From NCBI GenBank assembly GCA_010093605.1, contig MU004185.1, forward strand, positions 2,360,427-2,424,426: a DNA stretch of 64,000 nucleotides, given 5' to 3'. The translations under genes were made by a program, and so were the position numbers. Under the pieces are notes generated by a model that saw only the letters and a list, made by a program, of their open reading frames with translations, was not told where the DNA came from and searched no databases. Shown here piece after piece: positions 1-64,000 of the stretch (position 1 is the stretch's first letter; the number at the start of each line of letters is the position of its first letter). This stretch comes from Lophium mytilinum. Taxonomy: Eukaryota; Ascomycota; Dothideomycetes; Mytilinidiales; Mytilinidiaceae.

Positions 1-1760
1 TAGATTAATACTAAGCTAATATATAACCTTATAAAATTTAACGCTAGTATTATAGAGAAGCTAAACAACATTAACAAGAGTAGCAGTAATAAGGATAAGG
101 ATAAGAAGGAGGAGGAGCCCGTGGAGCACGCCGAAAGGTATAAGGAAGAAGTAGGGGTGCTAGAGGAGGATATTAAAATTAATAAAAATATATTTCTTAG
201 TAATCTAGATAATAAGAATATTACGCACGGTACGCCGCACGGAGATCTATACCTAAATTTACAGCTAATCCCGCCTCTACTAGCTTCTTAGCATGCTAAG
301 AGTATAGGGCTACCGCTCTAGAACCCTATTTAACGTAACTATAAGCGTGTAAACGTTAGAGGCTTAGATAAGTTAATTCTTAATACTAAGCCTATTCTGG
401 ATAATAGTTCTAGTCCTTCTAGGAAGGCTAAGAGAGGTCGTCCTAAAGGGAGTAGAAAAAGAGGTAAAAAAAGAGGTGGAAAAACGGGTAGAAATTTAAA
501 GCGCCCGGCATTATCCCAGGGACCTAATAAGGCCCTAGGAACAAAACGCGCCCGCAAAAATAATAATCTAATAGTATTTAATAAGGCTGCAATATAGTAG
601 AAGAAATGCGTAAAATTTAATAGAGTTATTAATTTTTTAGTATTATATATAAGGCCCGTAAGGCCTATAAGTATTATAATATTTATAAAATTTAGCTATA
701 TTAGCATGTAATAAAGGGGCCTTTTTAAGGGGCCTGCCTAGAGACCGCCCGTAATAACTAAAGACTAGACCCGTAAAAGATGCCGACTTATTACTATAGA
801 AGGCCGGAGCATAGGTAGAACCTAAAATTATATTAAGTCTACTGCTTTAAGTAGTTAGTTTCTATAATATTTCTAGGTCGACACCGCAACGTATAAAGGG
901 TGCGGCCGAGTGTATATTTACCTTATATAAGTATCTTACTAAAATCTATAATATAGCTCTATAATAACTATAACCGCATAATAAAAGTTCTTTTCTTAAG
1001 GAATATAACAATTAGGCCTTTCTAAATATCTCTAACTTTTTAGGAACTTAATATCTTGTCGTGGTGCTAAAATACAGGTCTAAGAAGCTACTAATTTAGG
1101 GTTACTTTAATGTTCCTCGCCTCGCGTAGCTAGTAGAGATGTAAATATGTGCGCCCCTAAATATTAATTAAAGAATATTACTAATTTTCGCTAATTATTG
1201 GCAATCGGGAACAAAATTAACTAATTATTTTAACATTGGCCAATGCTTAATTATTAGGCTAATTAGACTAGTTACTTAACGGGGGGGCAGCCCTCTATTT
1301 ATTAAACAGGGTTATATAAGCTAAGAATTACTAATAATTAAGGTTATACACGCCCCTGATTACTAATTAGAAGGGAATACAAGTTAATTGCCGAAATATT
1401 AAGGTTGTATAAGCCTCTAATTGCTAATTAGGAGGGAGTATAAGATTACCCTAATTTTGCAATTAGGAGGTGTTTCCCCCCCGTTCACTAATAAGGTAAA
1501 ATTAGCTAATTATACCTCTAAGAAATAAGACGGCTAGTTCTTAAGATAGAAATTACCGCCTAAGGTAGCTATAAGTAGTATTAGAATATACCTCTATACT
1601 AGGTATTCTAAGTGTTTCTTAGATTTAGAAGGTAAATCTCCCCTCCCGATTAGCAATTAGGGGCTTATGCTACCCCCTGTTCGCCAATTATCCTAATTAC
1701 CCCAATAATCAAGCATTGGCCGATGTTAAAATAATTGGTCGATTTCGTTCCCAATTGCCA
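1..1760. repeat. AT-rich, RIP-degraded repeat block
   Basis: Very A/T-rich sequence with TpA-dominated dinucleotides and no usable reading frame, in contrast to the balanced DNA that follows. On the plus strand around 60-600 a mutated coding remnant can be followed, with lysine/glutamate-rich stretches and an AT-hook-like RGRPKG core near 435-452, interrupted by stops at TAG. I infer a transposon-derived coding region inactivated by C-to-T/G-to-A mutation. The element family was not recognised. Confidence 0.75.
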
Positions 1761-1850
1761 ATAATCAGCGAAAATTGACAATAATCGTCGATTGGTGTTT
1801 GGGGGGGTGCAAATATACACTCGGCGGCACCCTTTGTACGACGATCTCGA
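880..1850. mobile_element. Inverted-repeat element (TIR or MITE-like), degraded
   Basis: The segment 1141-1290 matches the reverse complement of 1665-1814 over about 150 bp; shared cores include ggccaatgcttaattatt and its less mutated partner at the right arm. A second stretch near 885-920 (aaagggtgcggccgagtgta) matches the reverse complement of about 1815-1850, so the inverted similarity continues outward with an insertion in the left arm. The left arm carries more C-to-T/G-to-A changes than the right. Between the arms lie two direct repeats of about 45 bp (1338-1383 and 1399-1443). This fits a small DNA transposon or nested inverted insertions. No transposase was seen. Confidence 0.55.
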
Positions 1851-1914
1851 ACTCAAGCGCGGTCCAGCTCTCGACTTCCCCGAGATCCTGGGTGAGGAGC
1901 ACCGAAAATCCACA

Positions 1915-2200
1915 TGGACCGAGATCGGGAGGGGGTATAAAAATCATTCGCAGCGATATCCTCTCACAGAGGTCCTCGAAGAGTGCTTCCAGCAGCAGCA
2001 CAAGCCGAGCGCCAGCACGAAAAAGGAAATTTCCAGGAGGTACAGTATACCGATTGACAAGATCAACGTATGTATCTCTAATCAGACGCTGTTAAAAAGC
2101 TGATATGTGCAGAACTGGTTCCAGAATCGCAGAGCAAAGGTGAAACAGGACTTGAGGAACCAAATGGTCAACTTCGATGGACTTTGGAAGCGGGTCTAAG
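1915..2200 (+). pseudogene. Homeodomain gene relic
   Basis: The plus-strand frame ending at the TAA of 2198-2200 encodes most of a homeodomain. Helix 1/2 residues (LTEVLEECFQQQ and KKEISRRYSIP) run to about 2068. A 45-nt intron (gtatgt...gtgcag, about 2069-2113) is then removed, and helix 3 reads INNWFQNRRAKVKQ with the invariant W, F, N and R of the recognition helix at normal spacing. The N-terminal arm is missing: upstream the frame runs into the inverted-repeat element and has no convincing ATG. The frame stops 20 residues after helix 3, so any larger protein is truncated. Homeodomain proteins bind DNA in the nucleus. Fungal homologues often also carry C2H2 fingers, a type of domain found in the broken gene at 20319-21777. 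I see this as a truncated relic, although a short expressed form cannot be excluded. Confidence 0.65.
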
Positions 2201-2795
2201 TATTGTTTAGTTCATTGATCATATATAATAGACGAGGCAGGTCTCATTTCTCTGGTGCGTGGGTTTGGAGTATGCTATCATTGTCTCATGAGCTCTCTCT
2301 AGCGCGAGCTACTCTATTTGCTATCAGCTAACTCTTATTTATTTTACTGGATCACCTTCTCATAGAGCTAGGCTTGTCTGTTTTCGCGCTCGCCCATAGT
2401 GTGGTTTCTCCAACGTCAATGAAATGTAGCAAAATCTCCGCGGTGAATATAAAGCCGCTAATCACTCGGTGCTATCAGCAGAGAGGCATGTATGTCCCAT
2501 TTCGACCGCGTAGTAGACCTTCTATGAATGGGTTACGGGAGGATTTTCTCTATGTGCTGCGGGGAACTGCGCGGCGGTAATATGCACGGTATCACGGCTG
2601 TACAGTACATATCACTCGTGATATGCTAGGTCTACTATTACAGCTCGAATTCGCTGATTATGAGAACTCGCATAGTAATATAGTTGTTATGCACACGCTC
2701 CAAAGCGTTTTCTGACTCTGTATTGACACCTCTATCAATAAGTTAACTTTCAAGGAATCCGATGCGTTGCATCCGTTAATGATGAGAAATGGAGC
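2201..2795. other. Intergenic, no gene seen
   Basis: Balanced base composition, but only short unconvincing frames. The stretch may hold 3' flanking sequence of the homeodomain relic and of the minus-strand gene that ends at 2796. Confidence 0.5.
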
Positions 2796-4820
2796 TCAGA
2801 TTTTGGGCTGCAATCTTTCCCAGCCGTTATTTCTTCTCATTCGATTTCCTGGACGCCTCAAACGCACTGGTGTCATAGTTGGTCGCTGGACTACTGTAGA
2901 AACTCGATTCTCGTGGCTAGAGTTCCGGAGCATCGCAAAGGTGGTGCCATAGCCGACTACAAGAATCTTGAGAGAACTACCTGTGATCGCAACATCATCT
3001 ACAATACCCTGGAATAACTGCAGGAACATTTCCGCCCACCGCTCGTCATCTCTGTTCGCTTCAAAGAGATCTTGGGCTTCCACGACGACGAAGCACTTTG
3101 AGAGTCTGGTGAAGATTCCACGTAACAATTGTGCCCACTCTGCGTCTGTATGATCCGCCCCGATCTTTACAAAGTTTAGTTCGTGAAGATGGTTCTGCAG
3201 AAGAGTCGGTTGGTTTTGAAGTAATTGAAAGACTAGGCCTTTTAGGACCTCTGCTACTGTAGGAGGTCGGTCGTGGGAGCGCAGAGGTGCAATGTTCCAG
3301 ATTACGTGGATGGACCTTTTCTGTAAAAATTTGACAACATCCGCGGCGAACTCTTTAGCTTTTGCTTCTGCGCGAGGGCCGACTTTGACCAGAAAAAGCG
3401 AAGATCCGTCGGTTGACATCCAATTTCCTAGAGCGGCTAAAAGGCTCGAAAGTTGCGTGGTTCGTGTGTTTCGAGTGTTTGACCGAGTAGCAATAGAGAG
3501 TACTTTGTAGAGTATTTCGTGTGGACAGGTCTTGGGTTTCAGGACGGACAGTATTTGAGAGAATTCGATCTCGTAAATACGAGGCTTCATGTGGGAAACA
3601 TCAACGTGAATGCTCTCGGTGATAGCTTTATTACCTATAGGATTCCAGTCAGCATGACACCCTCGATAATTATGCGCGGTGCGGTGTAAGGTCATAGAGT
3701 GTATACACCGTAATTTTATCATAAACTTACATGTAGCAACTTGCAGCACATTGATGACCGTCTCTTCAACTCTAACCTGCATTTCCTTCAGCTCTAGTTG
3801 CATAGCGTGTAGCTTTTCGTCTCTTTCCCTTGCCTCTTCGTCTCTTCTCCTTGCCTCTGTGTGTAGTATTTGCATAGTGATGTTCATGTCACGAACCTCC
3901 GCTCGGTTTCCGGAGGTGGCCACATCATCAACCGTTCTCGCACATAGTTTGATCTGTTCGACCGTGTCTTGGTATTCGAGTTTGTACGGCTTGAAGATTG
4001 CCGAGCGTATGCGTGCTGCAAGGCCACGCTTGTACCAGTTCACTGCTTTCTGCAGGAACAAGATGATGTGAGCGTATAGGCGGGATATTGCCGCTTGCAT
4101 ATCTTCAGTTTTGAAAAGCTCGGCGCTTAATTTGGTTTGACGTAATGCTTCGCCGATAATGGCAAGGGCCTGAGCGAATTCCTCGACTAATTCAGCGTAG
4201 ACTATGATACCCTGGGGAAGTGTTAGCGTATGGTAAAAAGGGCCTAATATAAGTGTACATATGTAATCACAGCCCCATCAATTTTCGTGTAAAGAGGCGT
4301 GGGACGGAAATACATACAACGTACCTGAAGAACGAACTTGACTGAGCCCCAGGCCAGGCATAGATATTCCGGGTGGTGCTGGGCTAGGACGTCCAAAACA
4401 TTACTGTAGTATAGTATTGTTCCAGAAAATCTCTGAAGCCATTTCATAACCCCAGTCCTCTTCTCCCTTTTCGTGTCGTAACGCTGCTTTATATCCTCCA
4501 TGACATCTACCACATCTTTCATGCAAGTGTTTCCATCCAGTATCTCGCTGGCCTTCCCCGGGAGCTCCGTTTCGACGAATTTCTTTGCCTCATCGTAGGC
4601 TTCCTGGGCTATATCCTTCCTAGAGGTGGCATTCTGTATTAGCGCATGCTTTCGTGAAAGGGCGGAACTGCCCGTGCTCAGATGTAGCGCAGAACAGGTA
4701 CACACAGCCTTCAACAAGGGTTTTTACGTACTTCGGAACGGAACAAGGTCTGTACGAGGATCTTATGAAGCATCTATTCGTGACAGCAGCGATGCCGTCT
4801 TCTGAGGTAGGGACGGGCAT
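2796..4820 (-). CDS. DUF7708-type fungal protein with coiled coil and degenerate NTPase-like C-terminus
   Basis: Four exons are inferred. Exon 1 starts at the ATG of 4820 and a gtacgt...gggcag intron brings it into frame with exon 2. Exon 2 ends at 4325 and exon 3 starts at 4211 (intron 4212-4324). A further GTAAGT intron lies near 3660-3735, with two possible acceptors. Exon 2 carries the DUF7708 signature (VMKWLQRFSGTILYYSNVLD, then a PEY.CLAWGSVKFVL segment). Exon 3 continues it and then forms a charged coiled coil (repeated EARRRDEEARERDEK). The last 250 residues resemble the NTPase-like part of these proteins (SLFLVKVGPRAEAKAKEF, then CFVVVEAQDLFE as a possible Walker B) but no Walker A loop is visible. 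DUF7708 is usually the N-terminal domain of fungal NACHT/STAND-like proteins; a signalling role is inferred only from that. The gene diverges from the AAA+ gene at 5261. Confidence 0.72.
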
Positions 4821-5260
4821 GGCGACAGGTTTGGACGTGTTGGCCGAGAGTGCTTGGAGTATTTAGGGGCACTGCCCGGCCGGAAGGAAACACGAAACAT
4901 GAGAGTTGTTCTCATAGTAAGGGCTGGGCAGTGGTGGGGAGAGTTGAGGCGAAGCTGGCAGGCTGGTTCTGCACCCACCTGGCCACCGAGGCAGACTTCA
5001 GCCTCGTGGAAAAAGAAAACATGCCAAGCAGTATCCTGGGGCACATTGCATTTGGGGGCCAAAGTCGTTGCCCAAGGCAAACCTCAGCCTTGGCCATGCT
5101 TATATCTCAGCTTTTTCTTTCACAACGACAACGGTCGAGTCTGTCGTCTTCTACAATCATTCACTGTCTCTTTTCAAAATTGTAGAAAACAAGGATTTCA
5201 GATTCAGAGATATCAGTTCAATGACGATAAAAATCCGACGATCTCAAGAAGACTCGTAGA
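4821..5260. promoter_or_regulatory. Divergent intergenic region between DUF7708 and AAA+ genes
   Basis: 440 bp separate the two divergent start codons, so both promoters should lie here. Just before the 5261 ATG the sequence is pyrimidine- then A-rich, as is common for fungal leaders. No specific operator was recognised. Confidence 0.4.
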
Positions 5261-7569
5261 ATGAATCCATCCTTGGGATCCAGCGCGAATGCATCCACGA
5301 GTCAGCCGAGGAAACGAGACCGAGAAGAATGGAGCAACGGGACGACCCCCAGTGTGGAAGAGCCTCAAGAAATACTTCGTAATGTCCAGGATGCAGATGT
5401 CAAAGGAAGAACTACAAAACGCGCCCGTAACTCTCCAAATCCAGTTCCATTTTCTCCGAAGGGTCCTCGAAAATATATAATCGCTCATCTAGTTGAATGC
5501 GATCGCGAAGGAAACCATAAAGACCATGCCTCTCGGGCAACTTATCTGGACACTCCACGACTATATGCTGGAGATAGCAAAGCCAGCGTTCTTCGTGGTA
5601 AGAAGTTCATCGCCGAAGACGGGCTCCATACCGATCTACTCGAAGAGCGCGGCATCCACTTTGTTGTCTACAGGAATTACGACTGCAGAAATTATCACGA
5701 ACATGTCAAAGACGACTTCAATCCGCTTCCACTGCCGCAAATAAAACGGGAAGTTCTGGCAGGCCTGAAAGCCCACTTTTTTGATCTCCCAAAAGATGGC
5801 GACGATGCTGTGGCCCGATGGGAGAACATTGGAAGCCTTTCGATAACTCTACAGCAAACGCTTGAAACCATCAGATATCCTGGACAACTCAAGCTCGAAG
5901 CTCCTTACACAGCCTTTTATCATGGGCGATCTCTTCTTGCAGACCACGCGTCTGGTCGCTCTGGTATCTTGGAGCCTTTACATCAGGACCACCTGCAGTC
6001 GCTTCTGGACTACGTACTGGGTTTTTGCGCGGATGACTACAAAGCTGCAGATGTGCTTTTTGCGATGGGACTAGTTGATAAGCAGCATTTCCAGAAACTC
6101 TTTCCACCAAACGAAGTTCTTGTCGACGCTAAGGATCCGCAACCGTTAGCATACAGTACCATCGACTGCGCACAAAATCATCCCCTCGAGCTTCTTTTGA
6201 CCGTTTGGAACTGGCAGTATGACGGCCTCTTCCGACAAAAGAATAGTCTACTCACAGTGACTTGGCCGTCCTATGATGGTCAGATCCCAATATCAGCATT
6301 ACCGGTATATCCGCTACGGTATGATACCACCGGATTAAAAGAGAGACTGATCGAGCGAGGTCAAATGTTTTGGGAATGTCGCAAGCGGAAGTTCGTTAGC
6401 TATGAATCTTCAAATTCTGCGTTGGAGCTACAAACGGTAAGCGCCTCAGCTCCCCAATAAAACTGGCTACTAACCCGAAAACTGAAGAGCAACCCGAGAT
6501 ACATGATAGACATCGCCACTTACAGGCAGCTGCATCTTGACGCGTTTTCTTCCCCGCAGAACGATGAGACAGAGCTCGACGCCACGGACCTTGAAGAACC
6601 GCCCGAAGGCCCTTTCCTTTTGCTTCTGCCCGCTACTATTCGTGGTTACGGATTCCATGACAAAAAGTGGAGTAAGGAACGCTCTCGACCGAAAAGTGAC
6701 AAAGACTGATGAAAGCAGAGATGCTCTCCTTGGAGCATATTCGAGAAGTCGTCTGGAACAAAGAAGCTTTCGAACGCCGACTAGTGCTGAAATCCCAGAA
6801 GAAAGAGCTGATCAAGGCCCTTATATCTGTTCATATAGCCGTCAATGGCTCATATACCAGTGATATCATTGAGGGAAAGGGAAAGGGCTTGATCATCATG
6901 CTCCACGGCGGGCCCGGTACCGGGAAGACTTTGACGGCCGAAAGCGTAGCGGAGCTCGCCGAAAAGCCGCTTTACAAAGTCACCTGTGGGGATATCGGCA
7001 CAGACCCCGAGGGTGTGGAGAAGTACCTCGAGTCTGTTCTCTATATCGGAACTATCTGGGGCTGTGTCGTTCTTCTGGACGAAGCCGACGTCTTTCTGGA
7101 AGAACGCGTTCCGACTGATCTTCAGCGAAATGCTCTCGTGTCCGTTTTTCTTCGCGTCCTGGAGTACTACGATGGCATTCTCATCTTGACGTCGAACCGA
7201 ATCGGCACGTTCGACGAAGCATTCAAATCGAGAGTGCAGTTGGCGATGCACTACCCATCTTTGGACCGGGATGGACGGTGGCAGATATGGAGCAACTTCC
7301 TTAAATCTATGGTACGAGAGGGAGAGAATGTCAATATCGACGAAGTCGGAGATAAACTTGATCTTTTAGCACGGTATGAGCTGAACGGTCGACAAATCAG
7401 GAATACCGTGAATACTGCGAGGCAGTTGGCACGCTATAAGAAGGAGACGCTTGCATACGCGCACTTTGAAACTGCGATAGATGTTACGAATGAGTTTGAG
7501 GAGTACATCACTAAAGCTCGAGGACATACAGACGAGGAAAACGCGCGGATGCAAGGGCACAGGCACTGA
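5261..7569 (+). CDS. AAA+ ATPase with N-terminal DUF7025-like region
   Basis: Three exons: 5261-6436, 6488-6671 and 6719-7569, joined by introns of 51 and 47 nt, giving about 737 residues. The N-terminal 70 residues are polar and include a KGRTTKRAR basic patch. The middle (about 80-450) matches the layout of the DUF7025-type region of fungal AAA proteins, ending in the typical SNPRYMIDIATYRQL and LLLLPATIRGYGFHDKKW segments at the exon joins. The AAA core has Walker A (HGGPGTGKT), Walker B (VVLLDEADVFLEER), sensor 1 (ILTSNRIGTFDEAFKSR) and a C-terminal ELNGRQIRN sensor-2 segment, so it should hydrolyse ATP. Family members are of unknown cellular role; remodelling of a protein substrate is the general expectation. 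The reading frame is intact. Confidence 0.85.
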
Positions 7570-7605
7570 ACATGACGATTCCTACACTTTCCAGCAACCA
7601 GTATA

Positions 7606-8601
7606 TCAATTATAACCGCTGAACTTGCACGATCGTCTCTTGTGCCGCTTCAGATGCTCGAATTCTGCAAAGGACCGTATGCAAATGTCGCATACATGAG
7701 GCCTAGGTTTGTGGAGTTTCGGGGGCGGGTATAGTTGGGTAGTGTTTTGGGAGCCTGTAGCGTTCCCTGGTTTGGATGGGACATGCTCCCATGCAAGTTG
7801 ATTTGGAACGACACTCCAGTCATACTCCTTTGCTAAATCCTTCCAAACTACATCATCTATCATTCTAGATCTTGTTGATGTATAAATCGATTGAATTAGA
7901 CAAGCGTGGCTCTCGGACACAGGGATGGTCGATAAAATTATATCTGTAGTGCTCGATGCACGAGTTGCAAGGTGTTCCGGCGTCGCACTACTCTAATTTT
8001 AGTTCCTGAGGCCTGGAAAAAATGTTGCTTAGAGAACCGACAGCTACTTTCCGAATTCTACAGTTACTGCAAGCTCTCACTACGAGACTGTCAGTGATGG
8101 TTTTGCGGAGTAGTACCGAAACCACTTACAGCTACGCATCGAGAAAGCACCCATTCGCTGGGCAGAGATCCACCCGGGCGATAGGAACGGAACGAAAGGA
8201 GAATCCTCTCGCACACGCTTTCGTCCTTTCGTCAACTCCAACTTCCGAGGCTTAATAGCCATCCACTCGTCCGTGCTGTCCCGAGATGGTAAAGCCGAAT
8301 CGGTAGCCACGCTAGTTACGCAGGTGCGCCGGTTCTCAAGAGCAGATAGTCGACATTTATAGCGGACGTGATCTCCGGTCGTCATGTCCTGGGAGATCGT
8401 GTACTTCGTAAATAAACTAGAAGGCCTTCGACCATGCTCTTCAACCATAACCTTGTGATTTCCCACTGAAAGTCGCCTGCTTCTAAGGCTTGCCGTTTTT
8501 ATTGGTCCAGTGGTCCCCTCGTTGTTTTTCTCTACCTCCTTTCGCACGTCCTTAGCATCGTCGTCGTCACCGGGGCCTTTGAGCAGAAGTGAGATGTCCA
8601 T
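7606..8601 (-). CDS. Small C2H2-type zinc finger protein, two exons
   Basis: Exon 1 (8601-8130) starts MDISLLLKGPGDDDD and contains a conserved block, LFTKYTISQDMTTGDHVR, followed by KCRLSALENRR. This block recurs in the broken genes at 20319 and 23010. It ends in a basic region (RKLELTKGRKRVRED). A GTAAGT donor at 8129 and a ctacag acceptor at 7944-7946 keep the phase and join it to exon 2 (7943-7606). Exon 2 ends with one finger, CDICIRSFAEFEHLKRHKRR, whose last ligand appears to be Cys (H-x4-C) rather than His. About 270 residues. The 186-nt intron is longer than the others here, so the join is a proposal; the two exons could be separate fragments. A nuclear DNA-binding role is inferred from the finger and basic region. 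Confidence 0.55.
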
Positions 8602-9319
8602 TCTGAATGACCGGAGCTGGGTGGAATAGTAAATGACCTAGGGTTCACACAGCAAAGAGATGTTGGAAGTTGTGTGCAATTTTCTCCCTGACCCTGTCAT
8701 ACGGAGCGGCCTGTCAGAGCAGCTTACTGAATGCCTTCAGCTAAACGTACTAAGATAAGGCTATAAGTTCGAAACACATCAGCTATAGAAATTCCAGGGC
8801 CGGACGGCGCATGAAGATGGTTTTAGGAGAAATTGAAAGCCTGAGCGCCCATATCGCGAAGGCGGCATCCTAGCCTACTCACGGAGTGAGGCGCAGTATT
8901 CCCTCGCCTTGGGATTCAGCCAAGGCTACCTAAGCCAATCGGGGGTCAGATACGTGGACTAATCAGACGCGGCGTATAGACTTACGTACCCGAACCCAGC
9001 CTCTCAGAACAAACCTTCTACGTCTGAGAATTGACCCACATGTATACCCATATTAGCCCCGAGAACCGGCGCGGAACAGACTTTCTTCGGTGAAAGTAGC
9101 GGACTAGCTGCTTATGCAACTAGAAGACAGTAGACGATCTTTGAACAAATCAGAACGTCCGAAGGTCACGTGGATTAGTCGAAGGGGTATGTCTAATTGT
9201 TGGCACTTTCACTAAAAAGCATACTTTTGAAATTAAATAGCTCTACGTGATAGGGCAGTAGGCGTGTCTGGGGTCTCTCTGATGCGCACAGCCACGGCTT
9301 ATTGAAAAACATTGTGCAA
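8602..9319. other. Intergenic, no gene seen
   Basis: Contains only short frames without recognisable motifs. It lies upstream of the C2H2 gene and downstream of the peroxidase gene. Confidence 0.5.
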
Positions 9320-10900
9320 CTATAGAGCACTCCCAGCCTTAGCAGCCCCCGAGAAGGACACAAGTTTCGTCCAGAGGTCAGTTCCACCTGTCTGGAGATC
9401 CTCAAACTCAGGGCACGCGAGGCTCAGAATTGGCGCAGCAATAGTGTCTGTGATGAGCTCAAGCGGCGTCGCCAGCGTCTTGAAGATAGTAGCGAGGCTG
9501 TTCGGTGCAAATGTCTTGACGACTTCCAGAACGAAGCATATGAGGCCGTTTCCTTCGAGAATAGTGGCACTATTGAGAACGCCGCCCGTGATGTCGTCGA
9601 AATCGACCCCAACGAAGGAGTTCACTTTGCCCATGTTCCCTCCAATGGACAGAGTAGCGGGATACTTCAGATACCACTGGAGGAGGTCGACGTTGAGTTG
9701 TACAAGGCTGTAATCTACGGGAATTCGGTACCAGTTGGAAGGGATCTGCTCTTGACCTCTCTTGTACACTAGGCCGGATGGCTGCTTGCTGTCTTCGTAG
9801 ACGGCCCAAAATGACTTCAATACGTTCTTGGCTGCATTGTGTAAGCTTCATTCTTCTGGAAAAGGTGGGGGACAGCCCAAAGGTACGTACTCATTTGGCC
9901 CAAAGGATGTTCAGCGGAGTGGTTGCTCAATAGACGAGTAGTAAAGGCGTACCCAGCATTTCGTCCGATCATACCGGTGTAAGGCCCGCTGTAGAAATGT
10001 GGATTGGACGCCTTGCTTTCCTCGAATCGCTTGGCAATGCGGGCACCAACGTCGTCGAAAGTAAGGACGTCTCCCATTGAATTATAGATGTCCATGAACA
10101 AAGTCATGTTCATAGTAGCTGCATCTCCAGTAACATAGAGATCATCTCGCGTGTTGGAGGCGTCGGCTTCGATGAAGTTGTGAGCGGCATCTAGGCCGCG
10201 GGGGGTTCCTGTACACTCTCAATATGCGCCTATATCAGTTCGGACACTTGAAGGCCTTTCATACCAAGAAGTCCAAGCACGTTGCCGAGAATGTTGGACA
10301 CTTTGCTAGACTCTCCGCCAATCGAGAATCCAGGGTCAAGAGAGAGCGGGTTACCGGAATACACTGTGCCCATGACGCCAATCAAAGTGCCTAGGTCGAT
10401 GCCCATGCCGTACACTGTTCTCGATGAGTATCTGTGCATCATCTTGCTCATACCTCTTCTACTGACCTTCATTTACGGCCACGATTGTTTCTACCAACTG
10501 CATTCTGTCAGATAAACCATTGACACGATGCTGTAGTCTAACATACACTCGCAATTCCATCTCGAGGAAGATACCCGTGGTTCGCGAGGGCATTTAAGCC
10601 GGGACAAGGCCCTCGCTGATCACCAGCGTCGAAGTTTGGAGGTTGAAATGCATGTTTGCCAGAAACTGTTCTGAAGTGTCAGCTTCGTGTGCAAAGTTGG
10701 AGTGACCTGTTGGGCATACCATCTACTGGTTTTCCAGTTGAGATAAGCAGGCGTTTGTCTCGAATCTCTATCAGCGCCCTGTGAAGCTGTTCGGGGGATG
10801 CCTTCAATTTTGCAAAATTATCTGAAGTGGGAAAAGAGTGGACGAACGAAGAGAGGCTCAGCAGCGGAAGTGTGAACCACGCCGAAGAAAGCATCATCAT
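9320..10900 (-). CDS. Secreted chloroperoxidase-like heme-thiolate peroxidase
   Basis: Six exons are inferred: 10900-10720, 10665-10547, 10497-10467, 10414-10265, 10208-9891 and 9831-9320. Each join keeps the frame. The N-terminus is a signal peptide (MMMLSSAWFTLPLLSLSSF, cleavage near VHSFP). Exon 2 has the family hallmark GPCPGLNALANHGYLPRDG, where the Cys of PCP is the proximal heme ligand. Exons 3-4 give VYGMGIDLGTLIGVMGT, and exon 5 has the HNFIEADASNTRDD segment with the EAD acid-base region. The C-terminal half is complete and ends AAKAGSAL. Such enzymes (Peroxidase_2 family, related to chloroperoxidase and unspecific peroxygenase) use hydrogen peroxide outside the cell for halogenation or oxygen insertion; which substrate applies here cannot be read from sequence. 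No defect was seen. Confidence 0.9.
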
Positions 10901-11757
10901 TGCTAAAAGAACGGAAGGAGTGAAGGACAGTAGGATAGGTCACAGAGACTATTGGCTGTGAGGCTGACAATATGTAGTAATACAGAGACCCCTAATGGTC
11001 GCGGCGATCGTGACTCGGATATTGGGCAGCCATTATCTGACCCTTTCGGCCCATGCCGAATGGCCCTGCTGGTCATGAAGCTCTCAAAGACGTTGAGAAC
11101 TGTCTGATAGCGATCGTCATGATGCAGGCCCAGCCACCGGGTTGGCCCACTAGCGTCAGTGCTTGAACAAGGGCCCTGGACCTGGGGTGAGCAAGGGGTG
11201 AACAGACAAAACGGGGGGTGACCTGCAAACGTAATGTACACAGTAAGATTTCCCGGGGTCGAGTCATTGACTACTGCGGGATTGTTTTTCCGTGCCCTAG
11301 CTAGATATGGCCTGGTGCGTAGAAATAGGATTATTGCTTTCCGAATGCTTTGCATCCCCTCTGCACAATGAAAGAACATAGCTCAGCATGAAAAAGAAAG
11401 GCCTCGAATATGCTTTCATCGCTGTGAACCGAATGCCAAGCTCACTCGAAGCGTTCTAAAGCCTATTCTAGGAGCGCCTTTGAAGGCCACAAAAGAACAA
11501 AAGAAGCCCTTTGGCGTTCACAAGAAGCTTAGTTGGGTTACACATGCGTGTACAGCGCTAAGTCTATTATAAAGGCTATTTGTTCGGTTGTAACCCAAAG
11601 TACTAGCTAACACTAAATGATGACAGTCAAAGAAAGAACATATTTCTACGTCAAAAGGACCCTATTTGCGCCAAACCGCCTGCAGGTGTTTATCGACTCT
11701 ATACGACGCTCAACTGTATCGCTACTCCGAGCAAATTGGTCGACTCTCAACACTGTG
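10901..11757. other. Intergenic, no gene seen
   Basis: Promoter side of the peroxidase gene and 3' side of the ligase gene. Open frames here are short and lack family motifs. Confidence 0.5.
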
Positions 11758-13672
11758 TCACACTGTTGCCTCCGAGCCACCAACTTCCTTTCTTGCCATT
11801 TCTCTCAGATCTTTCCTTAAAATCTTTCCACTGGGCGTACGTGGGATGACTTCGATAAAAAAGACGCCACCACGAAGAGTCTTATTCGGATCGACTTTTG
11901 CCTCAATGAATTGCGAAATTTCCGATGCAGAAAGTCTGGATTTGTCCGCAACGACATAAGCTCGAGGCACTTCATCACCATCCTTGGTTTGGACGCCAAT
12001 GACGGCGGCGTCCACGATGAGCGGGTGACCGATAAGCAGCGCCTCAAGCTCACCGGGAACGATCTGGGTGCCCTTATAATTGAAAAGTTCCTGCTTGCGA
12101 TCGACAACGAAAATCTTCCCATTCTTGACTTGTGCGATATCGCCCGTTCGCAGCCAGCCATCAGTGAAGCATTCTGCGTTCGCGCGGGCATTGTTGTGAT
12201 AGCCTGTTGTTATGAGAGGGCCCTTCAGCAATGCTTCTCCAGCCTTACCATCGGGCACATCATTGTCGTTCTCATCCACAACTCTACGAGAGACGTTGTT
12301 AGCAAATCGTAATCCCTTCGGGAGTCTGTCTATGAATAGACTCCGAGAGCAAACACACGAACCTTAGAAGCATATTCTGCATCAAGGGGCTGACACTGCC
12401 TAGAAACCCGTCTGTTTCATAAGGAGGCATGTGAGTGCAACCTCCACAGGCTTCGCTCATTCCCCAAGTCTGGCTGATGAAAACTGAGCCTTTGCCCATC
12501 TTGGCACCAGCAGCCTTCTGCAGCGCTGCGCTAATAGGAGCAGCCCCAGTGTAAGCAATACGAATGCTTTCAAGCTGATCTGTTACCATGGGGTGCTTTG
12601 CAATAGCAATGCAGATAGGTGGGACAGTGAAGAAGGTTGTGACGCGGTGGTTTTTGCAGTATTTCAGGAACTCGGGGAAGGAGAATCTGGGCATCCAGAA
12701 AACGGTCCCGGCATCGTAAAAAGGATTGACAAAGTAACCTTGAATACCGGATATGTGAGCCGTGGGAAGATGGGCGAGAGTGCGTATTTCGAGGTGAGGC
12801 TCGTTTCGAGCGGCGTATGTTCGACGATTGGTGGCCGCAGGAATCATAGCCTCCGCGATAATGTTACGATGAGAAAGGCGAACACCTTCGATAGCGAAAT
12901 TAGTTTTGATCGAGATGTGTTCAGGAGTATGATGAAGGGTTACCTTTGTGTATTCCAGTAGTGCCAGAAGAATACAACAAGCAGAGCAAGCTGTTCGTCA
13001 GCTCATCTACATCTGTGATACGCGCCCAGTCCAATTCTGGGCCCAAACTGCATTTCCACTCGCCAGTGATGCTCTCTAGCTTGCGTTCTGGATACGAATC
13101 CAAAATCAAAACATTGCCGAGATTGAGGCCACAGGTCTGTGCAGCCTTTAAGGCTACTTCCTTGAGATCGCGGCTGCAGACAATGAGCTTTGCAGGCCCA
13201 TCTTTGATCTGGCGGGAAAGCTCTAAAGCGGTGAACGTGGGATTTGCTGCCGAATAGACACCTCCGGCAGCTACCACACCATAGAAAAGTACGGGTAGGA
13301 AATGTTGCCCAGTTGAGATAGTCAGTACCACATCCTTCCCAGTCCCGTTGGCGCCGATGCCAAATTCGGTTCTCAGCACATAGGCAATCTGCCTGGTGAG
13401 CTTTCTGGCTTTAGACTTGGTGATAGCGACACTGGGATCGTGTGCCTCCGCATGTAGAACAGTGTCTTCCTTTGCGGTACAGTACGGCGACTCTGCGGAA
13501 TATGAGATCAGTTCCTATCCGACAAACAAGTAGGATATAACAAGGCTGTGGTGACGCCAGGGAATTGACCAGGGCTCTTACCAAACAGTAGGGTCAGCAG
13601 ATCTACCGCCGGAATCTCACATTCTGGAATGTCAGACTTGTAAGTCTTGTCGGCAAGTCTGTTCGTGGTCAT
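11758..13672 (-). CDS. 4-coumarate-CoA-ligase-like AMP-dependent acyl-CoA synthetase
   Basis: Four exons: 13672-13582, 13492-12944, 12885-12363 and 12283-11758. The introns keep the frame. I chose the ATG at 13672 (MTTNRLADKTYKS) because the conserved part begins soon after (CEIPAVDLLTLLF). An ATG at 13795 in the same frame would add a hydrophobic leader that the family does not normally have. Adenylation motifs are all present: YSSGTTGIHKG (A3), ISQTWGMSEACGG (A5-like), DGWLRTGDIA (A7-8) and RTPSGKILRKDLRE (A10, with the catalytic Lys). It should activate an aromatic or fatty acid as acyl-AMP and transfer it to CoA. The C-terminus (GGSEATV) has no SKL-type peroxisomal signal. Substrate is unknown. 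Confidence 0.88.
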
Positions 13673-14690
13673 TATTGCAACTAGGTCAAAATGCTGAAAA
13701 GGATAACTATCGAAATGGCGAGGAAGTGTGGTTGAATACCACACAAAGACGACGGCAGCAAAGGGGTAGAGCGCTTTGAGGAGAATCGAAGCCAATAAAG
13801 ATCAGCAAGTCAACGACTCAATGAAGCGTCGGACTAACGGCTTACTTGCCGCCGCAGAGGAATGGCGACTCTCTCAAAATGTAGTTCTGCAGTTCTCCAC
13901 AATTGGGAGGCCCTGGGCGTTGAGGGTTGACACGGATGCCGATGTGGAGTGACGACCAGGGGGCTGGGACGGGCCCCGGGAAATTGGCCATCAGTGCAAG
14001 GGCAGGGTACAGTATGTACACTTCTGAGAAGCACGGACAGTGGACATGACCGTAGAAAGACTTGATGATTGTCATTTACTTCGTTTGGTTAGTGGTTTCC
14101 AGCTTTCAACATTGGTCTTACCGCTCTTTCCTTTCAGTGAATGCTTTTCCACTTGGTAGTCGAGATGTTCTGCTTTTGTTTTCCTCGGACAAGATAACAG
14201 TAGCAAGATTATATCACGTTTTCGCATGACTGTTTCATTTGAGTCCTCCATTTTTCAATCCTGAGCAGACCATAGACGTCATGTTAAGAGGAGATAAATA
14301 ACACAAATATCACGACTTAATGTCCGAGGCGTGCTCGAGGGTGCCCTAATTTTTTTATTGGATGACTCAAATGCATGAGTACAGTAGATGCGCGTGTAAT
14401 GTTCCCGAGAAAAGCTCGATACATGGCTTGATGATATTGGTAAAGATATTCTATGAGACGTACGATCTCTGTAACGAATCCGAGACCCGATAGCCATATA
14501 ACACGATTTCACGTCTTTGTAATAACAGCGTGATGCATTGCCAGCAAGCGAATACTATTGTGGAGAAGGTGATGTCGAAAAGAAATTCACTTAGCAAATT
14601 CCTGACGAGGCAAAAACGAGTATGGAAAAAGGAATCGAAAGGTAGCGTTACAACCCTACAAACTCAATCAAGCAGATACAACCATGCACC
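13673..14690. other. Intergenic, no gene seen
   Basis: 5' region of the ligase gene and 3' region of the receptor gene. Several short frames occur on both strands but none has a recognisable domain. Confidence 0.45.
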
Positions 14691-16282
14691 TCAGAAATCC
14701 AAAGGGCGCACACTGCCATCTGCTGACTTTCCATGCATACTTTCTCGGTCTTCCAATCGTATGAAATCTGAAGTGCTGAGTTCCGGATCGACTTGGGCGC
14801 GCGAAAGCTTCTTGTCTGACCTCTGGCTGGAGTACGGCTGCGAGCCCTTCGTAGTGCCGGTGGAAAACAACTTCGGGAAGTAGCGTAACACAAGCGCTCG
14901 AAGGGAAGGCATGCATGCACATATGATGCCGACATCGAACTCAATGGTACTCCAGTATGAGCCCGGGACGTAGTCCCATGTGAGATTTTGGGAGTTCGCG
15001 AAACTGATCAGAGCCTGTAACCGAAGAATACTGACAATGAGGACACTATCACGAGTGAGCTAGTATTCCTTGGAGTGCAAATACGAATGTCTGCAACTTA
15101 CAAGGTGCCGACTAAGAACATAGACATGACGGCCATCTTTTTCCTCCAATTCATATTCAACCGGGAGAGTTGCCGTAAGGGAAGAACCATGACAAAGATG
15201 TCCAAAGTAATATTGGCAATTGCGCTCAGCCAGCCCTGGATATGGATGTTGTTGCACTTTCCCGGATGCAGACCGTCCCATTGGGTCCAGGTATAGCTGA
15301 CCGGGGTGCATTGGAAGATGGTCGCAAACAGGAACGCAACACAGTACGCAAGACACAGCCCTATCACTATGAAGACATACTTTCGAAACTGCTTGTCCGG
15401 GAAGATGGATAGGAGGAACCACAGGATGGCGATCTTGAGGATGCCCATTCCCTCGATATATGCAATCTCCCCAAGGAAGAAGTACTGTGAATATGTCAGA
15501 TTGGTATCCGTTGGAGAAGTTATGTATGAGCTTACGAAAAGAAAGTGTGTTATTTGATCGGGCTTTAGTGTCCACATGTCTTTACCTAGGCCGGCATCTC
15601 TCACTGTCAAGCTTGATTAGCTACCACTTCAATTCCCAAGCGACGAATAAGAACTTACGGAAGCCAGACAGGAATCCAGGAATAAGTGAAAGCGCCTGAA
15701 ACATGTTAGAAGCCATGTATGTAGGCGATGGACTAGACGACCTACTAAACACAAAAGCAGCATCGCATCGTCCCAACCCGGTTTCTTTCCACCCGGTGTG
15801 AAGATGACGAAGAGTCGGAGGATCACGAACACAGCGGCAAGAGCGGATCCAACAATTGCACAAACGTACGGGACTCCTGCGTTATCCCGCACCTCGGCAC
15901 CGCACATCGTCAAAGAAACATTCTTTGTAGCTACATTTGATCAGATCCGAGAAGGTTGGAGGTTATGTTGCAGAACTCACTAAGGGCATCGGGAATTGTA
16001 CATCCGCCAGCAACACACAGCCCGATTTCTTGGTTGAGAGGAACGTTCGTGCATATGCACGTTGTGTTGGTGAGGGAGCAGGGAGACTTTGGAATGTACT
16101 CCACCATACACTTCAACTAATACTCCTCAGTAAAGAACATCCACGAGCTACAAACATTTACTTACTGCACAAGGTGGCATCGCCTCCTTGAGAAATGCCA
16201 GTGCTGCATCCGAGGAATCGGCTGCTGTCGTGACGGCAGTCATAATGGCCAGCGGGGCCATGAGGGCACTGAGAAATCTCAT
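14691..16282 (-). CDS. CFEM-domain PTH11-like G-protein-coupled receptor
   Basis: The start is the ATG at 16282 (MRFLSALMAPLAIMTAV, a signal peptide). Exon 1 ends at 16166, exon 2 is 16116-15981 and exon 3 begins at 15930; at least four further introns follow. Exons 1-3 encode a CFEM domain with eight cysteines (PPC, LKC, KSPC, TTCIC, GLC, GGC, then TMC). Next come transmembrane segments, starting VCAIVGSALAAVFVILRLFV, with the PTH11-family signatures KPGWDDAMLLLC, GKDMWTLKPDQITHFLF and YFFLGEIAYIEGMGILKIAI. A tail of about 70 hydrophilic residues ends RPLDF. Receptors of this family sense surface or nutrient cues at the plasma membrane and act upstream of cAMP/MAPK signalling in pathogenic fungi. 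The gene seems intact; some inner intron borders are less sure. Confidence 0.85.
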
Positions 16283-17908
16283 GGTAAAGGACTAAATGAT
16301 TCCCTTATCGAGACAGAGCAGTGGGTGTGAGACTGGTGTCTTCCTGATAGCACAAACAACTGAGAGTGGATTGAAACCCAAGGACTCCAACACAGAAAAC
16401 TCTAAGTGAGGTTCCCGGTGCGATTAAATAGCTAAAGTAGGAATGGTTCACTCCATGTACTATAGCTATATACGATGAAGACTATCACTTCCTTACGCAG
16501 CGAAAGAATCACAGCGCCGTATCACACAATGCAATCTTCTACTGCAAAGGTCACCATGGTCAGGTCTCAGTTGGCGGTCTAGGAGGCTGGGATGAGATCC
16601 TGCAAGCCCTCCCACGCGTCAAGCCGGGAAACTTCCGGATCAGCGCGTGGGGCATGGAGGCGTGGTATGGGGCTCAGTTGGCCTTGGAACATGCCGTGAC
16701 TTAAGACTTCGTCAAGTCCTTGGCAACATCGGTACTGCTTTCTCACTTTCGTATCAGTTCCACGAAGTGCCAACTACATAGGCTACATGAAGTCGAGCGC
16801 TAAGAAATGGCCTCCGGCAGGCATAGTGGCTTGGTAAATTAGGCATTGGCGCTGTGAACTGACTTCCACCATGAAGCTTTCCCGCGCTCGAACGCTCTGT
16901 GGCCCTTATTAGAAAGGACAAGGTATAGGCAGGTCTTAGGAGAGCATATGATATATGATTCAGTTTATGCATCTTGTATGTGGGGCCCCGGGGTAGGGTC
17001 AACATCTGTTCCGCTACCGCCAAGTTTGGAGTGTCTTACTTAATATGTCACCATGCCTGCTACGTAAAATACCCGAGAGCGGGAGGCTGTGGAGAAAAGC
17101 GGGAATTCCAATCAATCGGTTAGGCGGGGAGCTGGAACAAGGTGGTTGACAGGCACGACAGGGTCTGCATCCATCCTGTGCTAGGGTCTGTCGCAGGCAC
17201 CTCGCCCAGGATGTTGATGTATATACGGTTAGTGATATGCAGATCATGCGACGGTTAAACGGGCGTCCCGCAACCTCCCCTGTCCGCCTAAACCTTCCGG
17301 TTCATTTGGTGAAAGCCGTTGAACTTTCCCTATTGCGACCTCATCATTCCAACTGGGAACGTAGCGTACCTAGGATCGTTTCCTAGTTAGTCATAGTGCT
17401 ATACTGTGCCGTTCAACCTCCTCAAAGCCAAGGTCCGTGGCGTCAACTCTTCCAAGATGTAAGAGGACTATTTACATCCAAGCCTTTAGTCTGTAAAAGG
17501 CCCCAGAAATCCTGCCGTACAGCTCTTGTAAGCCCGTTCCCCTTTGTATGCGAAGTCCAGAGCCTTATAAAGCCGTATAGGCCGGACAAGTGTTAGTTCT
17601 CAAGCCCCTGTTAAGAAGCAGAGATACATGTCTTAGCTTCAAGGAGATTGTGGTGCGTGTTGCGACGACCCACCGTTGCAATTCCCCTGAGTTCTATGGA
17701 GCAGAAGCGAGTCAAGTTGGCCCCTGATAACTTGATCTTACAGTGCCTAGTTAGGTAGTATGATTGTCGGTCCTCCTGACCAAGGGCATATAAATCTGGG
17801 CGAAGAAAGCTTCTTTAGCCCATCAGTCGCTCTTTCGCACCCGTCACTCGTTTATTGATCGCTGTGAGCATATCACTCAGGCGTTTTCTTCCCACGAAGT
17901 AGTTCATC
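16283..17908. other. Intergenic, no gene seen
   Basis: About 1.6 kb between the divergent receptor and GMC oxidoreductase genes. Nothing recognisable is encoded. The last 150 bp before 17909 are pyrimidine-rich, as expected for a promoter and leader. Confidence 0.5.
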
Positions 17909-19930
17909 ATGCTTGTCCTCAAGGCCCTCTCCCTTCTTTCGCTTTTGTCCTCTAATGTGTTGTAAGTTTTCAATCTCCCCACTCTGAATAGAGGTGTACT
18001 AACTTAGTGTAGTGGTCATTCCAACCATGGAACGCTTCACAAACGAGGCAAAGTGAGCTCAGGGAAGGACGCTTCCTTGTTGGAAGAGTACGAATATGTC
18101 GTTGTTGGTTCCGGCCCAGGTGGCTCTCCCGTGGCCTCCCGCCTCGCTCTAGCCGGCCACACTGTCCTCTTGATTGAGGCCGGGCAAGACTTCTCGGGCG
18201 ACCCAATCTATGAGGTCCCCGTGATGCACATTTTCGCCTCCGAGTATAAGGACATGCGATGGTCGTTCTACGTGAACCATTTTGCGGACCTCGAGAAGCA
18301 GAAGAAGGATCCCAAGATGACTTACAAGCTCGCCGACGGTAGCCACTACATTGGTCTCGACCCCCCTGCTGGTGCCGAGCCCCTGGGTATTCTCTACCCA
18401 CGCGCTGCGGCACTAGGTGGTTGCGCCGCCCATAACGGGATGATCACTGTGTATCCCAACAACAAAGACTGGACATACATTCAGGAGCTCACTGGTGATG
18501 ACTCCTGGGAACAGACCAAGATGAGAAATTACTACAAGAAGGCCGAGAAATGCCAGTATCTCCTGAACGACCCCACCAGCCATGGATATTCTGGATGGCT
18601 TACCACGACAACGACGCCTCTGTATCTCGTTGTGCAAGATCTCAAGATCATCTCTCTGGTCCTCGCTGCTGCAAGTGCCATTGGAAAGCACGTGGTTTCC
18701 TCGCTTGTTACTACTGTTACCGGCCTCGCAAACATTCTCGCCAACGATATCAACAGTGAGAACTTCGGTGCCGACTCCTCCCTTCACCAACTCTACCAGA
18801 TCCCTCTCTTCATGCACGCCGGGAGGTACCATCGTGGTGGCCCGCGTGAGTTCGTGGTTGATGCTGCCTCCAAATCCCGCTTGGATGTGGTTTTGAACAC
18901 ATACGTAACCAACGTCACATGGGACCTCTCTGGCGATGTTCCTAAGGCAACCGGAGTCAACTTCATTCAGGGTACCGGTGTATATGGGGCCGACGAGCGC
19001 GCAAAGTCTGCTCATCTGCCCGGTTCAGTCAAGGCCACTAAGGAAGTCATCATTTCGGCCGGCACCTTCAATACTCCTCAGATCCTCAAACTCTCAGGTG
19101 TAGGCCCGCGTGCGGAATTGGAGAGCTTCAACATTCCCGTCGTCAAGGACCTTCCTGGTGTTGGAACTAACATGCAAGATCGATACGAGGTCGGTGTGGC
19201 AGCCCAGGCTCCCACAGACTTTGCTCTGCTCAAAGGCTGCACTTTTCTCAAGGGCGAAGATCCGTGCTACGACAAGTGGAAGAACGATCTCCTGACGGGA
19301 CCCTACTCCACCAATGGCATTGCTCTCGGTATCCTCCAGAGATCCTCCGTCGCCGAGGACGAGAATGCCGACATCTTCATGAGCGGCTTCCCTGGTCTCT
19401 TCAAGGGCTACCGTGAGCAGTATGCCGAGATCGCCATCGCTGAGCGCAACTGGTGGACCTGGCTCGTCCTGAAGGCTCATTCTCGCAACAATGCCGGTAG
19501 CGTACTTCTCAAGTCTGACAGCCCGTTCGATATGCCCAACATCACCTTCAACTCCTTCGGCGTTGGCGGCGCTGACGACCTTACTGCTATCCGCGAGGGT
19601 CTGGACTTCGGTCGCCGTGCCTTCAAGGACCTCATCCCTCTCGATGGCGACTTTACTGAGCACTGGCCGGGACCAAATGTCACGAGCGACGCTGACCTCG
19701 ACGAGTTCGCTTCCAACGAATCTTGGGGTCACCATGCCTGCTGCACCGCCGCCATTGGCGCCGATGATGACAAGATGGCTGTCCTTGACTCAAGCTTCCG
19801 TGTCCGTGGTGTATCCAACCTCCGTGTCGTTGATGCTTCCGTTTTCCCTAAGATCCCCGGCTACTACATCTCGTTGCCCATCTACATGATCTCCGAGAAG
19901 GCCGCTGATGTCATCCTCGCTGACGCGTAA
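17909..19930 (+). CDS. Secreted GMC oxidoreductase (FAD-dependent)
   Basis: Exon 1 (17909-17961) encodes a signal peptide (MLVLKALSLLSLLSSNVF). A 51-nt intron follows and exon 2 starts at 18013, giving about 656 residues in total. The frame reads through GHSNHGTLHKRGKV into the FAD-binding motif VVVGSGPGGSPVASRLA and EAGQDF. GMC signature 1 is seen in YPRAAALGGCAAHNGM and signature 2 in IISAGTFNTPQILKLSGVG. The C-terminal active-site region has WGHHACCTAAIG with the catalytic His, then VVDASVFPKIPGYYISLPIY. The family oxidises alcohols or sugars (glucose, aryl alcohol and others) with oxygen, giving hydrogen peroxide outside the cell. This could feed the secreted peroxidase at 9320-10900, but that link is only inference. 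No defect seen. Confidence 0.9.
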
Positions 19931-20318
19931 CGAGTTCGTCCGTTGGGATCATGGCACGACGCATGGTATATCATTAGGTTGGTCGTTGTATCATGCTTCA
20001 AATAGATGAAGGGGCTTGGTGTTCGGCTACATAGAGGGGAGGGTTCGCTTCGTTGTTATTAATTTGTAATGTGAATACATCTACCCTACTTTCTGCAGTG
20101 CTAGTGATTGCTGGTCCTCCTAGTGATGCTCAAAGATTTGGAAACTGGCATTGGTCCCATAAAGAATCATCCAAGTAAAAGGCGCTTTTGGTATGATGGA
20201 AATGGAAAAGTCAGGATAAGGTAAAAGGCTGGGATTTCCAGCTATTCAAATGAGCAATGCATGTTGTGCGTGGTCATAGAGTTAAAATGGTGTAGGGTCT
20301 GGTCCGTTAAGCTATGGA
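19931..20318. other. Intergenic between convergent genes
   Basis: 3' flanks of the GMC gene and of the minus-strand C2H2 gene. No terminator motif is distinctive. Confidence 0.4.
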
Positions 20319-21777
20319 TTACGTTGAGCTACGTAGAGCTCGTCGATCTCTGCTCGTGCGTCGGTCTTTGATAGCAAGGAATAGACCTTTTTGGTGAGCG
20401 TGGTCTGTTCTAGTTATGTCCTGGGATATAGTATACTTCATGAACAAGGCTGAAGGTCCATCCTCCCCTTTTCTCATTTCTTGTGCGCCTTTGGTCGCGA
20501 TACTGCTTTCAGTCAGTCTACATATTTCGGTGTCTTGACTGAGATGCCCTACCTGGTCCTATCAAGCGGTGTTCTGTGAAGGATCTTATCGTAGCAACCC
20601 TCCCCTTGGTTATTAAGCCTATCGTTGTTACTATCTGGATAAACTTTGCCGCATCCTCTTACAAGAATATGCCTCTACAGTGATGTCAACCATTATCAGC
20701 TCTCCTTTAAAGTGTGGCTTTACAAACCTCAAGAGCGTCCCTTCTTGAAAAGCTCTTATCACAGTGGTCGCAAGGGAACGGCTTCACAGCCAGATGTATG
20801 CGCTTGTGTCGTTTTAAATCATGGTTTCGATTGAAGCTTTGTGGGCACTGATCGCACTTGAACGGCCTGTCGTTCTTGAGCTGCGGCGACGGTGAGCGGT
20901 GTCCTCCCTAGATGTGATTCATATAAGCCGCACGCCCTCCGATGAAGCCAGGCATCATGGTATGTGGTATTGCACCTACTAGCGCGAGCTGGCCATTCGG
21001 ACTGTTCACATTCGAGAAGATAGGGCCTAGCGGAAGATGGCCACCAAACGGGCGCTGATATGGATGTGACAAACGCAACGGTTTAGACAGCAAGGACATA
21101 AGCTGTTCTTGGCTGTCCGCTGAGAGCCCCGGCGGGACCAGATTAAAATCCATTCCCGGTCCTTCAGGACTCCTGTCTTTCATGTTTACCACCGATGTCT
21201 GTAACGGAGTCATAGAGCGTAGTCTAGATTCGTCTCTACTGAGGACATCTGCTAGCTCAAAACGAGATCTCTTGCCGAGAACCAGACGAAGACCGCTTTG
21301 ATCGTGCTGCTTTAGACCTTTCTGCTTGTCGCCGGCTCGAATAGAACTTGAAGATGCAAGAGAAGCGAGTGGCCATGAAATATGGTTGCTTTGTATGGCC
21401 GCGCTCATAGCCAAGTTACGCGCAGCTTTTACTGTCTTCTGCACCATATGCGTCGCTTGTTTCTGAACCTGCTCTGGGGTCCAGTCAGGATGCTGGGTGC
21501 GAACTTGTTGCATGTATTGGCCGAGGACGAGGAGATGGCCGCTGTATCGAGACTCGTAGACGTCCCGTTGGGTGATATTTCGACCGATTGGTGCTATTCC
21601 TCGACTAGCATCCGCGCCGTCACCGAATTCTCCGTGTTGAGCCGGCTGGGGGCTTTCTCGTACTGGATTATTTGAGCCGGCCATGGGCGATAGCATTGGG
21701 AACCTGTCGCCAGCAACTATCTTCTGCATTTCCCGTTCTTTAGAGCGCCGCAGCACCGGCGCTCCAAGGCCCTTCAC
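20319..21777 (-). pseudogene. C2H2 transcription factor interrupted by an in-frame stop before the fingers
   Basis: The long frame from 21777 (first ATG at 21729) encodes about 275 residues with a conserved helical block (QYMQQVRTQHPDWTPEQVQK, then ATHMVQKTVKAARNLAM). A TAG at 20908-20910 ends it, but the same frame continues at once into RPFKCDQCPQSFNRNHDLKR and a second finger, CDHCDKSFSRRDALERH, then ILVRGCGK. Introns at 20675-20727 and 20506-20552 keep the phase. The last exon has LFMKYTISQDITRTDHAH and ends at 20319. The finger pair resembles the Ace1/Swi5-like fungal group. The stop could be a CAG or TGG codon changed to TAG. The encoded factor would lose both fingers, so I call it a pseudogene; readthrough, strain polymorphism or an unseen intron removing the TAG are alternatives. 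An upstream exon may be missing. Confidence 0.7.
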
Positions 21778-22996
21778 GTCTTTTATAGACTAGCCTCAAA
21801 ATTGGTAGGAGGGGCGCCCACCAGGGTTCAAGGCGGGCCGGAATGTTCTAGTCGGGCGCCTTGGGACTGTGATTGCTAAAGGGTGTGTTTTAAGGTTTGG
21901 ACAATCAGAGCACTGCATAAGGGAAGCTGCCGCTCAACTTAATCATCAAGAAAATTCAAGCTGGAAGGCTGAGGTTGTCGTGGGAGGCTTGGGTACAGAA
22001 TTACGCTATACTACAAACTTACTAGCCGAAAGCTTGCCAACAACTTTCTTCATCCGCCAATCACAAAAGACTAGTAGCATTTTCTATGACAAGGCCAATG
22101 CATCTTTGTATAATAATTTCCTTCGTCATCATATTCTTAGTAATAGAAATAGCGCATAGAGTACAGTGTAAATGAAACTAACAAATAACGAACAAGGGAG
22201 AGGCAGGGGATTGGAGCCATGCACGTGCCACGGTTAGGCATATTACAATTAGAAGCTCCCAATTATAGCTCCATAACTTGCGGTGCCGTCACAGGTTCTC
22301 ACTCTCTTACATGCTATATACAAATGTGTTAGTAGAGTGAATGCAGCTCTCCGCCCTGCTACCGTATGTACTGAGATTGTTGAGACGGGGCTCTTGGCGC
22401 GCCTAAACCTATCCGAGTTACTGCAGGTCCAGTCTCGGGCTGTCAGGCGCCGATAGGCCCACATTTCAGCTCGATCGCGGCGAGCTGATACGCTGGACCA
22501 GGTATGCTTAAGGTAGCGGTGCCAAGAGCCCCGTCTCAACAATCTCAGTACATACGGTACTACAAAGCTACTAAATTGCAAGATCACTAGTCGTTGTAGC
22601 ACAAGAAGCTACACCGCCGCTAATTCCTACGGATCTTTTCCTATGAATCCGTAAAGCTCTCTAGGGTATATATTTGGTTATTATCAAACAAAACCCCCTC
22701 GCGTCACGTCGATGTTATTATAGATTGACTGAAATAACTCGAATGGTTTCATCGCACTTAGCAACTCTAGTAGATTAAGCTTCGTGGAATCCCAGTCTTA
22801 TTGTGGTCTTTCTAGGAGGTGCCAGCGGATCCGAACACCCCGTTAAAGAAACCCTTTAAACTTGTAAAACTCCTCTGCTTGACTTCAGCCGCATGAGTGG
22901 ATTGTGAGGCTATCTTAGTACTGCGTCTTCTCCTGAAAAATGATGAGGGTGGAAATATAGTAGGTGGCGGTGTTTGTCGGTGGTCCAGGTAGTCCG
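21778..22996. other. Intergenic with a long inverted repeat
   Basis: No gene was recognised. The region carries the perfect inverted repeat described at 22361-22558 and several moderately AT-rich stretches. Confidence 0.5.
22361..22558. repeat. Perfect 38-bp inverted repeat with 122-bp spacer
   Basis: Bases 22361-22398 (start accgtatgtactgag, end ggggctcttggc) are exactly the reverse complement of 22521-22558. The spacer 22399-22520 is GC-rich with further partial self-complementarity. A transcript through it would fold into a long hairpin. It may be a short foldback transposon or a source of small RNA. No terminal duplication was checked. Confidence 0.85.
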
Positions 22997-23009
22997 TTCG
23001 TAGTATGGC

Positions 23010-23216
23010 TTAAGGCGACTTCTGGCTCTTGCTCCGGTCTTCAATAGCTATCAATCGGCATTTTCGGTGAGCGTGGTCTGTATTTGTCATGTCCTGGGAT
23101 ATGGTATATTTCAAGAACAAGGGAACGGGTCTATTTTCATGTCCTGTAGTCTCATCCACGCTTTCAGTCCTCATACCGGGTCCACGCGGAGTTCTATTAT
23201 TTTGGGTTCTGGCCAA
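23010..23216 (-). pseudogene. Fragment of the KYTISQDM-block protein family
   Basis: A minus-strand frame without an ATG reads LFLKYTISQDMTNTDHAHRK followed by CRLIAIEDR and stops at 23010. The same block is found in the genes at 7606-8601 and 20319-21777, and the DNA is also similar (atgtcctgggatatggtata and neighbours). No zinc finger was seen next to this copy. I interpret it as a broken paralogue or a leftover C-terminal exon. Confidence 0.55.
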
Positions 23217-23504
23217 GGCGCTCCCGTATCTCGTCGAGGCAGGGAAAATGCCAGGCGAAGACTGCGTTGGGATGGGTTGCGACGATGTGCTCTTGCAACA
23301 CAGTGTGATGGATAGACGTCAAGCATCTAAGGCTGGAAAGGATGTTGAACGATATATGACTCTATTGTGGCTAATATCTGAAGAAAGTATGGAAGTGTTT
23401 TACCATGGACAGTTCAAGATGCTTTGAATGTCGGGAACTTGTAAGCCGGTTCTCCTATCCTGGGTGAGTTCCCATGAAGTAAATTGGAAGAGAAAAGGAC
23501 AATC

Positions 23505-24485
23505 TTACGCTGCATCATCACCCTTATTGGAGGTGATTCTGTGAACAGCGGCCTGGAGCTTCTTGTCATTGGCGTCTGTGAAGCCTTTCATAACGCTCTC
23601 AATGTCGATAAGGACGTCGCCTGGCATGTCTGTTCGCTGTTGGATCGCGAAGTCGCCGAACACGCCGAGGAAGTCTTCAAGCCTCCACTTATCGATGGGC
23701 GGGCATTCATACTCGCCGTCTTCGGTAGGGGCAAGCAAAAACCTCAGATATGAAATTGCACTGAAAAACGGATTCCACTCCGGATCCATTTCGAAAGAAC
23801 AATCAAGTCCCATGATTTCATGAATACTCAAATAAGCACGCGAGGCATCTTCAACGGCCAAGCAAACGATACCTGTCTCAGAAGTGGAACCATCAGCAAC
23901 ATAAGACATTCCAAAATCGATAAGGACAAGATCTGGGAGTCCAGAGAAATGCTGCTGAGACGGATTTAGCATGAAGTTACTAGGATGCAGATCGCCATGA
24001 AAGATTCGAAAGCGATTCAAACACGCTACGGCTTCAAAAAGTTGGAGACAGATGTGTGCTATAAACCCCTTAGGGATGTAGCCAAGCTTGCGTACAGATG
24101 TCAATGAGAATTCCGCTACATTTGGGCCAAATATGACGCCCATTGCGTACGAAGGTTTGTTGGTAGGGTCTTGAAGGTCGCTTCCCAGAAGGTTGATGAA
24201 TCGATGTTGCAGATGGCCAAGTTCCAAGGCCTGGACGGCCTTCAAAACCGCCACTTCGTTCTCGATTTCCTCCTTGCTATCAGCATCCTCTTTTTTCAAC
24301 CGCTTGACGATGCACAGTTGTGCCTTGACTTCGGAAAGGCTGAAAATAACTTTCCCATTGCTAATCTCTTCGCAGTATGTTTGAGGTAATGAAAAGTACG
24401 TGCACCCGTAACGACCTTCGCCCGCGCCAACAACGTCTATGTACCTCATCGGGTCTTCTACTTCGGGGATGTTGACACCGGCCAT
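23505..24485 (-). CDS. Protein-kinase-fold protein, single exon
   Basis: An uninterrupted 326-residue frame from the ATG at 24485. Kinase landmarks are visible: a weak glycine-loop region (VVGAGEGRYGCTYF), a putative subdomain II Lys (AQLCIVKRLKK), a catalytic loop HGDLHPSNFML in which the HRD motif is HGD, and a metal-binding DFG in LVLIDFGMSY. The GD-type catalytic loop and the modest similarity to Ser/Thr kinases suggest an atypical or small-molecule-like kinase, common in fungal accessory genomes. It may be active because the catalytic Asp, the Asn and the DFG Asp are kept. The C-terminal half (WNPFFSAISYLRFLLAPTED) is not familiar. No partner is evident nearby. Confidence 0.75.
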   Translation of the reverse strand: MAGVNIPEVEDPMRYIDVVGAGEGRYGCTYFSLPQTYCEEISNGKVIFSLSEVKAQLCIVKRLKKEDADSKEEIENEVAVLKAVQALELGHLQHRFINLLGSDLQDPTNKPSYAMGVIFGPNVAEFSLTSVRKLGYIPKGFIAHICLQLFEAVACLNRFRIFHGDLHPSNFMLNPSQQHFSGLPDLVLIDFGMSYVADGSTSETGIVCLAVEDASRAYLSIHEIMGLDCSFEMDPEWNPFFSAISYLRFLLAPTEDGEYECPPIDKWRLEDFLGVFGDFAIQQRTDMPGDVLIDIESVMKGFTDANDKKLQAAVHRITSNKGDDAA

Positions 24486-25672
24486 CTGACCTGATATCTT
24501 GAAAGTGGATATTGGAGCTTGACCTGATTATGTGCTCTGAAAAGGAGAAAACGTTGTTTCCGATCGATTCGTCGGGATGCGCAGCTGGATTTATGTGCTG
24601 CAGGTGTTATTGTAAGGCAACAACGCAAAATGTGAACTTTTGGGAAAGGTATACAATGCAAGGTGTACAATGTTAGCACATTCGAGCACACTAGAGAGCA
24701 CTGTGCATCTGAGCGCCCGTCATCAATGAACTGCAAAAGGTTTCCCTACTTGAAGACATGAAGTGGACTTTCTTATGGCCGTTAGACTGGATCTCTTCCT
24801 CAAGTGCCGTGGTTCTATGCATACGTTCTTTCTGTCACTGCTCTCAGATGGCAACGGTGAAGAGCCGGACGAAATGGAAGTAGTGGGGTGCGACATAATG
24901 AAAGTATGAGCCGGGTGAGTATCTGTGCTAGCTTGAAGTTAGTAAGGTGTTTATGTTGGCTGCGATTGAATGGTCAGGTATTCGAATGTACGAACTGAGT
25001 ATTGAGGTGAAAATCATACACTGAAGTTGAGAGAGTTACAGGGCTATAGAATGTCAAAATTGAACGCAGTACGCCTTATCCAACGATGTACTTTTACATC
25101 GGATTGGAATATCGAGATTATGGAAGAAGAAGAAGAAGAAGATCTAATGATGCTGGTAACATTTATTAGTCTGCCTCGGGAGATTCGTGGAGCAGATGGG
25201 ACGCAACCACATCCTGGAGCTTTCGCTCGAAAGTTGACAAAACTCTTGCTTTCTAGAACAATGGCAATGTCCTCAACGACTGCAGACTCCTTTTGAGCTC
25301 GGCGCTGGGGGGCTCACAACGATGCTAGAGTTAGCATTTACTCGTCACAATAATGCTAGAGTTAGCATATACCTGGGAATTTTGTTCGAAGCGGTCTTGC
25401 GACGCAGGGCGTTGGAAGTCTCGATGATATTCCGAGGAAAGGGGCGAGCGGATACATTGCTCGGAAAGGCTAGACTGGCATTCACATTCCGGCAGGGATA
25501 TCTCCTCCGACGACAAGCCGAGTTTCTGCGCTTGGCCACGCTCGCGACATCTTCACTCATTGAGTAGTCAGCATATACGAGAGCGAAGCCTTGTGCATAG
25601 TAGAGACCGCGCAATGCCTCACACGAGAATCCGCAACTTTGCCCGTGTTCCTCACCTGCACCGACCTCAACC
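24486..25672. other. Intergenic upstream of the dehydratase gene
   Basis: No convincing gene. It contains a short gaa repeat (25125-25139) and the duplicated palindrome at 25322-25368. The distal part should hold the promoter for the gene starting at 25673. Confidence 0.45.
25322..25368. promoter_or_regulatory. Two identical 16-bp palindromic sites
   Basis: The 16-mer atgctagagttagcat occurs at 25322-25337 and again at 25353-25368. Each copy is a 6-bp inverted repeat (ATGCTA/TAGCAT) around GAGT, and they start 31 bp apart, about three helical turns. They lie 300-350 bp upstream of the dehydratase start. Paired binding sites for a dimeric factor are a reasonable guess. Confidence 0.4.
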
Positions 25673-27188
25673 ATGCCGGACAGCTATGGAACTCCGGGAT
25701 CCGCCAGTCCTGTCGAACACCACGGTGGGGGGATGAAACGTAACTTCACAACCACACTACACTCTGATTCACTGCATATGCTAAAATTGACGCAGACCGG
25801 AGAAACTCGACCGTCCTCAATCCAAAGTCCTACGTTACGCCTGAAGTTTGGACGCAAGCACCCGTGCTGAAAGGCAGCACCAAGTTCGAGCCTCTGCCGA
25901 ATATCAAGAATATCATGGTCACAGGAGGCGCAGGCTTCATGTACGCCCCTCTTCCCCAGAGTCGATTGTGCAGTGAAACGATGCCTGCGCCACACAAGAG
26001 TACAAGCTGATCTCCTGTCCACCTAGAGCATGCTGGTTCGTCCGCCACCTGACCCTGACCTACCCGGAATACAACGTCGTATCCTTCGACAAGCTGGACT
26101 ATTGTGCCACGCTCAATAACACGCGCGTTCTGGAAGACCGTCCCAACTTTGCCTTCGAGCAGGGCGACATCACTTCTGACGCGGATGTGAAAAGGTGCCT
26201 GCGGAAACACAGCATCGACACCATTTTCCATTTCGCTGCCCAATCGCATGTCGATCTCAGTTTCGGGAACTCGTACCAGTTCACGAATACGAATGTCTAT
26301 GGAACGCATGTGCTGCTGGAGAGGGCGAGGGCGCACGAGGTGAAGCGGTTCATTCATATCTCGACCGACGAAGTGTATGGAGATGTGGCCGATGACGCAG
26401 ACGACTTGAGCGAAACGAGCTTGCTTGCGCCTACGAACCCGTATTCAGCGAGCAAGGCGGCGGCGGAGATGATGGTCAACGCGTATCGGAAGAGCTTCAA
26501 GTTACCCGTCATTACGGTGCGGGCGAATAACGTGTATGGACCACATCAGTTTCCAGAGAGTGAGTATCGCTTCTTAGTCTTCGCACTGCTCACTCTGACA
26601 ATGCCAGAAATCATACCAAAGTTTATAATGCTGCTTCAGCGGGGGAGCAAGTTACTTGTTCACGGCGACGGCTCGCCAACTCGACGATACCTGTACGCTG
26701 GAGACATTGTAGACGCTTTAGACACCATCTTTCACAAGGGCGTAGTTGGGCAGATATACAATATCGCGACCCAAGATGAGGTTTCGAACACTGAAATATG
26801 CCACAAGCTACTGGACATCTTCGGCTTACCACACAGCACGCCCGAGGAGCTCAGTAGATGGGTGGAGCACACCGAAGACCGGCCGTTCAACGACCATCGT
26901 TATGCTACCGACGGTGCGAAGCTGGCGGCATTGGGATGGCATCCTCAGACGAATTTCGATGACGGGCTGAAAACGACTGTGGACTGGTATAGACGCTTCG
27001 GTGAAATGTGGTGGGGAGATATCAGCCGCATCTTGACTCCGTTCCCAGTCATAGAGGGGAATGAGGTCTGGACACGAGAAGAGCACGACGCGTTGCCGTC
27101 AGACGGAGAGTTGGGGCCAGAGGAGAATAGAATGAATTGGACGAAGAAGGCGCTGAATAGCCTTCAGGCTTCTGGCGACACGGTTTAG
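25673..27188 (+). CDS. NDP-glucose 4,6-dehydratase (UDP/dTDP-rhamnose pathway type)
   Basis: Four exons: 25673-25724, 25796-25940, 26027-26559 and 26608-27188. All joins keep the frame. The intron 1 donor is gtgggg, so the N-terminus is less certain. The Rossmann motif VTGGAGFIACWFVRHL is split by intron 2. Further on are FHFAAQSHVDLSF, the catalytic HISTDEVYGD with the Thr-Asp-Glu active residues, and NPYSASKAAAEMMV with the Tyr-x3-Lys pair. VRANNVYGPHQFPEK and GSPTRRYLYAGDIVDA follow; the first crosses intron 3. The enzyme converts NDP-glucose to NDP-4-keto-6-deoxyglucose with tightly bound NAD. In filamentous fungi the UDP-form starts UDP-rhamnose synthesis for wall glycans. The partner epimerase/reductase was not found in this window. 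Confidence 0.9.
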
Positions 27189-27229
27189 AGGCTTCGCCCA
27201 GATGTTTGACTCTCTCAGCGCTTTGGTAG

Positions 27230-27808
27230 ACCTTTTTGGACGAAAAATCCATCCCGACAGTATGTCGTACCCGGCTACGACGAGGAACAGATAATCACTT
27301 TGACCCGGCACGAATCCCAGCAAAGGCACGTCGCCATAACTAGGCTCATATTTTTTGGCCCAATGCCTTTGAGACCACTCCGATCGGCACAGATACCGTG
27401 TGCCATTGTTACGAGGTCGGCCCCATCCCAGACATAGTCGCCCATTCTTGACGGTTCCGAGACGCTTCCGCCTAATAGAAGACAATTGAAAAGGAGATAG
27501 GGCAATATATGATGATACTCTGTGGGACTTGCTGCAAAGCCGCATCCTTCAATGCCATAGCTTTCAATTTTGCGAGTGCCAGCCTCGAACCGAAGAGCGG
27601 CAATGATTTCAATGAATCCTTGAATGTTCCAAAGCATTGTGATGCGTGCTGGCCACTGCTTCGGTTCGATTTTGGCCATCCTAGCGACAGTGCTCTGGGC
27701 ATCTGGTGGCGGTTTAGGATTTAGTATGGTGTGGATTTACCATGAGACTTGATACCCTGTTGCTAGAATCCGTTCGCTGATGGCGGGATGCAGCATCGGT
27801 TTCAGCAT
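27230..27808 (-). pseudogene. Unknown gene, apparently frameshifted
   Basis: The frame from the ATG at 27808 (MLKPMLHPAISERILATGYQ) is followed, after a possible intron, by a dense coding-like segment at 27690-27400 (PKQWPARITMLWNIQGFIEI, then GFAASPTEYHHILPYLL and MGDYVWDGADLVTMAHG). Coding character then moves to another frame (KKYEPSYGDVPLLGFVPGQS, then LVVAGYDILSGWIFRPK). The switch near 27385-27400 has no good intron signal, so a small indel is likely. I do not recognise the family. The gene converges on the dehydratase and its end overlaps the dehydratase 3' flank. Confidence 0.4.
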
Positions 27809-28370
27809 GGTCGCAAGAGCTATTGTACTATTTTAGGAGACTTCCGGTGAGGCCATCTTTGGAAGAAGCTCTGTCAGCTTTTTTTCAATATCGCTAGCCG
27901 TCCTGGGTAGGGTTGCATATTCGCATTGTTGGAGTTTGGAGAGCATGAAATGTATTTTGCTTGTAGAAAAGAAGAACTTACAGCGACTCTGTTAACCAGA
28001 AGCCTCCTGCATCTCCTGTATGATGCCTGGCTAATTATAGTGAAGGTGGCTGAATCAAGGGTGGCTAGACTGTGGTGCAAACCGAACAAACACGTGCTCC
28101 GCCACACTTCCACGACGTCCCCCGGCCCCAACTTCAGCTTCAGCTGTCCTGAGACACTACCCCTCTCCCTGACACACCTGAATTCAGCGCCTGCTACACC
28201 ACGACAGCACTCCAATCCACTCCCCTCAACTTTTGTATCTCAATTGCCCTCTTCGACTTCTTTCACACCTCAAATACACCCGCCAGACTCACCCTGCGAG
28301 TCACCCTAGGTAGCCCCGCCCACCACTCACCATCCTCACAACCTCCTCGCAATCTCCTCACAACCCCACG
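27809..28370. promoter_or_regulatory. CT-rich promoter/leader of the Sec9 gene
   Basis: The stretch from about 28100 to 28370 is strongly pyrimidine-rich (repeated ctc/acc runs) and ends at the Sec9 ATG. CT-rich leaders are typical of well-expressed genes in filamentous fungi. No coding region is seen here. Confidence 0.5.
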
Positions 28371-29771
28371 ATGAAGAAATTCGGCTTCGGCAAGAAGGGA
28401 GACGACGACGACTCCTCCGCCCGCTCCGCCCTCTTCGGCTCCCGCTCCAAGAAAGACTCCAAATCGCCCGCTGCCTCAAACCCCTACGCCGCCCCTCCAC
28501 CCCCCTCAGACCCGTACGCCGCAGCCCCTCCCCCATACGCTGGGTCCCAGGACTCCTTCCGCCGCGACAACAAATCACCTGCCGTTACCAGCCAAGGCGG
28601 TGCCTATGGCGGCAGCGGTGGATACGGTGGCCAGCCGGGTCAGGGCCAGGCAGGCTACGGACGTAGCCCGTACGGCGGCGGAGCGCCAGAGCCCCAGGCT
28701 GCGAGACGGCCTGGTGGCTATGGAGGACTGGGGAGGGCCGATAGCAACGATACTATGACTACGGATGCGGGGAGGGAACAGTTGTTCGGCGCGGCGCCGC
28801 AGAGGGCCCAGCAGCAGCCGAGTGCGCCGCCAGGACAATACGGCGGGTATGGAGGCGCTCCGGGTGTTGCTGGAGGTGCTCCCGGGGCTGGGGGCTTCGA
28901 CGCTGGACAATCGGGCGGATATGGTGCATACGGGGACCGTGAGCTCACGCAGGAAGAGCAGGAGGAAGAAGACGTGAACGCGTCAAAGCAAGAAATAAAG
29001 TTCATCAAGCAGCAGGACGTCAGCTCGACGCGGAACGCGCTGCGGCTAGCCCAGCAGGCAGAAGAAACAGGCCGAGATACACTGGCGAGGTTGGGCGCTC
29101 AAGGTACGAACTATAACTCCCCTTCCACAATCTATAGAACAAACCTGCTAACGACAACGGTGCCCAGGTGAGCGCATCCACAACACCGAACGCAACCTCG
29201 ACCTCGCCTCCTCCCAGAACAGAATTGCAGAGGAAAAGGCCCGGGAACTGAAGACCCTCAACAAGTCCATGTTCGCCGTCCATGTCGGCAACCCCTTCAC
29301 CAGCGCCTCCCGCCGCGAAGCCCGCGACGCCCAGCTCATGGAAACCCACCGTACCGAGCGCGAACAGCGTGACGCCACGCGCAAACAGGCATGGGAATCG
29401 CAGAGCCGCGCGCAGGCCGTGGGACGCGACCTCAACGGCAACTTGATCCGGAAGCCGCCCGGGGGCAGCACGCTGGCGGACCGCGCGAAGTACCAGTTTG
29501 AGGCGGATAGCGAGGATGACGAGATGGAGAACGAGATTGATGGGAACTTGGATGCGCTGCATGGCGCCGCGAAGAGGCTGAATGGGCTGGGCAGGGCTAT
29601 GGGCCAGGAGGTGGATACGCAGAACCGGCATATCGAGAGGATTATTGGGAAGACGGATAAGGTTGACGATCAAATTGCTATGGTAAGCTCAATTCTTTTC
29701 TTGTTGATTGTTGTGGGGATGTTGAGGCTAACACGTCGCAGAATCGTGCAAGGCTCGATCGTATTCATTGA
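28371..29771 (+). CDS. SEC9: Sec9-type t-SNARE (SNAP-25 homologue)
   Basis: Exons 28371-29103, 29168-29682 and 29742-29771 give about 425 residues. The first 190 are low-complexity (Pro/Tyr/Ala, then Gly/Tyr-Gly repeats). The first Qb SNARE helix covers about 200-270 (EIKFIKQQDVSSTRNALRLA). A conserved linker with NPFTS follows, and the second Qc SNARE helix runs from about 360 to the end (LDALHGAAKRLNGLGRAMGQ, closing VDDQIAM and NRARLDRIH across the last intron). Sec9 pairs with Sso syntaxin and Snc synaptobrevin to fuse secretory vesicles at the plasma membrane. There is no transmembrane segment, as in yeast Sec9. A housekeeping gene; reading frame intact. Confidence 0.92.
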
Positions 29772-30073
29772 GAGTTCGTTGAAAGGGATGTATATGTGTT
29801 TGAAGTGTGTTCAGTATGGGGTTAGTTGTATGTGAATTGGGCTAAGCTACACAACGTAGGGGATAGAGTAGCATGGCATAATTGGTTGGAGTTCTAGCTT
29901 TATTATCTCTCATTGCCTTAATTAAGGACTTTCCAGATCTGCGCCTACAACTGCCATCTTTATAGGATTGAATTAAAAAGGAGCCATGCATTTTCATTTC
30001 CCTAATCGTACTACATATATGCGTAGAAACTTACCTTATATCACATGCACGCAACCCTTTGCGCTGGCACTAC
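29772..30073. other. Intergenic between convergent SEC9 and AMS1
   Basis: About 300 bp holding the two 3' flanks. No gene is seen. Confidence 0.5.
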
Positions 30074-33000
30074 CTAATCCGATAAGACCAACCTGAACGT
30101 CGCCACCTCAAACGCCCTTATCTCAATCTCGACCCCCTTACTCGTCCTCTCTCCATCGACTAGCACCTCCGTCTCTACTAAACTGATCTCCTCACCCTCG
30201 TCCTCGAGCACATTGCACTTCTCCACCCTCTTGACATCCAAAACTCCCCAACTCAGCACACCCCTACTCCTTCCACCCATGGCATCGTACAACCTGACAA
30301 TAACGCTGCGATCTTTGCGCAACGGAATGCCAATGGACGGCATATCCTTGTCGTCCTCGCCGCGCTTTACGGTGTCGAGGACCAAGTTGTCGGCCCCGGA
30401 AATACGGAGGGAGGAGAGCAGGGGCGCAACGCTAGCTGGAGAGGTATGTGTAGCGAGGTGGAGTGGCGAGTTGAAGGCGCGAGCAGTGCGAATCGTCAGA
30501 GGCGAGAGGGGGCCGGTGTGCGGGAGAATGGCATAACGAATGTGATGGCGGCCTTGCATATATCATTAGCAACATGTTCTGTGCAAAGGGGAACATATAC
30601 TTACCCATATCAGCATGCGCATCCGGCGCCTTGGGCGCCCTCAACAAACTCAACCTCATCAAATCTCCACATGTCGCAAACCCATACTTCGACTCGTTCA
30701 GAATACTCACGCCGTACCCGGCCTCGCTCAGATCCGCCCACTTGTGGCAGCACACCTCGAACTTCGCCATATCCCAAGTTGTGTTGTAGTGGGTCGGGCG
30801 GCGCACGATGCCGAATTGGGTTTCGTAGGAGGCTTCTTGGTTCACGATGTCCACTGGGAACTCAACCTTGAGGAATTTCATTGTCTCGCGCCATTCCACT
30901 TCGCTGCTCATCTCCACGTAGCTGGGGTTGTCGCCGATGGCCGCGGCGAGTGAAATGGTGGTTTTGATCCAGCTGTGTTCGCTGATTTTCGTCTCGACCT
31001 CGACGGAAACGCGGTGCGGACCGGACTCTGTGATAGCGGTTTTGGCGGCGTGGAGCTCTTTCCGTGAATCGAGGTGGTAGACTTCGACATCCCATGCTTG
31101 CCAGTAGAGTGGCTTGTCGTCGAAGATGACTAGCTGGTTGGCCTTCTTGCCCTTGGGAATGATTTCACGCTTAGCAGCGAGGTCGTAGAGGGAAGTGATA
31201 ACGCCATCAGAGACTTCGACTTTGAATTGGCTGTTGGAGAGCTCGTAGACGCCTTGGGCGGTTTCTTTAATGGACGCTGAATATGCGGGATAGGCGGACA
31301 GCATTGGGCGGACATCCAGCAAACCATCGCCATTGACTAGATAGTAGGGTTCAATTGATCTGGCAGGTTTGAGTAGCTCTGTACGGGACCAAGGAAGAGT
31401 GTTGAGCCCAACTAGTCTGCCTATCGAGGACTCGCTCGGATGGCCGAAGCCGAGCGCTTTCATAGCACCCTTCAAGAGTTTTTCGCCCGTCTTGAAGACC
31501 TTTGCGTATAGCTAGGACAGCGTTAGTAGGTTGTAGATGCGAGATTACACGATACATACCTCATCCGAGTCGTCGTAGCACATCTCGATGGAACTACCAG
31601 GCAGACAGTCGTGGAATTGGCAGAGCAAGACATTTTCCCACATCTCGTCGATGTCCGACTTGGGATACTCATACTCGGAGTCTTTGATGCTTGCAAGAGT
31701 ACCTAGGTACTCGAGGTCATGCAGCAGAATCTCCGAGTACCGGTTGTTTCGCTTGTTGTTTGCCTGGGTAGTGTATGTTCCACGATGAAGCTCGAAATAG
31801 AGCTCGCCGTACCAGGTGACCAGATCAGTGCCATCTGCAATCTTCTTTTCTAACTTATCGAAGAAGTCCTCCACAGAGCCGCCAAGCTTGATGCGGGGCA
31901 GAAGGCCGACCTTGTCGCTGATACCTCTGCACCGTCGAAGCTTCTCAATGTGCTGGTAGGTCGGGCCTCCTCCACCGTCACCCTTGCCGAAGACAAGAAG
32001 CGACGTGTGGTCTTGGTCTAGCGACTTGTGCTGCGTGACACTGCGCTTGACGTCGCCAAAGTTAGCTTCTGCAGTGTAGGTCTCGGATGGAGCCATATGG
32101 CAGATGACCTGGCTACCATCGAGAGCAACCCAGTTGAAGGTCGTGTGAGGGAAGTTGTTGATGTTGTTCCAGCTCAGCTTCTGGGTAAAGAACCTGCTCA
32201 TACCAGCCAGTCGGCAGATCTGTGGCAGCTGAGTGGAGTATCCAAAGGTGTCCGGAAGCCAGAAAGTCTTGCACCGCTGACCGAAACGACTCTCAAAGAA
32301 GCGTTGTCCGGCAACGAACTGGCGAACGAGGGATTCTCCGCTCGGCATGTTGGTGTCGTGTTCTACCCAGCTGCCTCCAATAGGTTGGAATGTGCCTTCT
32401 TTGACCTTTTGCTTCACGCGATCAAAGACTCCCGGGTACAGCGTCTCCAGCCATTTGTACTGCTGCGCCTGCGAAGCGCAGAACCTCAGCTCCGGGTATC
32501 GATCGATGAGGTCGCATTGGTTCGACCATGAGCGTGCGACTTTGCGCTTCGTCTCTGCCCAAGGCCACAGCCAGCACGTATCAATGTGGCAATGCCCAAT
32601 TCCACTAACAATGGCTTCTTGGTCGCCGTCGTAGACCTTCTCAGAGTCGACCTTGTCACCCAAGAATTTCCGGGCGATCTTGCGGCACTCTTTGATGGCG
32701 TCGTTGCTTCCTTTGCCAGCAATGAAAGTGTCCATGATGGCGTTTCCAATCACACCAGCTTCGTGGGACTCCCACGAGTCGCCTGGAAACTCTCGAGACG
32801 CATCTGTTCGAATTAGCATTGAAGTGGCCCTAGAGTTCCTAGAAGCTTACCTCCGATCTCCCAGAAATCAAAGTAAAGTCCTCTAGCTTCAAGGTTGATA
32901 GCCACTATGTCTGCTGTATGCAGTTGGAAGTACGTATTTGGATCTGGGGGTTGGATCGAGTCTCCGCCCGGTGCATTGCCAAACATCTTGTTGCATGCCA

Positions 33001-33577
33001 TCTCGATGTAGAAGACATGCTCTTTCCCATCTCTGTATGACTCTGGGAGCACCCACTCCACTCGCTCCCCACCGCCAGTCAAGCCATGGACAACGTCGCC
33101 AGACTCGGTCCAGATCAAGCCCTCGTTGTTCGCATCCCACCGGAACTCGAGGTGCTCCTTGTCCTTGAGCTCCTTGGGTACAGTCAATTGGATGCGGAAC
33201 CAATGCGTCGACCAGCTGGGGCCAAACGCTTTGCCGACGCTCGTGGGGGTAAAATCGTGCGAGGTGGCGTCGTTGAAGGTTGGGCGCGAGAGGTCGGGTG
33301 GGGAGTAGACGGAGAGCTTGATCCATTCTGCGCCCGAGGCGCTAGCTTCGATAATCTTCCTGTATAAACGTTAGATATTTTGTTGATGTTGTTGTATAGT
33401 TTGAGGTTGTTCAAGCTATACTCACGGCGGGAGGTTCTGCTCTCTGTACTGGCCGTCGCCCATGAACATACGTAGCCGGTCGGCGTAGATGTTGTGAATC
33501 TTCTTGCCTACAGGACCAGCTGCAAGCTTCGGGTATGTGGCCGGGGGGCCCATCTTGAGGTGTGTTTCTCCTCCCAT
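30074..33577 (-). CDS. AMS1: Alpha-mannosidase of GH38, Ams1 type
   Basis: Five exons: 33577-33426, 33359-32851, 32803-31560, 31511-30605 and 30552-30074. They give about 1100 residues, the normal length for fungal Ams1. The N-terminus KLAAGPVGKKIHNIYADRLR is typical. The zinc-site motif GIGHCHIDTCWLWPWAETKR and the nucleophile segment KTFWLPDTFGYSTQLPQI mark the catalytic GH38 domain. QFHDCLPGSSIEMCYDDS and the beta-rich C-terminal domains follow. There is no signal peptide, in keeping with the cytosol-to-vacuole route of Ams1. The enzyme trims mannose from free oligosaccharides during glycan turnover. No lesion was seen. Confidence 0.93.
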
Positions 33578-34225
33578 GGTGTATAAGTTGGTATAGTTGG
33601 TGTGGTGTTGGATGATGCAGTGATGGAGCTCAGCTGCAGCTCCGTGCCTTGCAGCAAGAGGCGGGGATGGTGGCGCAAGCGGGAGCTCAGCCACCCATAA
33701 TCCCTCGACATCACTTCAACATCTGGACTTCGACATCACTTCACCACCACTCCGCCATCCACCTAGAATCGGAGCATAGCAGCGGAGGGAAGATATTCCT
33801 GAACATGCCCGTATTCTACTGCATGCCACCTCTTGTGCGAGGGTTGGCAGACACAAGATATGTCATGACCACCTCAATGTTACACTTCCCCTCACTCCCG
33901 TCCCTTTTCAAGCATCGGTCATGGGAGTGGATGCGATGAATGTGTTGGCATCACTCTCATTGCACACATCCAAAGAATCCTACGCTTTAGAGATCGGGGG
34001 GCTATGGCAGCCTACACTCTAGGGCTGCATCACTCCAAACATGCAAAATGATAAACAAGTCTTCCAATTTAGGTTCAATGCCCATTCAATTATCCACCAT
34101 TTCACGCATTACACGCTTCTTCACAGAAAACCATGACTCTCAACCCTCTCAATCTCGTCTCCCTTCCGTTGTCTTTCATTACATTCCTTGAAGCCTCATT
34201 CCCTTCAAATCTCCGGCTACCCAAC
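33578..34225. other. Intergenic: AMS1 promoter and BYS1-gene 3' flank
   Basis: No coding motif is seen. It serves as the upstream region of the mannosidase gene. Confidence 0.4.
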
Positions 34226-34723
34226 CTACGAACCCCCAATCCTCAAATACAAATCCGTAATCTTACACGCCTTGGTCACATCCATCTCCGGGGTCTTGAT
34301 CCCGGGACAATTATTGCCACTGACCTCCTCGTACCCAAACGGCTCCTGGTTGACCTTTCCAAAGCTATAGTAAATGTTCCCCTCTGCCGCATTGAGCGTG
34401 TAGCCGAAGATAAACGTGCCGGCGCCATTGTACAGCGCATCCGGCGCCTTTGTGATCTTCAGCGCTATCCCGGTCTTGGGGTCGTAGTGCTGGGACTCGG
34501 ACCATAGCGTGTATGGGTAAATGGTTTGCATGGGGCCGGCCACGCTGGAGACGGACCACAGGTAGATGGGCTTCGGCGTGGCATTGTAGACGTTGATTTT
34601 GTGGGCCGTGGCGTCGGAGGTCTCCCGTGTGGCGACTGCGATGGCGCCCTCTTCGGGAGTGGGTCGCGCGTAAACGGTGGCGCAGAGGCCGAGGAAGAGG
34701 GAGACGAGGGCGAGAAGTTGCAT
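34226..34723 (-). CDS. BYS1-domain secreted protein
   Basis: A single exon of 165 residues. It starts with a signal peptide (MQLLALVSLFLGLCATVYA). The mature part reads HKINVYNATPKPIYLWSVSS, then IALKITKAPDALYNGAG and EGNIYYSFGKVNQEPFGYEE. This is the beta-rich thaumatin-like fold of the Blastomyces yeast-phase-specific (BYS1) family. These are small secreted proteins, often induced during infection or growth-form change; no enzyme activity is established. Two cysteines lie near the C-terminus (NNCPGIKTPEMDVTKACKI) and could form one disulfide. A hydrophobic tail is absent, so it should be released rather than anchored. Confidence 0.75.
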   Translation of the reverse strand: MQLLALVSLFLGLCATVYARPTPEEGAIAVATRETSDATAHKINVYNATPKPIYLWSVSSVAGPMQTIYPYTLWSESQHYDPKTGIALKITKAPDALYNGAGTFIFGYTLNAAEGNIYYSFGKVNQEPFGYEEVSGNNCPGIKTPEMDVTKACKITDLYLRIGGS

Positions 34724-37001
34724 TTTTTAATTGTCGTGCAAGTGGTGTTGCTTCCAATGTTTCCCGTGAGCCGTGAAGCTTGATGTGGCGGAGGATGAAA
34801 GCGAGAGCAGACGAGAAGAGATATAAAAGCTCCGAGGTAAGCTATCAGTCCGGTCATGCTATCTGCATTCCTCCCACAAAGTCGTCATGGACTGCTCGCG
34901 CTGGTTCAATGGTCCTGTGCAATACGGATGTCCGCAGAAATAGATAGTGTTTGTGTTATCATGGGGCGGCCACGAGACAATGGCTATCTACTCACTTGAC
35001 AACAGTGGATATTTCGTAGCACTCGAAAGGGTCGACGATCACTCCCGCTTCTCTGATGAGCCAGTACCTTTCCAGCATTTGCTTACGTGGGTTTGAATGT
35101 TCTGAAGACTTCTGAAAAGAAGCATATGAGTTTCAATATTCGGTTTCAAGTCCCGCGCGTCTCGTTCGTTCCTAGCGGGCTATATTTTTCTCGGAAGGCG
35201 TGTTTGGCGAGGATGCAGATACTACTAAGCCTCCAATTTGATCCCTTCAAGAGCCAGTTGAGCATCGCGTGACATCTGAGCAGTGGGGAGCATACGTTAC
35301 ACTCTGGGGTGGCGCAAAGTCCCCGATATACCTCGAATAATTCCCAGTGCTTAAGTATTGATCGCCTCGTGATTTGACGTCTTGATCACAACACCTTGGT
35401 GGTTCTCCTTCCGTACAATTAAACTCCAACTCTTACACAACTTTTGATCATCCTTCAAATATGAGGGGAATTAGATGGGTATCGCAAGGACTTCGAGTGG
35501 AGGAAATCACCTCGAATGCAACACCGAAGTGTGGCTAATGCCGTCCTCTGGAGGTACAGGTGTGGCGGATGATCCACCGCAGCCTCAACTCAATATTTCT
35601 TCGTAGAACGAAACACATTAAGATTCCACCCTGCCAACTTTTGACGCGAATGGCATTTCTACTTCACTAGGAAAAGGTCTAGCCAAAGGTGTGAATTACT
35701 ACGTAGCGATCTAACGACACCGAACCTTAGAAGTTCTCCGACTAATAGACGCCAGAAAGCCAGAGTCATGTGAAAGTCATGTGCTGCCTTGGAGGCATTA
35801 CGTAGCTTAAACTGTTCACAGTAGCCATCGACAACGGGAGTATGTGCCTGCTGGGTCTCGCTGCTGACAAGGCCGCTCTGCCTCTGCTCTCGGGTAGGCC
35901 ACACAGTCTTCAGCACGAACGGTAACCGTTTTGATGCGCCGAAAAACTATTGGTACCTGTCCTACGGGGTATGATAGTCATTGAGGCGTGCGATGACCTT
36001 GATACCGAAGTTGACGAACTGGACTATTGCCAAAGCGAGAGCGACGAGCGCGAGGGTATCTGCCACGCCAAATCACGAAGACGTCTGTGGGTAGGTAGCG
36101 AGAATGCAATTCAGATCGGTTTAGATGCTCAAAATCGTTATAGCTGGGGCCGTCAAGAATATGAAGCATGGGAAAACTGTCAGGCTGGACGCTGAACCTA
36201 AGCGCTTGGGGCTGATAAAGGATTATACCGCTAGTTTCGAATTGGCTTAGTGCTCTATCTCTGCGTTCCATCTTATGATACCCAGCCTAGTTCTAAACAG
36301 TAGATAGAAATTGGGTACTACTATGTACGTAGACTTACGTAGAGAAGACTACTACGAATCTATCTTTTTCATGGTTTTCTTGACGGCATGTTTCCTCGAC
36401 CGCGAATCAAAAGGCGCTGGTAGGGGTGGTCCACGCACGCTCGCTTCCCTCCTTCCTTGCCTGCAGAAGTGTTCGGATAACTCGATATCTTCAATTTACT
36501 TATGATGGCAATTGGTGACAGCGCATCAGATTGCCAGGCATGCCAGGGTAAGTTCCTGGCGCGCTATTTTGGCATCAAGCCGCATCCGTCCCGCGGGCGC
36601 TAGGGACCCCTTTTAATGCGCACTAGTGGAACATCGGGGACTCCGCCTCCAGATTGGGATCCTGTCAAGCTCAATCCATCTTAGCGGATCGCTTACACCT
36701 CATGTTCCCCGTCTTTTGCTCCCTTGGACCTGACCCAGCCAGCCACGAGGTTCCAGAGCCGCGTGCTCGTGGCGTCTGGACCCTCGCTTTAGCCGCCAAA
36801 TTCTCCTAGTTTCAAGACTATCGAAGCGGCGGTTGCTGTCTAGTCTTTCACGATGTGGAAATGAATGAACCACAAGCCTTTCAGGAGGGGGTATGTATAG
36901 GCGGCCGAGCTCTCGTGGTGTCCCTCGTCTAGCATCTCCTCCATCGTGGCCGCCTTCAATCAGTTGATATCGCACTCGTTGAACTTTATCTAGCATCCAA
37001 G
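34724..37001. other. Intergenic, 2.3 kb without a recognisable gene
   Basis: Composition is balanced and there is no sign of RIP. Frames up to 97 codons exist on both strands (for example around 35650-36270), but none shows a known motif, a good start context or clear introns. It may hold decayed genes or a long upstream region for the secreted protein at 37002. Confidence 0.45.
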
Positions 37002-38415
37002 ATGCAGTCTGTCGTTTCAGTCCTTTTCCTTCTCCTCGCCTTCTTCGACTTCGGTCTTTGCACTGCTACTTGCGGTCCTGCGGTAGCTTCGTGCGCAAAG
37101 TTGCCCGTAGCTTCTGGCAAAGCATGTTCATCCATCATCGGTACGCGCTGCGAGTTCTTCCTGGACACTGAGACGCCCTCTGACAAGCATTTGCCTTTTA
37201 GCCAGTAGCAAGCTGAAGATCGCAACATGCGAAAAGCCTAGGTCTACCATCGTGAAGACCGTGACTGTTACTCCGAAACTCGCGACTCGCTCCATCACCG
37301 TCAAGTCCACTCTCTCGAAGCCAACGTACGCCCCGGAACACTCTTTCAAGGTGCCCCGGGCAATGGGCTGATGTTTTGCAGGACTATTCGCCGTACATCC
37401 CTATCGATAGAGACGGATTACACCACCGAGAGTCTATTCAGCACCGAGACTCAATTCAGCACTTTCACTGACGTCTCGTAAGTGACCCTAAAGCTATCCC
37501 GCTACATCAATCTGTCAAGTCGGCGGCTGCTAACATTGCTGGACAGCACCGCGACTGAGTACGCTACGATAACGGTTCCGGAAACCACTACCTCCACCGC
37601 TACCACCGTCTCGTGAGTAATATTGGGAGAAAGCGGCAATGATTACGCTAACCTGCAGTAGAACAAGCACTTCGACGCTCACCACGACCTGGTTTGAAGA
37701 GGATCACTGCGATGCCGCACCCGTCAAGCGTGACGGCCTCTTCAGGAGAAACAAGAACCCGCTTCCCAAAGACTGCTCATGCTATCTCACAACAAGCAAG
37801 TCGTGCAACAGCCAGCCCACCACCATCTACAAAACGGTGACCAAGTTGCCCGCTACCACCACGAAGTCCGTCACCATTATCGCGACAGTCAACAAGGTCA
37901 TTACGCAGTCCACAATCCAGCGCTCCACGACCCTGATCCAAGAAACCACGCTCATCGATGCTACCACTATCGTCCCGGTTTCCACTCTATCTTCCACGAC
38001 CGAGACCTCCACGGAAACGGCCACTTCGACGGCCACCGAGGTCACCACCGTCACCGAGAGCGCTTCGGCCACAGCAACCGCTTACGTTGACCGCTGCGCG
38101 CCCGGGAACATCGAGCAACTGAGCGGCATTCCCAGTTTCCTCAACGGCGTCGTGGTCCAGCTCGGTATGACAAGCGACTACCAGGGCGACTACTACTGCT
38201 GCCAAGACTGCTTCAATAACGCCGACTGCGTGTACTGGGCTAAGAGCAGTCAGGCCTGCTATGGCTATTACACCTCACGGACTGGGCCAGAAGACGACTG
38301 CAAGGTCGCGGGTCAGTGCACGAGGGGTGTACAACAGTGGGAGGATACTACAAACCAGGGTGGAATGACTTACTACAAGGGGAAGTGTATGAGAGAAGCT
38401 CCAGGGCCGGCGTAA
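37002..38415 (+). CDS. Secreted Thr/Ser-rich protein with Cys-rich C-terminus
   Basis: Exon 1 starts at 37002 with a signal peptide (MQSVVSVLFLLLAFFDFGLC). Four introns are inferred, each phase-consistent. The donors lie at about 37140, 37327, 37477 and 37612, and the last exon starts around 37661. The middle third is repetitive Thr/Ser/Val sequence (TKLPATTTKSVTIIATVNKV, then long TETSTETATSTATEVTTVTE-type stretches), expected to be heavily O-glycosylated. The C-terminal 110 residues have about 11 cysteines (YYCCQDCFNNADCVYWAKSS, SQACYGYY, DDCKVAGQCTRG), similar in feel to PAN/apple-like or WSC-like binding modules but not matched to one. No GPI signal is visible. It is a likely wall-associated or extracellular adhesive protein; function is unknown. 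Confidence 0.75.
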
Positions 38416-38946
38416 TAAGTCCGGGATGGTGGTATTACTACATAATAATAAATCTTATTCTGATCCATACTCGGCGCCGTTGTCGGTTCATCCTGCATGC
38501 TTGAATAGAGTTTCAAATATGCCTTTCGTCGTCCCAACCGACGGCTTCTCTTGTCCTTTGCACCAACACAATTCCGAGCAATAGAGAAGGAAGGTAGAGA
38601 TGAATCGATAATCACGTGAGCCAAGGAACCCGCTCTTTGGCTTGAGAGCATAGAACTGCACAGGCAAAGGATATCATTTTCATGTTATACTTTAGATGGC
38701 CTACACGCGAGATGGACAGTTAGGATTGATTGGACGCGCAGAGTAAAATGAGGTTACTGGCTCCCCATTCTAGTTAGGCTGGCATTGGCAACGCTTGACC
38801 ATGCAGAGGTCCGGCATCGCCATCTCCATCACAGCCTCTTCCGCATCACTCCAAATCGTGCCGTCTGCGTTTGACAAGTCTTTACACTATGGTTTGGCCG
38901 CCCTGCCAGGACAGGGGCCTATGCTTTCCAACAGCATGCACTCCCT
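38416..38946. other. Intergenic between convergent genes
   Basis: 3' flanks of the secreted-protein gene and of the transporter pseudogene. No gene is seen. Confidence 0.4.
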
Positions 38947-41216
38947 TCAGGAAATTTCCTCCACATGCACTGCCTCTACCACCACTTCCGACGGCGTCGA
39001 AATGCCCGAGTCATCGCGCTTCCGCTTTCCAGCCACACTCTTCAGTAACGCGCAGATTTGGACGACACCCCCGTCAATAAGAGGGAGGAAGATTGCAATG
39101 ATCAAAGCCACCCATAGCCAGAGGAGGGCGACGACAACCTAGGCCTTGAAGAGTCCCTTTGACATGATGGTCTTTGCGCCGTACGTTGGCAGCGGCCACA
39201 GCAAAACCTGACCAACGATTGTGGCGGCACCCCATATTGCTGCATCTCTCGACGCACGTTTCATGTACCGCACTCGCTCAGGCGAAAAGTAATCTTCTCG
39301 GTTGAACTAGTGACCGGTCGAGTGTTCCGACTGCACCTGTCCTATTGTCAAGAACGTGTCCCAGTCGAAATTCTGTGGCCGCCAGAATGATATGGCCAAC
39401 GTGATCGGGAGCGGCACGAAGCATGAAGTCAAGCATCCGTACATGCACGGCAGTGTTTTGCCCGTCGACGTGATGGTGATCTCGCCGTACACAGCGAACG
39501 CGGTTCCGAACCAGACGGCGAAGCCGCAAAGCATGCCGACAATGGGCGAGATAATTGTGGCCGCTTGGCTCTGGCCTCTCCAGAGAAGAGTGAAGCATGT
39601 CGGGAATGTCCCTGGGCTATTCCAGAGTCAGCAGTCTTCTATCACATATCCATTTCGCGAAAGGGGAGCTGCGTCTTACCAAACGACAATCCCAAGCATG
39701 TAGATCGTCCAGTTCAAGTCTACTCCACCCTTATGCAAGGCGGTCGCGAACGAGGAGATGAAGATCGAGCACCCCACCACTCCAATGTGCGACCACCTGA
39801 TCAATTGTTTGTCGGTAGGCGTTTTGTTGATGTAGGTTCCATATACATCAAATGAGATGATTAAGCTGACCGCAATAAGTTGCGCCGAAGCAACGCTGGT
39901 ACAAGCCATGAAAAATATCAGCAAGATAGCCGCAGCGCCTCCCTTTCCGGCCACAGCAGAAGCAGTATATGGCAGAACCAGGCCACCTTTGAGCAATTAG
40001 TCGAATTTCGCAGGCTGACTTCAACGTGCACCTACCGGAAACCTCCGCCTGCGTCATAAGCCTTGGCCAGGTGGGAAAGGCTGGCGTTTGCTCCAATGCG
40101 ACCGCACCTAGATGCTTGTTAGTATTGTACTCGGGGACTCGTTTCCATTCGCGTATAGAAACCCACCAAGGCCAACGATCGTCCTAAACGCGAACGGGAT
40201 GGCGTAATAGGCGTTTCCGCCTAAGATGTATCCAGGAACAGCAGCCGCAACATCTGCCGAGAATCCTTTTTGCTACACGCCTGTGTCCATAATCACGATG
40301 CCGAAATTCTGGTAATATGAATGATTCCGAAGAACACCGACTCTTTGCTCGTCATAGACAAGTACGAGCCGTAGTAATTGCCTTCCACAGGTCCGGACGC
40401 CGAAAGCTTGAGAATGGCGTCGTAGAGCGCAGAGATACTCCCATCTCGTTCATGACGAAGATCCTGATCGTAAACCACACCAGCACAACCATAATGATGA
40501 AGGTATGGATGTAGTCAGTGAGGAACGTAGCACGAAAACCTCCCCCGTACGTATACACTACAACACCAATCGGGAGCAAGTACGTGGAAGCGATAATATC
40601 TACGCCGGTTAACGAGGACACCGCCGTCGAGGCACCTACCAGTATCGAAGTGAAGTTGAAGATATTATTCAGAAGAGCAAAGATAATCCAGACAACATGT
40701 GCGATGTTTCCATACCGGACTTTGATGATCTCGAGCAGAGTATGGGCGTTTGGAGCCTTCAGTTTGGCTTGGATTGCAAGAAATGCGAAAAAGCAAATCA
40801 TGGTACTCTGGCCGTTGGCCCACCAGACAGGAAGTGCGATTTCGTAACGGTATGTGAGATATGGTGCTCCAAGAAGCGCAGAGGTGAAAGTCCACGAAGG
40901 GATAACTGCGGATGCCGTCAACCCAATTCCCACGCTCCGATTGGCGACCATGAATCTGAATCATAGGACTGTTAACACGTTGTACACCCCCGTGGAATCA
41001 GAGTTCGTCTCACGTTTCGGTCGACTTGTTGTCCTCTCCGAAGGCATTTTTCAAGGTCCGAGTCACGAAGATCATGCCTAAGTTTCGTTAGCATTTTGCA
41101 GTCAATCGGATATCTCATGTGGAGCTTCACATACCAATCGCGAAGGCTACACCTAGACCAACTACCACACCATAACCAACTCCCTGGGAGAGTGGTGGTT
41201 GAAGAGCTTCACTCAT
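38947..41216 (-). pseudogene. DUR3: DUR3-type urea transporter, multiply broken
   Basis: The start at 41216 (MSEALQPPLSQGVGYGVVVG) and the family profile of the sodium:solute symporter (SSS) urea transporters can be followed to a natural end at 38947. Landmarks are FMVANRSVGIGLTASAVIPS, a long run of membrane helices, ALEQTPAFPTWPRLMTQAEV and MACTSVASAQLIAVSLIISF. Damage is clear: a frame change near 40440-40460, another near 40320-40330, TAG at 40273-40275 (where the family has Trp before QKGFSAD), TAG at 39307-39309, and TAG at 39139-39141 (again at a family Trp, in LFKA*VVVALLWLW). Introns around 41100, 41000, 40120 and 39990 are still well formed. An intact protein would import urea and polyamines across the plasma membrane. 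Several lesions together make sequencing error unlikely. Confidence 0.82.
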
Positions 41217-42492
41217 GCTTCGTGTTCAAGTTTCAGCTCAGATATGATTACAACGTTCCGATGCAAGACACTCGCTACCAGTGCTACGGGAACGCTTTAT
41301 AGGTCATCGCCCATGCATACTGTCTCCCATCCGTCGAAATCCTGGACGCGATGCCAGCCGGCCGATTGACGTGTTAGACTACCTTACTTGTAGGTGTCAA
41401 AGAGCTATCAAACTTTCGAGGATCCTGGGAAGCGGTCTACCAGCAATCCATTGTTGCGAGTACCCAATCATAGACACTGTAAGCACCACGCCAATGCCCT
41501 TGGAAGGTTTTCTTACGTTCTATCCTGTGCACCCGCTGGGTCCGCTGAATTGAGTCGGGTTCAAACGTGATGGGCGAAGCAAGCCCGATACCACGTTTAG
41601 CAGCTCGGTTTGCGAAACCTCGTCCGATTTTGATGATACGAATTTTTAGAATTCTTGCAAAGGCAGCGTTTCTCTAGCGCTTGTGTCTTGCAGATTCGAT
41701 CTCACGATTTCAAAGTTGGACTAATGCAGGAATCTACCCCGGAGGAAAGTCGTTTGGTGGGCCCACTTGTTGTACAGCATCATGAGAATTGGCGTATTCC
41801 TGAAGCTTTTTGAGAAGTTGCTCAACCGGAGGAGCGAGTTTATGATCGTCATGGACGGTGCGTTCCGATTGGCTTGAACATTTTGATCGACTTCGGTGGC
41901 GTAGCTGAAGACGGCACCTCCGTCCCAAACGTTTGCTTGGTGTGTTCAGCGTAAGTTTCAGTTTGAGGAGTGTATGAAAGTAGCTGGGTCAGTTTGACCT
42001 CCGCGGCCTATAAGCTGGATCAGGTGCTCAAAGGGAAGCCCCCAAGAGCCTGGAGATTGGTATTCGGTGGTCGTATCTCTAGCGATAGGCGTCAAGCCTC
42101 GCGTAAAGATCGGGGCTCAGTGATGACCGGGTTCGCCGAATTTGCCAGTCGCCCTGCATAATGCGTTTCCTCTTTCAGCAACGAGACTCGCGGAATTCGA
42201 TCAAGAGCGGCTATGGTTGGTTACACCCTTGTCTCCGGTGTATCAATTGAGAGGTGCGGTACAGTGCGAGCCCCACCTGCCAGCTCAGCTGATCCACAGT
42301 AGGTAGGAAATAGAGCGCTACTTGCGACTTCAGCTCATTCGAACTGCGAAGTTCTGCTTGCAGGGACGAACTTATAAGAGAGAGGAGAGTCGACCAATGT
42401 GGGATCAATGGAAATATATAGAACCCAGTTTCTAGACCCTCGAAACAAGTGTCTCCCTCCCAGCTACATCTGCGGTCGTTTCGTGGAGCAAC
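41217..42492. other. Intergenic, no gene recognised
   Basis: Short frames only. One minus-strand frame at 41734-41928 is coding-like (LAPPVEQLLKKLQEYANS) but matches no family I know. The last 100 bp are the promoter/leader of the methyltransferase gene. Confidence 0.4.
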
Positions 42493-43459
42493 ATGAGCAT
42501 GACCGAAGTCGAAAAGCCCGCCCAGCCAGTCAAGAAAGGGAATCCGTTTGCTGGCACGGAGGGAATCTACCTGCTTCCACACCACATCAAAGAAATCGAA
42601 AGGCTGAGGGGCCAGCATAGACTCATCCTTTCATCGACCGGGAACACCCTTCTCACCGCACCGATCAAAGAAAAGAAGCCTCGTGTGCTTGATTCTGGCG
42701 CAGCTGATGGTAGAATGATCCACTTTCGCCGAGTGACTGGGCCGAGCTAACTGAACGCAAGGTACTTGGCTGCTCGATCTCCAAAGGCTATATCCACAGT
42801 ATGAATGGTCTCTTCACGGCGTCGATATCGGTTCCGCGCTTTTCCCACACAAGAGTGGACCCTACGAGTCTCTCGACCTGCATGAACTCGACGCTCGAGC
42901 TCCAGCGCCGTCTAATCTTGGATGGGAGGGTTCTTTTGACCTCATCCACCAGCGTCTTCTGATTTGGGGGTTCCAGAAGAAAGATTGGCCGGCCGTCTTG
43001 AAAAACCAACTCGCACTCCTCAAACCTGGGGGCTGGATCCAATTGGTGGAGACGCAGTGGGTAGATCGTGACCACCCTTTCGACGCGGCGCAGTATCCAA
43101 ATCTCGCAAAGCAAACTACTCTCCAGACATGGAGCACTGATGTGTCTGGTATGGATATCTTCATTGCGTACAACTTGGAGGATCATCTGAAGGAGCTTGG
43201 GTTCGAGAACGTAAGCAAGCGGGACTTCGTGCTCGGGTACGGCGCAAAAGCAAAAGAGGAGAGTCAGAACCGTCCCTCCGCTGATCTGTGGATCAAGACC
43301 TTCACCAGCTTTGGAGAGCGATGGCCTGAAGGCGGCATTCCAGGAGTTGCGAAGACGAAAGAAGAGTTCTACCAATTCTTGGAAGATTTGAAGAATGAGG
43401 TGTCCGAGGTCGGGTATGCGCCAAAAATCAGCTACGTTATTGGACAGAAGCCGCTGTAG
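42493..43459 (+). CDS. SAM-dependent methyltransferase, LaeA/UMTA-like
   Basis: Exon 1 (42493-42709) and exon 2 (from 42762), joined across a 52-nt intron, give about 304 residues. The intron splits SAM motif I: RVLDSGAADG, then TWLLDLQ. Later motifs are HGVDIGSALFP (acidic end of beta-2), SFDLIHQRLLIWGF and LKPGGWIQLVETQWVDRDH, the typical post-motif region of fungal class I methyltransferases related to LaeA. Motif I has Ala-Ala where Gly-x-Gly-type residues are usual, but the Asp and Gly that hold SAM remain. Acceptor substrate is unknown; relatives act in secondary metabolism or its regulation. No biosynthetic core enzyme is adjacent. An ATG at 42499 is an equally possible start. Confidence 0.8.
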
Positions 43460-44256
43460 GATACCGTAGACAAGCTCTTAGATCGATTTGCACATCTACG
43501 CTGTCAATAGAGATGACTTTGCGACTCGGTAAGCGGCCCCACTCGGGTCGCACATTTGCGTGATACATGGGAGTCTGGTCCCTCTGCTAGGTTGTAAGAC
43601 TCAAGCATCGCCCTCCTCCAAACCAGTATCCGCATTAAAGCGGAACCCTCCATTACCTTCCCCGCCAGTTTTACCAAACAAGATGGGTACCTTTGCGCCA
43701 CAACACGCGTCCGTAGGGGCGTATCAATTGGGTTACAGCTCGTTCGATCTGGTCCGGGCCTTGTCACTGCTCCGATTGAATCACTAACAACTCCGGTTCA
43801 AGCGGATCGTTGGGTCGGATTATTATCCGTCGGCTGTTCATTGGCCGCGCCGAGAATAGAGCTATGCTAATCTCACTAATCCGTATATGGTCACCTCGAC
43901 GCTCGGGTGGGGCTTAGTCTGCCACTTCCATCACGCTAGTACGACCGCCTCTTCTGAACCTTCTGAGAAGAGGAATGGTCCAGCTGTTCGTTGGTATCAG
44001 GAACCAAAATTAGATGCTCTGGGAGCTCGGTGGGAGTCAGGTCCAGCTAATTTCGCCAGCCCCCTCCTTTCGGTGTATCTAATTAGCCGCTAGGCGGCGT
44101 TCTGTCGTGCCTGATTCTTAATACGTCCCTCCCCTTGATGATAGTACAAGAACTACGCGTTTCCTTCTCTTCTTTGTTTTCCATTGAAGCCCTGTTCACA
44201 AGTTTTGCTCAAGCGTACCATCACCCTTTGTTTGTCTTTGAGGATTTGCCTTCGTC
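43460..44256. promoter_or_regulatory. Upstream region of the carboxylesterase gene
   Basis: No gene is seen. The final 150 bp are pyrimidine-rich (ttccttctcttctttgtttt), as in fungal leaders. Confidence 0.4.
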
Positions 44257-46064
44257 ATGAAGATCAACGGTCTTGTAGCCATTATTTCCCTCGCCGGCTC
44301 GACGTATGCTTCAAACTACACAGTCGGCCAGACCGTTGACACAGGAAGTGGTTCAGTCGTCGGCCATGCTGCGCCCATCGCCAGTGCTGTTTCTGAGTAT
44401 TTAGGCATTCCGTATGCCCAACCACCGGTCAAGAATTTGAGGTTTGCTCCTCCGCTTGCCTACACTGGGAACTCGACCATTAATGCGTCAGCTTTTGTAT
44501 GTGCCAACAGCATCGCCCCCGTATTCTTTAAGGTGTACTCATAACGATTAGGGTCCTTCGTGCACCGTAGCCAAAAGTAACGCTCTCAGCGCGTCCAATT
44601 CATCAACTTCTCTGAACCTCACGGCTGCTGGAAGAATCATGGCAGCGGAGATCGGTGAAACGGGACTGAATCTCACACTTAGTGAGGACTGTTTGACAAT
44701 GAACGTCTGGACGAAGCCCCAAACTGGTGATGCCAAGAAAGCCGTCCTCGTCTGGATGTACGGCGGATTCTACACCATCGGCTCCTCTGCCATACCTCTT
44801 TACAACGGCCAATTCATCGCTGACCAAGAAGACGTCGTCGTGGTTACCATCAAGTAAGGATTCTCCGCACTCTTACCGTCCTATTCCCCGGACCAGGGAT
44901 CAAGTCTCACACGATATCTCCAGCTACCGCGTCAACATCTGGGGCTTCCCCTCCTCGCCAACACTTCCTCAGAACGTCGGCCTCCTCGATCAGCGGCTAG
45001 CCCTCGAATGGATCCGCCAAAATATCGCCGCCTTCGCTGGTGACCCCTCTCGTATCACGCTGATGGGCCAGTCAGCCGGCGCCGGATCTGCGGACCTATA
45101 TTCCTACAAGTGGACAGAGGATCCTATCGTCAATGCCTTCATCATGGAGTCAGGCACCACGGAAGTCGTGGTCCCACTGAACGCATCCACGGGTGCAGAG
45201 CAGTGGTTCAATGTCTCCGCGTCGCTCGGCTGCGGTGGAGCTGATACGGAGGAAGCGCAAGTCTTGGCCTGTATGCGCCAGGTCAATTCGTCCGCTCTTG
45301 CATCCTCCCTTGGCTCAAACTCCTTCTCGCCTACCATTGACAACACCCTAGTGTTCGACAACTACACTGCTCGCGCCGCCGCAGGCGATTTCATCAAAAA
45401 GCCTCTTCTAATCGGCAACAACAACAACGAACCAAGCGTCTTCCGTCTCATAGCCCTCGCGAAAGGGGAGGACCTGCCAGACGCTTACTGGCAAGCTGTT
45501 GGCCTGAAGACATTCGACTGCCCTTGCGCTGCGCGCGCAAACGTTTCTATCTTCAACAAGGTACCCACCTGGCGCTATCGCTTCTTCGGAGTATTCCCAG
45601 ACACCAACCTTACTACCAACCCGGACAGTGGCGCCTATCACGGCAGCGAGATCCCCATGATTTTCGGCGTGCCGCCCGCTGGACAGGGCATTGCAAACAG
45701 CTCGCAGCAAGAGCTCGCGCTCATGAGTTATATGCGCGGCGCCTGGACGACGTTTGCCAAGGATCCAGTCGCGGGCCTGAGCAGGTACGAGGGCGGATGG
45801 CCAAGTTACGATCCGGCGCAGGATACGCTGATTCGACTTGGCTTTGGTGAGCAAACAGGGACTAACGTGGGCTTGGCTGGAACATATGATGCTCCTTGTG
45901 GAACGCTGTTCTCGAGTATTTCGGGCGTGGGGAACGGAAAGAGCAGTGGGAATGGCACGTTGATATCGAACACCTCCAGCGCGGGTGTAGGATCAGCCCC
46001 CTGCGGCTACACTGTAGCTTTCGTAGTTGGGATCTTGTCGCTTGGGTGGATTTGCGCAATATAG
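44257..46064 (+). CDS. Type-B carboxylesterase/lipase, probably GPI-anchored
   Basis: Exons 44257-44496, 44552-44853 and 44924-46064 give about 560 residues. A signal peptide (MKINGLVAIISLAGSTYAS) precedes the family N-terminus (EYLGIPYAQPPVKNLRFAPP). Later landmarks are SEDCLTMNVW, the oxyanion region WMYGGFYTIGS, INYRVNIWGFP rebuilt across intron 2, the nucleophile elbow GQSAGAGS, a Glu in LIGNNNNEPS and a His in GAYHGSEIPMIFG, so the Ser-Glu-His triad is complete. The C-terminus is Gly/Ser-rich and ends in a hydrophobic tail (YTVAFVVGILSLGWICAI) typical of a GPI-attachment signal. It should hydrolyse carboxylic esters at the cell surface or wall. Many Asn-X-Ser/Thr sites are present. Confidence 0.9.
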
Positions 46065-46189
46065 CGAGGCAGTGGAATGATATTTAAGCTATGTGCAATA
46101 CTGAAGCCATATCGTTTACCGTTCCCTTCTTACTTGGCCTTGATCACCGTCGTGCAGATAACTGCTAGGTAGGTGCGTGGAGAGGTTCG

Positions 46190-46500
46190 AGTTAGAGGGG
46201 CTCGAGTTAAAGGGGTTCGATATAGAGGATTGCTACTACGCCGTTCATTTTCTCTATTTTCTATTTTCTACTAAAATATAGAAACCTATACCCTCAATTA
46301 TAAGGGGGTTAATTCTTCTAATATAGGCTATAGATAGGTTTATATCTTATTACTTTAAATAGCTTATCTTATCTAATATTATTTAAGGTTTTTTAGTTTT
46401 AAACTCCTCTAGGCAACTATAAATATTACTTTTGACTTTCTTTTTAATAGGAAATAGTAACTTCTTTTTATAGAGGAATAGAAAGAGCAGATAAATCTAG
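46190..46500. repeat. Small RIP-like AT-rich island
   Basis: A 300-bp TpA-rich island. It begins with three short direct repeats (gttcgagttagaggg, gctcgagttaaaggg, gttcgatatagagg) whose pattern is close to the edge of the large repeat block near 53722-53765. Probably a truncated or solo copy of the same transposon class. Confidence 0.5.
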
Positions 46501-47107
46501 TAATACGCAGATTGGTGACCTATGAAATCCCGGGCACAAGGAATTAGGGAAGAGTATGGAGGTCTGTACAAAGTACAAATGTTATATGTATTTCTTTGCA
46601 AACCTATGACGCATATGCTTGAGGCGCTTGCTGAGCACAAATCAAGATTTGGTTTCGTCTGCTTTCCCGACTGATATGTGATAGCCCTTAATCTGCTGTC
46701 GCAACGAAGTGAACCCCCCACACTACTTCTTTTGACCAGCCAGTCAGAAGCTGCCATTCCTGCCATGGGCTTTGGGCAATCCATACTTTAGTAGTATGTA
46801 GTTGCATGAGGCATCCAAGACTCCATTTACCGCCTGGAACAAAGACTAGCCGAGAACAAGTCATCAGAATGGAATCGGTGGGGTCTGGGTTGACGTCATG
46901 AACTCGAAATTCACTTCAGCAAGCCTTCGTGGCACGAACCGCTCTTGATGCATCAGAGAAGTGCAGCACGTATAGTTGGAGTCAGGTACATAGTCAATTG
47001 GCCAGATGCTCGCTTATCTGTTCAGCTCGTTGTACAGGCCGCTGCGGACCGTCCGCTACCAGACACCCTGCTGCCGTCGTAACGGTAACTCTCCCGACTT
47101 CCTTTCA
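46501..47107. other. Intergenic, no gene seen
   Basis: Balanced composition. 3' flank of the minus-strand pseudokinase gene. Confidence 0.4.
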
Positions 47108-48783
47108 TCAGATTGAAATACCATTGATTCTGGCCAGGATCTGCTCTATGAACCTTATGCCGACGAGAATTCCATCTTTGTCCTCCTGGTTTGCATCCCC
47201 AAACATTTCATTCCTCGGATCCAGACACTCTAGACACGATGTTACAACCTCAGTATACACGTCCCCGCAGCGTGACGGAAGCTTCCTCTTCGCCATGCCC
47301 ACGAGCTGCTCCTTGGTCCGAAGACGAGTACTTAGATGGGCAGCCTCGAAATCTGCATCGCAGATCTGGATCTCCGAGGAAGCCGGCGTAACAGGTGCAG
47401 CGGTCGGATTCAATCCCGGATAGTGCACGAATGACTGCCATAGGCCTATCTCCAGCAAGCAAACACCAAGACTGTAAATGTCGTGCTGCATTACATAGCG
47501 ATTCATTACATTCGTTCCTTGGCGTTCCGGATGGCGATATAAGTTTCGATACCAGGCCGGGTCTCCGAGAGGTTGGTCTGCTGGTTTGAACGCCGGAATT
47601 GGTTGAAGCCAACTAGGAAACTCATGCCGAGCAATGAATCTCTGCTCGGAAATACGAGGATGTTCTCTGGTCTGATATTCTTGTGCACGAAGCCGGAGGT
47701 GTGGACGAAGCTGACCGAGCGAATTAACTGCTTAGCGATTCGCATAAGAGAATTGAGACTAGCACCAAAACTTCGGTCCAGAAGCAGTCCGCGAAGGCTA
47801 GCTGGGACAGCGCTATTTTGAGGAGTCCCATACAGAAGCTCAACTCCGTTGACAGCCTTGGTCGCGGATTCTCGATGTCTGACCAGACCCCTGCAGCTGA
47901 GCAGGCCGAATGTAGATGGATCGATTTGCTGAAGTATACCCGCCAGCGATTCCACGTCAGCTTTAATCTTGGTAAAGTCCAGTGGTCCATGACTCCCATC
48001 CGGGGATGTCACCGCTTCCGAAACATAAAGCCTGGTTTGGCCACCGTTCTCTCGAATGATTGCTCTCGCTGTGGAAAACATGATTGGAATATCTTTCGAG
48101 TTCTCCAGCGTTGCCCATTCAAGGTAGAGGCGGGCGCGGTAGTCTGGATGTGTAGCTGAACGAAGCTTCCACATGTTCGTAAGTGGATTTAGTTGGTTCT
48201 TCAAGAAGTCCATTTGCATGTTTGGCTCATTTGCTAATTCTCTGTTTGCTTGTCGAAGTTCGAGGTCCATGATTTTATTGCTGTTGAGTATCATCAAATA
48301 CCAGGTCGGATCAAAGCGGCTTTGCCATGCCTCCAGCTCAATGACTAGTTCTCTCAGACTGTTTTTTATCGCCCACTTCCATTTTTTGAGGAAATCCGTA
48401 ATCCTTTGCTTAGGCGAACGGTCATTCATGTCATTAACGGAGTTCTCCAGCGCAAGCTGAGTGATGGCTTGACGTAGTTTGCCTTCCAGTATATGTAACA
48501 AGTTCAGTTGACTTCTTGCCAGCTCCTTTTCGAGTGACTCGGAGATTTTCGAAAGAAAACGCATCTGAGACTCGATTCTGATCCAGATAGCATCCACCAA
48601 CACCGTTTTCTCTTCGATTTCTCTGTCATGTGCTCTAAATCTTTGGCAGATCTCTTTGACTTCGTGAGCTGATCTGCCATTAGGCAACTTAAGTAAGCTA
48701 TGAACGTCCTTTACCAGCACTATTCTCACTCACCTGATGCATACGTCGACCGCGCCAACGACCGCGAGTGCCAGTTCGGCCAT
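47108..48783 (-). pseudogene. HeLo-like/pseudokinase protein, frameshifted
   Basis: Exon 1 (48783-48734) reads MAELALAVVGAVDVCIS. After a 36-nt intron the N-terminal helical region continues (EIEEKTVLVDAIWIRIESQ), as in HeLo-like domains of fungal prion- and NLR-associated proteins. The C-terminal half is a kinase fold with altered catalytic motifs: VHKNIRPENILVF in place of HRD..N, and LVGFNQFR in place of DFG. This alteration is common in the family. The frame breaks near 47550. Upstream it reads TNLSETRP, and the expected RNLYRHPERQG is in another frame, which then continues NRYVMQHDIYSLGVCLLEIG to the stop at 47108. No intron explains the shift, so one small indel is likely. The broken form would lose the last third of the kinase lobe. 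A role in incompatibility or cell-death signalling is inferred from the family only. Confidence 0.72.
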
Positions 48784-49427
48784 GGCTGACTGAGTATATC
48801 AATCGAACACACGATTTGGGGATGAATCACCACGCTGGATGCACTCCCATTTTCAATGGAACGGACAGCGGTGAGGCAGACTCGTTCATCTTCATCTTTG
48901 CGACTCAAGCCCATTGCGAGGCTATGTTTTGGCGCCGACCCCCACGCCCAGCCAGCCACTTTGTGGCTATGCACAACTCCAAGCGCCGGGCGCATTCGTT
49001 GCGGCCTCAAAACGCGACCCCCTGTTATCCTGAACCAACCGCGTATCTACTATATACTGACACGGACGCCCGGCTGAGCACTTGTCTGATCGTCTCGTCT
49101 GGTCGGAAATCTACCCTACCATTGGACCCGTTGCACCGATCACCAATGACAATGGTCTCGGTGCGTCTCCTTTGACAGTGGCATCAATCCCATCGTTTTC
49201 ATGCTCTTTTGAGTAACGAGCTCTTTTTCTGTTTTATTGCGGTCAATCTGCTTTGAAGCCCTCTTTCGCATCTTCCGTTATCATCTCTGCGTAAGTAATC
49301 GGGATTTCCTATGCGTAAGGGGAAACAGCCACTAAAGACGGAGCGGTATTTACATCCTCAAAGAAGTTCAAACAGGATCTGATTCTCTTCCAGCTAATTC
49401 GATAAATACTACCTGAGTTGGAACACG
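48784..49427. promoter_or_regulatory. Bidirectional promoter region
   Basis: 644 bp between the divergent starts of the HeLo-like pseudokinase gene and the kinase-YTH gene. No defined motif was recognised. Confidence 0.4.
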
Positions 49428-51728
49428 ATGGAACAGGTTCTAGAGCTTGTCTCGGCTTTGAAGTTGGACACGGAATTCTTGCCCGAAGGTGTGAAGCACA
49501 AGAGACATATACCGAAGCCGAGATCAAGCCAGTCTTCCAAAGCAGCCAAGAAACGCAAAAGACCCAACAGAAATCTGTTTCAAATTGGGCAAGAGTCGCC
49601 TATGCAGATCGAAGAAGAATCACTTGTCCATATCGAAGAGCGGTCGCCGACGAAAATCGACGCAGAGTCATCTCTTCCGATTGAGCAGGCCGTGATGACC
49701 GAGTTTGAAGAGACTTGGGACATTGAGCCAAGTTCAATCATTGGCCAGGGTGCTTTTGGAATCGTGCGGTTTGAGCGACGTCGACCACAGATGGTTAATC
49801 ATACACAGACTGCTCACAATCAGGTTCGAGCAGTAAAAGAGATTAGGAAACTGGGCACTCCAGATTACATAAAAGAGCTCCAAGCTGTTGCACAGTTCTC
49901 GCAGGCTCAAGTATTTCAAATCGGTTCTCTCCACGATGAAAATACTGGCTGCTAATTTCTCCATCAGTACGAGCTGTATTTTGTTCAAAGCTATGGATGG
50001 TTTGAGAATCAGGAGTCTGTGTTCATTACGATGGAATACTTGCGCCTTGGAGATTTGTCGCGCTTCAGAGACCGTAATGGCCCATTCCCCGAACAGTCGG
50101 CTGGGCTTATCGTGCGACAAGTCCTTGAAGGGATACGATTCATGCATGAGATCAATTTTGCTCATAGAGATTTGAAGCCGGGTGTGGGTGATACAATCTT
50201 GATGTTCATGTCAACCCAGGCACTCACAGGAACGTAGAACATCTTAGTAGCATCCACATCGCCATGGGCTGTCAAAATAGCAGATTTCGGCATTAGTAAG
50301 CAGTGCAACGAAGGAACGCAGTTGCAAACACAACTTGGTACTCCCGAATACATGGCACCCGAGCAAAAAGGTCATTTCAGAAGCAGTCAAGGTGTCACTA
50401 CGTACTCGCTCTCCGTCGATATCTGGGCCATTGGTGTGATAGCCATGGAATTGATCCTAGCTCATCCATTCCTTTACCCCTCTGATCAGGAAGATTATAC
50501 CCGAGGTATCAAGCCGCTCGAATTTAATCACCCTTCGCAAATAGGTATTTCCGAGTCATGTCAAGATTTCGTCAAGAGCTTGTTAACTCCAAATCCTATA
50601 CACCGACCATCAGCGGAGGCTGCAATTTCCCATTCATGGTTCGCTCAAGTAGCGCTCTGGCTGAATGAAGATGATTCGTAAGTGCTCAAGAGTTACCCAA
50701 TGATCGCGTCGGATTCCAACCAATTCACAGACTCTTCGTTCAAGATGAAGCTATCCCATCTCAACGCCGCGATGCTGCTACAGCTTCCCCAATGCCATTG
50801 CTCAGCTGGTCTACCTTCGGAAATCTACGGCTTACGAATAGATCGCCAAAAAGGACTCGCAACACGAGAAGTTCTAGTAATTCAAAAAGCAGTCGCAGCA
50901 CAATAGGCTCTCGCAGCACCCAAAGAACTCAAAACCCATCAAGGACGTCGGAGACAGAGGTTACTATTCTGGATACTTATCAGGGACGATCTTTTGATGT
51001 CAGGCTTCTGGCTTCATCATTTCGACATCTCTCCCTGGATACCGTAAGTCTCTTTGCTCCAAACTCACGAACATTGTAGTGGTATGACATTAATTCTGCG
51101 CGCAGACAAAATATTTCGTCTTGCGATCCGATAACGAGGCGGATATGGAACTGTGCTTTGCCCAAGGCAGGTGGACAGCGCTACCAAAGGCAAACAAAAT
51201 GCTCGATAACGGCTATCGGAGATCAGGTGGAAATGTGCTTATTTTCTTTTCGGTGGTCGAAAGGTACGTCCTTACTATCTTACATTCGCAGATACCACCG
51301 CTAATATGGAAGACAAAAGTCGTAAATTCTACGGTATTGCTAAAATGACAAGTCCCGTGGACTGGAACACCACCGATCCCGACTGGGTACCCAGACCCGA
51401 TGGCCAAGTTTACCATGGGTGAGTATCAAGGAATATTTTTCACTCGGGCCAGTTCTCTAACCTTGCGGTGACCAGGCGATTTACCGTTGATTGGGTTTGT
51501 TTGAATGAGCTATCCTTCGACAGAATCAAAGGCGTCCCAGCTTATCTTGGGAAGGGCCGCCTCGCTGTAGCCGTTATGGATGGGCAGGCGATTTGCCCTG
51601 AATCGGGATACGAAATATTGAGGGCATACTCAGAAGAAGACCGAAGATCGCCGTGTAGCTTGGAGAGACGACAGATAAACGATGTCAATATGGAGGTTAC
51701 GCTTGCGAGTTCCACTGTGCCGTACTAG
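49428..51728 (+). CDS. Ser/Thr protein kinase fused to a YTH (m6A-RNA reader) domain
   Basis: Exons 49428-49910, 49968-50183, 50238-50677, 50731-51043, 51106-51263, 51320-51418 and 51476-51728 total 1962 nt, exactly 654 codons. Residues 1-95 are polar with a basic NLS-like KKRKRPNRN (41-49) and repeated ES..IEE units. The kinase spans about 100-375: glycine loop IGQGAFGIVRF, VRAVKEIRK with the subdomain II Lys, HRDLKPGNIL (about 227), ADFGISK, GTPEYMAPEQ, and DIWAIGVIAMELILAHPF. It looks catalytically complete and CAMK/Chk2-like. A Ser/Arg-rich linker follows (TRNTRSSSNSKSSRSTIGSR). A YTH domain starts at about 486: TKYFVLRSDN, a cage Trp in FAQGRWTALP, GGNVLIFFSVVESRKFYGIA, MTSPVDWNTTDPDWVPRP with a second cage Trp, and GRFTVDWVCLNELSF. 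YTH domains bind N6-methyladenosine in RNA. The exon 5/6 acceptor (caaaag) is non-pyrimidine-rich but restores the conserved core. Confidence 0.85.
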
Positions 51729-52155
51729 TGGCGCGACTTCATAGCAACTTTACTCGCTGGCAGCCAATTATTACAGCAGTTGACGCTCTGATGATTTCAG
51801 AAAACGAGTGTTATGGCGGTGCAGAGTTTGTCTGTGAGAACTCTTCCAGGCGACGTCATTAGGATCAGCACCCTTGACAAGGCGGAGTAGACCCTGAACG
51901 TGGCGGAGCAAGTTAGCCTTGCCGTATTCATCTCACATATATATCACACCAAGCTTAGATCTCCATCTAATAGACACAGATAAGTCGCGGCTTTGCATTT
52001 CTCGTCATTCAAAACAAAAGGTCCAGCAAATTCTGCGTCCTCGAATCCGGCATCATTGACGGAAAGTGGAGATATCGCAAGACAGCACACGTTGCACCTA
52101 GGGATTATATCGAGAGCAACATCTTTGCTTTCTTACTCGCATCTGACTCGTCGCA
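51729..52155. other. Intergenic, promoter of the next gene
   Basis: 3' flank of the kinase-YTH gene and leader of the 52156 gene. No gene was recognised, though the open frame of the next gene extends back to 51993. Confidence 0.35.
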
Positions 52156-52904
52156 ATGGCTGCAAAAGAGCCGTCCTCTTACTCGTCCGAGACCCGTCCA
52201 GAATACACGCCATCCACCCTCCCTCATACCGCACCGTCGCCTCAACCCTACCCGCAACAAGACAAAACCAGACACAAGATGCACTCGCCGCAGCGATGCC
52301 CAACGCGCTCTCGGTTCCCACATACCGCGGCGGCATCAAGCCCATAGCCTCCCGGTTCCGCCTCTACGCCGAATCCGGCTTCACAGGCCGCAAGAGCGTC
52401 ACCTTCATGCTGCCGGACAAACGCACACCAGCCTACTTCGTCGACTACCGCACCCATATTGCAGACCTCGTAGTCCACCGCGGCGCCTCTTCGGGTCCAG
52501 TCGTCGGAAACGTGCATTGTCACAAGTTCAGGCCAACCGAATTCGTCTTTGCGAACGGCCAAAAGGGCAAGATGTACAAGGACGGCTTCTTCACACGGAG
52601 GCATGTCGTCAACTTGCCGGCGGGGCCCGAGAAGGGTCAGTATTTCTGGAAGGGGACGAGCGATTACGGCGCGTCGCCCATGAGGGGTGGAAATTTGAAG
52701 CTTGAGTCGCCGAGCGGGACTGTCTTTGCGGCGTATTTGCGCTCGAGCGGCTCCAGGAAGGACGGCCAGCTGGATATTTTGGTTGAGGGGCTCGATCAAG
52801 ACTTTGTGGATCAGATTGTGGTTAGTCTCATGGCGATGGCCGAGGAGGAGAGGAGGCGGCGGGGTGCTGGAGCTGGAGCTGCAGGAGGAGGCGGTGGGGC
52901 TTGA
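52156..52904 (+). CDS. Conserved fungal protein, beta-rich, possibly frameshifted near its N-terminus
   Basis: From about 52265 to 52904 one frame encodes a dense, conserved-looking protein: DALAAAMPNALSVPTYRGG, RFRLYAESGFTGRKSVTFML, YFWKGTSDYGASPMRGGNLK, then LVEGLDQDFVDQIVVSLMAM and a Gly/Ala tail. The alternating strands resemble tubby-like/LURP1-like C-terminal barrels, a weak impression only. A plausible N-terminus, MAAKEPSSYSSETRPEYTPS, starts at 52156 but in a different frame. It would need a one-base shift near 52260-52270 to join. Otherwise translation may start at the ATG of 52297 or upstream in the open frame from 51993. No introns or membrane segments were seen. Function is unknown. 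Confidence 0.6.
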
Positions 52905-53710
52905 TGTACGTGCCGCCGACGGCGATGTAACATACGGTTTTCATCAAGGAACGGGGCTACTGATACCCTATTCTCATTTTCCCCGCTTTTAGAAAGAGTT
53001 GCCGTGGAGGCCCGTGGATTCGGTCTGTAGTCATTGACGACCCCTTTTATTGATTTTGTGCATTGCAAATCGGTGTTCAGGCTTGGGTTCACGGCTCTTT
53101 AGAAGAGCTTCCCGCGGCCCTTCTCCTAGCAACTGCGGCCAACCGTGAATGCTCACCAGGGCGTGTATTTACCGTTGAACAACGCTCCTTCCTGCGTCAT
53201 CAGGTACTCGAACACATCAAGCTTTGGTCGTTTGAAGGTCAGCTCTGAGGCGAAGTCGTGGGTGCGGAAACGCATTCTATGACAACTAGTGCCACTGTCA
53301 TTGTTTTAGTGTAGTTCAGAAATACTGATTCCCTGCTCATTCTATCTTAAAGTCTGGCACACTTCTGCTTGGGCTCCACCACTCATCATTCCGCTTGTCT
53401 GGCCCAAGCAACTTCCCTTCCCTCCTGACGAACCAAGTCCAGTACTTGGAGGCATGCTACAAATCGCGTCCAAAGCAATGCCAGCTAGTAATAACAAGGC
53501 TACTGGATGGAGCTTCCACTCGGAATTTCGTGGGACACGAGCGACATCGCTAAAGAACGTTCTCACCTGCATCTGCCACAGACATTTATTCCTTCTTATG
53601 TGGTGTAGGTTTCTTAAACAAGTCCATCTTAACGCCTGTACGCTGTGCAGCGGGGAAAGCACTAGCGATAGCGTAAGTAAGCTGCGGCCCATTTTATTTC
53701 GCTTTTAATG
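52905..53710. other. Intergenic up to the repeat boundary
   Basis: No gene was recognised. Composition changes abruptly to AT-rich at about 53710. Confidence 0.5.
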
Positions 53711-53735
53711 TACTAGGAGGGCTCGGGTTAAGTAT

Positions 53736-55470
53736 TTATAGGGGCTAGAGGGTTAGAGTTATATAGAGAGAAGCTAGTTTAATATAGAGAAAATTAATCT
53801 TTAAGAATTATATATAGTATAACCTTATACTACTATATTTAACTACTATAATATAAAATAGAGTATATATATAAAGAATAATACTTAAAATATAATATAA
53901 TAGTATTCTATTAACTTTAATTTAATTTATAAGCTATAGTAGTAGCTTAAGATAGATATAAAGAGGCTATAGAGTATATAAATATAAAATAGAAATTACT
54001 TAAAGAGTTTAGTATAAGAATAGCCTTATACTTAAAAATTAGTATAACTACTACTATATATAACTACTATAATAAGTATAGAAGAAATATATAAAAAATT
54101 ATATATAATATATAATATAATAGTAATCTATTAACTTAGAATTAATTTATAGACTATAGTAGTAGTAGTAGTTATATATAGAGGTAAAATTCTAAATAAT
54201 AAAAGTTACTTAAAGAGTTTAGTATAATACTAGCCTTATACTTAATAAAGACCTTAACTAGCGCTATATAGAACTACTATAATATAAAGTTAAAAATATT
54301 TATAAGAAAAATTACTTATTATATAATATAATAGTATTATAGTAATTTAGAAATATTTTATAGGCTATAGTTATAGCTCTAGATAGATATAAAGAATAAA
54401 AAAAGAGGGCGGCTAGTAGCATAGAGTATAGCTCTATAATTAAGTAGCCTTCTACTACTATATATAATAACTTCTAGATATTAAAATACTATAATAGAGC
54501 TATAATACTATATATAGTATATATAATTAAATTTAAAGTATTATAGAAAAGGTAAAGTTCTAGTAGTAGATACCTATAGAGGGTAATAGATATAATAGAA
54601 AGAGTTTTATATTATAATAGTCTTACCTTAGTATAGGTTACTACTAGATAGTATTCTTATATATTAGAAATTTTAGCTATATTAAATAAAATATATAAAG
54701 TAAAGAGTAGAATATAGTTTATATAATATTTATAGATAAAGTAATTAATAGAGCTACTATAGAAAGCCTTTCTACTAGAGCTCTTTTCTAGTAACCTTAA
54801 CTAAGTAGCTATATCTATAAGAGGTATTAAAATAGATTAGATAGAGTAAGCTCTATAATAAAAATATTAATAAATTCTTATTTTTTACTAATTATACTCT
54901 CTAACTACTTTCTACTTCTTAGCTTTATATTTTAAACTATTATCCCTCTTCTTACTATATCTAGTAGTTAGTATAGAACGCCTCTAAAAGTACTAGAATA
55001 AAGAAGAGTAAAAAGTAGCTAAATTATACTTAATAGTAGATTTAAACTAATATAAGAGAAATAAAAAGAAAAAGGCTATAGACTAAATAGCTATAGTAGA
55101 AGAGGCTAGTAAGCCTACTTTTACTTCTATTCTAGAGCTATTTCTAATTATCTTTAAAAACTCTAGAAGTCTTTCTAGTATAAATATTAGGGCCCCTTAT
55201 TCTACCCGCCCTGCGCCTATACTCTCTTAATAACTAATAATATCTTAAAAGCCTTTAGAGAAAACTATTATATAACTTATAATTAGTATATCTTTTATAA
55301 TCTTTTAGTATTTATAGTTAGATTCTAATAAATTTAAGTAGAACCTATCTTAATAGAAGAATTATTACCTTCTACCTCTACTTAATCTATATAATATACT
55401 CCTCTATAGTAGTCTACTTATAGTAGTATTTATTCTACTATTTCTTCTCTATCTATTTAATCTATATAAC
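53736..55470 (+). repeat. Direct repeat, left copy (1.73 kb)
   Basis: Begins ttataggggctagaggg and is colinear with 59164-60899 throughout. It is almost fully converted to A/T: where the right copy has acgtgcagcacaacc this copy has atatatagtataacc. The right copy starts 5.43 kb downstream. It may be the left LTR of one element or a separate insertion of the same element. Confidence 0.8.
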
Positions 55471-58400
55471 TATTATAGTATAAACCTAAAATAATAATAA
55501 TTATATACTAAGGTTATATACCGCCCCTTATATAACCTAAGTAAAACGCTAGCCTAAGGCGCTAGACTATAGCCTATATACTAGCCTTAAACTATAACCT
55601 CTTAAGAGCTTCTAGCTCTCTCTCTTCTTTTTAGCTTAGATTTTTATAATAGTTAATATATCTTATTACTTATATTATATTAGCCCTCTATATAATCTAA
55701 GCTTACTTTTCTATACTTAAAATCTTATTAATTTTTTCTAGAACTCTATTATAAGATCTAGGTATTTTTACTAAAACTAATTAAATATTTTTCTACTAGC
55801 CTAGCTATATAGCTATATATAGTATCTAAGTTTAACCTAGTAGACTATAATCTAGTACTACCCCCCTTAAATAAGCTAGTTAATTTAATAGCTAGGCTTT
55901 AAAATAATTTAAAAACTCTAGGCGCTATAAGTACTAATCTAAATACTTTAGAAGAACTATCTATTATCTATACTTCTATAACTCTAATAACTACTAGTAA
56001 TAAAAAGGCCCGCTATACTACGCGCCTTATATACTTTTAGGGCGCAGCTAAAAGCTCTTCTATTCTAGCTATTATTTCTAGCTTCTACTATAGAACTAGA
56101 GAACTAATTCTAAATATTTAAAAATAGACCTAAGCCTTCTTATAGACCTTAGATAATACTTAGCGTACTAATATCTAGCGCGCTAATATCTAGCGCGCTA
56201 ATACCTAGCGCCCTAAATACTTAGTAGATAATCTAGTTAATACTACTAAACTCTTAAACTAGAACTAGAACTAGACTATTACTAATAAACTTAATCTAGA
56301 TTATAACTCTAATAATAAAGGCGGCTTTATTACGCCTAGTATAAACGCCCTAGATAAGCGCGCTATTTAGTTTATAACTAAGGATAATATAAATAAATAA
56401 ACTAGAAGTAAGCTATACTTTACTTATTACTATATCTCTATAGTAGACTAATAAGTATCTATTCTAGTTATATACTATAAAACTAAATAGGTTTTAGATA
56501 CTAAACCTAAGTATATAGATATTTCTAAAAAGCTATAAAAAAGTAACCTCTAGCGCTATATTTAGCTACTAGTTTAGCTTCTTAACTATTATACTAATAG
56601 TACTATAACTATTAATATTATAGTTATAAATAAGACTAAGTTTACTACTATAGTAAATAAGAATAACTTTATATAGTAGAAATCCTTCTAGAAGCTCTAT
56701 ATAGAATATAAAGTTAGCTTTAAAAAAGCTAATAATAAAGATAAGCTCTATAATAAACTCTAGAATAAGTATTAAAAGTATAAGTAGAATATAACTAATA
56801 GTACTACTATAGTAGAATAAAAGTTAAAGGCCTATTATACTAAATAGTTATAGTATACTACTAGTACTTACTAGGCTAATTTTAAGCTTAACTAAATATA
56901 CTTATACTATAACTACTAGTATAGAAAGTATTAGACCCTTAAGAGAATGTATAAATAGCTTACTACTTATATTAAGAAACTTAAATAATAGCTTTATTAA
57001 TAGGGGGCTTTATACCTATAGCCTCTAGACTCTAACTATAATTCTAATAATAATAGTACTTATTCTTTTATACCTATAGTTCTACTTTATTAATACTCTA
57101 TTAGCTAGCCTCTATAGTTTAACTCTATTAAGAGTAAGTCCGCTACTCTATTTACGCCTATTTAGGACTCTAGTGCATATATAGTAATATATTACTACTC
57201 TAATCTAGATAAGTTTAGTAGTAGTAATAAAAATAAGCTATTCTACTAGTAGTAGTATATATAAGTACTTAGTAAGCTAGATATCTATATACTACTATAT
57301 ACTACTATATATTATTATATAGTATATATCTATAATAGACTTAAAGAAAAAGCCTTTAATATAATCTTCTATTAGGCTAAATCTAATAGTAATAAGCTAT
57401 ACCTCTCTATAGAAAAACTAATTAATAACCTAGATAAGATCTATAGACCTTTTAATAAGGCGGCTAATATATATACTAATTTATATAATAGTAAGTTTAT
57501 ATAGAAAAAAGATAAGCGCGTTATAATCTAGATAGAATACTTTAATACTAGTATAGCCTCCCTCTACCTTAAAGACTCTAGAAAGATCTACTATATATAA
57601 TATAATCTTACTAATAGCCTTAAGTATAAGGCCGCTAATAGATAAGATAGTAATATAATAACCTTTATTATATTCCTCTAAACCTTAAAATTCTAGCTTA
57701 ATATTATTAAACTAAATAAGAATATCTATAAAAATAAGAATACTTCTAAGTCTATGCATAATAACTATAAAGCTACTAGCGCTAGATTAACCTCTACTAT
57801 ACCTTACTACCCGCTACTTACTAATATAATGCGTATATCTAAAAATAATACTAGTAATACTACTTTAAGTACTTCTATAAATAACTTTCTAGGCCTCTTT
57901 AGTTATAATTACCGCACTATTATACGCCTTAAGTAGCTAGGTTACTATTAGAACTATCTAGAGTATAAATATATAGCTAATAGTAACGCCCTATATATTA
58001 GCTAATAGCTAGTCCCTATCTATAAGGTTAGTAGTCTTACTAATAAGATTAGTCTTACTAGCGTTAATATTAGCGCTATAAATACTAGCTCTATCTATAA
58101 TAAGATAATAGAAAATACCTAGTTTTTAGTAATAGTTACTACTAAGAACCTCTAATAGCCTTTAATAATAGAAAATTAAGAGTAGTTATAGATAGAATTA
58201 CTATTTTAAAATAGAAGATTAAACTAGCTATTATATATATATCTACCCTTATACTATAGCTAGTTAATAGTAAATAGTTTAGCTTCTTAGATAGAATTCT
58301 CTAATTTAATTCTATTTTTAACTTTTTTACTACTAAGATTCTTTCTAATATAGAATTAGGCTTTTAGTTTCTTTATTTAAAGACTGTGCGTCTTTATAAA

Positions 58401-58754
58401 ATATCTATCTAACCCCTTTTATAACCTATTATTCTTAAGCTTACTAATAGTAAGCTCTTAGTTATACTAGACTATACTATAGATATTACCTTTTATATTA
58501 GTAACTACTATAATACTATTACCTACTATATTATAGATACTAGATAATATAATATAATTCTAGATATACTCTAGCTCTAGCTTTATAACCCTATAGTTAG
58601 CTTTAAAAGGACCTAGCTAGTCTTTTAATTTAACTACTATATATCTAACTATCTTTATTATAGTAGGCTAGTTATTATAAAAAGCCTTATCTATTTAAAA
58701 TATATTAAAATTAAACTATACTAGAACCTAGGTAATTTCTATAGCTCTTAATAT

Positions 58755-58818
58755 AACTCTAACTCTAACTCTAACTTTAACTCTAACTCTAACTCTAACT
58801 CTAATTCTAATTTTAACC
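58755..58818 (+). repeat. Hexamer array (aactct)n
   Basis: About ten tandem copies of a 6-bp unit (ctctaa, with ctttaa, ttctaa and ttttaa variants). It lies inside the RIP block, between the retropepsin-like remnant and the right direct repeat. In one frame it encodes Asn-Ser repeats. Confidence 0.75.
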
Positions 58819-59163
58819 TTAGTCTAGTTATAGAAGGCCCTAATAATATAAAGAACTCTTTTTAGCTTAATTATAATAGTAAGCCTCTTCTACCTAAACT
58901 AGTTTTACTAAATAAGCCCCTAGTATATAATATTTAATTTATCTCTATATACGCCTACTCTATTATAGCTAAATATAATAAAAATATAGTAATAATAGTT
59001 ACTTTATAAGATTTTAAATAGTTATATTAACCTTTAGAGACTAATAAGTAATATATCTATAAATAATAGATTATAAATCTAGTAGATATTACTACTAAGA
59101 ACTACTAATAATTTAAAGAGAAAATAATAAAATTACCTTATATAAAGAACTAGCTTTAATAAA

Positions 59164-60899
59164 TTATAGGGGCTAGAGGGTTAAAGTTAGGTAGAGAGAA
59201 GCGAGTTTAATATAGAGAAAATTAATCTTTAAGAATTACGTGCAGCACAACCTTGCACCGCCGCATTTAACTACTATAATATGAAATAGAGTATATATAT
59301 AAAGAATAATACTTAGAATGCAATGCAATAGCGTTCTATTAACTTTAATTTAATTTACAAGCTATAGTAGTAGCTTAAGGTAGATATAGAGAGGCCGCAG
59401 AGTGTATAGGCACAGGATAGAAATTACTTAAAGGGTTTAGCGTAAGAATAGCCTTGCGCTTAAGAATTAGTGTAACTACTACTGCATGTAACTACTATAA
59501 TGTAGTATAGAAGAAATATATAAAGGATTATATATAATACATAATATAATAGCAATCTATTAACTTAGAATTAATATATAGGCTATAGTAGTAGTAGTAG
59601 TTATATATAGAGGTAAGATTCTAAATAATAGAAGTTACTTAAAGAGTTTAGTGTAATGCTAGCCTTATACTTAATAAAAACCTTAACTAGCGCTGCATGG
59701 AACTACTATAATATAAGGTTAAAGATATTTATAAGGAAAATTACTTATTATACAATGTAATAGTATTCTAGTAATTTAGAAATATTTTATAGGCTATAGT
59801 TATAGCTCTAGGTAGGTATAGAGGGTAAGAAAAGAGGGCGGCTAGTAGTATAGAGTATAGCCCTATAATTAAGTAGCCTTCTACTACTGCATATAATAAC
59901 TTCTAGATATTAAGATACTATAATAGAGCTATAATACTATATATAGTATATATAATTAAATTTAAAGCATTATAGAAAAGGTAAAGTCCTAGTAGTAGAT
60001 GCCTATAGAGGGTAATAGATATAATAGAAAGGGTTTTACATTATAATAGCCTTGCCTTAGTATAGGTTACTACTAGATAGTATTCTTATATAATAGAAAT
60101 TTTAGCCGCATTAAATAAAATATATAAAGTAAAGGGTAGAATATAGTTTATATAATATTTATAGATAAAGTAATTAATAGGGCTACTACAGGAAGCCTTC
60201 CTGCTAGGGCCCTTTCCTAGTAACCTTAACCGAGTAGCAGTATCTATAAGGGGTATTAAAACGGGTTAGGCGGGGTAAGCCCTATAATAAGAATATTAAT
60301 AAATTCTTATTTTTAACTAATTATACTCCCTAACCGCTTTCTACTTCTTAGCTCTATATTCTAAACTATTATCCCCCTTACTACTATACCTAGTGGTTAG
60401 CATAGGACGCCCCTAAAAGTACTAGAATAAAGAAGAGCAAAAAGTAGCTAAATTACGTTTAATAGTGGATTTAAACTAACGCAAGAGAGATAAAAAGAAG
60501 AGGGCTATAGACTAAATAGCTATAGTAGGAGAGGCTAGCAAGCCTACTTCTACTTCTATTCTAGATCCATTTCTAATTATCTTTAAAAACCCTAGAGGTC
60601 TTTCTAGTATAAATATTAGGGCCCCTTATCCTACCCGCCCTACGCCTACGCCCTTTTAATAACTAATTACACTTTAGAAGCCTTTAGAGAAAACTATTAT
60701 ATAACTTATAATTAGTATATCTTTTACAATCTTCTAGTATTTATAGTTAGGTTCTAATAAACTTAAGTAGAACCTGTCTTAATAGAAGAATTATTACCTT
60801 CTACCTCTACTTAATCTATATAATATACTTCTCTGCAGCGGTCTACTTATAGTAGTACCCGTTCTACTATTTCTTCTCTATCTATCTAACCTACGTAAC
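59164..60899 (+). repeat. Direct repeat, right copy (1.74 kb)
   Basis: Colinear with 53736-55470 and the same length within a few bases, but it retains many CpG and CpA sites, so it is less mutated. After about 60900 similarity to the left copy ends. Confidence 0.8.
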
Positions 60900-63800
60900 C
60901 TACATAATATACTCCTCTATAGCGGTCTATCTATAGTAGTATCTATTCTACTACTCCTCCTCTATCTACTAAACCTACCTAATATTCTACTCTAGGGCGG
61001 GCTACTTATAGTAGTACTTATTCTCTTACTTTTCTAACCTCTTAACCTACTTAACTAATATAACTTTCTTATACCTAGTAGTTTACTAGCAGTAGTATAT
61101 ACTCTAGTAAGTTAAGAGCGGCTTAATATATACCTAAAATTTAAAGCAATATAGAATTAATAGAAGCTGTAGAGTAAGATTAGAGTAATAGTAGTAAGTA
61201 TACTATTATATAGACTATTAAGGGAGCAGCAGTTAAAGAAGAAGAAGAAGCGGCTAAAGAAAGTAAAGTAAATAAAGAAGTAGCCTAAGCAGATAAAGAA
61301 GTAGAAGAGGCAGTATTAGAGTTACTATTACCTACATCTTCTGCGTTATCTCCTTATATACCTGCATTACTACCGCCTCTAGATACTAGAGAGGTGTTAC
61401 CCTCTCTATTACTACCTTCTAGCGTAGGGACACCTTAGTAAGCCGTAAATAATAATAATAGAGCTCTAGGCTAGGTTCTACCCGCTATATGCTATCTCTA
61501 TAAAGCGTTTCTTAAACCTATAGCTATACTATATATATATATAGGCGTATATACTATCCTTACCCTCTAGAATACTCTATAGATAGCTATAATACTATGC
61601 ATAAGTTTACGCGCTTAATAAACTATAGCGGCTTCTACTCCTGCATAACTAGAACTAATAATATAACGCTAAATACTAGCCCTTATTACTATATTACTAC
61701 TCTATATACTTGCGTAAATAACTAATAAAGAGATTATAGCGGAATTATTCTTAGCGTAATAAAATAAGGCTGTAGAAGTGCTCTCTAGAATAGACACTAT
61801 AGAATAAATAGATAAGAAGGAAATGCTAGCTAATATAAGTTGGTTTATATAACTAGCGTATAATAATAGTTAGGTTTAGATAGAGTAGTACGCTGCCTTA
61901 TTATCTCTCCGCCTAACGCTAGTAACTAAGGTTGTAGAAGAGGAATTTACCTAACTTAAGAATAAGGTAGAAGCAGGTGTAGATATAGATAAGGTATTAG
62001 ATAATAGAGTTAAAGAGGGTAGAGAAGATATATATATATAAGAACAGTAAGATACTATAGATAAATTACCGGGTTTACTTAATAAAGTTACGCTAGAGAA
62101 TTAAGGTAGTAGGGTAGATAATACAGCCTTAAATAGTAAAGGCAATAGCAAGAGTATAGATAAAGTTATAGATAAGATAGACCCTAATAGGTAAGTATTA
62201 TAAGCCCTATAGCTTATATAAAGCTAATATATATAGGCATAATAATCTATTAGTAAATACTCTATATATAGTAAGTATAATCTAATTAGCGTTAGAAGTC
62301 TAGTATACTTACTATATATCTTAACTCTTTCTATTTAGATAATATAGTAGCTAATATTATAATATAGCAAGTAACTATATAATAGTTTCTTAGAGCAGAT
62401 CCCTTAGCTAAGTTACTAGCTTTCTCCTAGCTTAGAACCTTCCCTTCTAATAAGAGCCTATTATAGCTAATACAGCCTTCTATCTAATAAGCTAACTAGA
62501 GCTATTATAGAGAGAGGATAATTCTAATAACTTTAATAATATCCTATAGAAATTAATATTAAGCGGAGAAACTAGTAATATAGAAACTCTAAGGCTTAGT
62601 TTTATAAGGTCTAAAGCTAGCTTTATAGTAAATAAAGAGATTAAAATCCAGCGAGTGTATAATATTAATAGCGTTATTATTAGTATCTCTACTTTAGCAG
62701 CCTATAATTTATACTTCTTACTATCTCTATAACTATCCTTTCTCTAAAGTATTACTTAAAACTAACGCATTATAATATGCGGCTATAAGCTCTATATAAT
62801 AAAGTAGCTTTATATAGGGTATAGGTATAAGTATTAATTTAAAACTTATATATTTTTCCCCTAGATACTAACACTAAATAAGTAGAAGGGCGATACTTTA
62901 TATCTACTAGATATAATGCAAGCAGCTTAGCTTAATAATATTATCTTACCTGCAGTAAAGTATACTCTAACACCCAATAAGTAGTAGTATATACTATACA
63001 GTTTTAATATTATATAGGGTAAAGTAAGCATTAAGAAAGAAAAATATATAATATTATCTAGAGACTCTTATATTAATACTAAGTATATAATTCTATAGTA
63101 TTAACTCTAAGAATTCTAGGACTAAGTTCTTTACAACGCAGAAAACTTTATAGAAATAGATACTATACCTAAAGATTTATTTAAAGGAGTATTTCTAGTA
63201 GTCTTAGGTTATAATCTAAAAATGGCATATAAGTCCTTAAGTATAATTTAAAGCAGGGATTAGCTACTATGTACTTTAACTACTACTTTTAATAAAAACC
63301 TAATTAATATGCTAGATAAGGGGATATAGGTTAACTATAGATATAAAGATGTCCTAACTACTAATTAGCTAGATACCGGGGTTACCCTTCTACGTAAAAC
63401 TAGCTGCAATAACTACTAGGCCACTTACTTCTATAATAGCGGAAAAGAAAAGATTTATATAATATTATACCCCTACTATCTTATCTAGGGCGTGTTATCT
63501 CTAACGGTAGAGCTCTAAGTAGGCAACTGTAGCCGTATTAGTAGTATAGCATATAATAAAATCTATAATAGTAATAAGATTATACTTAAGTTACCTATTA
63601 AGAATATTACGCCCTTTTATAATACTTAACTAGAAGCTCTTACGTTTTTAACTAAAATAATTAAGTAGTAGTTTAAAGCGGCAGGTAGCTCTAGAGGATT
63701 ATTAAAAAGAAAATAGCTTTAGAATAGTCTTGCTACTATTCTCTAACGCTACTATACTATACTCTAGAGAGATAGACACTTATCCTATAGAGTTTAAACT

Positions 63801-64000
63801 AAGTTCTAAGTACTTCTTACTATACTTAAGTAACTTAAAGAAAGCGCAAGTCCTAAATTTACTATAAAGAATAGGCTAGATAATAGTAGTAAGCCTTATT
63901 ACCCCTACTAGGTTCTTTCTATAGAAGAAGTTAATGCCTTTACTATTATAAACCTTAATTACTAGGTATTTCTTTTCTAGGTACTATCTCTTTAGGTTAC

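Follow-up and report, generated by a model that had tools for sequence, protein, structure and literature searches.

A likely single-chain protein kinase–YTH gene in the filamentous fungus Lophium mytilinum

A 64,000-nucleotide stretch of Lophium mytilinum DNA, referred to here as the window, contains on its plus strand sequence for a protein kinase followed closely by sequence for a YTH domain, the domain of the m6A readers. This locus raises the question of whether the two are made as one protein and, if they are, what a YTH domain might do for a kinase to which it is joined.

Kinase and YTH sequences in one spliced frame

In silico splicing of 49428–51728 (plus strand) joins seven exons with a combined length of 1962 nt into one open frame of 654 codons. 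The initial annotation had given the same coordinates, exon count and frame, all of which are correct, with the qualification that its codon count includes the stop, so the predicted protein has 653 residues. Exon 1 (49428–49910) encodes the N terminus, with a KKRK cluster at residue 41, and the kinase glycine loop, K137 and E150; exon 2 (49968–50183) continues the kinase to HRDLKPG, and exon 3 (50238–50677) holds the remainder, including DFG, T264 and APE. A Ser/Arg/Thr-rich linker is encoded by exon 4 (50731–51043), in which the first ATG of the frame lies at 50792. The YTH domain is spread over exon 5 (51106–51263; D493, D497 and W507), exon 6 (51320–51418; W559 and Y568) and exon 7 (51476–51728), the last of which ends the domain, with M604 at the position of a shared Arg, and adds a C-terminal tail and the stop. 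The six introns measure, in order, 57, 54, 53, 62, 56 and 57 nt (range 53–62 nt). Introns 1 (49911–49967) and 2 (50184–50237) lie within the kinase domain, introns 5 (51264–51319, with an AAG acceptor) and 6 (51419–51475) within the YTH domain, and intron 4 (51044–51105) immediately 5' of the YTH core; intron 3 (50678–50730, GTAAGT...CAG) is the junction that decides between one gene and two. The start ATG has A at −3. Upstream of it, a GTAAGT at 49291 and a CCAG ending at 49393 possibly mark an intron of the 5' untranslated region (49291–49393).

Pfam searches with the spliced protein place Pkinase (PF00069) at residues 102–368 (E 8e-51, 173.4 bits against a gathering score of 31.7, profile positions 4–263 of 263) and YTH (PF04146) at residues 485–620 (E 4e-27, 95 bits against a gathering score of 22.1, profile positions 1–133 of 135). 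These matches support the earlier reading of both domains in one open frame, with YTH within one residue of the 486–620 first assigned to it. Seven unspliced stop-to-stop frames were also scanned separately. Pkinase exceeded its gathering score in two of the seven (55.4 and 93.6 bits), with E values of 7.9e-15 on the unspliced frame of exon 2 and 1.7e-26 on that of exon 3, and YTH was found in three, at 39.4 bits in one, above its gathering score, and at 20.2 and 20.1 bits in the others, narrowly under it; the frame of exon 5 gave E 6.4e-10. The N-terminal frame (49398–49952) and the linker frame (50675–51076) had no Pfam match at E 0.01. Because the unspliced frames match both families, a kinase and a YTH domain are present whatever the splicing, and splicing affects only whether they share one chain.

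Protein kinases share a catalytic set consisting of a Lys, a Glu, the HRD Asp, an Asn, the DFG Asp and the APE Glu, and every member is present here (K137, E150, D229, N234, D249 and E275), the surrounding motifs being GQGAFG from residue 106, HRDLKPGN from 227, DFG at D249 and APE at 273–275. These residues and the full-length Pkinase profile bear out the description of the kinase as complete and active-looking. Among the best 60 of 2625 matches to solved kinases, RAD53 (113.7 bits) and STK17B (113.1 bits) rank first, with STK17A and CaMK-type kinases next, and T264 occupies what we take to be the position of the PKA activation-loop Thr197. Judged from its sequence, the kinase looks active and of Ser/Thr type. 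Of the 104 residues in the linker between the domains (381–484), 20 are Ser, 14 are Arg and 13 are Thr, in agreement with the Ser/Arg richness noted earlier.

The YTH domain and its cage residues

Among solved structures, the nuclear m6A reader YTHDC1 comes closest to the YTH domain (56.9–58.4 bits, 30% identity over the aligned stretch), followed by CPSF30 (51.9 bits), YTHDF1 (47.6 bits) and the MRB1 chain 4rcm (41.7 bits); the ZrMRB1 chain 4u8t (29.9 bits) and Mmi1 of Schizosaccharomyces pombe (15.8 bits, E 0.089) are weaker. Alignment with YTHDC1, YTHDF3 and Mmi1 places W507, W559 and Y568 at the cage positions. Two cage tryptophans are described as strictly conserved and the third position as Leu, Tyr or Trp, and Ala in place of any cage residue disrupts binding (PMC6356822). 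The three residues here agree with this rule. The third is Leu in YTHDC1 and Tyr here, and the cage of the yeast m6A reader ZrMRB1 is W200/W254/Y260 (PMC6112310); as both are Trp-Trp-Tyr, the combination in this protein is that of ZrMRB1, although the overall similarity to ZrMRB1 is lower.

By our own placement in the alignment, YTHDC1 residues N363, N367 and S378 (numbered as in PMC6356822) correspond to D493, D497 and T508. At the first of these positions YTHDC1 has Asn and Mmi1 has Asp; at the second YTHDF3 has Asp and Mmi1 has Ala. YTHDC proteins carry an Asp-to-Asn change that increases affinity for m6A 15-fold (PMC10617740), and we take the position concerned to be that of D497. M604 replaces an Arg common to YTHDC1, YTHDF3 and Mmi1, and the simple net charge of the aligned 141-residue YTH stretch is 0, compared with +7 in YTHDC1, +7 in YTHDF3 and +1 in Mmi1. 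D493, M604 and this neutral charge would weaken the case for strong m6A-RNA binding. It seems somewhat more probable that the domain binds m6A, with modest affinity, than that it does not, and the function first suggested for the protein, in which m6A recognition would be the key step, appears plausible.

The same positions bear on another reading of the fused gene, in which the YTH domain would be Mmi1-like and recognise RNA by an unmethylated motif, or not bind RNA at all, with any tethering of the kinase independent of m6A. Mmi1 keeps the YTH fold without binding m6A RNA, and acidic residues near its cage may prevent that binding (PMC6112310). In favour of this reading are D493 and the near-neutral charge of the stretch, both Mmi1-like, and the loss of the shared Arg at 604. 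Against it, the third cage residue (Tyr in this protein, His in Mmi1) and D497 (Asp also in YTHDF3, Ala in Mmi1) differ from Mmi1, and the score against Mmi1 stands at 15.8 bits compared with 56.9 bits for YTHDC1. We regard a Mmi1-like domain as somewhat unlikely, and continue with a YTH domain that would bind RNAs probably bearing m6A.

One gene or two at intron 3

Whether this YTH domain is attached to the kinase turns on intron 3. The kinase frame meets a TAA at 50679–50681, inside the GTAAGT donor of the intron, and this stop, 12 residues past the Pfam kinase domain, could end the kinase naturally and so argues against one gene. With donors sought in 50600–50689, three GT-AG introns of 40–120 nt hold the frame open into exon 4, and among these only 50678–50730 combines a consensus donor with a YAG acceptor; the other two, 50639–50682 (GTTCGC/AAG) and 50649–50692 (GTAGCG/GAG), were set aside for their poor splice sites. 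At 53 nt, intron 3 is similar in length to the introns that interrupt the two domains. When 50666–50790 was randomised, a consensus intron joining the frames arose by chance 29 times in 5000 mononucleotide shuffles and 20 times in 5000 first-order Markov resamples. A wider shuffle of 50660–51300 produced a joining intron in 0 of 200 cases, but since it also wrecks the downstream coding frame the narrower test is preferred. As a control, the ends of stop-to-stop frames of at least 100 codons were searched for an extending consensus intron, which was found at 1 of 66 frame ends on the plus strand, that of the kinase frame, and at 3 of 70 on the minus strand (four donor–acceptor pairs). By its coordinates, one of the three minus-strand ends belongs to an alpha-mannosidase frame (31548–32846).

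Two further observations count against one gene. Branch sites follow a CTAAC-like consensus, and inspection of intron 3 by eye revealed no clear example. Scored by codon usage, the 104 codons of the linker frame come out at −17.5 bits and gain no support; the test is weak, for it gives YTH exon 7 a negative score too (−4.9) and rates the first 20 codons of exon 4 at +3.0 in this frame and at +2.3 and +2.5 in the two others. On the side of one gene, in-frame skipping of exon 4 is impossible, as exon 3 stops two bases into a codon and exon 5 opens with a complete one.

If there were two adjacent genes, a kinase ending at 50681 would be followed by a small YTH protein. No ATG occurs in the YTH frame from its upstream stop to the YTH core, and a separate YTH gene would therefore need a start within exon 4, at ATG 50792. 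This codon is in the exon-4 frame, as such a gene requires, but has C at −3, and the layout leaves 110 nt between the kinase stop and the ATG, into which the kinase gene's 3' end and the YTH gene's promoter would both have to fit. The position of the TAA shortly past the kinase domain suits this arrangement; the consensus intron that spans the gap, of a kind that randomised sequence yields only at the frequencies given above, does not. We consider two genes quite unlikely, and a single gene encoding kinase and YTH domain as a single protein likely, with good confidence. That one locus gives two products, a kinase that terminates at TAA 50679–50681 without the YTH domain when intron 3 is retained and a kinase–YTH protein when it is spliced, so that splicing would set RNA tethering, appears very improbable, the in-frame stop within the intron 3 donor being compatible with such a switch but also of a sort that retained introns often meet anyway.

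A possible RNA-tethered kinase and its relatives

For the single-chain protein we propose, at about even confidence, a 653-residue RNA-tethered Ser/Thr kinase, the YTH domain of which tethers it to RNAs, probably m6A-bearing, with clustering and trans-phosphorylation. Its predicted layout is a basic N terminus, the Ser/Thr kinase, a flexible Ser/Arg-rich linker and the C-terminal YTH domain. The last of these would most likely hold the kinase at particular RNAs, probably nuclear and probably carrying m6A, and the KKRK cluster, as a putative nuclear signal, suggests the nucleus. Several sites per RNA, or the linker, could gather copies of the kinase, which might then phosphorylate each other's activation loop at T264; nearby RNA-processing proteins, or the linker itself, are further candidate substrates.

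An RNA-binding module and a Ser/Thr kinase occur in one protein in PKR and other RNA-regulated kinases, PKR itself having double-stranded RNA-binding domains and an eIF2alpha-type kinase domain. The likeness is that RNA could bring kinases together; the difference is that RAD53 and STK17B lead the best 60 of 2625 solved matches of the present kinase. A more specific version of the proposal, in which binding of m6A RNA by the YTH domain clusters the kinase and switches it on, so that the mark is converted directly into phosphorylation, would follow PKR-like logic with methylation read instead of double-strandedness. We think this version unlikely.

To our knowledge, neither YTHDC1 nor ZrMRB1/Pho92 nor Mmi1 has a kinase domain. 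YTHDC2 does join a YTH domain to an enzyme in one chain, a DEAH-box RNA helicase where the present protein has a kinase (PMC6356822), and the general statement in the initial annotation that YTH proteins are readers without catalytic domains is thus too strong. Its further remark that it knew of no described system of this kind agrees with our search of open-licence papers, which found no report of such a protein. Texts in which both Pkinase and YTH occurred were unrelated, dealing with rice ALKBH kinase domains or using YTH as an author's initials. It may well be that the architecture is already catalogued without having drawn comment.

In the tree that Kim et al. (2023) constructed for 868 YTH proteins of 695 fungal species, one clade is exclusive to Pezizomycotina and sister to the PHO92 clade, and PHO92 and YTH1 are both present in 98 of 498 Pezizomycotina species (PMC10826363). 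The kinase–YTH protein might belong to this Pezizomycotina-only clade. Proteins of 300–1000 residues were kept for that tree and those whose names were considered irrelevant were discarded, so kinase-named proteins may be missing from it (PMC10826363); the word kinase is absent from the main text. Fungal m6A readers are described as rarely reported in PMC11361730, which names Cryphonectria CpYTHDF1 and Magnaporthe YTH1 and YTH2 and, in the part cited here, does not contain the word kinase. Among viral contigs, a single-sequence YTH query gave no pattern match, and a four-sequence YTH alignment gave nine, of which tblastn confirmed none.

The surroundings of the gene were also surveyed. Its divergent neighbour (47509–48783, minus strand) has a peptide starting near 48783 that reads MAELALAVVGAVDVCIR and presumably resembles a fungal HeLo-type N terminus, the start codons of the two genes lying about 645 bp apart. 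In a 407-residue frame beside this peptide, a kinase-like stretch matches Pkinase weakly (21.6 bits, under the cut-off of 31.7), and our guess is that peptide and frame are one gene. A second kinase-like frame is found at 23508–24527 (minus strand; Pkinase 39.4 bits over residues 57–216), and at 2799–4723 (minus strand) two frames match DUF7708, one of them with an NPHP3_N match just below the cut-off; these are perhaps one NLR-like gene. The window also holds a fungal AAA+ lid domain and a Blastomyces yeast-phase-specific (Bys1) domain, and Rfam and tRNA scans of it gave no match. An AT-rich block at its end (53700–64000) has a GC content of 0.268, TpA/ApT of 1.79 and (CpA+TpG)/(ApC+GpT) of 0.15, a dinucleotide pattern that we take to resemble repeat-induced point mutation. 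Together with the short introns, the AAA+ lid and Bys1 domains and this block give the window the look of filamentous ascomycete DNA.

The kinase and YTH domain make an unusual combination, a new pairing of two well-known modules that is likely contained in one protein. The general view of YTH readers is that they recruit other factors to marked RNA; if the proposal is true, a kinase in the same chain would connect an RNA mark directly to signalling, and the gene would offer a single-gene system for testing whether an RNA modification localises or switches an enzyme. Such a protein would also bear on the role of the extra YTH proteins in filamentous ascomycetes.
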